Source of the DNA: Blakeslea trispora | Lineage: Eukaryota; Mucoromycota; Mucoromycetes; Mucorales; Choanephoraceae | Assembly: GCA_025331445.1 (NCBI GenBank) | Contig: JAIWNE010000024.1 | Coordinates: 281,001 to 345,000 of the forward strand | Length of the DNA: 64,000 nucleotides | Direction of reading: 5' to 3' | Made by a program: the position numbers and the translations under genes | Notes under the pieces: generated by a model | Seen by the model: the letters and a program-made list of their open reading frames with translations, nothing else | What the model was told of the DNA's origin: nothing | Databases searched by the model: none | Part shown: positions 1-64,000 of the stretch, in pieces | Position numbering within the stretch: the first letter of the stretch is position 1 | Layout of the letters: each line of letters starts with the position of its first letter

Positions 1-24
1 TTGTTATATTAATACAATTTCTAG

Positions 25-3000
25 ATGGGTTATGGTGAAGATAAGGGCATTATCCCTAAAACATGTCTGGAGTTATTCAACCGAATTGCAGTCAACACAG
101 TAGACAATTTAACCTATCGAGTTGAGGTTTCTTATATTGAAATCTACAACGAAAAAGTACGAGATTTACTGAATCCAAAAAACAAAGGCAACCTAAAAGT
201 GCGTGAACATCCTTCTCTTGGACCTTACGTTGAGGATCTTTCTCGACTTGTGGTAACATCATTTGAGGATATCAATCATCTTATGGACGAAGGCAATAAA
301 GCTCGTACGGTAGCTGCTACAAACATGAATGAAACGTCTTCTAGATCACATGCAGTCTTCACCGTATTTTTGACACAAAAGCGGATGGATGAAATCACCA
401 AGTTGGAAACCGAAAAAGTAGCTCGTATAAGGTAAAAAGAAGAAGAAAGCCATCTATTCATAGAGATTGATCTTTATAAAATTATAGTTTAGTCGATCTT
501 GCCGGTAGTGAAAGAGCCAACAGTACAGGTGCTACAGGTGCTCGGTTAAAAGAAGGTGCAAACATCAACAGATCCTTGACAACACTTGGTAAAGTCATTT
601 CGGGACTTGCCGATCAATCCATTGCTGAATCAAAAAAGGGGAAGAAACAGAAAGAAGCATTTATTCCATACCGTGATTCTGTCTTGACATGGCTTCTGAA
701 AGATTCTTTGGGTGGTAATTCAAAGACGGCCATGATTGCAGCCATTTCACCGGCAGACTATGATGAAACCCTCAGTACCCTTCGATATGCGGATCAAGCC
801 AAGAAGATTCAAAACAAAGCTGTGATCAATGAAGATCCAAACGCAAAGATGATTAGAGAGCTCAAAGAAGAACTGTCGACACTAAGAGATCGATTGCGTG
901 TGTATGCACCTGAAGTGGTAGAAGAATTGGAAACCACAAGCTCCTATCGCCAACAGAGTATCAGCAGCGATCGTACCGGTTCAAACACGCCAGTACCCAC
1001 ACGATCCATCATCAGAAACGCCAATCAACTCCTTGAATTCGAAGATAGTAAAGGCACAAAGAAAAAAATGACAAAGCAAGAAATTGTAGATCAACTGCAA
1101 AGCTCAGAAAAGCTATTGGCCAACTTGAATGAGACATGGGAAGAAAAGCTGAAACGAACAGAAGAGATCCATCAAGAGCGAGAAAAGACACTAAGAGATT
1201 TGGGTATAACAACAGACAAGAAAAACATGGGCATCTATATGCCAAAGAAAACCCCTTTTATCGTCAATCTCAACGAAGATCCTCTCATGTCCGAATGCTT
1301 AATGTATCAGATCAAGCCAGGAAAAACTCGTGTAGGTCGACAAGAAGGGCAGACTCAATGCGAAATTCGATTAAGTGGAGCTAATATTCACGATGAGCAT
1401 TGTTGGTTTGAATACCATTCAGACGATACAGTCACTCTTCATCCTGGCCACAAAGATGCTATCACCATGGTCAATGGTATTCGAATTGACGAGTCTAGGC
1501 AATTGAAAACTGGCTACCGTATCATCTTGGGTCATCATCATATCTTTCGATTTAATCATCCTGAAGAAGTACGAAAAGAACGCAGCGACTTGCTACGTGT
1601 TACTACCAGTAGTGCATGTACCAATCGCTCCTCAGAAGATGATATCACGTCTGCAGATTTGAATCCCAATGGTTCGCCTGAACTGACAGATTGGAATTTT
1701 GCTCGATTAGAAGCCATGAGAAACCATTATTCGACTGAAGCAGATTTTGCAGGACTCAAAGATGAAGATATAGAGAAACTTTATGATGATATTGGTCGTA
1801 TCAGAAGCTCAAGAAGAACTCGGGTTGATAGTCGCGCTGAATTTTACGATGACGAATCTCTTTCTGGTAGCTATAGAAGACTGTCTGTGGCGAACACAAT
1901 GATTGATGATGGTAGCATTTGTACAGATGCCACAGTGGTAGCCAATCAACATGCTTCGTTGCAAAACGAAAGGATACAAGACAGAATCAAGGATGTGAAA
2001 GAGAAGCACCAGAAGGAACTTGATCTACAGCGAAATTTCTATGAAGCAAAGCTAAATCATATGTCCTCTATGTATACATCATCTCATCAGTTTACCAACA
2101 ACAATTCCATGTGTTATACACCAAAACAAAAAGAACTGGTTCGAAAAGCTTTTCAGCGATGGAAGCGTCTTCACAATGTCACTATGGCCGAAGTGGTTCT
2201 TACGCACGCTGCATTATTGAAAGAAGCCAATATTATCTCTCAAGAGCTTGACAAAAACGTTGTTTATCAATTTACGGTCATTGAAGAGGATTTCTCTAGA
2301 CTTAAATCGCATTGGGAAGAAAACTCTAGTCTGCATCAGTTTGAACAAAATGATGATGATGCAAAAGATGCTACATTGATTACTAGCCCCAAGCCATGTA
2401 TAGGCGTACATGTTCTTGACCATAAACATGAGTCCATGTATGTTTGGTCGTTAGAGAAACTCAAATCCCGTGTGCACCAAATGCGTAATTTACGCCAGCT
2501 CGCTGATAAACCCCAATACAGAAAACATTTCAACTTGGAGGATCCTTTCTATGAGACCTCTAGCCCCAAGTATTCCTTCATTGGCAGTGCTTCCATCTCT
2601 GTCATCAACTTGGCCAAACACCATCAGGCTTACGAAAGCTGTGTTGAGGTTCTCTGTAGAAAGACAGGCCAAGTAAAAGGCAAGTTGCGTGTGCTTGTAT
2701 CGCCCATTGCTCGTTCAGGAACACATTTGCCGTATCTTACAGAAGAGCCTTTGGACATCAAGGAATCAAGTAGTTCAAAACAACCCATGTCAACAAAGGA
2801 TGATACCATACAGATTGGCCAGCAATTGCTCTTTGAAATACGACTCTTGGAAATTACTGGGCTCAATGAGAATGAGTTTACAGACATCCATGTTCAATAT
2901 CGCCTTTCTTCCTTTGGTGGCATTGCTCCTCATGCCGCAGCTGAAAAGCTATTTGCTACAAATCCTGTGAGCGACTTTGGTAGCAGTGGCATCATCTCGC

Positions 3001-4877
3001 TCAACTACAGTCAAACATTATCCATTTCTGTCACTGAGTCGACTAAAAACATCTTACTCAACAAGATGATACCGTTTGAAGTTTTCGGCCTTGCACGGCC
3101 TCGGGCTCTCTTGTCTTATGAGCGATGGGATGATCAACGCGAAAAGCCGCAATTAAGCGAAATGTTGGCAGAGTCAAACTCAAAGACCTTGTTGTCTCCT
3201 CAGCCTCAGAGACCATTGAATATGCGTGACCGACGCTCTAATGACGAACTCTTGTCAGCCGAACGTCATGATGTGCTTGCATGGATTCAAGTGTGTGAGC
3301 TTATGCCTAACGGCGAATATACACCAGTCCAAGTAGTCTGTCAAAATCAAATGGACAAAGGTGCCTTTACTTTGCGACAAGGTCTTCAGCGGCGTATCCG
3401 TCTGACTCTTTCACACACCTCGGGTCGTCAACTCAACTGGACAAAGATATCTAAAGCAACCATAGGTCAAGTTAGATTATTGGATGCGAAAGGTCGAATT
3501 GTCAGCTCACCTGCACATGAAGATGTCATTATTCGCTTACTGTCAAAGCAATCTGTTGAATACAATAGTGATGGCACAAGCATTTTGGTAGCTCAAGGTG
3601 CTTGGGACTCTTCACAACATGATTGTCTTTTCCTCGACAGATTGACCGCTTCTCAAACGCGTGTGCTCCTAAATTTGAAATGGGATATTGAGGTTGAAAA
3701 GTGTTCCAAGCCAATCCAATGCAGCATGGACATTGCTTTGCGCATACAAGGACGAGATGCATCCAGTTTTGGGCTTCGCAAACTACTAGGCTCAAACAGA
3801 TACCTCAATAAATGTAGTGGTCTATTTTTGATTCATCTCAGGCCACCTACAACTAGACGTGTCAGCCAACTCTGGAGACTGAATACAGCTAACCAATACA
3901 TATCTGGTGAAGAGAATATTGGATCATGGAGGCCTCGAGGAGTGTCTTTGGTAAACGATTTCCGACATATTCGAGAACGTATTCTGAGGAAAGAGAATGT
4001 TGCAGCTACACAACAAACATTAATGTTGCATACAGCAAGATCTCAAACGAGCCAAGGATTTATCAACAACACAACTGAACTCAAAGAGAACGCTTTACTA
4101 GGCATTACAAATGAACCTAGTTTTGATTCAAGACAAGCGGATTTACTTCGCAAAGTCATTTCTTTATGGAGTAACCGATGGGGATCTGATAAAGATGTAA
4201 GTGAACCATCATGAATCGGCCTTCTAATTTACATTAATCATGCGTTTTTTTTTTCTAGATTGTGCTCTGTCAAAATCCGCCTATACCCGGCATGCAAGGA
4301 TCTGGACAAACATCTAAAGAAGATTGGAGATCCATCAAACTTGTGTCTGAAGTAAAATTGATCACAGAAGTGTAGGTCTTCTTATTTTCTTTTCTCCTGG
4401 CTTATGAAAATTAGGACTAATTAAGCTGAAAAAAAAATTAGTGACACTGCAACTAAAAAAGGACATTTAATTTATCAGCAAAGCGCTTTGGACGATAAAT
4501 GGATTAAGCGTTGGTTTGTCCTAAAAAAGTAGGTTTTGTCATTAAACTGCAAAATGAGGGGGGGATGACTAATGGATATCCTTCTTTTTTTTGAAAAACA
4601 ACATCAGACCTTATATTTACGTATACGCCAGTCAGTCAGAAACTGAGGAACTGGGAATCATCAACTTATCAAATGTCCGAATCGATCATAACAGAGCAAT
4701 TGAACAGTTGATTAAAGTAAGTAGAGATTGATGTATAAAAAAAAAACGCCATTACTTATTTGTAAATAGCGAAATCATGTATTCTCTCTTTACACAAACA
4801 ATAACGCCTATATGCTGCAAGCTTCCTCAAAATCAGATATGATTGAATGGATCAAGAATATTGAAAAAATCAAATAA
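25..4877 (+). CDS. Kinesin-3 family motor (KIF1/Unc-104-like), 5' end outside window
   Basis: Microtubule plus-end motor that carries organelles and endosomes. Exons by splice signals and frame: 25-431, 488-4196, 4259-4371, 4442-4528, 4608-4716, 4770-4877; the joined frame is open for 1510 codons. Bases 1-24 look like the tail of an intron (ends CTAG), so the start and the P-loop lie upstream. Visible motor motifs are switch I (NETSSRSH, near 330-350), split-exon switch II (VDLAGSE, near 490-510) and the [11 protein letters not shown] segment near 670. An FHA domain follows at about 1300-1580 (GKTRVGR, then a HDEHCWF strand), then a long central region of kinesin-3 type, and a C-terminal PH domain at about 4445-4870 ([15 protein letters not shown], end of the PH helix WIKNIEK). 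FHA plus PH identifies kinesin-3 rather than other kinesins. No frame damage was seen. Confidence 0.93.
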
Positions 4878-6431
4878 GCACTATGTAAATTTTTATATGC
4901 CTACAGCCTCAATATGAATCCAAACATTTTTATTATTACAGCATCCATATACCCTCGTTTTCCCCCTTCCACATTAGCTTTCTTTACTCATTTTTTTTTC
5001 TCTCTCTCTTTAGAAACATCACTCAACTGTCAGAAACACTCTTTTATTTTACCCTTCATTTTAATTTACCGCCATTCCCATCATTTTGTGTAACCTAACA
5101 ACTATTGTAAAACAAATTTTGTGCATGAATAAAACTACAATTTAGACCTAAAACATATGGTTCGTATTACAAATGAAAGAAAAAGAAAAGTCCTATCGTA
5201 CCAACTAGATGTGATGTATAGCTATAAATTCAAAGAATTGAGCTATATTTGTGAAAATAAAACATGTGTGTGTGTGTGTTTTTGAAAAAAAAAAAAAGAA
5301 AGCCAAACATTTTCACATGTCAGACGGCTTATCTGCATGTTTGGAAGCTATGCTCAAACTGGCAACACAAAAAAAAAACGACAAAAGAAAAAAGTATGAT
5401 TGCGAACTACTCTAGTCGTGATGTTATTCTCAGATGAATTGAGACCATATAAATACCTGCACCCACTCAGTTGCATCTCTCTAAGCCCAAAACTCTTACT
5501 GCTTCTTTCGATCTTAAGGTTGTTGAGCTATTCACCAAAGGCGAGTAACTTATGACAACCCTCTATCTTTTATTCTTCAAGTGTATAAGTGGCTAATAAA
5601 GTGAGAATATGTTGCCTTCGACTGATGAAAGGATTCTAATGTACACAAAAAAAAGGAGGGTCTTCAGATTACCTGTTTACCCCAAGGATAGAAACTTTGT
5701 CTAACTGTGAAAAAAAAACAAATGAGTTCAACTGTTGCCCTTATGGGGGTTAGTGGCAATTTGTGTAACAACCATATGCCTCAATGCCTTAGGTAATTTG
5801 TTCAAGGCCATCGTTCAAACGTTTATCGTTTATAGAGGGGAATGTCTTATTTTTCTTACTTTACGTGTATATCAATTGTTCTTTTTTTTTGTCTGTATCA
5901 AATAAAATTATTTAGCCTCATCCCATCATTTTTCTTTCCTCGCCCTTTGAAGATGGGCTACCTTCAAACTCTGCATGTCTTTTTTTTTAATGATCCATAA
6001 TCAAAACACGCTTCTAATTTATCGTATCATCCTCGAGGAATCAATTGTGATGTTTAATAACTTGTTTATGTTTAGCTTCTCTACCAAAAGGCTCTGTGAT
6101 GATTCTAAGGGTTGTAATAAAAGTCTCAAAGATCTAATGATGGCTGCTTCTTGGCGCTTTATTCTTAAACAATTACTTTAGAAAGCTACCTTATTCCACT
6201 ATGTTTGTGTGTCCTTGACCAATGAAAAAGTTAATTTTAGAGTGTGAGAGATGCACATGGGTTGAATGCATACCAAAATATGGAGTGGGAAATCATTAAC
6301 AGAAGCACCTGACTCAATTGAACCTTATACATTCGCAGCCGTAATTCTTTTTAAAAAAAAACGCACCAGTTTTCTTCTCTCTTTTCTTCTCTCTTTATAC
6401 ATTTCTTATATTATCCAAAGAAATTTCACTC
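4878..6431. other. Intergenic region between kinesin-3 and fumarate reductase genes
   Basis: AT-rich DNA with many poly-A/poly-T runs and a short TG repeat near 5264-5279. A TATAAATA sequence at 5448-5455 is followed by pyrimidine-rich DNA and could be a promoter, but no convincing ORF follows it. The pyrimidine-rich stretch near 6360-6410 with TTTATACATT probably belongs to the promoter/5' UTR of the downstream gene. The 68-codon ORF at 5975-6181 has no recognisable feature. No RNA gene was recognised. Confidence 0.5.
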
Positions 6432-8476
6432 ATGTCCCTCCAAAACCAAATCATCGTTGTAGGTGGTGGTCTTTCTGGCCTTTCAGCTGCTCACACTGTA
6501 TATGAACAAGGCGGAAATGTCCTTTTACTTGACAAAAACCCTTACTTTGGGTAAGTCCATATAATCTATGTCTTCAGATAAATTGACGATGATTGATTTC
6601 TTGTAGAGGCAACTCCACAAAGGCTACTTCAGGTATCAATGGTGCATTGACGCGTACTCAGGTTGCTTTAAACATTCAAGACTCTGTTGAACAGTTCTTT
6701 CAAGATACCCTTAAATCTGCACGTGATTTGGCACGTCCTGATCTTATTCGTGTCTTGACAGGCCGTTCTGCTAGTGCTGTCGAGTGGCTTCAAGATAAAT
6801 TCGAATTGGACCTGTCTCTTGTCTCTCGTTTAGGTGGTCACTCTTTCCCACGTACCCATCGTGGTAAAGAACAATTCCCTGGTATGACCATCACCTATGC
6901 CTTGATGGAAGGTCTTGAGGACCTTGCCAAGTCTCAACCAAATCGAGCCAAGATTGTCAAGAAAGCCAAGGTCACTAACTTGATCAAGGATGCTGAAGGC
7001 AATGTGATTGGTGTAGAGTATGTTTTGGTTGGCAAGGATGCTACAGGAGAAGTTCTCAGAGAATATGGTCCTGTCATTCTTGCTACAGGTGGCTATGCTG
7101 CTGATTTCACTGATAATGACTCCTTGTTGAAGAAGCACCGTCCTGAACTCTACAACCTCTCTACTACCAATGGTGATCATTGTACCGGTGATGGTATCAA
7201 GATGGCTGCTGCTATTGGTGCTAGCACGATTGATCTTGAGAAAGTTCAAGTTCACCCTACTGGTCTTGTTGACCCTAAGGAGCCTGATGCTAAGGTCAAG
7301 TTCTTGGCTGCCGAAGCCTTACGTGGTTGTGGTGGTATTTTGCTTGATGCAGATGGCAAGCGTTTCTGTGATGAGCTTGGTCATCGTGATTATGTTACAG
7401 GCATGATGAACAAAAACAAGTTCCCTATTCGTCTTATCCTAAACACAGCTGCCTCAAAGGAAATTGAATGGCATTGTCGTCACTATGCTGGCCGTGGTCT
7501 CATGAAGCGCTTTGATAGTGGTGAAGCTTTGGCTAAGGAAATGGGAATTAACCCCAAGCAACTTGAAGAAACATTTGAGACTTACAACAAGATTGCTGAA
7601 GGTAAAGAAAAAGATCCTTGGGGCAAGCGTTTCTTCCACAATGTTCCTATCAAGATGTCAGACTACTTTTATGTAGCGTTGATGCAACCAGTTCTTCACT
7701 ACACTATGGTAAATAACAAATCAAGCACTTGCATTTTCCCCTTTCATAAGAAACATACTTATTTTTTATTGTGTCACTATTAGGGTGGTGTTGAAATCAC
7801 TCCTGATGCTGAGATAAAGGCAACTGATGGAAAGGCCATCCCTGGTTTGTTTGCTACTGGAGAAATGTGTGGTGGTGTTCATGGTGCCAACCGTCTTGGT
7901 GGTTCATCTTTATTGGGATGCGTTGTGTTTGGTCGTGTTGCCGGTCAGTCAGCCACTAAGCACCTTTTCTCCCAATTGGTCAACAAGACACAAATGGCTC
8001 AGCAACGATTGGGTGCTATCGGTCAACACTTGAATGGAGGTGTTGGCATCAACATCGTTTTCAATCCTGCTCAACCTAATGTTATCAGTATGGATATTTC
8101 TTTGCCCCAAGGAGGTGCAGATGGTCAACAAGTAGGTCCTTCAACCAACGCCCTTCCCAGTAGTTCTACCTCTCCTTCTGCTGTTGTGAAGCCTACAACA
8201 CAAGACGAAATCAAACAATCTGAAGAACCCAAGAAGAAGATGGGGGAATACACATTAGAAGACGTTGCCAAGCATAACAAGCCTGAGGATTGTTGGGTAG
8301 TGGTCAATGGCCAAGTCCTGGATGTGACTGATTTCCTTCCTGATCATCCTGGAGGTAAGAAGGCTATTCTTATTTATGCTGGTCGTGATGCCACCGAAGA
8401 ATTCAACATGCTTCACAAGCCTGATGTTGTTGAAAAATATGCTCCTAGTGCCATTATTGGAACTCTCAAGAAATAA
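6432..8476 (+). CDS. Soluble FAD fumarate reductase fused to C-terminal cytochrome b5 domain
   Basis: Predicted flavoprotein reducing fumarate to succinate, which re-oxidises reduced cofactors when oxygen is low. Exons 6432-6550, 6607-7708 and 7784-8476 give 637 residues. The ATG is the first in frame and leads straight into the dinucleotide-binding motif [12 protein letters not shown] (residues 9-20). Family-typical FAD_binding_2 segments follow: [13 protein letters not shown], the substrate/FAD region [11 protein letters not shown], and [19 protein letters not shown] near the end of the flavoprotein part. Residues from about 562 to the end form a cytochrome b5 domain with the HPGG haem ligand motif and the second ligand in MLHKP. 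Yeast Frd1/Osm1 lack this domain; similar fusions are known in other fungi and protists. No N-terminal targeting peptide is obvious. A likely polyadenylation signal AATAAA lies near 8563. Confidence 0.93.
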
Positions 8477-9592
8477 TTGTTTTCTTTTGTTTGTCCAGCA
8501 TTATTTATTATTACTCAAGCTCTTTGAATTCTATGAACAACGCTCTTTTTCTTTTATACACAAATAAACTTGACATCATTCTTCTAGCGTTATTTTTGAA
8601 AGAGTTAGTATTTAATTTATCTATTGGATGCTTCCTGATTGATTGCAACTAGTATTATTTATTCCCGCATTTAGTTGTAAGACAAAAATTTGCAGGGGAA
8701 AAAAAATAATATATTTTACAAGCTAATGACAAAATTCTTTCTCCACGCTTTAATTTCAAGCACCAGGCTTGCTCGTTTTTTTCATCATCTGTCTTCTAAA
8801 TCACAGCAACTGCATTTCAAATTTTGCTAAAGAATGTGATCATCCTTCTGAATGCTTTTATTCCATGCCTTCTTCGTAATTTGCCTTTTTTTTTTGTTCA
8901 ATACAGATAGACAGAAACGGAGTAGTATTATGGATAAGTTATTCATTTGCTTTGAAAGCTTACTTTAGGTTATTCACCTCCTTAAAAAAAATTAGGCGAA
9001 TGGAAGAACTCAGCTGTACCTTTTTTTCAAAAAGACGAGCATCTTACAATCTAAACCTCCATTGCGGTAATAAAATTAGCACCTCCGCTGCGCTTTGGTT
9101 AATTTTCTTTACCTTCATTATGGTTCAGGACGCTTCGCTTTGCAACATGCTCGTGCTGCCGCAGGCCAACTAATTCGATGAGAGGATCAATGTGGGGGCA
9201 CCACCCATATTTTTTTTGAACCTTCGCTATGGTATAAAATAACCCCTTCGCTACGCTTCGTGTATTTTAAACCGTCGCTTTGGTAAAAAAAACATGTGTC
9301 CCGGGGCAGTGAAAAAGACTTGAGCTTATCCTAATAATTGGTTCATAACTAAGTCAGATGGAATCAAATATGAGTGAGTCTTTTAAAAGCAACAATCCAT
9401 GCTTGCTTTCAAAAATAAAAATTCACCTATTGTATTTTTCTCTTATTTGCTGAAAAATACAATAGATTTATTCGGTGTGACTGTACAATTGTTGAGTGCC
9501 ACTTTTTGGAGCTTTTGACTCTGTATACGTGCAGCAAATAAAACTCGTTTAAAAAAAGAAATTGTAAGAGATGTCTTTTTCGTAGAGGTACT
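8477..9592. other. Intergenic, AT-rich, with short degenerate repeats
   Basis: After the fumarate reductase stop there is no supportable gene. Between about 9085 and 9290 the motif CTTCGCT (or near variants) recurs at least five times, several followed by TTGGTAAAA- or ATGGTATAAAA-like sequence. A strong hairpin lies at 9427-9465. The longest ORF (8952-9173) is compositionally biased and shows no domain. Confidence 0.5.
9427..9465. repeat. Perfect 14-bp inverted repeat (hairpin)
   Basis: CTATTGTATTTTTC at 9427-9440 and its exact reverse complement at 9452-9465 are separated by an 11-base loop. It could be a transcript terminator stem, a DNA-transposon relic or chance in AT-rich DNA; no function is claimed. 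Confidence 0.8.
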
Positions 9593-9973
9593 TGCTTCCC
9601 TTATTCGTTTTTTCTCGATCTGCTTTTGCATCAGCTTGCCAGGACGTACGGGCCTGTAGTGACCTGCTCTGCTTCTGCATATCTCTTTTGTTTCTATATA
9701 CGCGCATCAGCTTGCCAGGACGTACGGGCCTGTAGTGACCTGCTCTGCGTGTGTATATCTTTTTTGTTTCTATATACGCGCATCAGCTTTCTAGGACGCA
9801 AGGGCCTGTAGCGACCTGCTCTGCTTCCCTTATTCGTTTTTTCTCGATCTGCTTTTGCATCAGCTTGCCAGGACGTACGGGCCTGTAGTGACCTGCTCTG
9901 CTTCTGCATATCTCTTTTGTTTCTATATACGCGCATCAGCTTGCCAGGACGTACGGGCCTGTAGTGACCTGCT
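9593..9973. repeat. Tandem repeat array, unit about 76 bp
   Basis: Five copies of a unit beginning CATCAGCTTGCCAGGACGTA start at 9629, 9705, 9781, 9858 and 9934 (spacing 76, 76, 77, 76). The core with GGGCCTGTAGTGACCTGCT is GC-richer than the surroundings and strongly conserved. The second half alternates between a TATCTCTTTTGTTTCTATATACGCG version and a TTATTCGTTTTTTCTCGATC version (9593-9628 and 9822-9857), so a higher-order unit of about 229 bp is present. The third copy is the most diverged. Open frames through it are periodic artefacts. Confidence 0.9.
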
Positions 9974-10635
9974 ATTGTCAGCCCTATTTATTTTCCCTCG
10001 TATTTAGATTATCTGCATTTAGTAGTTTAAGCTATGATGGCAATACAGCAATGTATTTGGAGTGAATAAGAACCCTATGTTAAAGCTCTGTAAGTCTTTT
10101 TCCCTCGTTTTCAGTCTACTATATGGAGATACATGATGATGCAATCAAGCTCTTTTTGACCGATTGATGGGAGGATATTGTGCAATACGATGCAAGGAAC
10201 ACTGCTGAATTTAGCATCTAGGTTGAATGACAATAGAAATAAAGGAGTAGATGAAAAGAAAGTACTTTTATTGGCACAGCAGCACACTTGTATTTTTATC
10301 AATCCAATGCAAAGTCAATTGATCACTATGATTTGGATTTCCGAGGAGAACACAAGTTTTACAACGAAGACCCACAAAACCCCAATGAGTTACACCTAGA
10401 AACTTCAAAATTGAAAGACACACTCTTTGGACTTATTAAATTGATACACATTTGGGGGTTTCAGTTCCTTTTTTTGTATTATGAGTATATTTGTCCATAT
10501 GCAATAAAATAAAAAGTCATATGTCACAGTGAGAGGTGAACTTGGGAGTTAAAAGCTAATCAGGTGCTAAAGTTATTTTTCTATTTAAGTTTAGGCACTT
10601 TTAAGAGTGCAATATCTAAAGTGAACGGAACTTGA
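9974..10635. other. Intergenic region, no gene recognised
   Basis: AT-rich sequence between the tandem array and the LINE remnant. Overlapping short ORFs at 10178-10512 carry no recognisable motif. Confidence 0.4.
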
Positions 10636-12463
10636 TCAATGACGCTGGTTCAATGGCATCGCCAGATAGCTAGGGCTGTGGATACACAGAGCGAAAAGAG
10701 CTTACTTGAGGAGACACAGTCAACTGTGCCGAGATTGAGGAGGATCCGAATGACGTCTGATGATTGGAAGTGGATGTACGGAGCAAGAAGAGAGAGTACT
10801 TCAAACTATACCTTCCATTTCATCGGGCACTCAACCAGCAGGTGATCGGGTGATTCCCTTGGGTCACGGCAAAAATAGCAGAAGGCTGGAGAGTCTGGAC
10901 GGAAGTGAGATAATGCTCTTTGGTGTAGTAATTTACCATGTAGAACGCGGTATCAAAAGGTACGCGAGTCTGGTCGAATGGATAACTTCCAAAAACCACG
11001 CCACTGATGGTCAGCTAAATCAGAAGGAGGACTGGGTAGTAGGGCATTAGAGCGAGTTGTCGTAGCTCGATGGTTTAGATATAGCCTGCAGCAAAGGACG
11101 AGAGTCGGTGTAGAAAGGGGAACTCGTCAAAAACTCCAGGGGAATCAGTTAGGCATGTGGGAATACGAATAAAACGCTAGGAGAAATGGAGAGAGTGGTG
11201 TACCATCAGGTCTTTACACAACACAGCCGAGAGACGAGGAAAGGGAGGGGCTGTCCTGACAGTTGAGAGGCCGCTAGCAGAGACGGAGGGGGTCGTAAAG
11301 GAAGAAGTGCCCGACAAGCGGTGGAGAAGATCGATTCTTGCCCAGTCGATGTTCACTGGACATATTATCAAATGGCATGAACAGAGGAAGGCTGAGCAGG
11401 GTCTGTGGGGAACCGAATGTGGCACTTAGATTAACCTGGCAGAAAATGAGGCTGCGAGTCTGAAACAAAGGATGCATGATGAAACCATATTCCATCGAAG
11501 CAGGTGGGCGCAAAGCTGGGAAACAACAGGACAGTAAGGACGGAGATCCTATGCAATAGTGTTGGCGGATGGTATGTTGTAGATAGGCTTGGCAGATGGA
11601 AGATGAATCCGATGTTGTCAAGGCTAGTTTGGGCCACCGTGAGATTAGACAATGCTGTTGAACTTGAGGATCAAGAAGGCCAAGGCCTCCTTCTGACCGA
11701 GGTTTACAGAAATGGGCATATTTAAATCCCGGCTTAATTCCACGGTTTACAAACTGGCAAACAACCAAACGCAGACGGCGAAAGAATAATTGAGGGAAAG
11801 CAACCACTCGTAGCGTATGCCACAACTTGGTTAGAACGATCGAGTTGGCAATGGCCACCCGACTTCTTATGGAAAGATTGTGTTGCGCGCAAATTTTGCA
11901 TACGCTTTGTACTGTATTCAAGAGTTGTTCTTCCACCCATTGGCGTTGGTTAATGGAGCTTATAACCGGGAATCCCAGGCAGCGAAGTGCGGTGCTAGAG
12001 ATTCGGTCATGCCATAAAGCGATCAAGTGATGAGAGAGGATGTGTTGGAACTTGTTTGCTGGAGTTCCGCTGAAAGAGATGGCTTCCATCTTATCGATTT
12101 GACCTTTGCATTGGACATTCGGCCATATTTATCCAGGTGCAGGTTCAAACGAGAAAAATCCGTGGCGGATAACAGAAGAACACAGATGTCATCAACATAT
12201 ACTAGGGGTTTAATCGGAGGAGGAGGTTCAAGAGTCGATGATATGGGGCCGCCAAAGGCAAAGCCTTTCATTTGGCTATCTTGCAGAATATGCCGGAGTA
12301 GAGGTTCAAGGGCGATACTGAAAAGGAGCGGAGAAAGAGTATCCTCCTGCTGAAGGCCTCTTGATTGGCTCACTGCGTTGGAGAACCATCCGCTGACATT
12401 GATCTTCACCCGGTTTCCAAAGAAGAGGTGATGTATTACACAAAATACCCAAAAAAGGAGCAA
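10636..12463 (-). mobile_element. Non-LTR retrotransposon (LINE) remnant, 5'-truncated and decayed
   Basis: Minus-strand frames encode the C-terminal half of a LINE reverse transcriptase. From 12463 downwards: the palm segment with DTLSPLLFSIALEPLL, then YVDDICVLL carrying the catalytic DD (near 12190-12200), then thumb/C-terminal sequence (frame 12089-11274) including EGGLGLLDPQVQQ, and finally a C-x2-C...H...C zinc knuckle (CYFC ... SPDHLLVEC) near 10835-10890, which is typical of LINE tails. Several frameshifts and stops (for example TAG after MKWKV) break the ORF, and the endonuclease and RT N-terminus are absent. Start near 12445-12463 is the 5' truncation usual for LINE copies. No poly-A tail or target duplication was identified. 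Forward-strand ORFs here are shadows. Confidence 0.82.
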
Positions 12464-13094
12464 GAGAGAAAGTACAGTTAGAATCTATATATACTGAAAG
12501 ATGGGAGAAAAATCAGAGAGGGATCTTTACACTATGAATAAAATTTCAGTGAATTTCCAGTGAACACCGTGAAAAAGGAACGTTTATATTTCCTGGTAAC
12601 TTAAGCAATTAAATCACCGATTTGAGGTTTACTTGTTGTCGGTTTAGTTTTGAGTATGAAAGGTATTTAAAGACTTTTTCTAAGAAATGATGAAGTTGAG
12701 TAAGTATTTAGAGAAGCAAATTTAATAATATTAAAATTTAAAACTTTATTGTTTTTGAGTGTTCATTTTAGTGAGATTGTTGTATTTATCCATATATGCT
12801 TGTAAAGCATTTAGAGAATTTTGGAGGTTGCTTTTTAGAAGTTTTGCTTCTTCAAGTGTGGTGGAATTGTTTATTTGTAATAGGTCATTTCAACTGTGAT
12901 ACAAAGTAGTAATAATACTACTAGTTTGTGCAAGTTCATATTCAATTTGCGATGTTTTTTCAGCATCACCAGAATTGATTAAATCAATAATGGATGCATT
13001 ATTAGAAAAGAGGTTAGTTTCAGCAGAAGTTGAGCTCAAGTGAGGAACATGAAACTTCAATAAGTGTATGTGTTTACACAGTCTCTAATCTTTT
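12464..13094. other. Non-genic AT-rich region
   Basis: Between the LINE and MULE remnants. Nothing supportable was seen apart from AT-rich sequence; the lower end of the MULE may extend a little into 13060-13094. Confidence 0.4.
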
Positions 13095-14943
13095 TTAATA
13101 GTGATAACATGAACATTTCTGGATAACCGAGTCATCGACAGAAACAGAATACAATGCGCCCTCAGAAGTGAACGACTGAACCATAAACCTACCTTCTACT
13201 TGAACATCACCTTCTATGTCGACATCGTCTTCATTTTCGTCTTCAGAGGCAGTAATCATCCTACTTCTTGACTCTTCTGGCACCCTTTTAGCTTCCAATT
13301 CTACTCTTCTTCTTTCTCTTTGAGCACGAGTCATTGCTCCAGTATTCTTCAAAATTTTTATCTTCTCCTTCTCAAGATCATATTCAAATTCTTCCATCAA
13401 TACATACACCAGCCTATCAAGTTCTCTGTTTCTGCTTCTCATCATGTAGACAGACTTCAGCTGGATGTGCCAGTATTCGACGTAGTTGTTGGTGAGCATG
13501 TGGCTAAACTCAAGAGGATGGTAGGCACGGCGCCAAATCTTGAACTTCTCTTCGCCGCACCATTCCTTTCCAAAGTAATCGAGAAATTTATCAAAACTAG
13601 AATAAGCATCAAAAATGCCTCATTCTTTTGATGAAAGGCATTCACATCATCTTCAAAGAGCATCGACTTCGACTCGGCCATTATCTCTCCTCTCATCACA
13701 CGGTTGTCGGCAGCTGTCCTACCCATACTTTACCATGAGGCTCAGTTGTCTACTCCATGCTTGAGAGAAATGAAATGAACAATCTTGAGTCTCACAACCA
13801 GGAAAAACGTTCTTTGTAGCGGTAGTTTTGGCCTGACTACGATCGCTATTGATCTGCTTAGGATCAATAATCAACTCACTGTTCTTCAGATACTGTAGCC
13901 ATTGTGCCATCGGAGCCAAAAATATGATCGTTCGTAATAATGTATACAACAGGATGTCCACGATCAACCAACTTGTCACGCATAACAATACTGTACAATA
14001 TATCATTGACTCTTCTAGCAATGTAATAAGTGGCATCCATGCAGAAGGTACGGGATTGCTTGATAAGAGTTTGTTGGCTAGGAGATATAAAGCCGTAAGC
14101 GAAAAGAGAGGAATCGTCCGAATAAGAGGCCAAGTTGTCATGAAAGATTATAAATTCTTTAGAAGGAAGAACACCATTCAATTAGATCTGTTAAAAACTT
14201 CTTTCGTCATCGCTAAACAAGTAAAGATTCTCATCAATTTAGTTAAGGCAAAGATAAAATGTGAGACTATAAAGCGATGTAAAATGAAATTTAGATTGTT
14301 TACCTCCTGCAATTGATTTTAAATGTCATGGTAAGAAACTGTTCGACCATGCAATCTTAATTCTTGGCTATCCAACTTGTGAAGAAGATCGGTTTTCGCT
14401 TGTCTAGGAAGCATCGATGAAAGCAACAACTGTTGTTCAATTTCGTTCAGGACAGCAGAACCAAGGGGCAAAGTACGCAAGTCTTCCGAGCTGTCACCGG
14501 GGATGTGATTGACGTGCAACTTGATAGGATGAAAGACGTAGAATGAAGGCGTCTTGGCGTAGCAAACAATCTTCAACGGTGCACTTAATCGACGTCCTCT
14601 GTGTTGAGCGTCCGTCAGCTTTGGTAGAAGAAACACACTTACCTGCACGATGACACTGGTATGCCTGACTGAAGATAACACGCTTAACGAGAACCTTTTT
14701 TGTTAGGTCAACAGGAGCATCAGAATCCTCAATTTTTCCTGTTATTTTTTGCTTGTTGTAGGTGTTCCGCTTAACAGTGCATTCTTCTTCAATCCTCTCA
14801 AGGCACTTCTCCCAGACTGATGATTGAACTTTAATTGTTTGGTTGAATTTCTTGACACCATTAATTTCAGAAGGAACAAGAGCAGTTCTGATGTTGTTGA
14901 GGTTGAAAACGGTTTCAATTGTAGAAGTGATGACAGAGGACAT
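13095..14943 (-). pseudogene. MULE (Mutator-like) transposase, frameshifted
   Basis: Minus-strand gene beginning at ATG 14941-14943 and now spread over several frames. In order: an N-terminal Cys/His region (YQCHRAGKC ... IKCTVEDC) like the zinc finger of FAR1/MULE proteins; the MULE catalytic segment with FCMDATY (first Asp), RDKLVDRGHPVVYIITND (second Asp region) and the C-x-FHFSQAWSRQ motif; TNNYVEYWH; and the beginning of a SWIM zinc finger (QKCSCYHY) at the 3' end, where a stop truncates it. Frame changes lie near 14640-14680, 14320, 13720 and 13600. Domain order and motifs fit MULE transposases. It is inactive as it stands; terminal inverted repeats were not found by eye. Confidence 0.75.
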
Positions 14944-15062
14944 TTTTATTAACTAGCAACTATTGATAATATTGGAGAACAGTATCAAAAAAAGGGGGAA
15001 GGGGATAGGGACAAGGCAAGAAGGAAATTTAGTCACAAATCGGGTCTCCGTTTTTAAACTGC
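14944..15062. other. Short region upstream of the MULE remnant
   Basis: Purine-rich segment (near 14985-15030) between the MULE start and the LTR remnant; no feature recognised. Confidence 0.3.
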
Positions 15063-15360
15063 TGTTCTGTGGTGCACTGATTTTGGGTAAAAACCTTTGG
15101 TATGACTGTCCTTCTACAATGGCATAACACAGTAATTGTGTGATGCTACACCATTTACCTCAAAACCCATAAAACCACAGTAAACCGCTTTCTCATACAT
15201 CTTGTTTTTCTCTCTTTTTCATTCTATTTCAATTTATCTATTTCTTCACTTTACTTATATCTATTAACTCGTTACCAACATTTTGGTCAGTACCATTAAC
15301 AAATTATAACTATATTTCATATCTTAACCTTTATATTTTAATCCAGTTGGTAATTGTTAT
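15063..15360 (+). mobile_element. LTR retrotransposon remnant: LTR (15063-15280) plus leader
   Basis: Homologous over about 300 bp to 60890-61185 in the same orientation. The proposed LTR starts TGTTCTGTGGTGCA and ends TTACCAACA (TG...CA). It contains an imperfect palindrome (GCATAACACA ... TGTGTGATGC) and a CATAAAA TATA-like box near 15166. Directly after comes TTTTGGTCAGTACC, which could hold a primer-binding site starting TGG. No gag or pol follows, so this is a solo LTR with leader. The assignment rests on the paired copy and the LTR-like layout, not on coding sequence. Confidence 0.5.
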
Positions 15361-15388
15361 TTAAATAAAACTCAGAACTACAAAACAC

Positions 15389-15428
15389 TGCTTTCGGAGT
15401 TCTTAGTCTGTGTATTTTGTCCGTGTAC
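15389..15428. repeat. Dispersed 40-bp repeat, copy 1 (copy 2 near 33722-33761)
   Basis: GCTTTCGGAGTTCTTAGTCT continuing to GTCCGTGTACC matches the segment near 33722-33761 with a few substitutions. Function unknown; it may be part of an older repeat family interrupted here by the gypsy insertion. Confidence 0.55.
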
Positions 15429-15446
15429 CTTACATAAGCATACATC

Positions 15447-15530
15447 TGTAATGTTTAAATGTGTGTGACCGTAGAATAGCAGAATAAAAGATAGTTCAAA
15501 AACAGATAAAGAATCTATTAAATCTCAACA
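15447..15530 (-). repeat. Gypsy copy 1, 3' LTR (84 bp)
   Basis: Matches 22675-22763 except for loss of about 5 bases. It begins and ends with the TG...CA dinucleotides on the element strand. It is unusually short for a gypsy LTR. Confidence 0.9.
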
Positions 15531-16242
15531 TCCCACAGCGAGATGAGACTATAGATGAAATGAATAAAATATAGAATATAAAATGGATAAGATATAAGAA
15601 AGGAAGATAAAGTGATAAAAGAATAAAATATAAAAATAATATCTGCTTAGTTTTGTTTCTGATGATACTTCTTGAGTCTTGAAATATGGACATTTATGAT
15701 CTTCTTGTTAGACGAGACATCCTTCAAATCAACGGTAGATTTTGACTTGACAGAAGTAACAAAGAATGGACCCAGCCAATCGAACAAAAGTTTTCTTGGA
15801 CTTCTTGATGATGAGAGTGACTGATTGAAGACAAGTACTTTGTCGTTTACTTGGTACGGGTTTTCCATAGTTGGGTGTTCAACAGATTTCATGTGGTTGT
15901 CGACTACATCGAAGGCTAAATTGAGTCTTTGCTGCAATTCCGTAGCATAAGCTTCTTCTGGCAAGAGACGATCGTTGTATTGTTGTATACTCTCAGTTCT
16001 ATACAACGGAAACTTTGCATGCCTGCCATGCACCAAGTAAAATGGTGTGTTACCAGTACTCTCATGGGTTGTGTTGTTATAAACAAATTGTATTAGACGA
16101 AGATGTTTATCCCATTCGGTTTTGATGATTTCTTGATTTGTGTAGGTGAGTATCATTCTACGCAAAGTGGCCATAAACCTCTCGACAATACCATTAGACT
16201 GTGGATGGTAAGGCGGAGCAAAGAGATTGTGAGAACCCAATA

Positions 16243-18980
16243 ACGTGCCTCTGAACTTAAAACTACAAAAATATTGTTAATATTCAAAAATCTTCACATA
16301 AAAACTTTCATATAAAAAATAAAAAACTGAGTGTATAACTCTGTTGAGAAAACGTTTTTGAACACGATGATCCACTCAGTTTCTGGAATTTCATATAAAA
16401 GTTTTCATGTAAAGGTTTTTGAAAGTTGATCGGTTTTTCAAAATTTAAGCTGGGGAGATATAGAGGGGACCAAGGAAATGAAACAGGTCAATGTACTGCT
16501 AAAGATTTGAAAGACCGTTATGTATATTTGTGTAATAAATGGAAGCCAATAAAAACTGTGTATAGCAATTTTTGTGTTCCCTTCAGATTATGGTGATTAT
16601 TTTTAGGAACTGACATCCATATAGCAAAAGTTTTCCTTTATCCAACTTATTATTAAATATGCCCTTCCCAAGCAAAAGAAAAGCAAGATTCAACGCCCAG
16701 AAAAAGGACGCTAAAGGAAAATTCTTGAAAGAGAATGTTCCTGAAGTTATTTCTGAAGAAGTAATTGAAATAAATGAAGATTAGGAAACTTTGGGTGGTG
16801 AAATGGATATGTCAGCCCTTTCCCGCCTAACAGATAGTGTATCCTCTGGTGAGAAGAGAAAGATCCACTACACTAAGGACTCTAGAACCACAAAGTGGAG
16901 AAGAAAAGTGGAGTCCAGCAAGGTAGACCCCAAATCTACCTTGTTCAACTTTGGTATCACTGTTGTCAACAGTGATACCCAGGAACAAAATGAAGACGAT
17001 GAGCAGGATGCTGAAGATAGGCTGACCCATCCTAAGAGGGAATTGATCAAGATCAGCAATTGCATTGAATTGTTGCGTGAGCAGGTGAAGCCTGAAATGA
17101 ACCAGAGAATGGAAGGTAGCTCAGTAGGTTCATACAACCAATGCCGCTTGTACTCTGTTCTCATGTACTTTGAACTTCGTTTGGAAGGAATGAAGATGGG
17201 CAAGGCATCCCAGAGAGTATCTAAACTTTTCTGGCCAAGTTACTCTAAGGATGACCGCTCAAGAAGCATCATGAGTTGGGTAAAGGAATACCTTGAGCAC
17301 AATAATCTCTCCGATCATAGCCAAGGTGTTCACACCAAAAGGCAATCCTTCTTGAGTCACAACGACGTAAAGATGCAAGTCGTAGAGTATATGCAGAGAA
17401 CAAAGCCTGCTGAAAGATTGCTTGTGGCCATCAAGGACTTCATTGAAACTGAAGTAATCCCTTCTTCTTTGGGTGTGCCTGGAACTGTTGCCATCTCTAC
17501 CATCAGCAAGTACTTGCATGAATGGGGCTACTCTTATGGCAACAAGAAAGGCCTCTTCTTTGATGGACATGAAAGAGAAGATGTGGTGAAGTACGGAAAA
17601 GAATGGGCTCTACGAATGGTAGACTACATGCATAGATCCGAGTTTTACGAGGGAGATCAAGAAGAAAATGTTCTTGAACCAGTTCTTTTGGAGGGTGAAG
17701 AGAAGGTTGTATTCGTCACTCATGACGAATCAACCTTTTACGCCAACGATGGCAAAAATGACATTTGGAGTTTGGAAGGTGAATCTTTCATCCGCAAAAA
17801 GGGGCCTGGATCCTCCATTATGGTAAGTGAATTCCAGTGCCCCTGTCATGGGACGATGAAGTTGGGTGGATGGACCTCCCGTAAGCTTTTCAAAGCTGGA
17901 GAGAGTAGATACGGTTGGTGGACTCATAAAGACATGGTCTCTCAGCTGGACTATGTCATTGGGCTGTTCGAAAACTTACATCCTAACTGCCGAGCTGTAT
18001 TCCTGTTTGACAACAGTTCAAACCATGGTGCTTACAGTGATGACGCATTGGTTGTAAGTCGTATGACTCTCAACGAGAAACCATGATCTCTGACTGATAA
18101 ATATCAGTTCAGAGACACAACCGTCAAACTCTCGACCGGTGAGCTTCTTCATCAGTCATTTTTTTATGAGAAAGAAATCTCTTCTCATGACTCAAAAGGT
18201 AGACCCAAAAACAAACGAGTCAGATATTTTAAAGGTAAATAGCACATGTATTTCCGAAGCAAACTCTTCTAACATCTTTACAATAACAGGAATCAAACGA
18301 ATTCTTGAAGAACGTGGCCAATGGCTTGGTGACCTTGAAGGCAAGGTATGGAAACTTCGTTGTGGTGCTGCTGAGCCAGGTTTGAAGTCTATGTGCTGCG
18401 CTTCCCATTTCCTGGGAAGTAGAGTGGATTTTGCAGCTCAAAAGACTGCTTTACAAGAAGCAGTAGAAAATGCTGGTCACATTTTCGAACTTTATCCAAA
18501 ATATTACTGCGAATGCAATTGGAGACGCATTAAGAATTGGCCAAGAGAGAGGCTAGATTGAGATGTGATGACACATTCAAGTCTCTCGAAAAGAACATCC
18601 CCATGTTTTTGGACAATGCAGGAGATGTCAAGAAAATACGAAGATTTTTTCAACGTTGCATGAACTATATCGAAGCATATAGTAAGCACGACGATGGCAG
18701 AGAAATAGCAAAGGAGTTGAAGAAGTTTGTAGAAAAAAAGTATTTGTCCCATAGAAAAGTGAGAGCTCCTCAAGACATTTAAAAGTTAAAAAAGAAAAAA
18801 AGAAAACACTTGATGAAGGATTGCTCTCAATTGTGATTTAATTATGCTGCTCAAAGAAAAGAAATCCCCAAAAAGATTGACAGGTCGTATGATCGATCCA
18901 TACCAAAAGCAAAAAAAAAAATGAGTCCTCAAAAAATGAAACAATTTCTTGTTTTTGTGGTTTTAAGTTCAGAGGCACGT
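16243..18980 (+). mobile_element. 2.74-kb TA-inserting DNA transposon nested in the gypsy integrase
   Basis: Bounded by perfect 21-bp terminal inverted repeats (16243-16263, beginning ACGTGCCTCTGA, and 18960-18980) and flanked by TA dinucleotides at 16241-16242 and 18981-18982. It carries one transposase-like gene on the plus strand. TA duplication and the DDE motifs put it close to the IS630/Tc1-mariner supergroup. The insertion post-dates the gypsy insertion. Confidence 0.88.
16659..18782 (+). pseudogene. DDE (IS630/Tc1-related) transposase of the nested element
   Basis: Frame from ATG 16659, with an in-frame TAG at 16782-16784, then a long open stretch to 18086. Motifs in order: helix-turn-helix-like region (TISKYLHEWGYSYGNKKG), first catalytic Asp in FVTHDESTFYANDG, second Asp in VFLFDNSSNHGAYSDDA, and the third region YPKYYCECNW (family form resembles HCECNWIE) near 18490-18530. 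There the frame shifts, and the true tail with AKREARLRCD continues at 18537-18782. An intron is likely between about 18233 and 18290 (GTAAATAG...ATAACAG), and the frame is also disturbed near 18080-18110. The architecture is longer than ordinary Tc1 transposases. Similar long proteins with DEST and DNSSNHGA motifs occur in fungal genomes as unnamed families (from memory, not searched). Nonfunctional here. Confidence 0.75.
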
Positions 18981-21900
18981 TACCTTGGTAAGTTGAGTAA
19001 AGAAAATTGAGTTGAATGGTGGCCCTCCATCAGTAAGAATATCTTGAGGAACACCATGTCGTAAAACAAACCGATTGAAGAATACCTTGACTATTTCATC
19101 TTGAGTGGTAGATTGAACAGGGTAGACTTCTACATATTTGGTGAAAGAGTCAATAACGACCAAGGCATATTTGTTTAGATTGATAGACACAGGTAAAGGA
19201 CCAAAGAAATCAAGTGAAACACGAAGAAATGCAAAATCAGATGAAGTATTGTTCAAATTGTAGTTATGAACCTTGCCACCTTTGATGTGTTGACATACAT
19301 CACACGATTTGCAAAACTGCTTGACTTCTTGCGACATACTGGACCACCAAAGTTGTTGTTGTAAAATCTTTGACTTTGTTTTCTTGTGACCAAAGTGACC
19401 TCCCAAGGGAGAGTTGTGATACTGTTGACAGACTGCTTGAGTATGTGCTCGAGGAACCACCCAAAAAGAGATTCTTGCTGTGGATAGAATTCTTTGTTGG
19501 TAAGGTCTTGTACAGTACATTATCAATGACACTGAAAGATTCATGTTGCTGTATGTTGTTGATAATGTCCAAGATGTCAGAATCCTCAGATTGAGCCTTG
19601 GACCAGTCAAATTGAGATGACAGAATTGTTTCTTGGATAGCTTGGACACTTGGAATAACAGAGTGACGAGAAAGAGCATCCACCGCAGGGTTGTTAGTAC
19701 CAGCTACATGGAAGACTTCAAATTGATAGCTTTGCAGAAACATAATCCAACGCCAGACTCTTGCAGATACGTCATCCTTTGCATTTAGAATCCACTGTAA
19801 ACTGGAATGGTCAGTGTAAATAAGGAAAGTTTTTCTCTCCAAGAAGGGACGAAATTTTTTGATACCAAAGATGATGGCTAGACACTCTTGTTCTCGAACA
19901 GAGTATCGCTGTTCATGGATGGTCAATGCGCGAGAAGCAAACGCTAACGGATAAGGAATATTATCGTGTTTCTGATACAGGATTACTGCAATTCCAGCAG
20001 ATGATGCCGCATCGGTATGTAACTCAAATGTCTTCGAGAAATCGGGTTGGCGTAAAGTTGGAAGTAAGCATAAATCAGTCTTCAGTTGATCAAATGCCTC
20101 AACCTGTTCACGACCCCACACGAATTCAACGTCCTTCTTCTTTAAGCGACGCAAAGGTTCAGTTTTGACTTGGTATTGACTAATAAAGCGCTGGTATACG
20201 CCAGTCATGCCAAGGAAACGCTCTAACTCGGTGATGTTAGTCGGTGCTTGATACTGAATGATGGGTTTGACTTTAGCAGGGTTTGCACTAACACCTTCGG
20301 CAGAAACAATAAAACCGAGATATTCTACAGAATCTAGAATGAATTGGGATTTAGACAGTTTGATTGACAGATTTGCTTCCTTTAACCGAATGAGAATTTG
20401 ATGAAGATGTAGCTTGTGTTCCTCCACAGTACGGCTGTACACTATGATGTCATCTTGATATGCAAAAGCAAAGGAGTAACGACATGGACCAAGCATCATG
20501 TCCATTAACGATTGAAAATATGCTGGAGAATTTCGCATCCCCATAGGCATTACAGTGAAAACATAAGTACCATTGGTGGTGACAAGAGCAGTTTTTTCCT
20601 TATCAGCCTTCTTGATGGGAATTTGGAAATATCCTTGTGCTAAATCAAGTTTACTAAATATCTTTGCTTGCCCCAATGATTGTAACATATGATGCATGTT
20701 GGGAAAAGGATAGTTCAAAGGTTTGGTGACTCGATTGATTGGTATATAGTTACCACATACACGGATGGAGCCATCAGGCTTCTCCACTGGACGGACTTGA
20801 GCACCCCATTCGCAAAAGGAAACCTTTTCTAATAAACCAAATTCAACCATGTTGTCTAATTTATTATCAATTTGAGATTGGAGTTCAGGGTGAAAAATTC
20901 TAGGCTTGCTGTATATAGGAGGACTATCACCAGTGTCAATGGCAAATTCAATAAGGTGAGTAACAGACGGCCGATCAGGGTTCTTGGCAACAATACTATC
21001 AAATTCAGTTGTGATGAAGTTAGAAAATGATTTCTGATGTTCATCTTGAGTTAGGTTCTGAATAACTGGTTCCTTTGTGGTGTCTAAAGGAATGGTGATG
21101 GTCTTGTTGTTGATAAGAAGACTGACATGTCCAGCTGTGCTGTTAATAGAACCATGCAAATCACAAATAGTATTCCAACCAACGATCAACTTGCTGGAAA
21201 TACCATCAATGACATGGACTTTGATCTTTAAACCAAGGAGTGGAATAAGTGCTGTACCGCATGTGTTCTTGATGTTGTTGTTGACATCTCGGTACGGAAT
21301 ACTCTCCTTGTTATTAAGAGGGATACTCAAAGTTGAGAACAATCTATAACAAATGCCGTTAATGTCGGCGCCTGTGTCCCAAAGCAACGAGGTTGATTTG
21401 TTGTTTAGGGTTACAGTGCTTCTTGGCAAATTGCGCAAGTCCGTCGCAAAGTGTGAAATATCGACAGAGAATGATGATAATGGCATTTGGTTATTGGATT
21501 GTGATTCATGTGATTGCATCTCCTGAATTCGAGGCTGGTTCTTGTGTTTGTGGCGATTACCCTTCTGGTTATAGTGTTGTTTGTTGTGAAACTGTTTGTT
21601 GGTTTTGTTATGGTCGATTGTTCGATGCTTGTCTCTAAATATGTCACAAATTGGATTACCTTGCTTATCATATGCTCTCAACTGCTTAGGTTGCTGCGTG
21701 TTAGCATGAATGTTGGAGTGTTGATACTGTTTGGCACGGTATTGTTGTGAGGACATGTAGTCAAGATCCATCGGCATAGGTTGGCTGTTATTCGAATTAT
21801 GTTGTACCACAGTTTCAGGTTCATCAAGTAACCAGGCTTTAACTTCCAAATTAATAGCTTGGTCTATAACTTTTGAAACAGTATCAAGCTTTAGTGAAGC

Positions 21901-22674
21901 TACTAGTGAAGTTAAAGTGAGTTTAGTGTCTCGATGGTTAAGTGATTGAATAAAATAAGTGATTTGAGTATCCTGAGTGTATGTATCAGAGATAAGACTC
22001 AATAAGTGTTCCCACTTAGCCGCATGAAGTCGAACAGATTCGTTTGGTAGTTGCCTACACTCTTTCAATTGTTTAAGGAGACGACGATTGTCCTCCTCCT
22101 CCAGAATGCCAAATCGGGTAATGAGGGATTCCGTGAGAAGAGTCCATGACGATACAATGGTAGGTGCAAGTGTTGGGATCCATTGCTGAATGACATTGGG
22201 CATGTACTGAGCGAGATGAACAGTACAAATATCCATGTTGACAATTCCATGAATTTGAGCTTGTTGATGGAATTGGCGTAACCAAATACGAATGCTGGAT
22301 GTCAAATCATACTTAGCCATAGGTACGGATTTGGCTCGCTCCTGCAAAAGGTACTGAGAAAAATCAGACGAAGCGGGTGGGTCAAGGGGCAAAGCCATTG
22401 GATTAGAATGTGCAGATCCAGATATGGTAAAAAGAAAATGAACTGGAGGCAAGTGGAATGACTCAAATGAAGAGGTAGAAGAATGTACTGACGGAGATCG
22501 ACTGCGTTGATCTGTGTTGTAACTTAAAGAAGTTGAAGTTGTTGTCGGTAGTGGACCGAAAGGAAATATAGGTTGTGGAGAAGATTCTCTGCGAGAACGC
22601 TTACTGTAGGGAGTGAAAGAATAGCTGTTTGACCTCTTAATGCTGTAATTCTAGGCAAGTGGGTAGCCTCACCA

Positions 22675-22763
22675 TGTAATGTTTAAATGTGTGTGACCGT
22701 AGAATAGCAGAATAAAAGATAGTTTATTTCAAAAACAGATAAAGAATCTATTAAATCTCAACA
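22675..22763 (-). repeat. Gypsy copy 1, 5' LTR (89 bp)
   Basis: Near-identical to 15447-15530 and identical to the inverted copy at 29958-30046. Followed on the element strand by a TGG-starting putative primer-binding site. Confidence 0.9.
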
Positions 22764-23041
22764 CATCAATTTAGTACATGGTCTGGTTTGGGTGGGAGAG
22801 CTAAAGGACAAAAGCGACAAAAAGAAGAAAAACAACAGATTATGAAAAGAAGGCGATAACAACAAGAGACATTCAAATACAAATTTGTTGGTATGGCGTC
22901 CATTCTCACAATCCACAAATTGAACTACAAACAACTAGTGAATATTACAAAAAAGGGTTTGTGATGACTTTCAAATTGTTGTTTAATAAGTTGTGCTGAA
23001 AGCAGATCGCGAACATTTATCTTTCTTTACTAACTTTTATT
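22764..23041. promoter_or_regulatory. Upstream region of the PD-(D/E)XK-like gene (left copy)
   Basis: 278 bp between the gypsy LTR and the ATG at 23042; no TATA box is clear. The last 30-35 bases before the ATG are conserved in all three gene copies (left, right and the truncated copy at 34624-34844), so they travel with the gene. Confidence 0.4.
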
Positions 23042-24902
23042 ATGGATTCTACAAAAGCAGATTTATTACTAAAGAACTATTTTGATTTATGCTCGTCTGA
23101 TGATATTGAGCCTACATTTGCGCATTTTATACAAACTTCCTTTCAAAGCATACGGCCTTTACTGATCTCTGATCATATCGATAACTTCAGCGATTGGCTC
23201 AGCGCATTCAGAAGATATGCACAAGAACACGGCTTCGGCAAGGTAGTTGCAAATGCTCAAATATGAATCAAAACAAACTTATTCTAATCTTGTCAATAGA
23301 TCAAGAAAGGACAGGCATTGAAAGCCTGGGAGACTTATGTAAGTTCCTAAAATTTCGGTATATGTCCTTGCCATAACCATCATTTGCATAGGCTGTATTC
23401 AAAAAGCCCCACAGTATCAAGAGAAGTCACAAGACTGCTAACGTTGTTGAAGTGTAAGTGTAGGTCATCTGTCTGTACCACAAGAGAAACTAATAATTCA
23501 ACATCAACATAGGCTTGAAAGCTTTAAGCTCCGCAAGCAAAAGGAAAACTGCTTTGTCTTTGAGGAGTATGATGTTGGCAAGGCCATGAATGACTTTGCT
23601 CAACAATCTCTGGCTAGCTTCAGAAAAGAACAGAACAATGCCAGCAGATTTCGTGATGACATGAACAAATGGCTGTAAGTCTTGGTCATTTTCTTTTCTG
23701 CTTAATACTAACGCTAGTCTTTCAGAGCTATCCATAGTATCATAAAGCTCAACAAGCATATTGATACTGATCTGGTTGGTGTGTATCAAAGCACAAAGGT
23801 AGAAGGCTTGTGCAAAAGTTTTAAGAAGAAATTTGTTGGGAAGCCTGCTTGCTTGAGTTCAAGCATCAAAGTTGAGATTTTGGATCTCCTGACGGTATGT
23901 AGTTATTTGGATTGTTTCAAATTTTAGCCAATCTCTAATCAGTAAACAAATAGGAGTTTCAAGATGATGAAGATGCTAAGAAGCTGAAATCCGAGCTTTG
24001 CAAGATTGCCAGTAGAGAAGATGGTGCTGTTTCTCGCACGGTAGAAAGCCTGTCAGTCCTGTAAGTAAAATGCATACATAAACCTTGATGAAACAATCAT
24101 CTAACTCATTTGAAATAGAGTCAACAAGATGACATCAAGGAAGCAGGAGATCGGAGAGAAGAAGACGGAGAACATCCTTGAGGCAGTATGGGGATGCATC
24201 TTCAAATTAACAAATGATCATGATCCTCGTGGGTAAGAATCAAAGCTTTAAGGAGATAACAGTCAGCAACTCACTTTTTTTTATATATCAGATTTGACAA
24301 TGTGCTGTTCCCTCCACCTCACCCTCTTGCTGGATTACGACCAGATTTTGCTGTAGAAGTTTGTGGTGATGAGACGTTCGTCAACCTGATTGGCGAAGTA
24401 AAGTCACACTGTTACTCCCCTTCCAAACTTGCTTTGGACACTTATCGTCTGGGTGTTTTCTCTGTTGCCTTGCTGAACCAACATGGTTTGAAGCATATCT
24501 TAGCATTTCAAGCTAAAGGTATGTATGATACATGTACCAGTTTCTGAAGTAAACTAAACAGGAAAAAATAGGGCTAGAAGTAACATTCTACCTGTGCTTC
24601 TATCATCTTGGTAGCTATGTCATGACGGAAATTGAATGCATACAGTTTCCTTCGACAATAGACGAGTACTGCAGATTTGGTGCTTCTTTGGACGCATTGG
24701 CAAATGTGTGCAATGTTTATGAGCAACACTGTCAACAACAACAGCCACAGCCACAGCCACAGCCACAGCCACAGCCACAGCAACAGCCACAGCAACAGCA
24801 ACAGCCACAGCAACAGCAACAGCAACAGCCACAGCAACAGCAACAGCCACAGCAACAGCAACAGCAACAGCAACAGCCACAGCAACAGCAACAGCAACAG
24901 CC

Positions 24903-24949
<47 letters not shown>

Positions 24950-25110
24950 CACAGCAACAGCCTCAACAACAGCCTCAACAACAGCAACAACAAATAGCCA
25001 TCCTCCCTTATGATGTGCTAAAAAGCATATATGAGCTTTCAACAAGCAAATATACTGCCAAAGTCAATCAACAGTCATCTTCAACAGATGCATCTAGTAT
25101 TTTATTTTGA
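23042..25110 (+). CDS. PD-(D/E)XK-like nuclease-fold protein with Gln/Pro tract, left copy
   Basis: Nine exons: 23042-23242, 23300-23338, 23392-23453, 23513-23674, 23726-23894, 23954-24060, 24119-24232, 24292-24518 and 24572-25110. All have GT-AG introns of 50-60 nt and keep frame, giving 539 residues. Residues 1-280 look helical and charged with no known motif. Around residues 300-323 the sequence RPDFAVEV...LIGEVKS provides Asp303 and Glu320-x-Lys322, spaced and flanked by strands as in PD-(D/E)XK nucleases. This is followed by conserved-looking segments ending in MTEIECIQFPST. Residues from about 412 to 500 are a Gln/Pro repeat encoded by (CAGCAA/CAGCCA)n. I do not recognise a named family. 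The nuclease reading is inference from the catalytic-type motif. It is duplicated intact in the other arm and truncated at 34624. Confidence 0.72.
24736..24993 (+). repeat. CAG/CAA/CCA repeat tract coding poly-Gln/Pro (left copy)
   Basis: Starts with (CAGCCA)n and continues as CAGCAA with interspersed CCA. Two codons shorter than the tract in the right copy (27722-27985). Very long Leu-, Val- or Ser-rich ORFs in other frames are artefacts of it. Confidence 0.9.
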
Positions 25111-25631
25111 ATAAAACAAAGCTGGTCTTTGTTTTCTTCTAGTTATATCATAATTTGCATTCTGTCCTTTGCATTTTTGAGCATAATTTGATTAAGCAAG
25201 TCTTTCACGATGCCACTGATTTTGTTCTTTTTTATAAATCCTATTAGAAAGACAATGGACATACTAAAAGCAAATTTACAATAATGTCAATTTAAAACAA
25301 ACATGAGTTTCATGAATACTCAGGATTGACATTGAGCAGCATCTTGCTTATTTAAATTTTCTCTCCAAGTGAGTTGGAACGCAGGCATATATCATTACGG
25401 CGCAAAAGAGTCTGAGTGAAACAGGCTTCATGTGCTGTGGGCACAGGCATCCTGTGCCAAATAACCTCAGTTATCTTATATAGCTATTATCGTTTACTTT
25501 GACAATAAAAGTGCCAAATTTTACAATTAAGTTATTAGATACGAAGACGAGATGTGTATCAGTATGAGAGATGCTGTAATCTTTATTTCGAAAAAAATTG
25601 TTATATAAATCTCTGAAAAATCCAAATTTTT
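25111..25631. other. 3' flank of the PD-(D/E)XK-like gene, left arm
   Basis: AT-rich DNA with no ORF of note; mirrored at 27084-27604 in the right arm. The DIRS-like gag begins at its inner edge. Confidence 0.5.
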
Positions 25632-25878
25632 ATGACAAACTCACCAGTTCCTCAAGCTGACTTAGCCTCTGTGCTACAAACTTTACAATAACAACAAGAC
25701 GATCTTTGTTCCCTTGTGTTGCAACTGGCTACTCAACAGCAATCAGCATCCACGGCTGATATGGATACTTCTACTAGCTCTTCTGATCTCCCCTTTTGCC
25801 CTAGGTATAACCGGGTCTCCGAAGAAAGCCTTTCGCAACTGACGAACTTGGGACGCTCCGCTATGGGTTGACAATGCG
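25632..25878 (+). pseudogene. DIRS-like gag, 5' fragment (left arm)
   Basis: Mirror copy of 26838-27083. Starts at ATG 25632, has an in-frame TAA in a run of Gln codons near 25689, then the TADMDTSTSSSDLPF segment. A one-base insertion (GGG versus GG) lies near 25850, and the sequence then joins unrelated DIRS sequence at 25879. Confidence 0.55.
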
Positions 25879-26160
25879 TGCAATAGTTGAAGCGAGAGAG
25901 CGAACAGACACTGATTCGTTTGTCGATTTCTTGATGGCCTTGCGAAGATAACTGCGGATGGTGGATATCACCAGTGCTTGAGTAGGTTGACGGGAACTTA
26001 GGAACAAGCGGTCCAGTTGTGGTAGAGAATTTGCAATCTTGGGCGACGCAAAAGAGATTTGATTGCTTTGATAGGGCAAAGCCGTTGATCAATATGTTTA
26101 AAACCTGGCAAGTCTTGATAATATATTGAGAAGTAGATGGTTGATGGCGACGGAATGCCA
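25879..26160 (-). pseudogene. DIRS-like tyrosine recombinase, C-terminal fragment
   Basis: Read on the minus strand, frames in 26160-25861 give a segment with LCPI followed by LFLSSRQPTQALVISTIR and then SVSVRSLASTIA. These resemble the C-terminal half of the tyrosine recombinase of DIRS elements: CPV/I-A region, LFLS, then an R-S-x-A-S box in the position of the H-x-x-R motif. Frames are shifted and the catalytic Tyr region is missing where the left arm begins. The assignment is by motif resemblance only. Confidence 0.5.
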
Positions 26161-27083
26161 GTTATCCGCATATTGTTATAGGCGAGCTCCTACTGGGGGG
26201 TAGGAGCTGATTTCTTTTTGTTGTTGGGTTGACTGTTCTGGTGTTATTGGGAGCGCCTCGGATTGTATCGTTGACGAGTGTTTCCGGATTGAAAAACCTG
26301 TTGGCTGTGGGGTATAGAGTAGAATCCACAATGCTGCAATAATGGACCTGATCGAAAGTGTTGTGAGGGCGGTGCACGAAAACAATCGAATTGAGATCGG
26401 CGACACTGTTAATGGGCTGTATTAGCCGCTGAGGATTTTCTGATAAGTTGTTCCTCAAAGACTTCTTGGTGAACCAAGTATTGTTTAGTCAGATTGGAGC
26501 TAATCTGTATCCGAGGGTCAACCGCCGAACATGCAAAATCTATCCGACTGTTTTGGATGCGAGTAAGACTATGTAATGCAAGACGACGTAAGTCGTTAAG
26601 GGTAGATAAAAGAGTAGCCTTATCCAATTTGTCATAGAATACATCTCTAATGATGATGCCCAGAGGGCTTAGAATGGCGGTCGCGGTGTAAATGGCTAGT
26701 TTCAAGCGAGAGTTCTAAAGGCGTTAGCGGCTCTTCATAGCCTTGACCGCTTTGGGCATTGTGTCAGGGGGACTGTAAGCCAAGCCTCGAATTGGTGGGT
26801 AGCTGTCAATGATTTGTTTCCACTCATCATTGAGGATCGCATTGTCAACCCATAGCGGAGCGTCCAAGTTCGTCAGTTGCGAAAGGCTTTCTTCGGAGAC
26901 CCGGTTATACCTAGGGCAAAAGGGGAGATCAGAAGAGCTAGTAGAAGTATCCATATCAGCCGTGGATGCTGATTGCTGTTGAGTAGCCAGTTGCAACACA
27001 AGGGAACAAAGATCGTCTTGTTGTTATTGTAAAGTTTGTAGCACAGAGGCTAAGTCAGCTTGAGGAACTGGTGAGTTTGTCAT
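26161..27083 (-). pseudogene. DIRS-like gag ORF, broken
   Basis: Minus-strand frame from ATG 27081-27083. It has an in-frame TAA in a Gln run (likely CAA to TAA), the segment SLSQLTNLDAPLWVDNAILN, two stops near 26710-26730, then an Ala/Leu-rich helical stretch (LKLAIYTATAILSPLG ... NDLRRLALHS) and a decayed tail. Pro/Gln-rich start plus an AT-helix domain fits the ORF1/gag of fungal DIRS elements. Its first 246 bases are part of the right palindrome arm; the remainder lies in the spacer. Moderately sure because a recombinase-like fragment follows in the same orientation. Confidence 0.5.
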
Positions 27084-27604
27084 AAAAATTTGGATTTTTC
27101 AGAGATTTATATAACAATTTTTTTCGAAATAAAGATTACAGCATCTCTCATACTGATACACATCTCGTCTTCGTATCTAATAACTTAATTGTAAAATTTG
27201 GCACTTTTATTGTCAAAGTAAACGATAATAGCTATATAAGATAACTGAGGTTATTTGGCACAGGATGCCTGTGCCCACAGCACATGAAGCCTGTTTCACT
27301 CAGACTCTTTTGCGCCGTAATGATATATGCCTGCGTTCCAACTCACTTGGAGAGAAAATTTAAATAAGCAAGATGCTGCTCAATGTCAATCCTGAGTATT
27401 CATGAAACTCATGTTTGTTTTAAATTGACATTATTGTAAATTTGCTTTTAGTATGTCCATTGTCTTTCTAATAGGATTTATAAAAAAGAACAAAATCAGT
27501 GGCATCGTGAAAGACTTGCTTAATCAAATTATGCTCAAAAATGCAAAGGACAGAATGCAAATTATGATATAACTAGAAGAAAACAAAGACCAGCTTTGTT
27601 TTAT

Positions 27605-27765
27605 TCAAAATAAAATACTAGATGCATCTGTTGAAGATGACTGTTGATTGACTTTGGCAGTATATTTGCTTGTTGAAAGCTCATATATGCTTTTTAGCAC
27701 ATCATAAGGGAGGATGGCTATTTGTTGTTGCTGTTGTTGAGGCTGTTGTTGAGGCTGTTGCTGTG

Positions 27766-27812
<47 letters not shown>

Positions 27813-29679
27813 GGCTGTTGCTGTTGCTGTTGCTGTGGCTGTTGCTGTTGCTGTTGCTGTTGCTGTGGCTGTTGCTGTTGCTGTGGCTGTTGCTGTTGCT
27901 GTTGCTGTTGCTGTGGCTGTTGCTGTTGCTGTGGCTGTTGCTGTGGCTGTGGCTGTGGCTGTGGCTGTGGCTGTGGCTGTTGTTGTTGACAGTGTTGCTC
28001 ATAAACATTGCACACATTTGCCAATGCGTCCAAAGAAGCACCAAATCTGCAGTACTCGTCTATTGTCGAAGGAAACTGTATGCATTCAATTTCCGTCATG
28101 ACATAGCTACCAAGATGATAGAAGCACAGGTAGAATGTTACTTCTAGCCCTATTTTTTCCTGTTTAGTTTACTTCAGAAACTGGTACATGTATCATACAT
28201 ACCTTTAGCTTGAAATGCTAAGATATGCTTCAAACCATGTTGGTTCAGCAAGGCAACAGAGAAAACACCCAGACGATAAGTGTCCAAAGCAAGTTTGGAA
28301 GGGGAGTAACAGTGTGACTTTACTTCGCCAATCAGGTTGACGAACGTCTCATCACCACAAACTTCTACAGCAAAATCTGGTCGTAATCCAGCAAGAGGGT
28401 GAGGTGGAGGGAACAGCACATTGTCAAATCTGATATATAAAAAAAAGTGAGTTGCTGACTGTTATCTCCTTAAAGCTTTGATTCTTACCCACGAGGATCA
28501 TGATCATTTGTTAATTTGAAGATGCATCCCCATACTGCCTCAAGGATGTTCTCCGTCTTCTTCTCTCCGATCTCCTGCTTCCTTGATGTCATCTTGTTGA
28601 CTCTATTTCAAATGAGTTAGATGATTGTTTCATCAAGGTTTATGTATGCATTTTACTTACAGGACTGACAGGCTTTCTACCGTGCGAGAAACAGCACCAT
28701 CTTCTCTACTGGCAATCTTGCAAAGCTCGGATTTCAGCTTCTTAGCATCTTCATCATCTTGAAACTCCTATTTGTTTACTGATTAGAGATTGGCTAAAAT
28801 TTGAAACAATCCAAATAACTACATACCGTCAGGAGATCCAAAATCTCAACTTTGATGCTTGAACTCAAGCAAGCAGGCTTCCCAACAAATTTCTTCTTAA
28901 AACTTTTGCACAAGCCTTCTACCTTTGTGCTTTGATACACACCAACCAGATCAGTATCAATATGCTTGTTGAGCTTTATGATACTATGGATAGCTCTGAA
29001 AGACTAGCGTTAGTATTAAGCAGAAAAGAAAATGACCAAGACTTACAGCCATTTGTTCATGTCATCACGAAATCTGCTGGCATTGTTCTGTTCTTTTCTG
29101 AAGCTAGCCAGAGATTGTTGAGCAAAGTCATTCATGGCCTTGCCAACATCATACTCCTCAAAGACAAAGCAGTTTTCCTTTTGCTTGCGGAGCTTAAAGC
29201 TTTCAAGCCTATGTTGATGTTGAATTATTAGTTTCTCTTGTGGTACAGACAGATGACCTACACTTACACTTCAACAACGTTAGCAGTCTTGTGACTTCTC
29301 TTGATACTGTGGGGCTTTTTGAATACAGCCTATGCAAATGATGGTTATGGCAAGGACATATACCGAAATTTTAGGAACTTACATAAGTCTCCCAGGCTTT
29401 CAATGCCTGTCCTTTCTTGATCTATTGACAAGATTAGAATAAGTTTGTTTTGATTCATATTTGAGCATTTGCAACTACCTTGCCGAAGCCGTGTTCTTGT
29501 GCATATCTTCTGAATGCGCTGAGCCAATCGCTGAAGTTATCGATATGATCAGAGATCAGTAAAGGCCGTATGCTTTGAAAGGAAGTTTGTATAAAATGCG
29601 CAAATGTAGGCTCAATATCATCAGACGAGCATAAATCAAAATAGTTCTTTAGTAATAAATCTGCTTTTGTAGAATCCAT
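27605..29679 (-). CDS. PD-(D/E)XK-like nuclease-fold protein with Gln/Pro tract, right copy
   Basis: Inverted duplicate of the gene at 23042-25110. Exons on the minus strand: 29679-29479, 29421-29383, 29329-29268, 29208-29047, 28995-28827, 28767-28661, 28602-28489, 28429-28203 and 28149-27605. The protein is 541 residues, identical in the regions compared except two extra codons in the Gln/Pro tract. The putative catalytic residues (RPDFAVEV ... GEVKS) and all splice sites are preserved, so both copies could be expressed. Upstream (29680-29957) lies the same 278-bp region and then the gypsy 5' LTR in divergent orientation. Function unknown; nuclease activity is inferred from the motif only. 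Confidence 0.72.
27722..27985 (-). repeat. CAG/CAA/CCA repeat tract coding poly-Gln/Pro (right copy)
   Basis: Six bases longer than the left tract. This is the clearest length difference between the two palindrome arms and fits replication slippage after the duplication. Confidence 0.9.
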
Positions 29680-29957
29680 AATAAAAGTTAGTAAAGAAAG
29701 ATAAATGTTCGCGATCTGCTTTCAGCACAACTTATTAAACAACAATTTGAAAGTCATCACAAACCCTTTTTTGTAATATTCACTAGTTGTTTGTAGTTCA
29801 ATTTGTGGATTGTGAGAATGGACGCCATACCAACAAATTTGTATTTGAATGTCTCTTGTTGTTATCGCCTTCTTTTCATAATCTGTTGTTTTTCTTCTTT
29901 TTGTCGCTTTTGTCCTTTAGCTCTCCCACCCAAACCAGACCATGTACTAAATTGATG

Positions 29958-30046
29958 TGTTGAGATTTAATAGATTCTTTATCTGTTTTTGAAATAAACT
30001 ATCTTTTATTCTGCTATTCTACGGTCACACACATTTAAACATTACA
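29958..30046 (+). repeat. Gypsy copy 2, 5' LTR (89 bp)
   Basis: Exact reverse complement of 22675-22763 by inspection. Confidence 0.9.
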
Positions 30047-33000
30047 TGGTGAGGCTACCCACTTGCCTAGAATTACAGCATTAAGAGGTCAAACAGCTAT
30101 TCTTTCACTCCCTACAGTAAGCGTTCTCGCAGAGAATCTTCTCCACAACCTATATTTCCTTTCGGTCCACTACCGACAACAACTTCAACTTCTTTAAGTT
30201 ACAACACAGATCAACGCAGTCGATCTCCGTCAGTACATTCTTCTACCTCTTCATTTGAGTCATTCCACTTGCCTCCAGTTCATTTTCTTTTTACCATATC
30301 TGGATCTGCACATTCTAATCCAATGGCTTTGCCCCTTGACCCACCCGCTTCGTCTGATTTTTCTCAGTACCTTTTGCAGGAGCGAGCCAAATCCGTACCT
30401 ATGGCTAAGTATGATTTGACATCCAGCATTCGTATTTGGTTACGCCAATTCCATCAACAAGCTCAAATTCATGGAATTGTCAACATGGATATTTGTACTG
30501 TTCATCTCGCTCAGTACATGCCCAATGTCATTCAGCAATGGATCCCAACACTTGCACCTACCATTGTATCGTCATGGACTCTTCTCACGGAATCCCTCAT
30601 TACCCGATTTGGCATTCTGGAGGAGGAGGACAATCGTCGTCTCCTTAAACAATTGAAAGAGTGTAGGCAACTACCAAACGAATCTGTTCGACTTCATGCG
30701 GCTAAGTGGGAACACTTATTGAGTCTTATCTCTGATACATACACTCAGGATACTCAAATCACTTATTTTATTCAATCACTTAACCATCGAGACACTAAAC
30801 TCACTTTAACTTCACTAGTAGCTTCACTAAAGCTTGATACTGTTTCAAAAGTTATAGACCAAGCTATTAATTTGGAAGTTAAAGCCTGGTTACTTGATGA
30901 ACCTGAAACTGTGGTACAACATAATTCGAATAACAGCCAACCTATGCCGATGGATCTTGACTACATGTCCTCACAACAATACCGTGCCAAACAGTATCAA
31001 CACTCCAACATTCATGCTAACACGCAGCAACCTAAGCAGTTGAGAGCATATGATAAGCAAGGTAATCCAATTTGTGACATATTTAGAGACAAGCATCGAA
31101 CAATCGACCATAACAAAACCAACAAACAGTTTCACAACAAACAACACTATAACCAGAAGGGTAATCGCCACAAACACAAGAACCAGCCTCGAATTCAGGA
31201 GATGCAATCACATGAATCACAATCCAATAACCAAATGCCATTATCATCATTCTCTGTCGATATTTCACACTTTGCGACGGACTTGCGCAATTTGCCAAGA
31301 AGCACTGTAACCCTAAACAACAAATCAACCTCGTTGCTTTGGGACACAGGCGCCGACATTAACGGCATTTGTTATAGATTGTTCTCAACTTTGAGTATCC
31401 CTCTTAATAACAAGGAGAGTATTCCGTACCGAGATGTCAACAACAACATCAAGAACACATGCGGTACAGCACTTATTCCACTCCTTGGTTTAAAGATCAA
31501 AGTCCATGTCATTGATGGTATTTCCAGCAAGTTGATCGTTGGTTGGAATACTATTTGTGATTTGCATGGTTCTATTAACAGCACAGCTGGACATGTCAGT
31601 CTTCTTATCAACAACAAGACCATCACCATTCCTTTAGACACCACAAAGGAACCAGTTATTCAGAACCTAACTCAAGATGAACATCAGAAATCATTTTCTA
31701 ACTTCATCACAACTGAATTTGATAGTATTGTTGCCAAGAACCCTGATCGGCCGTCTGTTACTCACCTTATTGAATTTGCCATTGACACTGGTGATAGTCC
31801 TCCTATATACAGCAAGCCTAGAATTTTTCACCCTGAACTCCAATCTCAAATTGATAATAAATTAGACAACATGGTTGAATTTGGTTTATTAGAAAAGGTT
31901 TCCTTTTGCGAATGGGGTGCTCAAGTCCGTCCAGTGGAGAAGCCTGATGGCTCCATCCGTGTATGTGGTAACTATATACCAATCAATCGAGTCACCAAAC
32001 CTTTGAACTATCCTTTTCCCAACATGCATCATATGTTACAATCATTGGGGCAAGCAAAGATATTTAGTAAACTTGATTTAGCACAAGGATATTTCCAAAT
32101 TCCCATCAAGAAGGCTGATAAGGAAAAAACTGCTCTTGTCACCACCAATGGTACTTATGTTTTCACTGTAATGCCTATGGGGATGCGAAATTCTCCAGCA
32201 TATTTTCAATCGTTAATGGACATGATGCTTGGTCCATGTCGTTACTCCTTTGCTTTTGCATATCAAGATGACATCATAGTGTACAGCCGTACTGTGGAGG
32301 AACACAAGCTACATCTTCATCAAATTCTCATTCGGTTAAAGGAAGCAAATCTGTCAATCAAACTGTCTAAATCCCAATTCATTCTAGATTCTGTAGAATA
32401 TCTCGGTTTTATTGTTTCTGCCGAAGGTGTTAGTGCAAACCCTGCTAAAGTCAAACCCATCATTCAGTATCAAGCACCGACTAACATCACCGAGTTAGAG
32501 CGTTTCCTTGGCATGACTGGCGTATACCAGCGCTTTATTAGTCAATACCAAGTCAAAACTGAACCTTTGCGTCGCTTAAAGAAGAAGGACGTTGAATTCG
32601 TGTGGGGTCGTGAACAGGTTGAGGCATTTGATCAACTGAAGACTGATTTATGCTTACTTCCAACTTTACGCCAACCCGATTTCTCGAAGACATTTGAGTT
32701 ACATACCGATGCGGCATCATCTGCTGGAATTGCAGTAATCCTGTATCAGAAACACGATAATATTCCTTATCCGTTAGCGTTTGCTTCTCGCGCATTGACC
32801 ATCCATGAACAGCGATACTCTGTTCGAGAACAAGAGTGTCTAGCCATCATCTTTGGTATCAAAAAATTTCGTCCCTTCTTGGAGAGAAAAACTTTCCTTA
32901 TTTACACTGACCATTCCAGTTTACAGTGGATTCTAAATGCAAAGGATGACGTATCTGCAAGAGTCTGGCGTTGGATTATGTTTCTGCAAAGCTATCAATT

Positions 33001-33208
33001 TGAAGTCTTCCATGTAGCTGGTACTAACAACCCTGCGGTGGATGCTCTTTCTCGTCACTCTGTTATTCCAAGTGTCCAAGCTATCCAAGAAACAATTCTG
33101 TCATCTCAATTTGACTGGTCCAAGGCTCAATCTGAGGATTCTGACATCTTGGACATTATCAACAACATACAGCAACATGAATCTTTCAGTGTCATTGATA
33201 ATGTACTG
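29958..33208 (+). mobile_element. Gypsy element, copy 2, 3'-truncated
   Basis: 5' LTR at 29958-30046 preceded by GATG (the same target site as copy 1), the TGG-starting primer-binding-site candidate, then gag-pol to the RNase H/integrase junction. Integrase and 3' LTR are missing: the sequence stops at 33208 where a MITE begins. Because the target flank is shared with copy 1, this is a segmental copy and not an independent insertion. Confidence 0.92.
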
Positions 33209-33229
33209 ATTCAAAAAGTTTCACCCTGA
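30323..33229 (+). pseudogene. Gypsy Gag-Pol, truncated before integrase
   Basis: Open frame from ATG 30323 (frame open upstream to about 30073) through Gag, protease (LLWDTGAD), reverse transcriptase (YQDDIIVYS) and RNase H (ELHTDAASS). It shows no frame damage, then ends seven codons into the MITE with a stop at 33227-33229. Gag, protease, RT and RNase H could in principle be expressed, but integrase is absent. Confidence 0.9.
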
Positions 33230-33405
33230 AATTTATCTGTGATTAACAACTATTCTGCAGGAAATAGACTTGAATGAAACATGATCTCATGGTTAAAAAG
33301 CTCTTTTTCTTCCCAAGCATACTATGACATCCTGATTCATGCAAGTCTATTTCCTGCAGAATAGTTGCTAATCACAGATAAATTTCAGGGTGAAACTTTT
33401 TGAAT
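33209..33405. mobile_element. MITE with roughly 65-bp imperfect terminal inverted repeats
   Basis: Begins ATTCAAAAAGTTTCACCC and ends with the reverse complement GGGTGAAACTTTTTGAAT. The inverted match continues inward through the CTGCAGGAAATAGACTTG segment to about 33275 and 33340, leaving a short non-coding centre. It sits exactly at the outer end of the right palindrome arm. The target duplication is not clear (possibly AT). The same terminus occurs again near 34853-34870. Confidence 0.8.
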
Positions 33406-33682
33406 ACATCGCTAAGAATTTCTTTCTTCTCTTTACTTTTAAAATCCAAACAAAACGCTCAGAAACAAATAAATCGCTACTCCCGAACAACTCGCTGCAA
33501 AGCCTCATCTGAGAGAATATTTGGACGAGGTCGAAGCTATGCACCAAGAGTTCTTGGCAACCCACCCCGAAGAAAAGCCTGAAGATGTTGGTCTTTTGGT
33601 AGCCGGAAAGATGGCAAAGGGTTGGATTCCTGACCTCAAGAACTTTCTTGTTCCTGTGAAGACGCCCAGGGTGGAAGTCTAA
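33406..33682 (+). pseudogene. Short ORF remnant, unrecognised
   Basis: From about 33480 to the TAA at 33680-33682 the plus strand encodes a protein-like tail containing EQLAAKPHLREYLDEVEAM, HPEEKPEDVGLLVAGKMAKG and NFLVPVKTPRVEV. The composition looks like real coding sequence, but no start is present and I do not recognise the family. Probably the 3' end of a gene or element truncated at the MITE. Confidence 0.35.
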
Positions 33683-33930
33683 ATTTTCCTTTACACTGCC
33701 CAAAATGAAACGTTATTCTTTTTGCTTTCGGAGCTCTTAATCTGTGTATTTGGTCCGTGTACCAAGAATCAGCCTTTTTTTTTGTTTTCTTTCTACTCTT
33801 CTTCACTTCTTCTTAACTGTTATCCACCGCTTCTATTGCTATTATACTGCTCTCTACTCATTCTACTCAACTACTATTCACTGCTTTTATTGTTGTTATA
33901 CTGCTCTCTGTCTTAAACCCAGCTATCATA
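33683..33930. promoter_or_regulatory. Pyrimidine-rich region upstream of a gene remnant, includes dispersed repeat copy 2
   Basis: Contains the roughly 40-bp repeat GCTTTCGGAGCTCTTAATCT...GTCCGTGTACC (33722-33761; partner at 15389-15428), then CT-rich sequence with repeated ATTATACTGCTCTCT. It looks like a fungal 5' region for the ATG at 33931 but is unproven. Confidence 0.35.
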
Positions 33931-34625
33931 AATGTATTCTGGAAGAAAGGAATTAAGACGTTATGTCAAGACTGCCTCCGACCCAACCTTGGCGAAGTTT
34001 ATTGAAAGGCATTCCGACTTAGTTGGTAGTGAGGAACTCACTTTGCTGCAGCTAATGCAAGCATAGAGAGATTGCTTTATTGCTGTGCTAAAACAGTATC
34101 GTCCAGGTATGTCATCTGAGGGCCGCGTCACCTGTGACATAAATGTCTGGAAGAAGTTGAAAGTAAGTAATGCAGTTCATTGTCTTTTAGTTTTGGTTTT
34201 AACTTACCAAACGCGTTTATAGGTCTGCGACAGTAATGACATCCGCTCCATACTGTTTCAATGGCTTTATATTCTTGAAGAAGTCCGAAGATTTGCCTGC
34301 TTTTTTGGTTGAAAAGCAAGAACAGATTGATGCTTTGAAGTCAAGTGATTCCGATGATGTCTGCACAGCACTTGATAAGCTGAGTATCAACCTTTTGGAA
34401 GGATATACTGGTTTGTCTTGTCTTGAGAAGGAGGTGCTCAAGTTGTCTGTCAAAAATTGTTGACTTAGTCGATGCCGATTTTGAAGCTTACTTCCGACAG
34501 CATATACCAGCTCGTCATTTTGACAGCTGGTATAACTTGTCAACTGTCAGCAACCTTGCAGAACAAGAAGAAGCAAAGTTGAGAGAGCTTTGCCAGGATT
34601 TTGCCCGCCAAGTCCAGACAAGCAG
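33931..34625 (+). pseudogene. Unrecognised gene, broken, joined to a nuclease-like gene fragment
   Basis: ATG 33931 opens MYSGRKELRRYVKTAS..., with a TAG after LLQLMQA. The frame then continues to a GTAAGT donor near 34162 and a TATAG acceptor near 34221. After that, protein-like sequence is spread over frames (KSEDLPAFLVEKQEQIDAL; then IVDLVDADFEAYFRQHIPA and QEEAKLRELCQDFARQVQ), implying at least one stop and two frameshifts. The family was not recognised. Its 3' end abuts the partial copy of the PD-(D/E)XK-like gene. Confidence 0.4.
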
Positions 34626-34844
34626 ATCACGAACATTTATCTTTCTTTACCAACTTTTACTATGGATTCTACAAAAGCAGATTTATTACTAAAGAACTAT
34701 TTTGATTTATGCTCGTCTGATGATATTGAGCCTACATTTGCGCATTTTATACAAACTTCCTTTCAAAGCATACGGCCTTTACTGATCTCTGATCATATCG
34801 ATAACTTCAGCGATTGGCTCAGCGCATTCAGAAGATATGCACAA
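34624..34844 (+). pseudogene. Truncated third copy of the PD-(D/E)XK-like gene (exon 1 only)
   Basis: About 221 bp matching 23008-23224 with a few substitutions (for example before the ATG at 34662). It covers the upstream 35-40 bases and exon 1 up to AFRRYAQ. Then it breaks off and a MITE-like terminus (34853-34870) follows. The nuclease-motif exons are missing. Confidence 0.85.
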
Positions 34845-35073
34845 ATGTCGGGGTGAAACTTTTTGAATATATCTCTACCCTGCTTTCACCAAAGCATGTT
34901 TAATAAAAATGCTCTTCTTTTCCTTTTCCTTTTCCTCATAAATCAAAGAAAACAATATACCATTCTCTGTCTCAATAAAGCATAAGTCAGAGAAAACAAT
35001 ATACCATTATCTGCTTGTTTCACGAAAACATAAGTCAGATAGAACAGTGACAACGTATAAACTCATGTTATAG
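34845..35073. repeat. MITE-type terminus and short tandem repeat
   Basis: GGGTGAAACTTTTTGAAT at 34853-34870 repeats the MITE end. Downstream a roughly 55-bp unit containing GAAAACAATATACCATT occurs twice (about 34949-35022), with a third degenerate piece after it. No gene seen. Confidence 0.6.
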
Positions 35074-38000
35074 ATCCCGTTTTACATATTGGTTGGTCAG
35101 TATTTCTCGAACTCACCACCTGAGGATTTTTCATCGTTTAATGATCAGAAGAGATATACCGGCTTCGTACCTACCGGCACGTACATTCGAACTATCTACA
35201 CGGAAATCATAAAAGTCCTTCAACCAAGAGTGGACAAACATATGATGCTTTTGGATGGAAAGATCTTGAAGGGTGATCATTCATTCAAATTCCCAAAGCA
35301 TATGGCCAAAATTGACGACACCAGTGTGTTTACTGGTCTCTACACTATGACAAATGAATATGAAGAGATAGTACACCAAGTATTAGTGCCATCGAAGGCA
35401 CTGTCATATCTGAAGCACTCTTTTGAGAAAATGCGGGAAGCATACTTCGACTACGGGTATCAAATGCCAATTGCTTTTTTCACTGACAATGTGAAAGGTG
35501 ACCAGTCTTTTGTTGAGGGGATATTTGAATCTCTTAAAGAAGGTGTAGAGCCAGCAGATTAAGAAAGGATGAACACTTCAAGCACAGATAGCACATATCT
35601 TCAATTGTCTAATGATATCAATATTCTTTATTTATGTCGTGACTTTGATTCCATGGAGATTTCTCTCAGAGCTTTGTTTGAAGAGATCAAGTCGTCAGCT
35701 GAGGAAGGAGGCGATGTTGCTATAGGCTTTGATTGTGAATGGGATATCTGTTATTCTGAAGGAGTAGATAGCTGTAGAGTGGATGTGATTCAGATAGCAT
35801 TTGCCAAAGATGTCTATGTGCTCCATATTGATAGATGTTGGATTTCTTTACCCATCTCTTTGATGATGATTTTTGAGGATGAAAACATAAAGAAAGTTGG
35901 GCGGCAAGTAGGCGGTGACTTGAGCAGATTGGCAAAAAGTATGTGCGTCAATTTCAAAGGCAAACTTGAATTGGGATCCTTTTGCTCCTCAAGAAAAGTA
36001 GTGTCCAGCGGTGCAACTTCTTTGTCAGCAATTTCACTCAGTGCGCTGGGGAAAAGCATTCAGAAGTCAGAGCGAGAGACTCAATGGTCCTCAGAGACAC
36101 TCTCTTCCAAGCAGATAGAATACGCAGTCATAGATGCTTGGGCCAGCTTAACTATTTACGAAGCAATCAAGGCTATTCCTGAGACTGGTTCGCGCATTAA
36201 TTCGAAGAATTGTATACCAGGAACCTTTGTTTCTTTGAAGCCTCGTGGCTTAAAACATGTGGTTGCCTCCGGTCAGATTGAACAAATCAAAGATAACAAG
36301 CATGTTGAGAAAGGCTCCTGTCTTTTCAGGGTAACCAAAGTCTATATTCCAAGCTACATGGTGAATCCCGAAAATCTTGATAATAGATAAAACAATGAAG
36401 CCAGAAACTCTGCAGCTCCTGTTTGTTTGGGCTCATTCTCTAAACTTGGATTTGTTATCAAGGTTTTCAATTCTGATTTGATAACGGCACTAAGAGAAGA
36501 AGTACAAGAAGCTGGTAGTAGTGTCCGTCCGCCAAGCCAAAGGATCAGTGTGAGACCGAATGCAGTTGTCGTTAATAGTCTGAACGATTCTGAGAAAAAC
36601 GTTGAAGTTGTTGGATCGATCAATGATGCAGATGTTGATATTGCTTTCAACACTATGTTCCCTGATAACTTTTCTAATGTTGACAGCAAAAGCCTCGAAC
36701 ATGGCTATCAGCTGTTCACCTCCAATTTAAGAATAAGCCATGAGATAGTGCATGAACAGCATGATGACAAACGAGTCTTTACTCGTGTTGTCAAGGATGT
36801 ATTTCATCTGATGGATATGATAAGGCCTCATAAGCAGTACGGTCTTTACAAGGAATTCACTCAAAGATTTAGTGATAGTCTTTTTGTTCTCGATGAAGAT
36901 GACAAGAAGTTGGTTTCAGATGCATTGGCAAAGAATGGTGAAAATTGGGAAATGAGAATGAAGTATGACCCCAACTGGATTTGGGAAAGAGTCAAACCAA
37001 AGATTTGCTCTCCCGCTATACTTCTGCCAGTATTACAGTCTCTTTTCCTTCCGTTTGGACCCTTGATATGCTCCAAATCAGGACGTTCTCTTTCTGACAA
37101 AGTGTCTTGGGCGCAAGCACTGAGTGTCTTGAAGACTGTGCAGTTAGGCCATGTCTCGGATCCACCAGGTGTCCAACTTTATTACAAGAAGCAGAAAAAA
37201 GACAAGTATGGTCTCACTCTTCATAGATGTGTAAGAGAAACCAATTCATTGGAAGGAGGAGTTCACCAGAACCTTATCAGAAAGTTCGGGTCCTTTGGTG
37301 CAAGTCTAGAGCTTGCCTCTGCAACATTAGCTGAGTACCGATTAGGACATAACTTTGATGTTGGAACTTCCAATCGTCTTGGATTAGAGTACAAGGGTCA
37401 TTATGATCCTTGGCTGACTCAGTCTCTTGATTATTTGCGCCAAACTATGCAGATGGCTGATCGAGGTCTAAAGCATTTGGCAGTTGAAATCAATGCCTTG
37501 AAATTTTGTGGCTCTGAAGAGGTTTTTGGCATATGCCCTTTGCCAGATGAGGAAATGCAGCGGTTGGGTATTGAGAAGGTGGAAGGAAGTAGAGTGAGTT
37601 CGAGTTTAAGTAGTCCTGTGTATAACGTAGAAAAAGATCTTATGATACCAAATATCAAAGATACTGTTTTCTTGAAAATTGGTTCCACTCTCCATGAGAG
37701 AAATAGTCGGTATCAATTTGTGGCAAGTCATCAAAGGACCAAGTATGAACTGCAACTACAGCATACTTTAGAAGAAAAGCTTTTGTTTGGACGTCTATTG
37801 AAAGATGTTCTTGAGACATCAAATAGAATTACCCCTAACTTTGACCTTCTGGCCAAATAATGGAACACCTTTTGCGAGGGAGAAAGAGTGTTTTATAAAA
37901 CACCTGAACATTTAGAAAAGTATCATCGACATTGGAAGGAGCAGAAGCTAGCTCGCACTACTCATCAAGCACATCACAATACTATCTCGCTAATTCAGTC

Positions 38001-38473
38001 TCAAATCTGTAAGAAGAATTCTGCTAGTTGTACATTTGCCATCAGCAGTACCTTCATTGCCAAGCCAAGACAACAGCAGAAACTTGCTTACAATTTCAAC
38101 CACACCTATCGACATTGTCGTTCCTGAAACACCTGTACCTGAGACAACAGCTCCTGGCTATTCTCATTTGATTAGCTATCATAATAGCAACTACTATTAT
38201 GGAATTCCTGTACAAAGCATTTCAATGCCAGTACCATTACCTACGCAAGCTCAAGTCAAACAAACCAACATTGCCACATCCTACCATCCTTATTCAAGTA
38301 ATACAAATGCTTTAAAGAAAACATGCAAAGGATGTGGTGATGTTCTGTGTAATGGAAAAATGCGTAGATCTAACTGCAAGAATCCCATATGTCTCAATTG
38401 CAAGAGCAAACAGTGTGAGGGCGTTTGGGATAAAAAGAGATGTCAAAATCCCACCTCGATTAACTACCTTTAA
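35074..38473 (+). pseudogene. DDE transposase-like protein with inserted DEDDy 3'-5' exonuclease domain
   Basis: One reading frame runs from about 35074 to about 38040, broken only by three TAA codons (35560, 36388, 37858). A frameshift near 38040 leads to a tail ending at 38473. The first part has LLDGKILKGDHSFKF (Asp near 35254) and AFFTDNVKGDQSF (Asp near 35485), like the first two acidic motifs of a DDE transposase. Next comes a complete RNase D/WRN-type exonuclease: FDCEWD (near 35731), GGDLSRLAK, and YAVIDA (near 36121-36135). The third part has TNSLEGGVHQNLIRKFGSF (Glu near 37251) and GHYDPWL, fitting the third catalytic Glu. The tail is Cys-rich (CKGCGDVLC...CLNCKSKQC). The N-terminus is missing. 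Similar multidomain proteins exist in fungal genomes (from memory), but the roles are uncharacterised. Nuclease and transposase functions are inferred from motifs. Confidence 0.68.
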
Positions 38474-38833
38474 CTCGTTCAGCCTTATATTACTCTATAC
38501 TTATTTTACACAATTATCTCTATAACATTACTATTATAAATATCCCACTAAAACATTGCAAAAGTTCAGTTTATTGTCTGGAGTGCTTGAATACCTCATA
38601 ATAATGCAAATCCAAAAAAGTTTGGCTATCGCCAAACTTAAAATTCGTTTTTTTTTTAGATTTTGGTTTTTGTCCTCCCTCCAGACATGTCACCCGAGCC
38701 TTATTTTTTTTATGAGCGATATTTTAATTTTTTAGTGAGCAATGAAAAAAATAAAAAGGGAAAAGTTTTTTAAAATTATTTATTTTTTTTTTCTTTTTTA
38801 TTTTTTTCTTGATTTGTTTTCATCTATAAAACA
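38474..38833. other. Intergenic AT-rich region upstream of phosphotransferase gene
   Basis: Poly-A/T rich DNA between the pseudogene and the ATG at 38834; the last 100 bases are strongly T-rich. No gene. Confidence 0.5.
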
Positions 38834-40290
38834 ATGTTTGAGTCACTACTGGGATCAGATTTCCTTAGTAAAGATCAGTTAAGAGCTCTTGATTCATACA
38901 AATACAGGGCAGTAGATCGGTCATTTACAACAAAGTATGTACTGAGTCATTATTGGAATTGGTGCGTACAGTTCTTCCCGATGAATATGGCGTAAGTGAA
39001 CAGAAAAAAAAAAAAGCTTCGGGGGGAAATTAACATGAGCTTTCGAGAAAAGTCCAAATCTTATCACACTTACAGGTCTTTTCTTTATGATATTCAATGT
39101 CGGTTTGGCAATTATATTTGCACCTAATATGGGTACAGGAGAAGACGAGACAGGACCTAGTTGGATCTATTTCAGTTTTGCCATCGGCTTATGGCTGTAT
39201 TCAACATTTGATAATGTGGATGGCAAACAAGCTCGAAGGACAGGTACATCAAGTCCTCTGGGTGAATTATTTGACCATGGCTGTGATGCTATCAATTGCT
39301 CATTCGCCGCTGTCTTACAAGCTACAGCGATTGGGTTGGGTCATTCAAAAGCAAGTGTTGTATTGTATGCGATTGCTATGTTAGGATTCTATCTTTCAAC
39401 AGCAGAAGAGTATCATACAGGCGTTCTTTATTTGGGATATATTAACGCTCCTACTGAAGGCGTCGTTTTGACATGTATTGTATTTGTTCTTTCAGGCATC
39501 TATGGTAGTGTATTGTGAGATGAGGAGGAGTTTTTTTTTTAATTACTAATATGAGCTTCTCTTTAGGACCAGGCATGTGGAATGTCCCATTGAGTCAAGT
39601 TACTTCTTTGGTCCCAGATTCTCTTAGCAAACTTTCACTTTCACATGCTATCATTTGGTGTATTGCTGTTTTATTTCTATTCACACATGCTCCAGCATGG
39701 TAAGCAGATCACTTGAACACAAACAAAATGAAGTCTTATAAGTGTGTTAGTTTGTACGCAATGTATGGTGCATGTAAGAGAAAAGGACAACCGTTTCTTC
39801 AAACCATTCTTGTTCAAAACATACCTGTTGCAACCTATATTATCTGCTTGTACCTGTGGGTGACATCTCCTCACTCAACTCTTCTATCGCATCATCATTT
39901 CATCTTGTTTACTATCACAACTGGAATTGTGTTTGGCAGAATGGCTACAAAGATTATTTTAGCTCACTTGACAAAGTCACCATTCCCTAGATTCACGATT
40001 CTACTAGTCCCATTGATTGTTGGTGCCCTATTAACAAACATCTCTTTATGGAATCCTTCTATGTAAGCTTTTGAAAGAAATGACCTCTACAATTCATCTC
40101 ATCGTTCGTTTCTTTTGGATTGTTTTATAGTGATCCCATATTTACACCTGAATCCGAGTTATTGTTCTTGATTGGTTACTTTTTGTTTGCATTTGTCATT
40201 TATATGAGATGGGCTTTGATTGTCATCAATAGCTTCTGTGATTACCTTGGCATCAAGTGTTTGACTATTCCAGAAAAGTTAACAAAATAA
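38834..40290 (+). CDS. CDP-choline/ethanolamine:diacylglycerol phosphotransferase (CPT1/EPT1 family)
   Basis: Integral ER/Golgi membrane enzyme that transfers phosphocholine or phosphoethanolamine from CDP-alcohol to diacylglycerol, the last step of the Kennedy pathway. Exons 38834-38991, 39053-39504, 39567-39699, 39751-40062 and 40131-40290 give 404 residues in frame. The CDP-alcohol phosphotransferase signature DG-x2-AR-x8-G-x3-D-x3-D is complete (DGKQARR ... GELFDHGCD, about residues 107-130). Several hydrophobic segments follow (for example VVLTCIVFVLSGIYG, ILLVPLIVGALL). The second exon starts after an AAAAG acceptor with no pyrimidine tract; this is the choice that restores the conserved PNLITLTG segment. 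Choline versus ethanolamine preference cannot be read from the sequence. It ends at a TAA, with AATAAA-like sequence soon after. Confidence 0.92.
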
Positions 40291-40773
40291 CTTTGTTTAT
40301 TTAATTCTTATTTATGTATCATAGACAATGTAAAAAAATAAATAAATTGCATGGGTTTTTTTTTTGTTTTAGTGTAAAAGAGTGAAAACAACTCTCATAC
40401 AGCCAACAGACTTTTTTTTCGGTATACACAATCAATGGCACTTGATTGAAGCCCCCCCCCCCCTTTTTTTTTAAAAAAAAATAATGGACAATGTAGCCTC
40501 CTGTAGTAATAAAATGATGTTTATGTTTCTTTATATGCTCATAGAGAACATAATAGCTAGATGACAAGAGAAAAAAAAAGTGCAGGCCATGTTTCCTGCC
40601 TTTAAAGCACGGTTATTACAATTTGAAGATCCAATGAGTGTACAAATCATACCCTAAAGAGTATTTTAGATTATTTTGTATGACCCTCCAAAAGTTTAAA
40701 ATTTGATGTTTTGAACAAATAACTTTTGAACACGTAGAGTGAACCAAGATAGAGAGGGAATTTTTTTTTTTAT

Positions 40774-43400
40774 TTACATTGAATATCCAAAATCGCCTTC
40801 ATCTAAAATCAATGCATCTTCCATTGCATTGATAGGCTCTATAGACAATGGGCTATTTTGCCTTACATCTTCATCATCCCAACGGAGCTCTTTTTCAATT
40901 TCATCTCTTGGGTCGTTGATGGTATTAGCAATCTGACTTATATCAAAAGCATCATCTATAAAGATGCGATCATTGGATAATGGGATGGCTGAGTAAGCAA
41001 CCAAGGCTTCTTCTAGTAGGTCATTGACCAATAGCTTAGCATCTGGATGTCCAAGTGCTTGTTGATACTCTGAAATAGCTCGAGCAATGTTTCCCTGTAA
41101 ATGATAGATCATACCAATAGCACCATGAGCATCTGAGTTTTGAGGATTTCGTAAAAGTACATTTTGAAAGCATTGCAATGCTCTCTCATAATCCTGTTTT
41201 CTATTGTTTTAAAAAAAAAGACATGGGTTGAGCCCAACTTTACCAACACTATTTTTTTTTCGGGCTTACGGTGGATGGCGATAGACATGTCCCAAGTTAC
41301 ACCAAATCTTCTCAAAAAGATCATCATCTTGATATCGCCGTTCTTTAGCCAAAAGAAGCGCTTTATGTAAATTTTCATGTGCCTCAACATAACTAGATGA
41401 TAAACAAAAAGAAAGAATTTTATGTGAGCAATACGTGTTCTCCCTTCCCTCATTATCAATAAAAACTTTTTTTTTTACTCTTGCTGTTTATAATAATAGA
41501 CACCAATCTCATTGTAAAGGTAAGGATCACGCTTACAGATATGTAAAGCCTTGTTGAAATAGTTCAGAGCGGACTGCATCTTCTGTTGCTCCATATACTC
41601 CATTGCAATATTCATTAAGGGCAAATGCGAACTATAAGAAAGATCATTATAGTGAATGACAGTGCTCTATAGAACAATTAGAGGAGACATACCCTGGTAT
41701 AAGCTTATGGCATGTAAGATAAGCATCGATTGCTTGATCATGATATTTCTCTAGAGAAAAAGAATGCCCATACCCAAGCCATGCTTCTTGAAAATATTGG
41801 TCAATGGACAAGGCTTGTTGAAAATACTTTCGTGCCTCTTCATTCTTTTTAGAGCATAGATAGAACAACCCAATAGCATGCCATGAAACGGCCTCTTCAT
41901 TCAGCCTGTTCAGCAGCTCTTGCGCATAAAGATAGAGGTTGTTTCTCATGCCTAGTTCGTATAAGCAACTCACATGAAGAGAAATGGATTCAGTAAAGAA
42001 TGCATCTTGAGCCTTTATACTATGATTCAAAGTAAGACAGATGCAAATCAAGTCATTGAAGTCTTTTTTTTTTTTACCGTTTACCCTTCACATATTTTTA
42101 AACACTCTCCATAACGACCTTCAGTAAACAGAATTTGTGCTTTGTTTAGCTGGACATCTAAACTGTCTGCAAGTTTTTTCTCGGCCGCACTCAATCTCTT
42201 TTCCCTCAAGGTATCTGCTTTCTTGATCTTTAAGCTATACAAGTACTTGAAATAGGCAGCATCTTTTCCACAGTGCTCTTCATAGGGTAGTGTCATCACA
42301 AACTCTAGCTCTATTGACACTGTCAAGACATCTGTAATCAAAAGGGAAACATCCAACACATACCTGATTTTTCGTCCATCAAATTATATTTGACCAAATG
42401 ATTGAGTGCATCATAGCATTTAGCGTCCACTATCAATGCTTCTTTAAAACATTCTCTTGCATCAACAACGTTTTTCAGCAGTAAATGTGCCTTCCCTCTT
42501 GCAAAGCACATAATGGATTCTAATTTCAAACAATCTTCAGTGGTATCGTCTTGAAATACATTGTCTTTATCTAATTTTTTTTTGTGTGTGTGTGTCTGTT
42601 TTAGCCATCCTTTTTTTTTTCTTTCTTGTATTGTCTCTAGATTACCTTCAGTTGAAAACGGATTCCTATGACCCAAATAGTCTAGTGCATCTCTTCCTTT
42701 TCCTAATGCAAGCTATGCCCAAAAAAAAAAGAAAAATTAGAGCGGCGTCTATACTCTTTCAAAAAAAGTTCCTTTACTGAGCAAAGAGCAGCCAAATATC
42801 GGCAACGAACACTTTTGCTTAAAGTCTCTCTCTTATTCAATAACTCAAGTGCTCGCTCATATTGCTGTTGTTGATAGAATGAAACTGCTATGTTGTATAT
42901 GTCTTCCAATCCCTCTAAGAGAAAGAGATCTGCCTTAGAAGAGCTTCATGAAGGTGTGACATGAACTTACTTGTGGAAGCGACAAGCTTCTCTCCAATAA
43001 AACTTGAAGTTCCTGGAAGAAAGTTAATCAATGCATCTTGTCTCAGTAGCCTGAGGTGATCTTCCAGACCGCCCAACTGCTCGTTCGGATCAGTGTTGTG
43101 TGGACCCTTTATCTCTTCCAGATCTGTAAGAGGATCAAAGGAAGCAAGACTAATGTAATCCGGTAAAAAGGGAGCTGTAGAGTGGAAGAATCGATCCTCT
43201 GTGCGGTCAAAAAACGGACTTGGATTCTCGACAGCCAATCTTGAAGATCGCGTATGAAAAGCTGAAGGTGACACATCTTCAAATTCGCTACTTATGATGG
43301 GTCTAGCAGGCGATCTCAAGGTTCTATCAAAACTATTCTCAGTACGAAGAGGTGTGTTTCTTGCTCGAGTGGGGGACGAGGCCCTGTTTCTTGAATTCAT
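40774..43400 (-). CDS. CDC16: Anaphase-promoting complex TPR subunit APC6/CDC16 (Cut9)
   Basis: Scaffold subunit of the APC/C ubiquitin ligase that drives mitotic exit. Nine exons on the minus strand: 43400-42971, 42914-42778, 42712-42646, 42570-42364, 42331-42085, 42019-41693, 41631-41479, 41392-41270 and 41200-40774. They join in frame to 705 residues. The N-terminus is Ser/Arg-rich and disordered. The CDC16-typical LEDHLRLLRQDALINFLPGTSSFIGEKLVA segment (given here only in outline) begins the TPR part, and successive TPR units follow (for example YNIAVSFYQQQQYERALELL, WHAIGLFYLCSKKNEEARKY, ALQCFQNVLLRNPQNSDAH). The tail is acidic. The order and character of the repeats match Cut9/CDC16 rather than CDC23 or CDC27. 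Divergently transcribed from NPR2 across about 970 bp. Confidence 0.9.
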
Positions 43401-44373
43401 TATGCTAGACAATCAAAAAGCAAAAGAAAAATAACATAAATAAACAAAAGGAGTCACATAAACTCATTTATGAATAGCTAACAATGCGTCTTTTCAAAGT
43501 TTCTTTTTTTTTTTAAGGAGAGCTAATATTGCTTTCTCTTTGTGGGGGGGACAAGCCTAATGATTTGATTTTTGGGGGGCATTTATCATTTACAAGAGAA
43601 AGCTAAAAAAAAAGGGAGGGCGGGAAGCAGCAAGTCAAAATGATGTGTATGTATAGCTCAGAAGATTGCTTTGAACTTGAATTATTTGTGAACTCGGTAA
43701 AAGGGGCTCAAGGTAGATTGTGGAAAGACAAGCAATTGATAGCTAACTTATCATACCAGACTCCACAATAACCAAAAAAAAATGACTAAAGGTTGTTTCA
43801 CTCGGGTACAAGAAATGTGTTTTGCGAGAATGGACAGTATGCTTTTTCTTTCAAAAAGAATTTAGTCATTGTTTGAAACCTTGTCAAGTTTCAAAAATGC
43901 ATGCATTGTGAAAAAAAATATTGAAGCAGATCTGTTATGATTCACTTTTGATTTGTGATGAAAGAAAGACTAATTTACTAGTTATTGTGGCTATAAGAAC
44001 ACTCCCAAGAGAGTTCTTAAAGGATCTAACCAGAGTGCTTACATTGTTCAGAATAAAATTATAAAATCATTGGTCTTTTATCTCTTGAGGCATTAGGTCA
44101 ATCCATCTCATTTTAGACAGCAAAAAGACAGCTTTCATAATCCTATGAGTGACTATTGTCAAACACTTTAAATTAGTTCAAGGAAGCAAAAAAGAAAAGG
44201 GATACAATAGATATTCTTGAAGACTTGTAACCTTTACCATTCAACTATTTTTAAACTCCAGCAATAGTTTTTTATACGGCACCATTTTTGACCCCCTCCC
44301 CCCCCACTCTTTTTTTTTTTTGGGCAAAATCCTCACATTGAGAACGACTGAATACAAGAGCGTTTTATGAACC
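43401..44373. other. Divergent intergenic region between CDC16 and NPR2
   Basis: AT-rich, with poly-C/poly-T runs near 44290-44330. It presumably holds both promoters. No ORF or RNA gene was recognised. Confidence 0.5.
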
Positions 44374-46104
44374 ATGGAATTTCATGGGTTCCCACGTATC
44401 CATAGCATATTTTATGCTGTATTTGATATTATAAAGGGTACTGTTGTTAAGCACCAAGTACCCGAGGGAAGCATCACACCACAACTCTATAGTACTTTTG
44501 AATCTGAACTTCAAAGCAACAAAACTCTGATAGACTTTGAAGCCATAAGCGAATATATCATACCAAAAAAGCAACTCTATAAGCGCCTAGTGACACTCAG
44601 TACTAACGGTTACAAAGTAATGGGCTGTCCTGTTGTACTGAATGATCATGAGAGATACCGTCATTTCCGAAACGAATTTCGTTTCAACCTTTGCTTTGTC
44701 TTTGAAGAAGATGCAGAGACAAGTAGTTATGAAGCTGTTGTTCGAAAACTGTCAAGAGTTCTAGAAGGACTAGAGGTATTGACAACAACCTTACTTTTTC
44801 TTTCTTTTTTTTTCTGTACGTTAAGTTTTCTACTTCTTTTTTTTTTTTAGCTTGAATGTAATTTTTTATCCAAAGAGATTAGCTCAGAGGCCCAAACAAT
44901 ACAAAATGTGATTGAGCAATTGTTTGAAGATCTGAATAGTTACTGTGAATGTCAAATCCCTATCAGTAAGTGAAATGAGCCTAGAGAACTGCTTTGGATG
45001 ACTTATGCGGAATAGATCCATCCAATACGATCAACATTAAGCTGTTTCCTACTTATCCTAATCCCCAAACTGTATATGACTACCATGTTCCTGTATGCAC
45101 TGTGGATGTAAAGAACATGATGAACTCCAATTGGGATATTACTGTACAAAAAGTGGCTAGCCATATCAATGGTATTCATCATGTGAAGCGTATAGCAGAA
45201 TTAGCCAATGTGAAGCCTGAATGGGTTAGACAAAGTATGGAACATATGCTGTAAGTTTTTCTTATTTTTAAAAAAGGGGAAGAGGATACAAGATATAGAT
45301 GAATAACCTTCTCTTTCTCTGTATAAGATACTACGGTTGTATTATCATGATTGATATCTTTCAGTATTCAAATATGTATGCTGTCAAGCCTGAAATTACA
45401 CGTTTGTTCGATCCCAAATATGGTCTTGCACAAGAATGTGTCAGCTTTATTACAATCCCAAGTAAAAGCGTTTTTATGTCTGGAAAATACATTTTAGTAC
45501 CTGTTATATTCCTGACATTCTCTTTTTAGACGCCGTAGAAATTTCGATTGAAAGAATTTATGCTCTCTATTGCGGGTTCAAACATGGTTTGACAGTCAGA
45601 GATTGGATCGAGGAACAACAAGTTGCTTTTTTGAATATTGACGAAAGGTTTGATCTTTTCAGAGTTCATGATTGTAACTTTGGAATACTAAATTGTCACA
45701 TTTGTAGGCGAGTCATCTCTTTTGGTATTATCAAAGACTTGATCTATAGAGTTCATAAATACCCTATTCTTACTAGTACCACACAAAGAAACGACATAGC
45801 CAATCCATCGGATTTCCCGCTACCTAATCAATACCACCGCGTCTTAAACGAATGCACAGGACAGCCTATTCATCCGGAAATTATTCCCTTCTTGGATGGT
45901 AAGCATCACTACGATGAAATATGTACAGAACTGGAGTGTTCTGTTCAAGAATTAGACGAACAACTTGGCTGTATGGATAATCAAGAGGAACTGAGTCCTC
46001 AAGAGGAGTATGAAATGACAACAGTGTATGAGCGTATGACAGAAGATGCCCAGAACGAGGAAGCTAGACTACCTCAATGGACTGTACAGTTTATATTTAG
46101 ATAA
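44374..46104 (+). CDS. NPR2: NPR2/NPRL2, subunit of the GATOR1 (SEACIT) complex
   Basis: With NPR3 and IML1 it forms the GTPase-activating complex that restrains TORC1 during nitrogen or amino-acid starvation at the vacuole. Exons 44374-44775, 44851-44965, 45016-45250, 45328-45461, 45530-45647 and 45708-46104 give 466 residues. Recognised by the N-terminal longin-like start (PRIHSIFYAVFD, GPV-like KGTVVKHQVPEG), CGYKVMGCPV-type and FRFNLCFVF segments, SNTINIKLFPTYP, YDYHVPVCTVD, and the C-terminal RVISFGIIKDLIYRVHKYP and ECTGQPIHPEIIPFLDG winged-helix part. The 44966-45015 intron was chosen because it gives the conserved QIPINPSNTINIK join. No damage seen. Confidence 0.92.
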
Positions 46105-46742
46105 AAAAGAGAGTATTTATGCAAACTCAAGATTTGCCCTTTATTTCTTCACTCTCTCTCTTTTTTCTCTCTGGTCATTTATTGACTTTAGAGAAGATGC
46201 TTATTGAAAGACATATACACACATTTTTAAATACTTGAGGAGATCAACCTAAAGAACCAAGAAAAATAAAAAAAGGGTGAATTAGTTTCATTTTTCATCG
46301 TCTTTATTTCTGTGGTACACCAGACCAAAATTATGAAATGGGGATAAAATTAGTTTAATGTCACACACAGATCGACGAGCACGAAAAAGAAGAAATATTT
46401 GAGCTGGTCTACGGCCAACTTGGTTTTCTGTTACTTCCATCGTTTCTATCTCAATATACTCCTTATAGTGTAGTTTTCAAAACTTTGTGTTCCCTCGAGG
46501 CTTTCATTATTGCTAAAGACTTGCCATAAAATTAGTTGAAAGATTCACAAAGTACTCTATTAATAGAATGCTCTCTTATTTTTTTTTTTAAGAAAAAAAC
46601 TATAAAAGCCAACACTCTTTATTTTGTCTTGCAACTACAATCTACCTTTTTTTTTTTTACCCCTCTTTAGTCTTTTCATTACCCCATCACTTTCATTTTT
46701 TTTTTTGTATAGATTCAATCTAGATTTTGCCTCTTCTTCAAT
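46105..46742 (+). promoter_or_regulatory. NPR2 3' flank and chitin deacetylase promoter
   Basis: Contains a good TATA box (TATAAAAG at 46601-46608), about 140 bases upstream of the ATG at 46743, followed by T/C-rich sequence usual for strongly expressed fungal genes. Upstream part AT-rich without gene. Confidence 0.6.
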
Positions 46743-48175
46743 ATGATCTTCAATAAGTTAATTATCACAACTGCAGTTGCACTTTTCTATACCACTCATG
46801 TTTCTGCTCAAGCTGCAGCTGCCGGAGAGACATTTGCCATTCCTAATTCCAAAATTTCTTGGAAAAATCAGTATCCCTCAGGTACAACAAAGCCTACTCC
46901 TAAGCCAGAATGGGTTGCCCTTGTAAAAGACGATCCCGCCTTAAACATCAAAGCCAACATCCTTACACCTGGTAAAAAGAAATAGACTAGATGTGCTTCC
47001 CCTTTTGAATTTTCTTTAAACGAATACTTATTTTTCTCTCAAAAGATGGCATCATTCAAAATGCTGATCCAACTGGTAACAACACATACTGTAACTGGAC
47101 TTGGGACGGTTGTGTCAAGCCTACTGATATTGTTCACTGTGTCGATCCCAAGGTTTGGGGAACCGTAAGTTGAAAATAGATTCTACTTTTTTTTTGTTTT
47201 GTTTATATCGATGATAAGCATCTAATATATAAATCTTTATAAAAAAAACTTTGGTCAATCCATCACAATTAGAGTTTTGACGATGGACCTTACGAAATTA
47301 CTCGCGAACTCCTAAAATACTTGAAATCGATTGATCGTAAGGTCACTTTCTTTGTTGTTGGTAAACAAGTCATTATGTGGCCTGAAGTACTTAAGGAAGC
47401 CTATGACCAAGGTCATGAAATTGGTATCCATACATGGTAAACACCTCCTCCATTCTGCTTCAACAAACTATCTCTAACAATCATTATCTCTTAGGTCTCA
47501 CTCTGAATTAACTACTATTTCTACTGAACAAATCATTGGTGAATTGAAGTGGACTGAACTAGCTATCAAAGAAGTTTTAGGTGTTACACCTCGTTTGATG
47601 CGCCCTGTAAGTTTCCCAGAAACCCCTCATAGCTATGCACTTTTTTCAATTCGTTAGACTCATTCTTAAATACAATTTAGCCTCGAGGTGATATTGATGA
47701 CCGTGTTCGATACATTGTAAAACAACTTGGTTATACACCTGCCATGTGGTCTGTTGACTCTCAGGACTGGAGAATAACTGCAGGTGGTCAAACGGAAGCT
47801 GGCCTTTTAGCTAATGTGACTGAATGGGTAAGCAAGTTGCCCACCATGAAGACAGGTGGAAACTCGCTCATGCATGATTTGAACAATGTCACTGTTGGAG
47901 CTGCCTTGAAAGCCTTGCCCATCTTACATCCTAAAGTTGAAATCAGCAAGGTCAGTACCTGTGCTGGTTGGGCCGCTGGTGATGCCTATGTCGAAACTCA
48001 TGGCAAGTCCGAAACTGACGCAAAATCTACTGAAAGTCGCTCTGGTAGTTCTTCTTCTGTCACACCTGCTTCCAAGAATGCTGCTGCTCAAAGTGGCGCA
48101 CAAGGTCTTGGCGTTCCTGCTCTTCAAGCTACTGCTTTGGCTTCTTTGGTTGTCATTCTTGCTAGCCTTGCTTAA
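46743..48175 (+). CDS. Chitin deacetylase (polysaccharide deacetylase, CE4), secreted and probably GPI-anchored
   Basis: Removes acetyl groups from nascent chitin to make chitosan, a main wall polymer of Mucoromycota. Exons 46743-46971, 47046-47164, 47273-47436, 47495-47606 and 47681-48175 give 372 residues. The N-terminus is a signal peptide (hydrophobic residues 7-20, ending THVSAQA). CE4/NodB motifs are visible: SFDDGP (residues 117-122, catalytic base and metal Asp), HTWSH (metal-binding His pair near 168-172), RPPRGD and the SVDSQDW segment. After about residue 310 there is a Ser/Thr-rich stretch and a hydrophobic C-terminal tail (ALASLVVILASLA), the pattern of a GPI anchor signal. The last catalytic-region motif is LMHDLN, close to the family's LxHD form. 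Intact. Confidence 0.93.
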
Positions 48176-50224
48176 CCTGCATTTATCATCTGCATCTTGT
48201 ATTTTATACACAAAGCTCAGTCATTCTTCTCTTCTTCTTAATTAAACACATCTTTTGTACGAGTTATTTCTTTTATATAAAAAAAAAACAGCAACATGTC
48301 ATCGTTTTAATTGCTGTCCTGTTGTGTCTTATTTTATTTATGATTGCGTTTGGCCTTTTTTTTTAATTTGATTTGTTGCCTAATAGAATAAGATCTAGAA
48401 CCAGTTTACGTAAAATCTATTTTTTTTGGGCTAACAAGAAATATATTTGCATTAGCAAGTTAAAAGTCGATTGTCAAGACACATACATATACATTCGAGC
48501 GTATTTGGGCTTCAAGACACAATGAAATCACTAGGCTAAATTTCTCCTGCATAATACATACAGGTTTTATAGGGAGTGAGGATTTAAATGAGATATCAAT
48601 TGTTGGTTGATAGTAACAATGGGGATACATGGCTCTTTGCTAGTGTCAGCTTTTTTTTTTAAAAAAAAAGAGATGGTTATTTGTTACCGTACCTGTTGTA
48701 CTTTGAATGTGTTTTCATAGTACCAGAATATGTTCAACCTGAATACATTCAAAACCAGTATTTCAAGAATGCTGATAACCTTTTTTTTATTTCTTTTACT
48801 CTGAAACTCATTTTTCCTTTAAAGTTTTGATGTGAGTTTATTTGCTTTCTTTCACAATGTTGAATTTTAGTGAGGTTAAGGTGCATTCCGTTTGTTGTTA
48901 AGTCAATTTGATAAAAATGTATGGTTGAACGGATAGACCAAAGAACAGCAACACCAAAGCTGTTTTAATATTCATTTATAATTGTCATTTTGATGATTCT
49001 TTGATTTTTTATTGTAGCATATGGTGAGCAGTAAAGGAGCATCCAAAGTTGTTTTTCAAGAGAAAAGGAAGTCCTTCTTGATCAAATAGAAATGCTAGTA
49101 GACACTGAATCTTTTGTTTGATTTATGTACTAATTTAGGTGTAACCTGATCCTAAGTGAATGCCTTTCTCATCTTTATGTATTTTTTTTTGTTTGGGCTG
49201 ACTCACTTGATTCTATCTTGGTGATGACCATCATTTGGTAGGTTTCTTTCTTTCGATAATTCTATCGAATTATTCACTTGTTTATTACCAAAATGCCATC
49301 TTTTATCTTTAATTTACATTCACAAAGCAACAACCAACAACTGATTTACTTCAAAAGGTTATTTGTATAGCTCTAAGGAGACCAAGTTTATTTGACTTTT
49401 TCTTTGAAAGAAAAGCACCTGGACGTGCCACATATAAAACTCAAAACATTCATTGCCTGGGATAGAAGTTTATTGTTGTAAATTAGCTCCAAGATAGTAT
49501 GACACCGCATCTTTGTTTTTGCTTAGATAATTTAAAGAAAAAAAATAGCAGGGACAACAATGTTTTAATCTGATAAAATATCAACGAAAACATATCCCTT
49601 GCAAAGGAGTTTTCTTCCCAAATCCGTATTTGAAATACAACTAACATGCTTTTGATAGCTTAGATCCTTTTTTTTTTGTTACACTTTGGTCGATTAAGTG
49701 CTTGTTATAGGTCATTTGTAGGTTACATGTTCTGCAAGCAATGAGATTAGTTAGACTGTTTCATATACTGAAGCCAATACAATGGTTGGAGCTGGCATTT
49801 TATTTATTATACAGTTTTCAATTGAATCAGATTGCTCTCATCTCCTGCTTGAGTTGGATTCTAGCAAATGCAGTTTTTGCTTGCAACCGGGATAATAAAC
49901 TGTGAGATTAAGATTTGTGATATACGCTTCCATGTCAACAAGTTGATTTCTTTGGAATCTTTACTTGCTTAGTTATCAGCTTTTTATCAAATCTATCATT
50001 TGAGGCCCTAAATTGATAATAGTACTCCTAAGACGTTAAAACTGCCCTTGATGGATGAATTATTCGACATAGGACTCTTTCAATTCAAAAAGGCAATGGA
50101 GTTGAATCTTTTGCTTATTCTAACTCTGGTACCCTATCACAAGCTCTTTCTTTCTTTTCAATAACATAATCCTATACTACCATAGCTAAAAAAAATGTTT
50201 CAATGTAACTTTTTTTCCTACCGA
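48176..50224. other. Two-kb AT-rich intergenic region, no gene recognised
   Basis: Stops are frequent in all frames. Poly-A/T tracts and one short inverted T10-A9 run near 48650-48670 are present. No repeat shared with other parts of the window and no RNA gene was recognised. Confidence 0.5.
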
Positions 50225-50960
50225 CAAACAATTAGAAGAATGATCTCACCTTTGCGTTCATCTTTTGGAATTGAAACAGTCTCAACAGCAATACTTTTGT
50301 GATCAAACAGAAGAAGATTACAATGAAGCCCCTTTCTTCGAGGTTATTCATCTGCGGCGACTTCTTGTTGCTGAATTCAGTGATAGTTTTGTTGAGATAG
50401 ACCTCAAAAGAAAAAAAAAGAAACTGCTAGAATCAGTTCGTCAGCAACAAAAAGATTGAAAGCTTTCTCATTCGCAACCTTGAGCACCAGTCTCTTACCA
50501 AGGCTCAATAGAATGATATCAAAGCGAATGAGCAAGACTTCCAACAGCTCATCAAGAAAACTGATGAATTAAATGCACAGAATGCTTGAGTGAGTGTGCC
50601 TTTTTGCATTCAAATTCATCAAAAACAAATGAAAGCCTTGCAGAAGTTGTGCGACTGGTTCCTAAGGGAGTACAAGACTCACATTGGGGGGGTTTGCTGA
50701 AGTTAAAGGATTGGTCAAGCGAGTGGGTAACTATTTAACTAAACAAACCTAGCATTACGCATCGTTAAATGATGTGTTTTCTAATGTATCATATATAGCA
50801 CTAAGAATGCGCTTCATGGATCAACTGTCCATGAGAATGGGACAGGCTGCTCAGCTGTCCTTTCATGGTATCATTCTGTTCAAAGGGACAGAGCTAAAGC
50901 GCCAAGTTCAAGGTAGTACCAGTATTTCAAGTACTTTGAGCACATTCATGTTTAGTATTT
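50225..50960 (+). pseudogene. Decayed unrecognised ORF(s)
   Basis: Plus-strand fragments in several frames look like old coding sequence: EEDYNEAPFFEVIHLRRLLVA (50310-50380), QIHQKQMKALQKLCDWFLRE (50610-50670), FAEVKGLVKRVGNYL (50690-50740) and MRFMDQLSMRMGQAAQLSFHG (50805-50870). Stops and frameshifts separate them. The family was not recognised; a gag-like or nucleocapsid-like element gene is possible but is a guess. Confidence 0.35.
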
Positions 50961-52330
50961 AGTTTAAAATAAGTTTTCTGGGAGACATCCCCTGCTTCTG
51001 CTACTCCTGCCTCTATCACTAATTCCTCTTTTGGCCCCACTGGATTTACTTCTGCTTCTGGCTCTCCTGTATCTGTCCCTTTATCTCTTGTTAACAGTTA
51101 CAAAACTGCGACAGAGGAAAGAAAATATTTGCAAAAGTAGAATTGAGATGAGGCACTAAAGATGTATCGTAAGTGCAATAGACCCTTCCAACTATTTCAA
51201 GAAAAACGGAAGAATCAATACAGCTACCTATAGAACAAAGATGTCTCTATGAGGTGAAGAGTGTTCCTTGAACGCTGCTGCTTGGCTCTGATAGCTCGAT
51301 TAGGCTTCACCCTTGGACTCGTTGTAAAATTTACCGTCTCAGATAGATTCAATGAGAGGGAACTCGATTTATTTATTAAAAAGAAAGAGAGGGAACTAAT
51401 TCTACTGCAAGTCCATGTTGTGTTTATATATTATTTCTATCTCGGTTTCAATCCATCACTCCGTTATAATTTTATCTGTATGAGCAGTTTTCCTACTAGG
51501 ATGACTGGTCACCTTAATTGAAAGATGGCTGTAGCCAGATTTCGTCCCCCGCCTTGAATAAGGTGGAGATATATTGTTTACTTGATTTATATCTTGGAGA
51601 GATAATAATTATGCTCGACAAGATATGTTTTAATCTTGATTAGTGTTTCAATATATCAGGCATAACTGTTTCGTACTTGTTCACTTGTTTCGTTGGATGT
51701 CTAGATCAGTTTAGATCAGGTGATAACGATAGACAAGCCCTTTGTGATTATGTCTCAGAACTATCTTTATCCAAGTAATGATTTAGTCTTTTCTTATAAT
51801 GAAATCTCTAGAATCATTGCTTATTTTGTTAGATGCTGCTACCTTGGTATTATAAGGCCTATGCAACCATCCTGCTATCACATGTGTCATGTCATATAGC
51901 TATTTCAAGTATTGATGAAAAGAGAGTCAATGAATATAAATCTGATCATGCTTTCAATGTGTTAGCTAGGCACATTGAACGCTTTATATATCATATCATC
52001 GCTTTTTACCAATGCTTGTTAGATGTTTGATTTCAGGATTACCTCTGGTAATATCTGAAATGATTTCACTTTTCCAACTTTGTGAACATTATTTGATTTA
52101 TTGTTATTTTGAAATTATCTGTCAAAATAACCTTTGATGATGATTAATTGAAGTTCCGATTATAAGTCGTTCTGGCTTCTGAATATGCCCAAATACGACA
52201 TTCTGTATGGATCGTTTGGCCAATATTTAGAATATTGAGTAGGTATCCGCTCACACAATCAAGCTTGAATGTTTTGTATTAAATGTAAAGTGATAGAACA
52301 ATCAATCTGTAATGTAAGAGTACAGAATAA
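50961..52330. other. Non-genic region with scattered remnants
   Basis: A Ser/Thr/Pro-rich remnant (51000-51110) and short ORFs at 51261-51521 and 51833-52030 show no domain. Otherwise AT-rich sequence. Confidence 0.35.
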
Positions 52331-53223
52331 TTACTGGATAACAATTACTTCTTTATTTTTTTGATCAATCGTTGACATCGTATTTTGATGTTTTCTTTGA
52401 TTTTTTTTTTCTAATTTTTTAATATTCATTTGAAGCTTTGTGTACATAGGATTGATGGGTGGATATACACAATCCTCTTCTACAATCAAAAGATTGTAAT
52501 GACATTCTTCAAGTTGCAAGACAATCGGCTTTTTTTCTTCAAGGACACCACAGATTGGCACCATCAGAGTTGGCTTGCTGATCTTGTTGCTGTCCATGAT
52601 TGTTACAGCAACCTTGTAGGTGTCAGCAACAATCTGGCTGCACTCGATGCCATTGTACCAGTAATCGGAAGGACAGGAAGCATTGTTGTCATTCAATCCA
52701 AAAGAAAGAATGCTTCTTACCTTTTCGACGTCAAACCTATTTCTTTCTATTAAACAAAATATCCGTTATATGCTGACTTTACTACATACCTCATCTCCTT
52801 GTAAGTCTCCAAGTTTTACTCAAAAGTCTCCATTATTTCTTCCTTGATTTGCACGTATTCTGTGTTGTCATGGTGGTTTCCATACGCAATTGCGTGGAAC
52901 CTACAGTCTCGGGAGTAAGGACTCACAACTACACGCTTTTTAGCAGCATAAAGTGTGGTGTCAGCTTTATGCTTGCTGATTATTTCGATCTCGGGATGGT
53001 TGTGGGGTTTTTGCTTCTTGCTGAGAATCCAAGAGAGCCCCTTCTTGGTAGACCTGTTGTAGTGGACCTGAAAGCAACAGCCGGGAATTTTGCACTTGGC
53101 GTATACTTTCTGGTCAGTCTTGAGTCTAAACCCAATGAAGTGTCTAGCTGTCAGAGGAATGTTCTGGAGAACGTAGTCAGCAACATCGTGTTTAGTGAAT
53201 GTGTTTGAGAGTTCGGGTTGCAT
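52331..53223 (-). pseudogene. Zinc-finger (FAR1/WRKY-GCM-like) plus OTU cysteine protease protein, one in-frame stop
   Basis: Minus strand, exons 53223-52790 and 52736-52331 with a 53-nt GT-AG intron; joined 279 residues with a single in-frame TAA at 52818-52816. N-terminal part: YAKCKIPGCCFQV ... KPHNHP, a C-C-H-H zinc finger like those of FAR1/MULE proteins. C-terminal part: SRDCRFHAIA (Cys107 in the place of the OTU catalytic Cys), a helix (YVQIKEEIMETF), the tryptophan-box-like DYWYNGIECSQIVADTY and LEECHYNLLIVEED with the His-Tyr-Asn of the OTU active site, then PPINPMY. Zinc finger plus OTU next to this kind of tail is typical of transposon-derived deubiquitinase-like ORFs. Substrate and activity unknown; the stop may have killed it. 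Confidence 0.65.
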
Positions 53224-54365
53224 GTTGAGGTGAATGAGATTGCGCGTAAAGATAACTAAAGTAAAATAAAATAAAAATTTTTATTTTGTCGAGGACTATA
53301 TACAGACTCAACAAACTGTGACAACTATTCTGTAATAGACTGAGTTTTAATAAGATATTTTATGTATAGATCAAGATAAAGATGATTTTTTATTCAATAA
53401 AACTATGGATATTTATACTATTCTAAAGGTGCTAAAATATATGTATTGACTTAAACTATAAGCTGTTAGTTTCTTGGCATAGAGATGGTCCTTTACTATC
53501 TAACGTAGGAGCTCATTAACAAGAGACTCGTAGCTGTATATGAGGCTGGTGCAACGTGACTGTTAGATTGTTACATATTCTGTAATAGACTGAATTTTAA
53601 TCAGACGATTTCACCACCGGAAATTTTGGTGTAAATTCGTAGAGCAATAATCTTATGAAAAAATGTGACAATGAAATTGGCAGTCGTTCCTATGACAATA
53701 CTGTAGTTGACTTCGACTCGGATTCCAATGTGGTAATCAGCTCCAAGAGCCGCGCTTTGTTTTTCTTTTATAGATAAAACCATAACAATAAAAATAAATG
53801 ATATATATGTGATCCCCTTTTCCCTTTATACCTTCAAAAGCCGCGCATTCGTGGACAAACTATGAGTGATATCAATATTAGCGAAAATGAACGAACGTAC
53901 ACCCAAAGCGAAATAAAAGCCATTACCAGAAACGTCGTTTAATAGACAAATAACGAGAAAGAAGAAAGAGCCAGTGGAATTGAAACACCATTGGAAATCT
54001 CTGATGCATTGGCGAACACATTGTCATATCAATTGCTGTCTTATACGAACATAGTTACACAGGCTCATGTCCCAATTTCAATGTTGACACATCCATATTT
54101 GGATGATTGTACACATACAAAATCATGCGTATGGCTTCTAATGAATCAAAACATGACAATAGACATTGTCTTGTCAATAAAAGGATAAAAACACATACAA
54201 ACACGAATGACCATGATTCAAATACATGTGAATTTCCTTCCCGTCACACTTAATCACTTTCATTACAATTCTCATTATCATTAACTAGAAATATTCAAAT
54301 TAGTATAAATACATCAGATTATTACATACAATAAAGGGTTAACTTTATATCTCACAATTTCTTTG
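53224..54365. other. Non-genic region with a duplicated 26-bp segment
   Basis: TATTCTGTAATAGACTGAGT... at 53326-53351 recurs at 53576-53601 with one mismatch. The 60-codon ORF at 53601-53783 (minus) and the 65-codon ORF at 53991-54188 have no recognisable motif. Confidence 0.45.
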
Positions 54366-54773
54366 CTATAATTTTTGCCTGATTGAACATCTGTTGCTGA
54401 CGCTTCCGGGTCTGGACGTAAGCTCTAAAACTTTGGTAATATCGTATTCATTCTGTCCGCGAACGCATCTATTTTCAACGGCCCCCATTGTTGATTGACT
54501 GATCGAAGTACTTTCTCGGGAATCTGAGCATTGCAAACTAACTTCTGGGATGTTTGGTGTTGTTTTTGGCTGAGCCGATTGGCTTATGTGTTCTTTCCCC
54601 GGAATATATTCATACTCTACCCTGAGATGATACTGATTGCACAATTTCTGAATCATTATTGCCAAATCCTGAAGGTTCTTGGTTGTTGTTTTCCCTGACT
54701 TGCTGGTGTGATGTTGTCTGTGAATATTTGATGCTTGACTGATGGGCATGTCTGGCATGAATCTTGAGTGCAA
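54366..54773 (-). pseudogene. DIRS-type retroelement fragment (RNase H end of Pol)
   Basis: The minus strand encodes LQDLAIMIQKLCNQYHLRV followed by EYEYIPGKEHIS, the RNase H tail characteristic of DIRS/Ngaro Pol. In a shifted frame it continues with QQWGPLKIDAFADRMN and SLRPDPEASATD, which is the standard continuation of these proteins. At least one frameshift and one stop are present. Only about 400 bp remain. Confidence 0.7.
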
Positions 54774-55358
54774 AGTAGAAGATCTTCAATTCTCTTGCGA
54801 AGAAAGATAAAACACTCTCTTCCGGTGTCCAAGCTCCTTGTTATAGACAGCCTACATTCTGCCCTGTTTGAGTTATAATACAGACCTAAACGTGCTCACG
54901 GCTCTACAGTTACAACTGGCTATAGCTTAGCTGACATCTAAACTCAGTCTAAAATAAAAGATCGGATCACACTTCATTTGTATCTTTTTTGACCGTTCTG
55001 GTTCTAATTGACTTTATTCGTCTTAAAAACTCTTTAGATTTTGTGCCTGTTATATTCTACGAATAAAACATGAAGAGTATAAAGCTCTTAATACTGGTAA
55101 CACAAATAAAGTAAGTTTGATCAAAACATTTCAACAATATGTATTATGGTATGTATATGTACAACATTGCCTACCAATATCTTTTCGACATTCACTGATA
55201 TCAAACGTGTATCGCCCTTCACAATGCTAGATAGCATTCATGGTGCCGCATTCTGGGTTCTAGATGAAATGCATTCATGGGAGCAAAGTATTGGGAAGCA
55301 AATCTTGTCAATTGCAACTGACGATGGATAGGACTGCTAGATCAAAAGTTAGCAAAAT
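54774..55358. other. Non-genic region
   Basis: AT-rich. A 61-codon ORF at 55146-55331 (plus) has no recognisable motif and is probably a remnant or chance. Confidence 0.35.
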
Positions 55359-56924
55359 TTAAAATAAATAGAAGAACTGCTTTGAATGGTTGACCCAACC
55401 TTGACAATCTTCCCCTAGTGATGCATTCACTTGCTTTTTCAAAACTTGCGTCATGTTACGTTTCTTCGTCAAGGGTTGTCTCTTGACGAAATACTTCATT
55501 TTGGAAAAGCATTCTTCGATCAGGTTTACGAAAGGCGAGTAAGGGGGAGGAACTTGATTTTGTGAACCACCTCTTTGTCTTTCATGTAGTTGTTCACAAA
55601 GTTTGTAACTTTGGGAGACTTGTGGATTGGCGCATTATCCATGATAATGTATAGGGGATTTCGCTCATTCCTTAGTTTATCGAAGAATAACCTCAAAAAT
55701 TCATTGAAAATGTCGGCCGTAGTTCCACCTGTTACCAACTTCACACGGCATAGTTTTATACCATGCTAAAAAATTGCTGCAATGATCGTATGATTGGCGC
55801 CTCTGCTCTGTTGTACGATCACATCAGCAGATTCTCCCTTCATTGATCTGCCATATCTTCGGATTTGTGATAAATTAAATCCAGCTTCATCAACAAAAAT
55901 GCAATTGGATTCGTAGCTGATGTTCTGTTCCAAAATATCCTTGATGTATTGGTACCTTGCTAACAATGTATCTTTAGCATTTCTTTTTTCAGGAAGTGGT
56001 CTGACACATGTCAAAGTGAAGCAAAGTTTTCTGTAGCAATATTGATGCAGAGTTGATAAGCTCGCTGTGGTGATTGCACCATATATGATATAAGCAATCT
56101 ATAAAAAGATTATCATTGCTAAAGAAGTAGTCTATTAAAATAACTGCAATCGCGGAAAGAGAATTTTTAATTAGTTAAGAAAAGACTAAGGGACTCACCC
56201 TGAAATGTAGTAGAAGTATTCAGACTCAAACTGAATATGACTCAGATAAATTACATACGAAATTATAAATGACAGCTGAGATCATATCCTGATTGATCCA
56301 ATCAAGCGAGTCCAGTACTTCCAAACTAGTCAGACATCAATAACAATAACCATTATTATAACCAAAGCGAGTCCTAAAGACTTACTCATCAACTATTATA
56401 TCTACTCTCAGTTTAAATACTCGGATAAACCAATCTCAAATCATTTTGTATAAATAGCCAGTGTAATTTTACTAGATAGAAAATCATCTCTCTTTATCAG
56501 AATAAAAGGATTATCAAAGTACTCACTTGTCTTTTGTTCTGTATACTCTTATTTTCCACACTCGCATTAACATCAAACTCATTGAGAAGCAAGTCGCGAA
56601 TTTGCTGCAATGTAAGCATTAGATCATCAATCAAGCGATTTTCGATAAATTCGAGTGCTTCATTTGAAATCAATGGCTTGACCTGATTGCCACCTCTTGG
56701 CTTTGACTGCACCCGGTTTTCCTTCATGTAAGTACTGATGATAGATTTTGCTGTACTCAAAGCAAGTCGATTGTCAATTGTAATCTGTGTCTTGCTATCG
56801 TCGGTGGTTAAGAACTGCTCGATGACTTGCTGTCGTTTTTCATCAGTAACTTTAACATATGAGCCTCTCTTTTTTTTTTAGAACTAAATGCATTGTTAGC
56901 AGAGTTATCGTTGTTAGAAGTCAT
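55359..56924 (-). pseudogene. Tc1/mariner-like (IS630) transposase, decayed
   Basis: Minus strand from ATG 56922-56924. N-terminal helix-turn-helix region (VTDEKRQQVIEQFL; TAKSIISTYMKENR; LTLQQIRDLLLNEF) is followed by an interruption at about 56103-56521 bounded by GTGAGT and TATAG, perhaps an intron enlarged by an insertion. Then come TLTCVRPLPEKRN, the first Asp in CIFVDEAGFN, the second Asp in YIIMDNAPIH, and the Glu region PPYSPFVNLIEE in a shifted frame. Damage: a poly-A frameshift near 56870, a TAG near 55768 and a frameshift near 55560. It is a different family from the neighbouring intact element at 57310. Confidence 0.8.
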
Positions 56925-57307
56925 TTTATTAATTGATAATGTTTGAGAAGAAAGATATTTATGAAAAAGAATGAAATATGTTGTGATGATGGTAGAAATC
57001 TTTTATTAAATACCAACGAAGTTTTTAATGCAAAAATGGGCGAAATTGGTGATGTAAAATAAAGCGAAATTGACAGCGGCTTTTAGCAAGATTGATTTTG
57101 CTTAGAACAAAATCGCCCTAAAAGAGTGTATTGATGTAAATTATTTTATTTATTTGAGAGAGAATTGAGCGGGACTCGCCCAAAGATAAGGCTAGAGGTT
57201 CGACTGCTTCATAGGTCCGTTTGTGTGGCTTTTTTAGTTCCACCCTTAAATTAATTTAAAAGGTCTTTTTTTTTTTTTTAAAAATTTTAAATTTTTAAAA
57301 ACCATGT
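56925..57307. other. Spacer between two transposase genes
   Basis: AT-rich with poly-T at 57266-57279. A GGTTCGACTGC box-B-like sequence at 57197-57207 lacks a matching box A and cloverleaf; no RNA gene called. Confidence 0.4.
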
Positions 57308-57309
57308 TA

Positions 57310-57487
57310 CAATGCTTACGGTCCCAAATGGCGGATTTCAAAAATCATTTGGCGGTTTCCAAAAATCCAATTGACGTAAAATAAAAAATCAATAAGCGTA
57401 AAAAAAATATCCAATCAGCGGTTTTCAAAATGTCAATGAGCGCATACCGAGATTTCAGATAGCGTATTCTCAAAAACCAAATGGCAG
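57310..57487. repeat. Left terminal inverted repeat (178 bp) with internal sub-repeats
   Basis: Contains a series of related blocks (AATGGCGG, TTTGGCGG, ATTGACG, AATAAGCG, AATCAGCGG, AATGAGCG) spaced about 22-28 bp. These are plausible transposase-binding sites. Confidence 0.9.
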
Positions 57488-57535
57488 CATTATGAAAGCT
57501 TTTAGCGTACATGTTGTTTATTTTATTTGCCCTTA

Positions 57536-58939
57536 TTAAAGTGGTTGTTTATTTCTATACTTCTCCAAAGCTGCAACAGAGTGCTCAATTGACTTGGTTA
57601 TTATATCCCGAGGTATATCATTACAAGCATCGCGAATTCTTGTGAACAAGTCTTCCTTATCGTTGAATTTACTACGTTTGACTCTATTTTTGACTAACGA
57701 CCAAAATTGCTCTATGGGGTTTAGCTCAGGAGAGTAAGGTGGAAGATATACACATATGTAGCCTCTGCTGGTGATTAGCGTTTCTATTTCCTGATTGTTG
57801 TGGATAGGTGCATTATCTATTACGAGATAAAAGCCTTTTAGTTCAGGGTGTTTGTCTAACTGGTCAAGTGTCCCTCTCAATTTTTTGAGATAATGTCCTG
57901 TTGTAGTGCCTTTTTTTCCTGCTTTTTTACTTTCAGTAGCTTTTCTTTTGCGACCTCCAGAAACTTTGATTCTCTTATTCATTCGAGGAACTCGTACTTC
58001 AATATTAACAACCCCAACAGTAGCTATTGCCCCTAAAATAGAATGTGATTCAGCTTTTGCAGATGGTGTTGAAGCGATAGCTGGAGCACCAGAAGCTGAT
58101 CGTCCATACGAAGGCCTCATGTTGATATCGAAGCCGGATTCATCAATAAAGATGCAGTTTCGAAGAAAATCCATGTCTGAACTATCGTATTTCATCACCC
58201 AATCGTATCTTGCTTGGATACGAGCAGGATCGTTTCGAGCTTTAGGTTGACGTTGCAACCTTTTGATCGTCAAATTACACTCATGTAATATGAAGCTATT
58301 GACAGTTGATTGTTTCAACGTAAATCCTTCAAAAGTTTTTGTTAAACTATCTATAACTTCGTCGGTTGTAGTGTAAGGCTTATTGTCAAAAAGCTCAAGA
58401 ATGTGTAACTTTTGTGGCTCTTGAAGCTGACTCTTGGCCCGACTGCTTTTGTTAGTCTGCTTTTCATATATGTTCCAACCGGGTTCTGTTCTGATTCGTT
58501 TTGCCCAAGTTTGAGCAGTTCTCTCGGCAATTCCAGCATACTCTGCTGCTCTAGCTGCCGAAAAAAATTTGATTTTTAAGTAGTAAAGGAACAACGTTTT
58601 CTGATCGTCCGTATAAGACGTGTAGCTCCTAACATTGCCAACTTTGTCAGCAATAGTCTTATTCACTTTTTCGATAACAAGTGATATTCTGCTCTCTAAG
58701 TTCTCGTCTTCGGCATCGAGCTCAATGGGAACAGGTTGACAATCAATATATTCACTTAGATTAGTCAAGTTTCGAAGATTGAATTCCTCTCCTTCTTCGA
58801 TAATGTAGTCCATGACCTCTGCACCGTCTTCCGTAGTTATTCCGCCCTGACCGTTCTCAATAAAGAATTTATGCGTGTTGCTCATTTGAAAAATATTTAA
58901 AGTAAAAGAGACGTCTTTTAGAATGTGGAAGTCTGCCAT
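57536..58939 (-). CDS. IS630/Tc1-mariner superfamily transposase, intact
   Basis: 467-residue frame with no stop (MADFHIL start at 58939). A start at MSNTHKFF (Met near 58883) is also possible and would lie outside the terminal repeat. It has an acidic N-terminus, then a helix-turn-helix region (ARAAEYAGIAERTAQTWAKR), a second DNA-binding region (TTTDEVIDSLTKTF), and a DDE_3 catalytic core: NCIFIDESGFD (first Asp), FYLVIDNAPIH (second Asp) and LPPYSPELNPIEQFW (Glu). A Lys/Arg-rich insert (GGRKRKATESKKAGKKG) between the first and second Asp may be a nuclear localisation signal. Cut-and-paste transposition at TA is expected for the family. All three catalytic residues and the matching TIRs are present, so it may be active. 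Confidence 0.93.
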   Translation of the reverse strand: MADFHILKDVSFTLNIFQMSNTHKFFIENGQGGITTEDGAEVMDYIIEEGEEFNLRNLTNLSEYIDCQPVPIELDAEDENLESRISLVIEKVNKTIADKVGNVRSYTSYTDDQKTLFLYYLKIKFFSAARAAEYAGIAERTAQTWAKRIRTEPGWNIYEKQTNKSSRAKSQLQEPQKLHILELFDNKPYTTTDEVIDSLTKTFEGFTLKQSTVNSFILHECNLTIKRLQRQPKARNDPARIQARYDWVMKYDSSDMDFLRNCIFIDESGFDINMRPSYGRSASGAPAIASTPSAKAESHSILGAIATVGVVNIEVRVPRMNKRIKVSGGRKRKATESKKAGKKGTTTGHYLKKLRGTLDQLDKHPELKGFYLVIDNAPIHNNQEIETLITSRGYICVYLPPYSPELNPIEQFWSLVKNRVKRSKFNDKEDLFTRIRDACNDIPRDIITKSIEHSVAALEKYRNKQPL

Positions 58940-59111
58940 TTGGTTTTTGAGAATACGCTATCTGAAATCTCGGTATGCGCTCATTGACATTTTGAAAACC
59001 GCTGATTGGATATTTTTTTTTACGCTTATTGATTTTTTATTTTACGTCAATTGGATTTTTGGAAACCGCCAAATGATTTTTGAAATCCGCCATTTGGGAC
59101 CGTAAGCACTG
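58933..59111. repeat. Right terminal inverted repeat (179 bp)
   Basis: Reverse complement of 57310-57487. The first ATG of the transposase ORF (58937-58939) lies inside it. Confidence 0.92.
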
Positions 59112-59170
59112 TATCATTTTTCTCCTTATAATTGTCGTTTGTATACAATCGCACGCGTTTAAGACAACGA

Positions 59171-60607
59171 ATGACCCAAACTGATAACAACGACTTACCG
59201 TTATTAAACTACGAATCCACTTCACCATCTGAAAGTGATGTCAACTTTTCTGACGATCATTCGACCGACATGGACAGTGATAACGACTCATACCACGATG
59301 AGAGCGACATGTCTGTTAGAGATCTCGAGATCACAAACAATATGGAGACAGCTTTTGTTGGCGAATCAACTATAACAGAAGATGTATCTGTCATACAGAA
59401 TAATGACATGTTTGAAGTAGTTGAACAAGAACTAGACACCGAATTGGAAGATCTTTTTGACGACGAAGAGATTTCAAGTGTAGATCAAAGCGACTCCGTG
59501 AACTATTGGAGCACTAGAGCCGTCATCCCAGTGATGAATTCCAGGGAATTTTTTAATACGTTTGGAACTGTTGAACGTTGTCAAAAGTAAGTTCAAGTAG
59601 ATTTACTTTTTTCATTCTCTCACCAATTACAGCTTTTTTATCAACAATGGAATTTTTTTAAATGATCAACAACCTCCCGCTTGTGGTGAAAACGGAACCG
59701 GTAGCGCTATGTATCTTTCTACTTCATCAGGCCGTACAAGATGGCGTTGCAATGGTATTCGCTCTAGAGAAACTGGTCGTAGATGTTGCAATGGTACTAG
59801 TCGTACTGTCAGATCAGGATCTTTCTTTGAGAACCGTGACACGCCTTTAGATCTTTTGATGTGTTTCCTATGGTGTTGGTCAAACAAGTTAAACCGTACG
59901 CAAATTTGTAACGTGACTGGCTTAAGTTTTCCTACGGTACGTACCCTTTATTTCGACTGGCTTCAAATGATTCAAGAGGATCTTTCATCGTCTGACTGTC
60001 GGATTGGTGGTGTCGATTTTCAAGGTAATCCAATTATTGTGGAGATTGACGAATCCAAGTTTGGAAAACGAAAGTACAATCGAGGCCATCGAGTTGACGG
60101 CGTATGGGTCGTAGGCGGTGTCGAAAGAACACCTGAGCGACGTTGATTTCTTGTTGTTGTACCTGATCGGACCGCTCGTACTTTGATAAGTATAATTGAG
60201 GAGTTTGTCTTGCCTGGATCCGTTGTACATACTGATTGTTGGGCTGGTTACAACTCAATTGAAAATATGGGTAGGCAGTTAGTTCATCAAACTGTAAATC
60301 ACAGCATCGAGTATGTTACTATCGACGGTGTCCATACCAACACTATTGAAGGTAATTATGTTGTCATTAAAGTACTGCAGTATTTCGTAATTTAACATAC
60401 TTGATAGGAACTTGGAATGGCATCAAATTAAATGTTGTATCCCGCCTTAGAAATAAGAAGATGATGCCTTGGGCTCTTGTTGAGTTTATTTGGCGTCGTA
60501 AGCATTTTGGAGATATCACTGGCGGTATAATTCGAGTCTTGAAGGAGGTGTCATTCAGCCGTGATAGTAACAATCCTGCTTTTCTCACTCAAATTGCACA
60601 TCAATAA
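59171..60607 (+). pseudogene. Merlin-type (IS1595/ISXO2-like) transposase with one in-frame TGA
   Basis: Exons 59171-59586, 59633-60351 and 60408-60607 keep frame over 445 codons, interrupted only by TGA at 60144-60146. The N-terminus is acidic and Ser-rich. A Cys-containing segment (WRCNGIRSRETGRRCCNG) precedes a helix-turn-helix (LNRTQICNVTGLSFPTVRT). The catalytic region is IVEIDESKFGKRKYNRGH (first Asp), VVHTDCWAGYNS (second Asp) and VHTNTIEGTWNGIK (Glu), diagnostic of ISXO2/IS1595 and the eukaryotic Merlin superfamily. The TGA sits where RRxFLVVVPDR would be expected, so a one-base change is likely. The ATG is only 59 bp downstream of the right end of the IS630-like element, so its own promoter has been displaced. 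No Merlin terminal repeats were identified. Confidence 0.8.
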
Positions 60608-60889
60608 AAAAAAAATTATCAGTTTAATAAAGTCTTTTTTTTTTTCCTTTTACCATACTAACTAAAGTGCCGACTCTATTAAATATCTTGAAACATTATC
60701 TGACTTGATTGAAGCCAGAAAGGAGTGACCTTTGAATTAAACAAGAAATAAGTATAACAAACAAGGCGTTAACTATAATTTTGAATCTACTGACCCAATT
60801 CGTAGCTAAATAAATAATTTCATTTGTGTTTGGGATCAACGGTGCGTTTAATCAATCAAGAAACCATCCTGGTTGTAATTTTAATCTAT
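60608..60889. other. Non-genic AT-rich region
   Basis: 3' flank of the Merlin-like gene; nothing else supportable. Confidence 0.4.
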
Positions 60890-61185
60890 TGTTCTGTGGT
60901 GCAATGATTTTGTTGAAAAACAATTTATATGACTGGCTACTACAATGGCATAACACAGCAATTGTGTTATGCTATAACATTTGTCTCTATTCATATAAAA
61001 CCTCAGTAACATATTTCCTCACATCTCCCACATTTTTCTCTTTCTTTCCATCTCTAACATTTCAACTATTATTTTATTTTACTATTATTCAACATATCAT
61101 TACCAACATTTTGGTTAGTACAACTAAACAATTATCTTTATATTTCATATCTTAACCTATATTTTTAATCCAGTTGGTATATAAA
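60890..61185 (+). mobile_element. LTR retrotransposon remnant: LTR (60890-61108) plus leader, second copy
   Basis: Partner of 15063-15360. TGTTCTGTGGTGCA start, perfect 10-bp palindrome arms GCATAACACA/TGTGTTATGC near 60950-60975, TATAAAA-type box (CATATAAAAC near 60991), end TACCAACA, then TTTTGGTTAGTAC and a similar AT-rich leader to about 61185. No coding sequence follows. Confidence 0.5.
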
Positions 61186-61440
61186 ATTTAATTAAAACTA
61201 AGAAACATAAATTAAATCTGCAGAAACTCAATGAACATATAAGTAGTAGCAGACAAAAGACATCGATGTGATTATTCGTCTACATCGAATAATCTGATAT
61301 AAAAAACTTGCTATTTTGGCTGATTTTCATTCAATGCAGTACATGCTCAAAGATAGCAGCGAAATCAAAATGATACTTATGTATATCTATGTATCAGCAC
61401 CTCTGCTCACTCTGCTCACTCTGCTTATTCATCAACATCC

Positions 61441-61566
61441 TCTTTCTCTTTCTCTTTCTTTTCTTTCTCTTTCTCTTTCTCTTTCTCTTTCTCTTTCTCT
61501 TTCTCTTTCTCTTTCTCTTTCTCTTTCTCTTTCTCTTTCTCTTTCTCTTTCTCTTTCTCTTTCTCT
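61441..61566. repeat. (TTTCTC)n microsatellite
   Basis: About 20 near-perfect copies of a 6-base unit in one run. Confidence 0.95.
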
Positions 61567-62212
61567 CGATCTATCATGCAATCCAACACAATACGATGCA
61601 ACTCGATGCAATTCGATAAGGTAAGATGGAATAAGATGAGGTAGATTGGGATGAGATGCTGCATCACTCTTTGACTGGCTGGTTGATTGTCTCTACCCTT
61701 CTTTCCTCTTTCTTTCTTTCTTCTTTCTCGAAATCCCCTCTTTTTTTTTTCCTGAGCAATCTCGGATCAACCTTCCATTCTGCAATCCAATATTCTGCCG
61801 TTGTATGCATACTAACTGAGCATACTGACCGATTCGTTGAATATCTATGCGTTTGTTCGCTCGCTGTAGCTTACCGTTCCAAAAAAAAAAAAAAAAAAAA
61901 AGGTCGTTTATCCTCCTTTTCTTTTGCTCTGAATAGATTGCAACCGACATCTTGGTGACTTAGCAACAACAACAACAACAACAACTAGGAAAGAAAATAG
62001 ACTTGCGTGCTTTTATTTCGAGCTTTGGTCTAAACAATCTAAAGAGAAAAATAATCACCATGAGCATAAGCATACGGAGGAAAAATCCAAGACAATGAAA
62101 TAAAATAAGAGAATAAAATGAAATGAAGCAAAAATATCGTTTCATTTCTATTCAATCAGTCTGCGTCTCTCAATACAACTTACCTGATTCTTCTTCTATT
62201 TTTTCTTTTCAA

Positions 62213-62258
62213 TCTCGCTCTTTCGCTCTTTCGCTCTCTCGCTCTCTCGCTCTCTCGT
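62213..62258. repeat. (TCGCTCTC)n short repeat
   Basis: Repeated CGCTCTTT/CGCTCTCT units, five to six copies. Confidence 0.85.
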
Positions 62259-62590
62259 ACTAATCAGTTGCTCTACGCGTCCTTATTTCGTGACTAACAC
62301 AGTAATCACTAACTACGGTAAACTCCAAACAAATCTCTCGAGACAAATCAACAGAAAAAATAAAACAAAATAAAATAAAAATGGAAAAATAAAAACCAAA
62401 GAATCCGAAATGGAATTCCTCAAATCTGTACGCAGATGGGTTACACTAAACTAAGTTTTCTTAAGGATGTCCTCGATTTTGGGATATTCTCTGTTTGAGA
62501 GTGAGATTCTTAAGATTTCTCTCGCTACCCTTAGATAGAGCAATGACTGAACCGAGGCTCTTTTTCGTTCTCTATTTCATCCGTTTGCTT

Positions 62591-62670
62591 CCATTTTCTT
62601 TCATTTTCTTTCATTTTCTTTCATTTTCTTTCATTTTCTTTCATTTTCTTTCATTTTCTTTCATTTTCTT
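62591..62670. repeat. (TCATTTTCTT)n minisatellite
   Basis: Ten-base unit repeated about eight times, almost perfectly. Confidence 0.95.
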
Positions 62671-62694
62671 TGTTATCCTTTTTTCATCTTCTTT

Positions 62695-62822
62695 TCATCC
62701 TTTTTCTTCATCCTTTTTCTTCATCCTTTTTCTTCATCCTTTTTCTTCATCCTTTTTCTTCATCCTTTTTCTTCATCCTTTTTCTTCATCCTTTTTCTTC
62801 ATCCTTTTTCTTCATCCTTTAT
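62695..62822. repeat. (CATCCTTTTTCTT)n minisatellite
   Basis: Thirteen-base unit repeated about nine to ten times, directly after the 10-base array. Confidence 0.95.
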
Positions 62823-63934
62823 TCTCGTCCTTTTCATTTTCATTTTCATTTTCATTGTTAATAAAAAAAAATGTGTTTTGTGTGTATCCAAATGCAGCTG
62901 CATTTGATGTGCCAGTCGCCAGCTCGTCAGCTCATACAACCAAAGAATCCATAAGGCAGGAAACTAGCCATGAGGCATCAGTGTGCTTAGCATCACCGAT
63001 GAGAAGGTTCGTAATGCCTTGTGCAGATCATCACTTCCCATATTAACTTGTACTTTAGACCTTATATGAAGCTTAACCACTATCAAACAGGCAGCTAGCT
63101 GGTGAATCAGAAAAAAAAAAAGAAAGAAAGTCATACACCTGTAGTCTCACACACACACGCACACAAACGCTTACACAGAGACGTACAACTACACAACTTT
63201 TTTTTTCTTTGCCTTCTTCGAGTTTAACGTGTACACACGCACACGCATATATTTAGCTTGGAGTCCAAGTAAACACATACGCGATAATGCACACACGGCT
63301 GCTGGCTGCCTTGTCTAGAAAACAAGTCCGTCGACCATCATCCTAAACGCAGCTGGTCAAGCCAACTCCAGAGAACTAGAGCAAGCCGAAACCACCAACA
63401 ACAGTTTTATATACAAACATATATATATATATATATATGACCCTCAGTACGAAACCTCAGTACGAAACCAAGACACCGATTAGTTTGACCAAACCGATGT
63501 AAACACCCGCAATGCCTTGGACAGATCATCACTTTCGATTTTGAAAAATACTTACGTGGTGCGTAGACTGCTGATCGCTATGTCTCACTTGTCATTTAGA
63601 AATAGTAAAAGTTGAAAAAAAAATTGAAAAAAAAAATTAAAAAAAAAAAAATTAAAAAAAAAAGAAGAAGAGAAGAAGAAAAAGAGGAAAGACAACTGGT
63701 TCGAAAGACAGGTGTCTGTTAGAAGTTCATGACGCTTCTAACTAGTTGAAAGTCCATGACTCTTCCAACTTGTTTGCCCCTAGACCGATCCCCCAGATCC
63801 ATCTTCTTCTTCTGCTTCTGCTTCTTCTTTTTTTTTTTTTTGCCCCAGATCTGTTCTCTCATATAAACATATGTCGATGAATATACAAGACGGTATAATA
63901 CAATATATGTATGTATATAGTAGTATACCTTTAG

Positions 63935-64000
63935 TTAGAAGTTCGCCACTCCTCTAACTTGTCAGAAGTTCGCCACTCCTCTAACTTGTCAGAAGTTCGC
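63935..64000. repeat. Tandem repeat (about 27 bp) running off the window end
   Basis: GAAGTTCGCCACTCCTCTAA plus CTTGTCA repeats twice and a third copy starts at the edge. Related degenerate units (GAAGTTCATGACGCTTCTAA) lie near 63722-63770. Confidence 0.85.

Follow-up and report, generated by a model that had tools for sequence, protein, structure and literature searches.

An almost perfect palindrome of 13.7 kb in the genome of Blakeslea trispora raises the question of how such a structure came into being, and whether it is a genuine part of the chromosome. The window that we analysed, i.e. the whole stretch of 64,000 nucleotides, corresponds to positions 281001-345000 of contig C157, and the genome searched comprised 37.2 Mb in 285 contigs. 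Among the papers listed by our literature searches, we saw none that described palindromes of this kind, either in Blakeslea or elsewhere in the Mucorales.

The palindrome and its content

The original prediction described two inverted arms around a 959-bp spacer, differing only by a 6-base indel in a repeat tract and a 1-base indel near the inner end. Alignment of the window to its own reverse complement (self-BLAST and global alignment) confirmed this arrangement and recovered both indels. It consists of the following parts:

19513-25878, + strand: left arm, 6366 bp
25879-26837, - strand: spacer, an internally deleted DIRS-type element with a part of gag, followed by the end of the tyrosine-recombinase frame
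26838-33208, - strand: right arm, 6371 bp, reverse complement of the left arm

There were no substitutions between the arms over 6365 bp, which places their identity above the 99% that characterizes ampliconic palindromes. The 6-bp indel was located in a CAG tract (after 24806) and the 1-bp indel at 25850. Five mononucleotide shuffles of the window gave exact inverted matches of at most 15-19 bp, so that a chance origin of the palindrome is excluded.

Both arms contain a gene of nine exons, intact in either copy, along with gypsy sequence (cut in the right copy) and the beginning of a decayed DIRS-type element. The gene and gypsy features of the region are:

23042-25110, + strand: arm gene, left copy, nine exons, 539 aa, glutamine-rich end
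27605-29679, - strand: arm gene, right copy, nine exons, 541 aa
34620-34844, + strand: fragment like the 5' end of the arm gene, 225 bp, 98.7% identity, outside the palindrome
15447-22763, - strand: Ty3/gypsy element, both LTRs present, flanked by CATC at either end; interrupted at 16241-18982
29958-33208, + strand: gypsy part in the right arm, with one LTR, cut in pol at 33208

The gene was duplicated whole, as had been proposed, with eight GT-AG introns and an open frame in both arms. Homologs of its product were named only from Choanephora and Blakeslea; sequence searches of Pfam, NCBIfam and PDB gave no usable match, and the AlphaFold model (mean pLDDT of 45.9) was too weak to judge the fold. 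The motif RPDF..GEVK may point to a PD-(D/E)XK fold.

In the gypsy element, pol is spread over two reading frames, and the LTRs of 84 and 89 bp agree at every base except for a 5-bp indel. The element nested in its integrase region at 16241-18982 is DNA transposon-like, with 31-bp inverted ends that are 97% alike; the frame within it had no clear Pfam match.

The decayed DIRS-type element, which was absent from the original prediction, comprises the innermost ~185 bp of each arm together with the spacer. The spacer lacks ~2.36 kb found in two paralogs, and its sequence occurs once in the genome, where otherwise only diverged DIRS paralogs are present. The DIRS-type elements at C110:27-31 kb and C216:230-234 kb are 99.2% alike and have inverted ends of ~125 bp.

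Native and new junctions

The four joins that delimit the arms, and the element that follows the last of them, are:

19512-19513, - strand: left outer join, native; the gypsy pol frames and the element continue across
25877-25879, no strand: left inner join (J1), new, with 2-bp microhomology CG
26837-26838, - strand: right inner join, native; the DIRS gag frame passes through
33208-33209, no strand: right outer join (J2), new and blunt, from gypsy pol to a truncated MITE
33209-33414, + strand: foldback MITE, 82% self-complementary, without about its first nine bases

Both gypsy pol frames and the element itself cross position 19513, which makes the left outer join native. The right inner join is native as well, since the DIRS gag frame crosses 26838 and matches both paralogs (C110, C216) at 51% over 99 aa. 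At the left inner join, homology to both DIRS paralogs starts at 25877. The paralogs have CG before TGCAATAG and the arm likewise ends in CG, which marks J1 as newly formed, with a microhomology of 2 bp; this microhomology was deduced from the two DIRS paralogs and not from the ancestral locus, and 2 bp alone are weak evidence. At J2, no microhomology was seen between the arm end and the MITE, and the contig continues for 48 kb. With the right inner join native and both J1 and J2 new, everything from 33208 back to 25879 forms a single native segment, placed in inverted orientation.

This pattern of native and new junctions, together with the common gypsy insertion flank, bears out the earlier claim of a segmental inverted duplication. 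The gypsy insertion preceded the duplication and is itself young, as its LTRs show no substitutions over 84 bp. Thus the duplication need not be old, and the very recent origin claimed for it agrees with our results.

Fold-back as the probable source of the palindrome

We consider it probable that the palindrome is a natural and recent fold-back inverted duplication, which was broken once more and then end-joined. A chromosome break would have occurred within the decayed DIRS element, after which the resected 3' end would have folded back over 959 bp and primed on the 2-bp CG inverted microhomology. Copying would then have given a mirror-image molecule, at first hairpin-capped and later dicentric. 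A second break, 6.4 kb from the loop and in gypsy pol, may have left an end that was joined bluntly to DNA ending in the truncated foldback MITE. The native left outer and right inner joins, combined with the new left inner and right outer joins, represent the polarity predicted by fold-back with a second break: a break 6.4 kb out, on the side where the native arm-spacer join is retained, would give exactly what we observed once it was end-joined. The second join of the copied arm leads to other DNA, as fold-back would have it; however, neither the second break nor the dicentric stage has left a sequence trace of its own here.

A purely local fold-back would have left the left inner join native, contrary to the observation, unless the spacer was flipped later. 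Such a flip via arm-arm recombination, or else two template switches in one MMBIR-like repair event that inverted a 7.3-kb block, would give the same end product as fold-back with a second break, and nothing at this locus separates them from it. The template-switch variant needs no dicentric stage, and the joins of 2 bp and 0 bp, as well as the position of the 1-bp indel 28 bp from J1, would suit error-prone synthesis. Two long-range switches are, however, an extra assumption, and we regard both variants taken together as very improbable.

Fold-back followed by a second break has counterparts in other systems. The human fold-back inverted duplications described by Hermetz et al. (2014, PMC3907307) had spacers of 766-70,466 bp and inverted microhomology of 2-8 bp at 13 of 21 junctions. 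The Blakeslea locus resembles those with a disomic spacer in its single-copy spacer of ~1 kb and its 2-bp inverted microhomology, and shares with the human cases a second join to unrelated DNA; in contrast, the latter are described as megabase-scale patient rearrangements with terminal deletions, whereas the arms on C157 are 6.4 kb long and a fixed part of the reference assembly (PMC3907307). Yeast dicentrics formed by fold-back were reported to be stabilised by translocation or centromere loss (PMC10622511). Inverted duplications induced by double-strand breaks in yeast, as presented in these reports, share with our model the fold-back priming at inverted sequences, the dicentric stage and the stabilising second event, but come from mutants or induced breaks, and their second events were mostly homology-mediated, unlike J2, which is without homology (PMC10622511, PMC7467729, PMC10164571).

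Inverted pairs of an orphan gene family

The palindrome had been treated as a lone oddity, a view that does not hold in the genome as a whole, where it is one of many. Searched against the genome in six frames, the arm gene matched 104 stretches, which corresponded to 56 gene copies when same-strand stretches less than 3.6 kb apart were merged. Among the 56 copies, 22 were arranged as 11 pairs of neighbours in opposite orientation, the two members of each pair matching over the same range and differing by no more than 1.2 bits in score (on C57, C58, C68, C74, C113, C157, C210, C222, C232, C242 and C272). The distances within these pairs ranged from 1.3 to 32.6 kb; nine pairs were divergent, and those on C157 and C57 were convergent. 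On the same strand, one near-equal neighbour pair was found (C224). Three more same-score pairs were 95-205 kb apart (two on C272, one on C1); the pair C272:32501/130217, with a distance of 97 kb, was left out of the 11, hence the number of 22 copies and not 23. Family neighbours less than 40 kb apart were on opposite strands in 14 cases and on the same strand in 5, in a count of 57 entries that kept two pieces on C265 separate, so that one of the 5 is the C265 split. The fragment at 34620 and the neighbours on C219 and C220 were the opposite-strand cases that were not near-equal.

Control families were read by eye for opposite-strand matches within a contig that covered the same part of the profile and differed by at most ~1.2 bits, a part of the first-look candidates being scored. 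No near-equal inverted pair was seen among the 150 protein kinase stretches listed or among the mitochondrial carrier matches listed (at least 153), and the reverse-transcriptase matches listed (at least 151) contained only the window's own pair. The explanation of the palindromes as a general retroelement trait was rejected on the last of these results; a looser RVT_1 pair on C67 (121.7 and 120.7 bits; 807 and 813 nt) was not counted. Fisher's test for 22/56 versus 0/150 gave 1e-14, a value that is overstated, as the copies within a pair are not independent. The share of family copies in near-equal inverted pairs, compared with none seen in the listed controls, argues for fold-back and against an artefact placed at random, although the pairs were noticed by their equal scores and diverged pairs are consequently under-counted. 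Moreover, the direct neighbours on C224 also had no substitutions in 1380 bp, so that inverted pairs are not alone in being identical. The locus on C157 is most likely one of a group of near-identical inverted pairs that cluster on this one orphan gene family.

Two further observations concern the surroundings of such copies: the region C224:50-86 kb contains direct copies 10-15 kb apart with common flanks, and a reverse-transcriptase frame lies between the arms of some inverted pairs (C112:719473, C234:94345).

Recent origin, gene conversion or artefact

We compared nine inverted pairs, including that on C157, base by base and found 2 substitutions in 18,807 bp. The palindrome on C178 had arms of 2993 bp with one substitution, that on C194 arms of 1292 bp with none, and that on C272 (C272:31665-36235) arms of 2177 bp without any difference. 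Pairs of which the arms were compared in part only gave no substitutions on C234 (601 bp), C112 (839 bp), C13 (1494 bp) and C247 (1023 bp), and one on C262 (2023 bp). Dispersed copies diverged more: two DIRS copies had 25 substitutions in 4308 bp, two copies on C1 had 8 in ~1060 bp, and the dispersed copies of the unit on C272 differed by 1-2%.

The contrast between the inverted pairs and the dispersed DIRS and C272 copies is what would be expected if old palindromes were held identical by gene conversion between the arms, a process known from gene pairs of C. elegans (PMC1803023) and from primate X palindromes (PMC8981503). However, equal scores were the very criterion by which the pairs were searched, and on C157 the duplication is younger than an already young gypsy insertion, so that recency suffices; we therefore find an old, conversion-maintained palindrome improbable there. 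The suggestion of continuing gene conversion in the original prediction is thus unnecessary for this locus, while it is plausible for the whole palindrome set.

A different concern is that the palindrome was created by library preparation or assembly, through chimeric fold-back molecules, missed adapters or an assembler that turned back at a hairpin or repeat. Whole-genome amplification is reported to yield palindromic long reads (PMC6218980). The palindromes on C178 and C194, two of the nine compared, begin at the first base of their contigs, like chimeric contig ends, which speaks against fold-back in these cases, and those on C157 and C272 touch a repeated hairpin MITE. The arm differences are almost exclusively indels in runs or microsatellites, which are produced by slippage and imperfect polishing alike. 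On the other hand, spacers of 0.7-1.5 kb, as on C157, C178 and C194, would not suit missed adapters, and for C157 this variant is ruled out by the 959 bp between the arms. Both new joins on C157 are non-homologous and the contig goes on for 48 kb after J2; the right arm on C272 ends and is followed by unique DNA; and the pairs concentrate on one gene family instead of being placed at random. PacBio data of the 6mA type need unamplified DNA. A 6mA level of B. trispora was published in a PacBio-based study, which also argues against an artefact, although the strain or data set may differ from ours (PMC11258239). All in all, we judge an artefact to be unlikely. The locus is probably genuine and recent, and perhaps homogenised by gene conversion.

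Gene-bearing palindromes with similar arms have been described in animals. In C. elegans, divergent or convergent paralogous pairs form nearly perfect inverted repeats that are alike within the genome, as in Blakeslea; according to Zhao et al. (2007, PMC1803023), these are actively maintained, with the structure shown in three species, whereas the Blakeslea pairs were examined in one species and, unlike those of C. elegans, cluster on one orphan family beside a MITE. Primate X palindromes likewise have gene-bearing arms that are more than 99% identical around a unique spacer, but their arms are reported as much longer (median of 37 kb) and lie on a sex chromosome (PMC8981503). The palindromic gene blocks of the springtail Folsomia candida also combine gene-bearing arms with a unique spacer, and their arms are more diverged than those on C157, with a Ks of 0.2 given for one (PMC5490193). 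Most of the known fold-back inverted duplications, in turn, come from patients, tumours and yeast mutants. With a natural case that has four readable junctions, in a genome that apparently holds many more, the process could be studied as a part of ordinary genome evolution.

The foldback MITE and the palindrome on C272

The MITE at J2 was found in at least 31 other places in the genome, with 40 of 177 candidates scored. Most of the other copies shown retain the first ~nine bases, beside TA. Ten of the 31 listed places were within 4 kb of a listed gene-family member (C1 twice, C8, C12, C37, C218, C224 twice, C265 and C272), and the remaining 21 were not. In the window, a MITE-end remnant (34843-34877) directly follows the arm-gene fragment at 34620-34844.

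The C272 palindrome is centred on this MITE, and an open frame of 483 aa recurs unchanged in its two arms. Its perfect arms around a complete MITE provide a second case in favour of fold-back, and the fold-back could have been primed by the ~206-bp hairpin of the MITE itself, which would then resemble the long-stem hairpin primers described in yeast (PMC10622511, PMC7467729, PMC10164571). On its left side, the palindrome is contiguous with a unit of which there are three copies with 98-99% identity (C272:130 kb, C37 and C218), while the right arm spans only a part of the unit and then passes into DNA found nowhere else in the genome. On C157, the MITE is located at the second join and not at the centre, and no palindrome other than that on C272 was seen with the MITE at its centre. 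Members of the palindrome set often lie close to this hairpin-forming MITE, but the set is tied to it less firmly than to the orphan gene family.

The existence of these three relatives, and the dispersal of the gene family, often in inverted pairs, could also mean that the arms are long inverted ends of a gene-carrying mobile element. The arm ends on C157, however, fall inside the gypsy element and the MITE, the right arm on C272 matches the unit only in part, and the pair distances vary from 1.3 to 32.6 kb. Target-site duplications were absent at the outer flanks of both C157 and C272, and with no common outer ends at these two loci either, a transposon with long inverted ends was rejected; we consider it scarcely credible.

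With fold-back retained for C157, a wider and more tentative reading, which we hold to be possible but short of an even chance, is that the orphan family exists largely in near-identical inverted pairs, with hairpin MITEs seeding fold-backs and arm-to-arm gene conversion keeping the copies uniform. If true, this would give fungi a counterpart of sex-chromosome palindromes in which the seed is visible. In the fold-back explanation itself, MITE hairpins and inverted family copies would favour such events, and gene conversion between the arms may then keep these alike. Both the seeding of large palindromes and the upkeep of similarity between their arms become testable through the clustering on one family and the central position of the MITE in the C272 palindrome.

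Further along the window, at 35074-37860, we noticed several frames, one of them with a 3'-5' exonuclease domain (PF01612), which are perhaps parts of a transposon-like gene.
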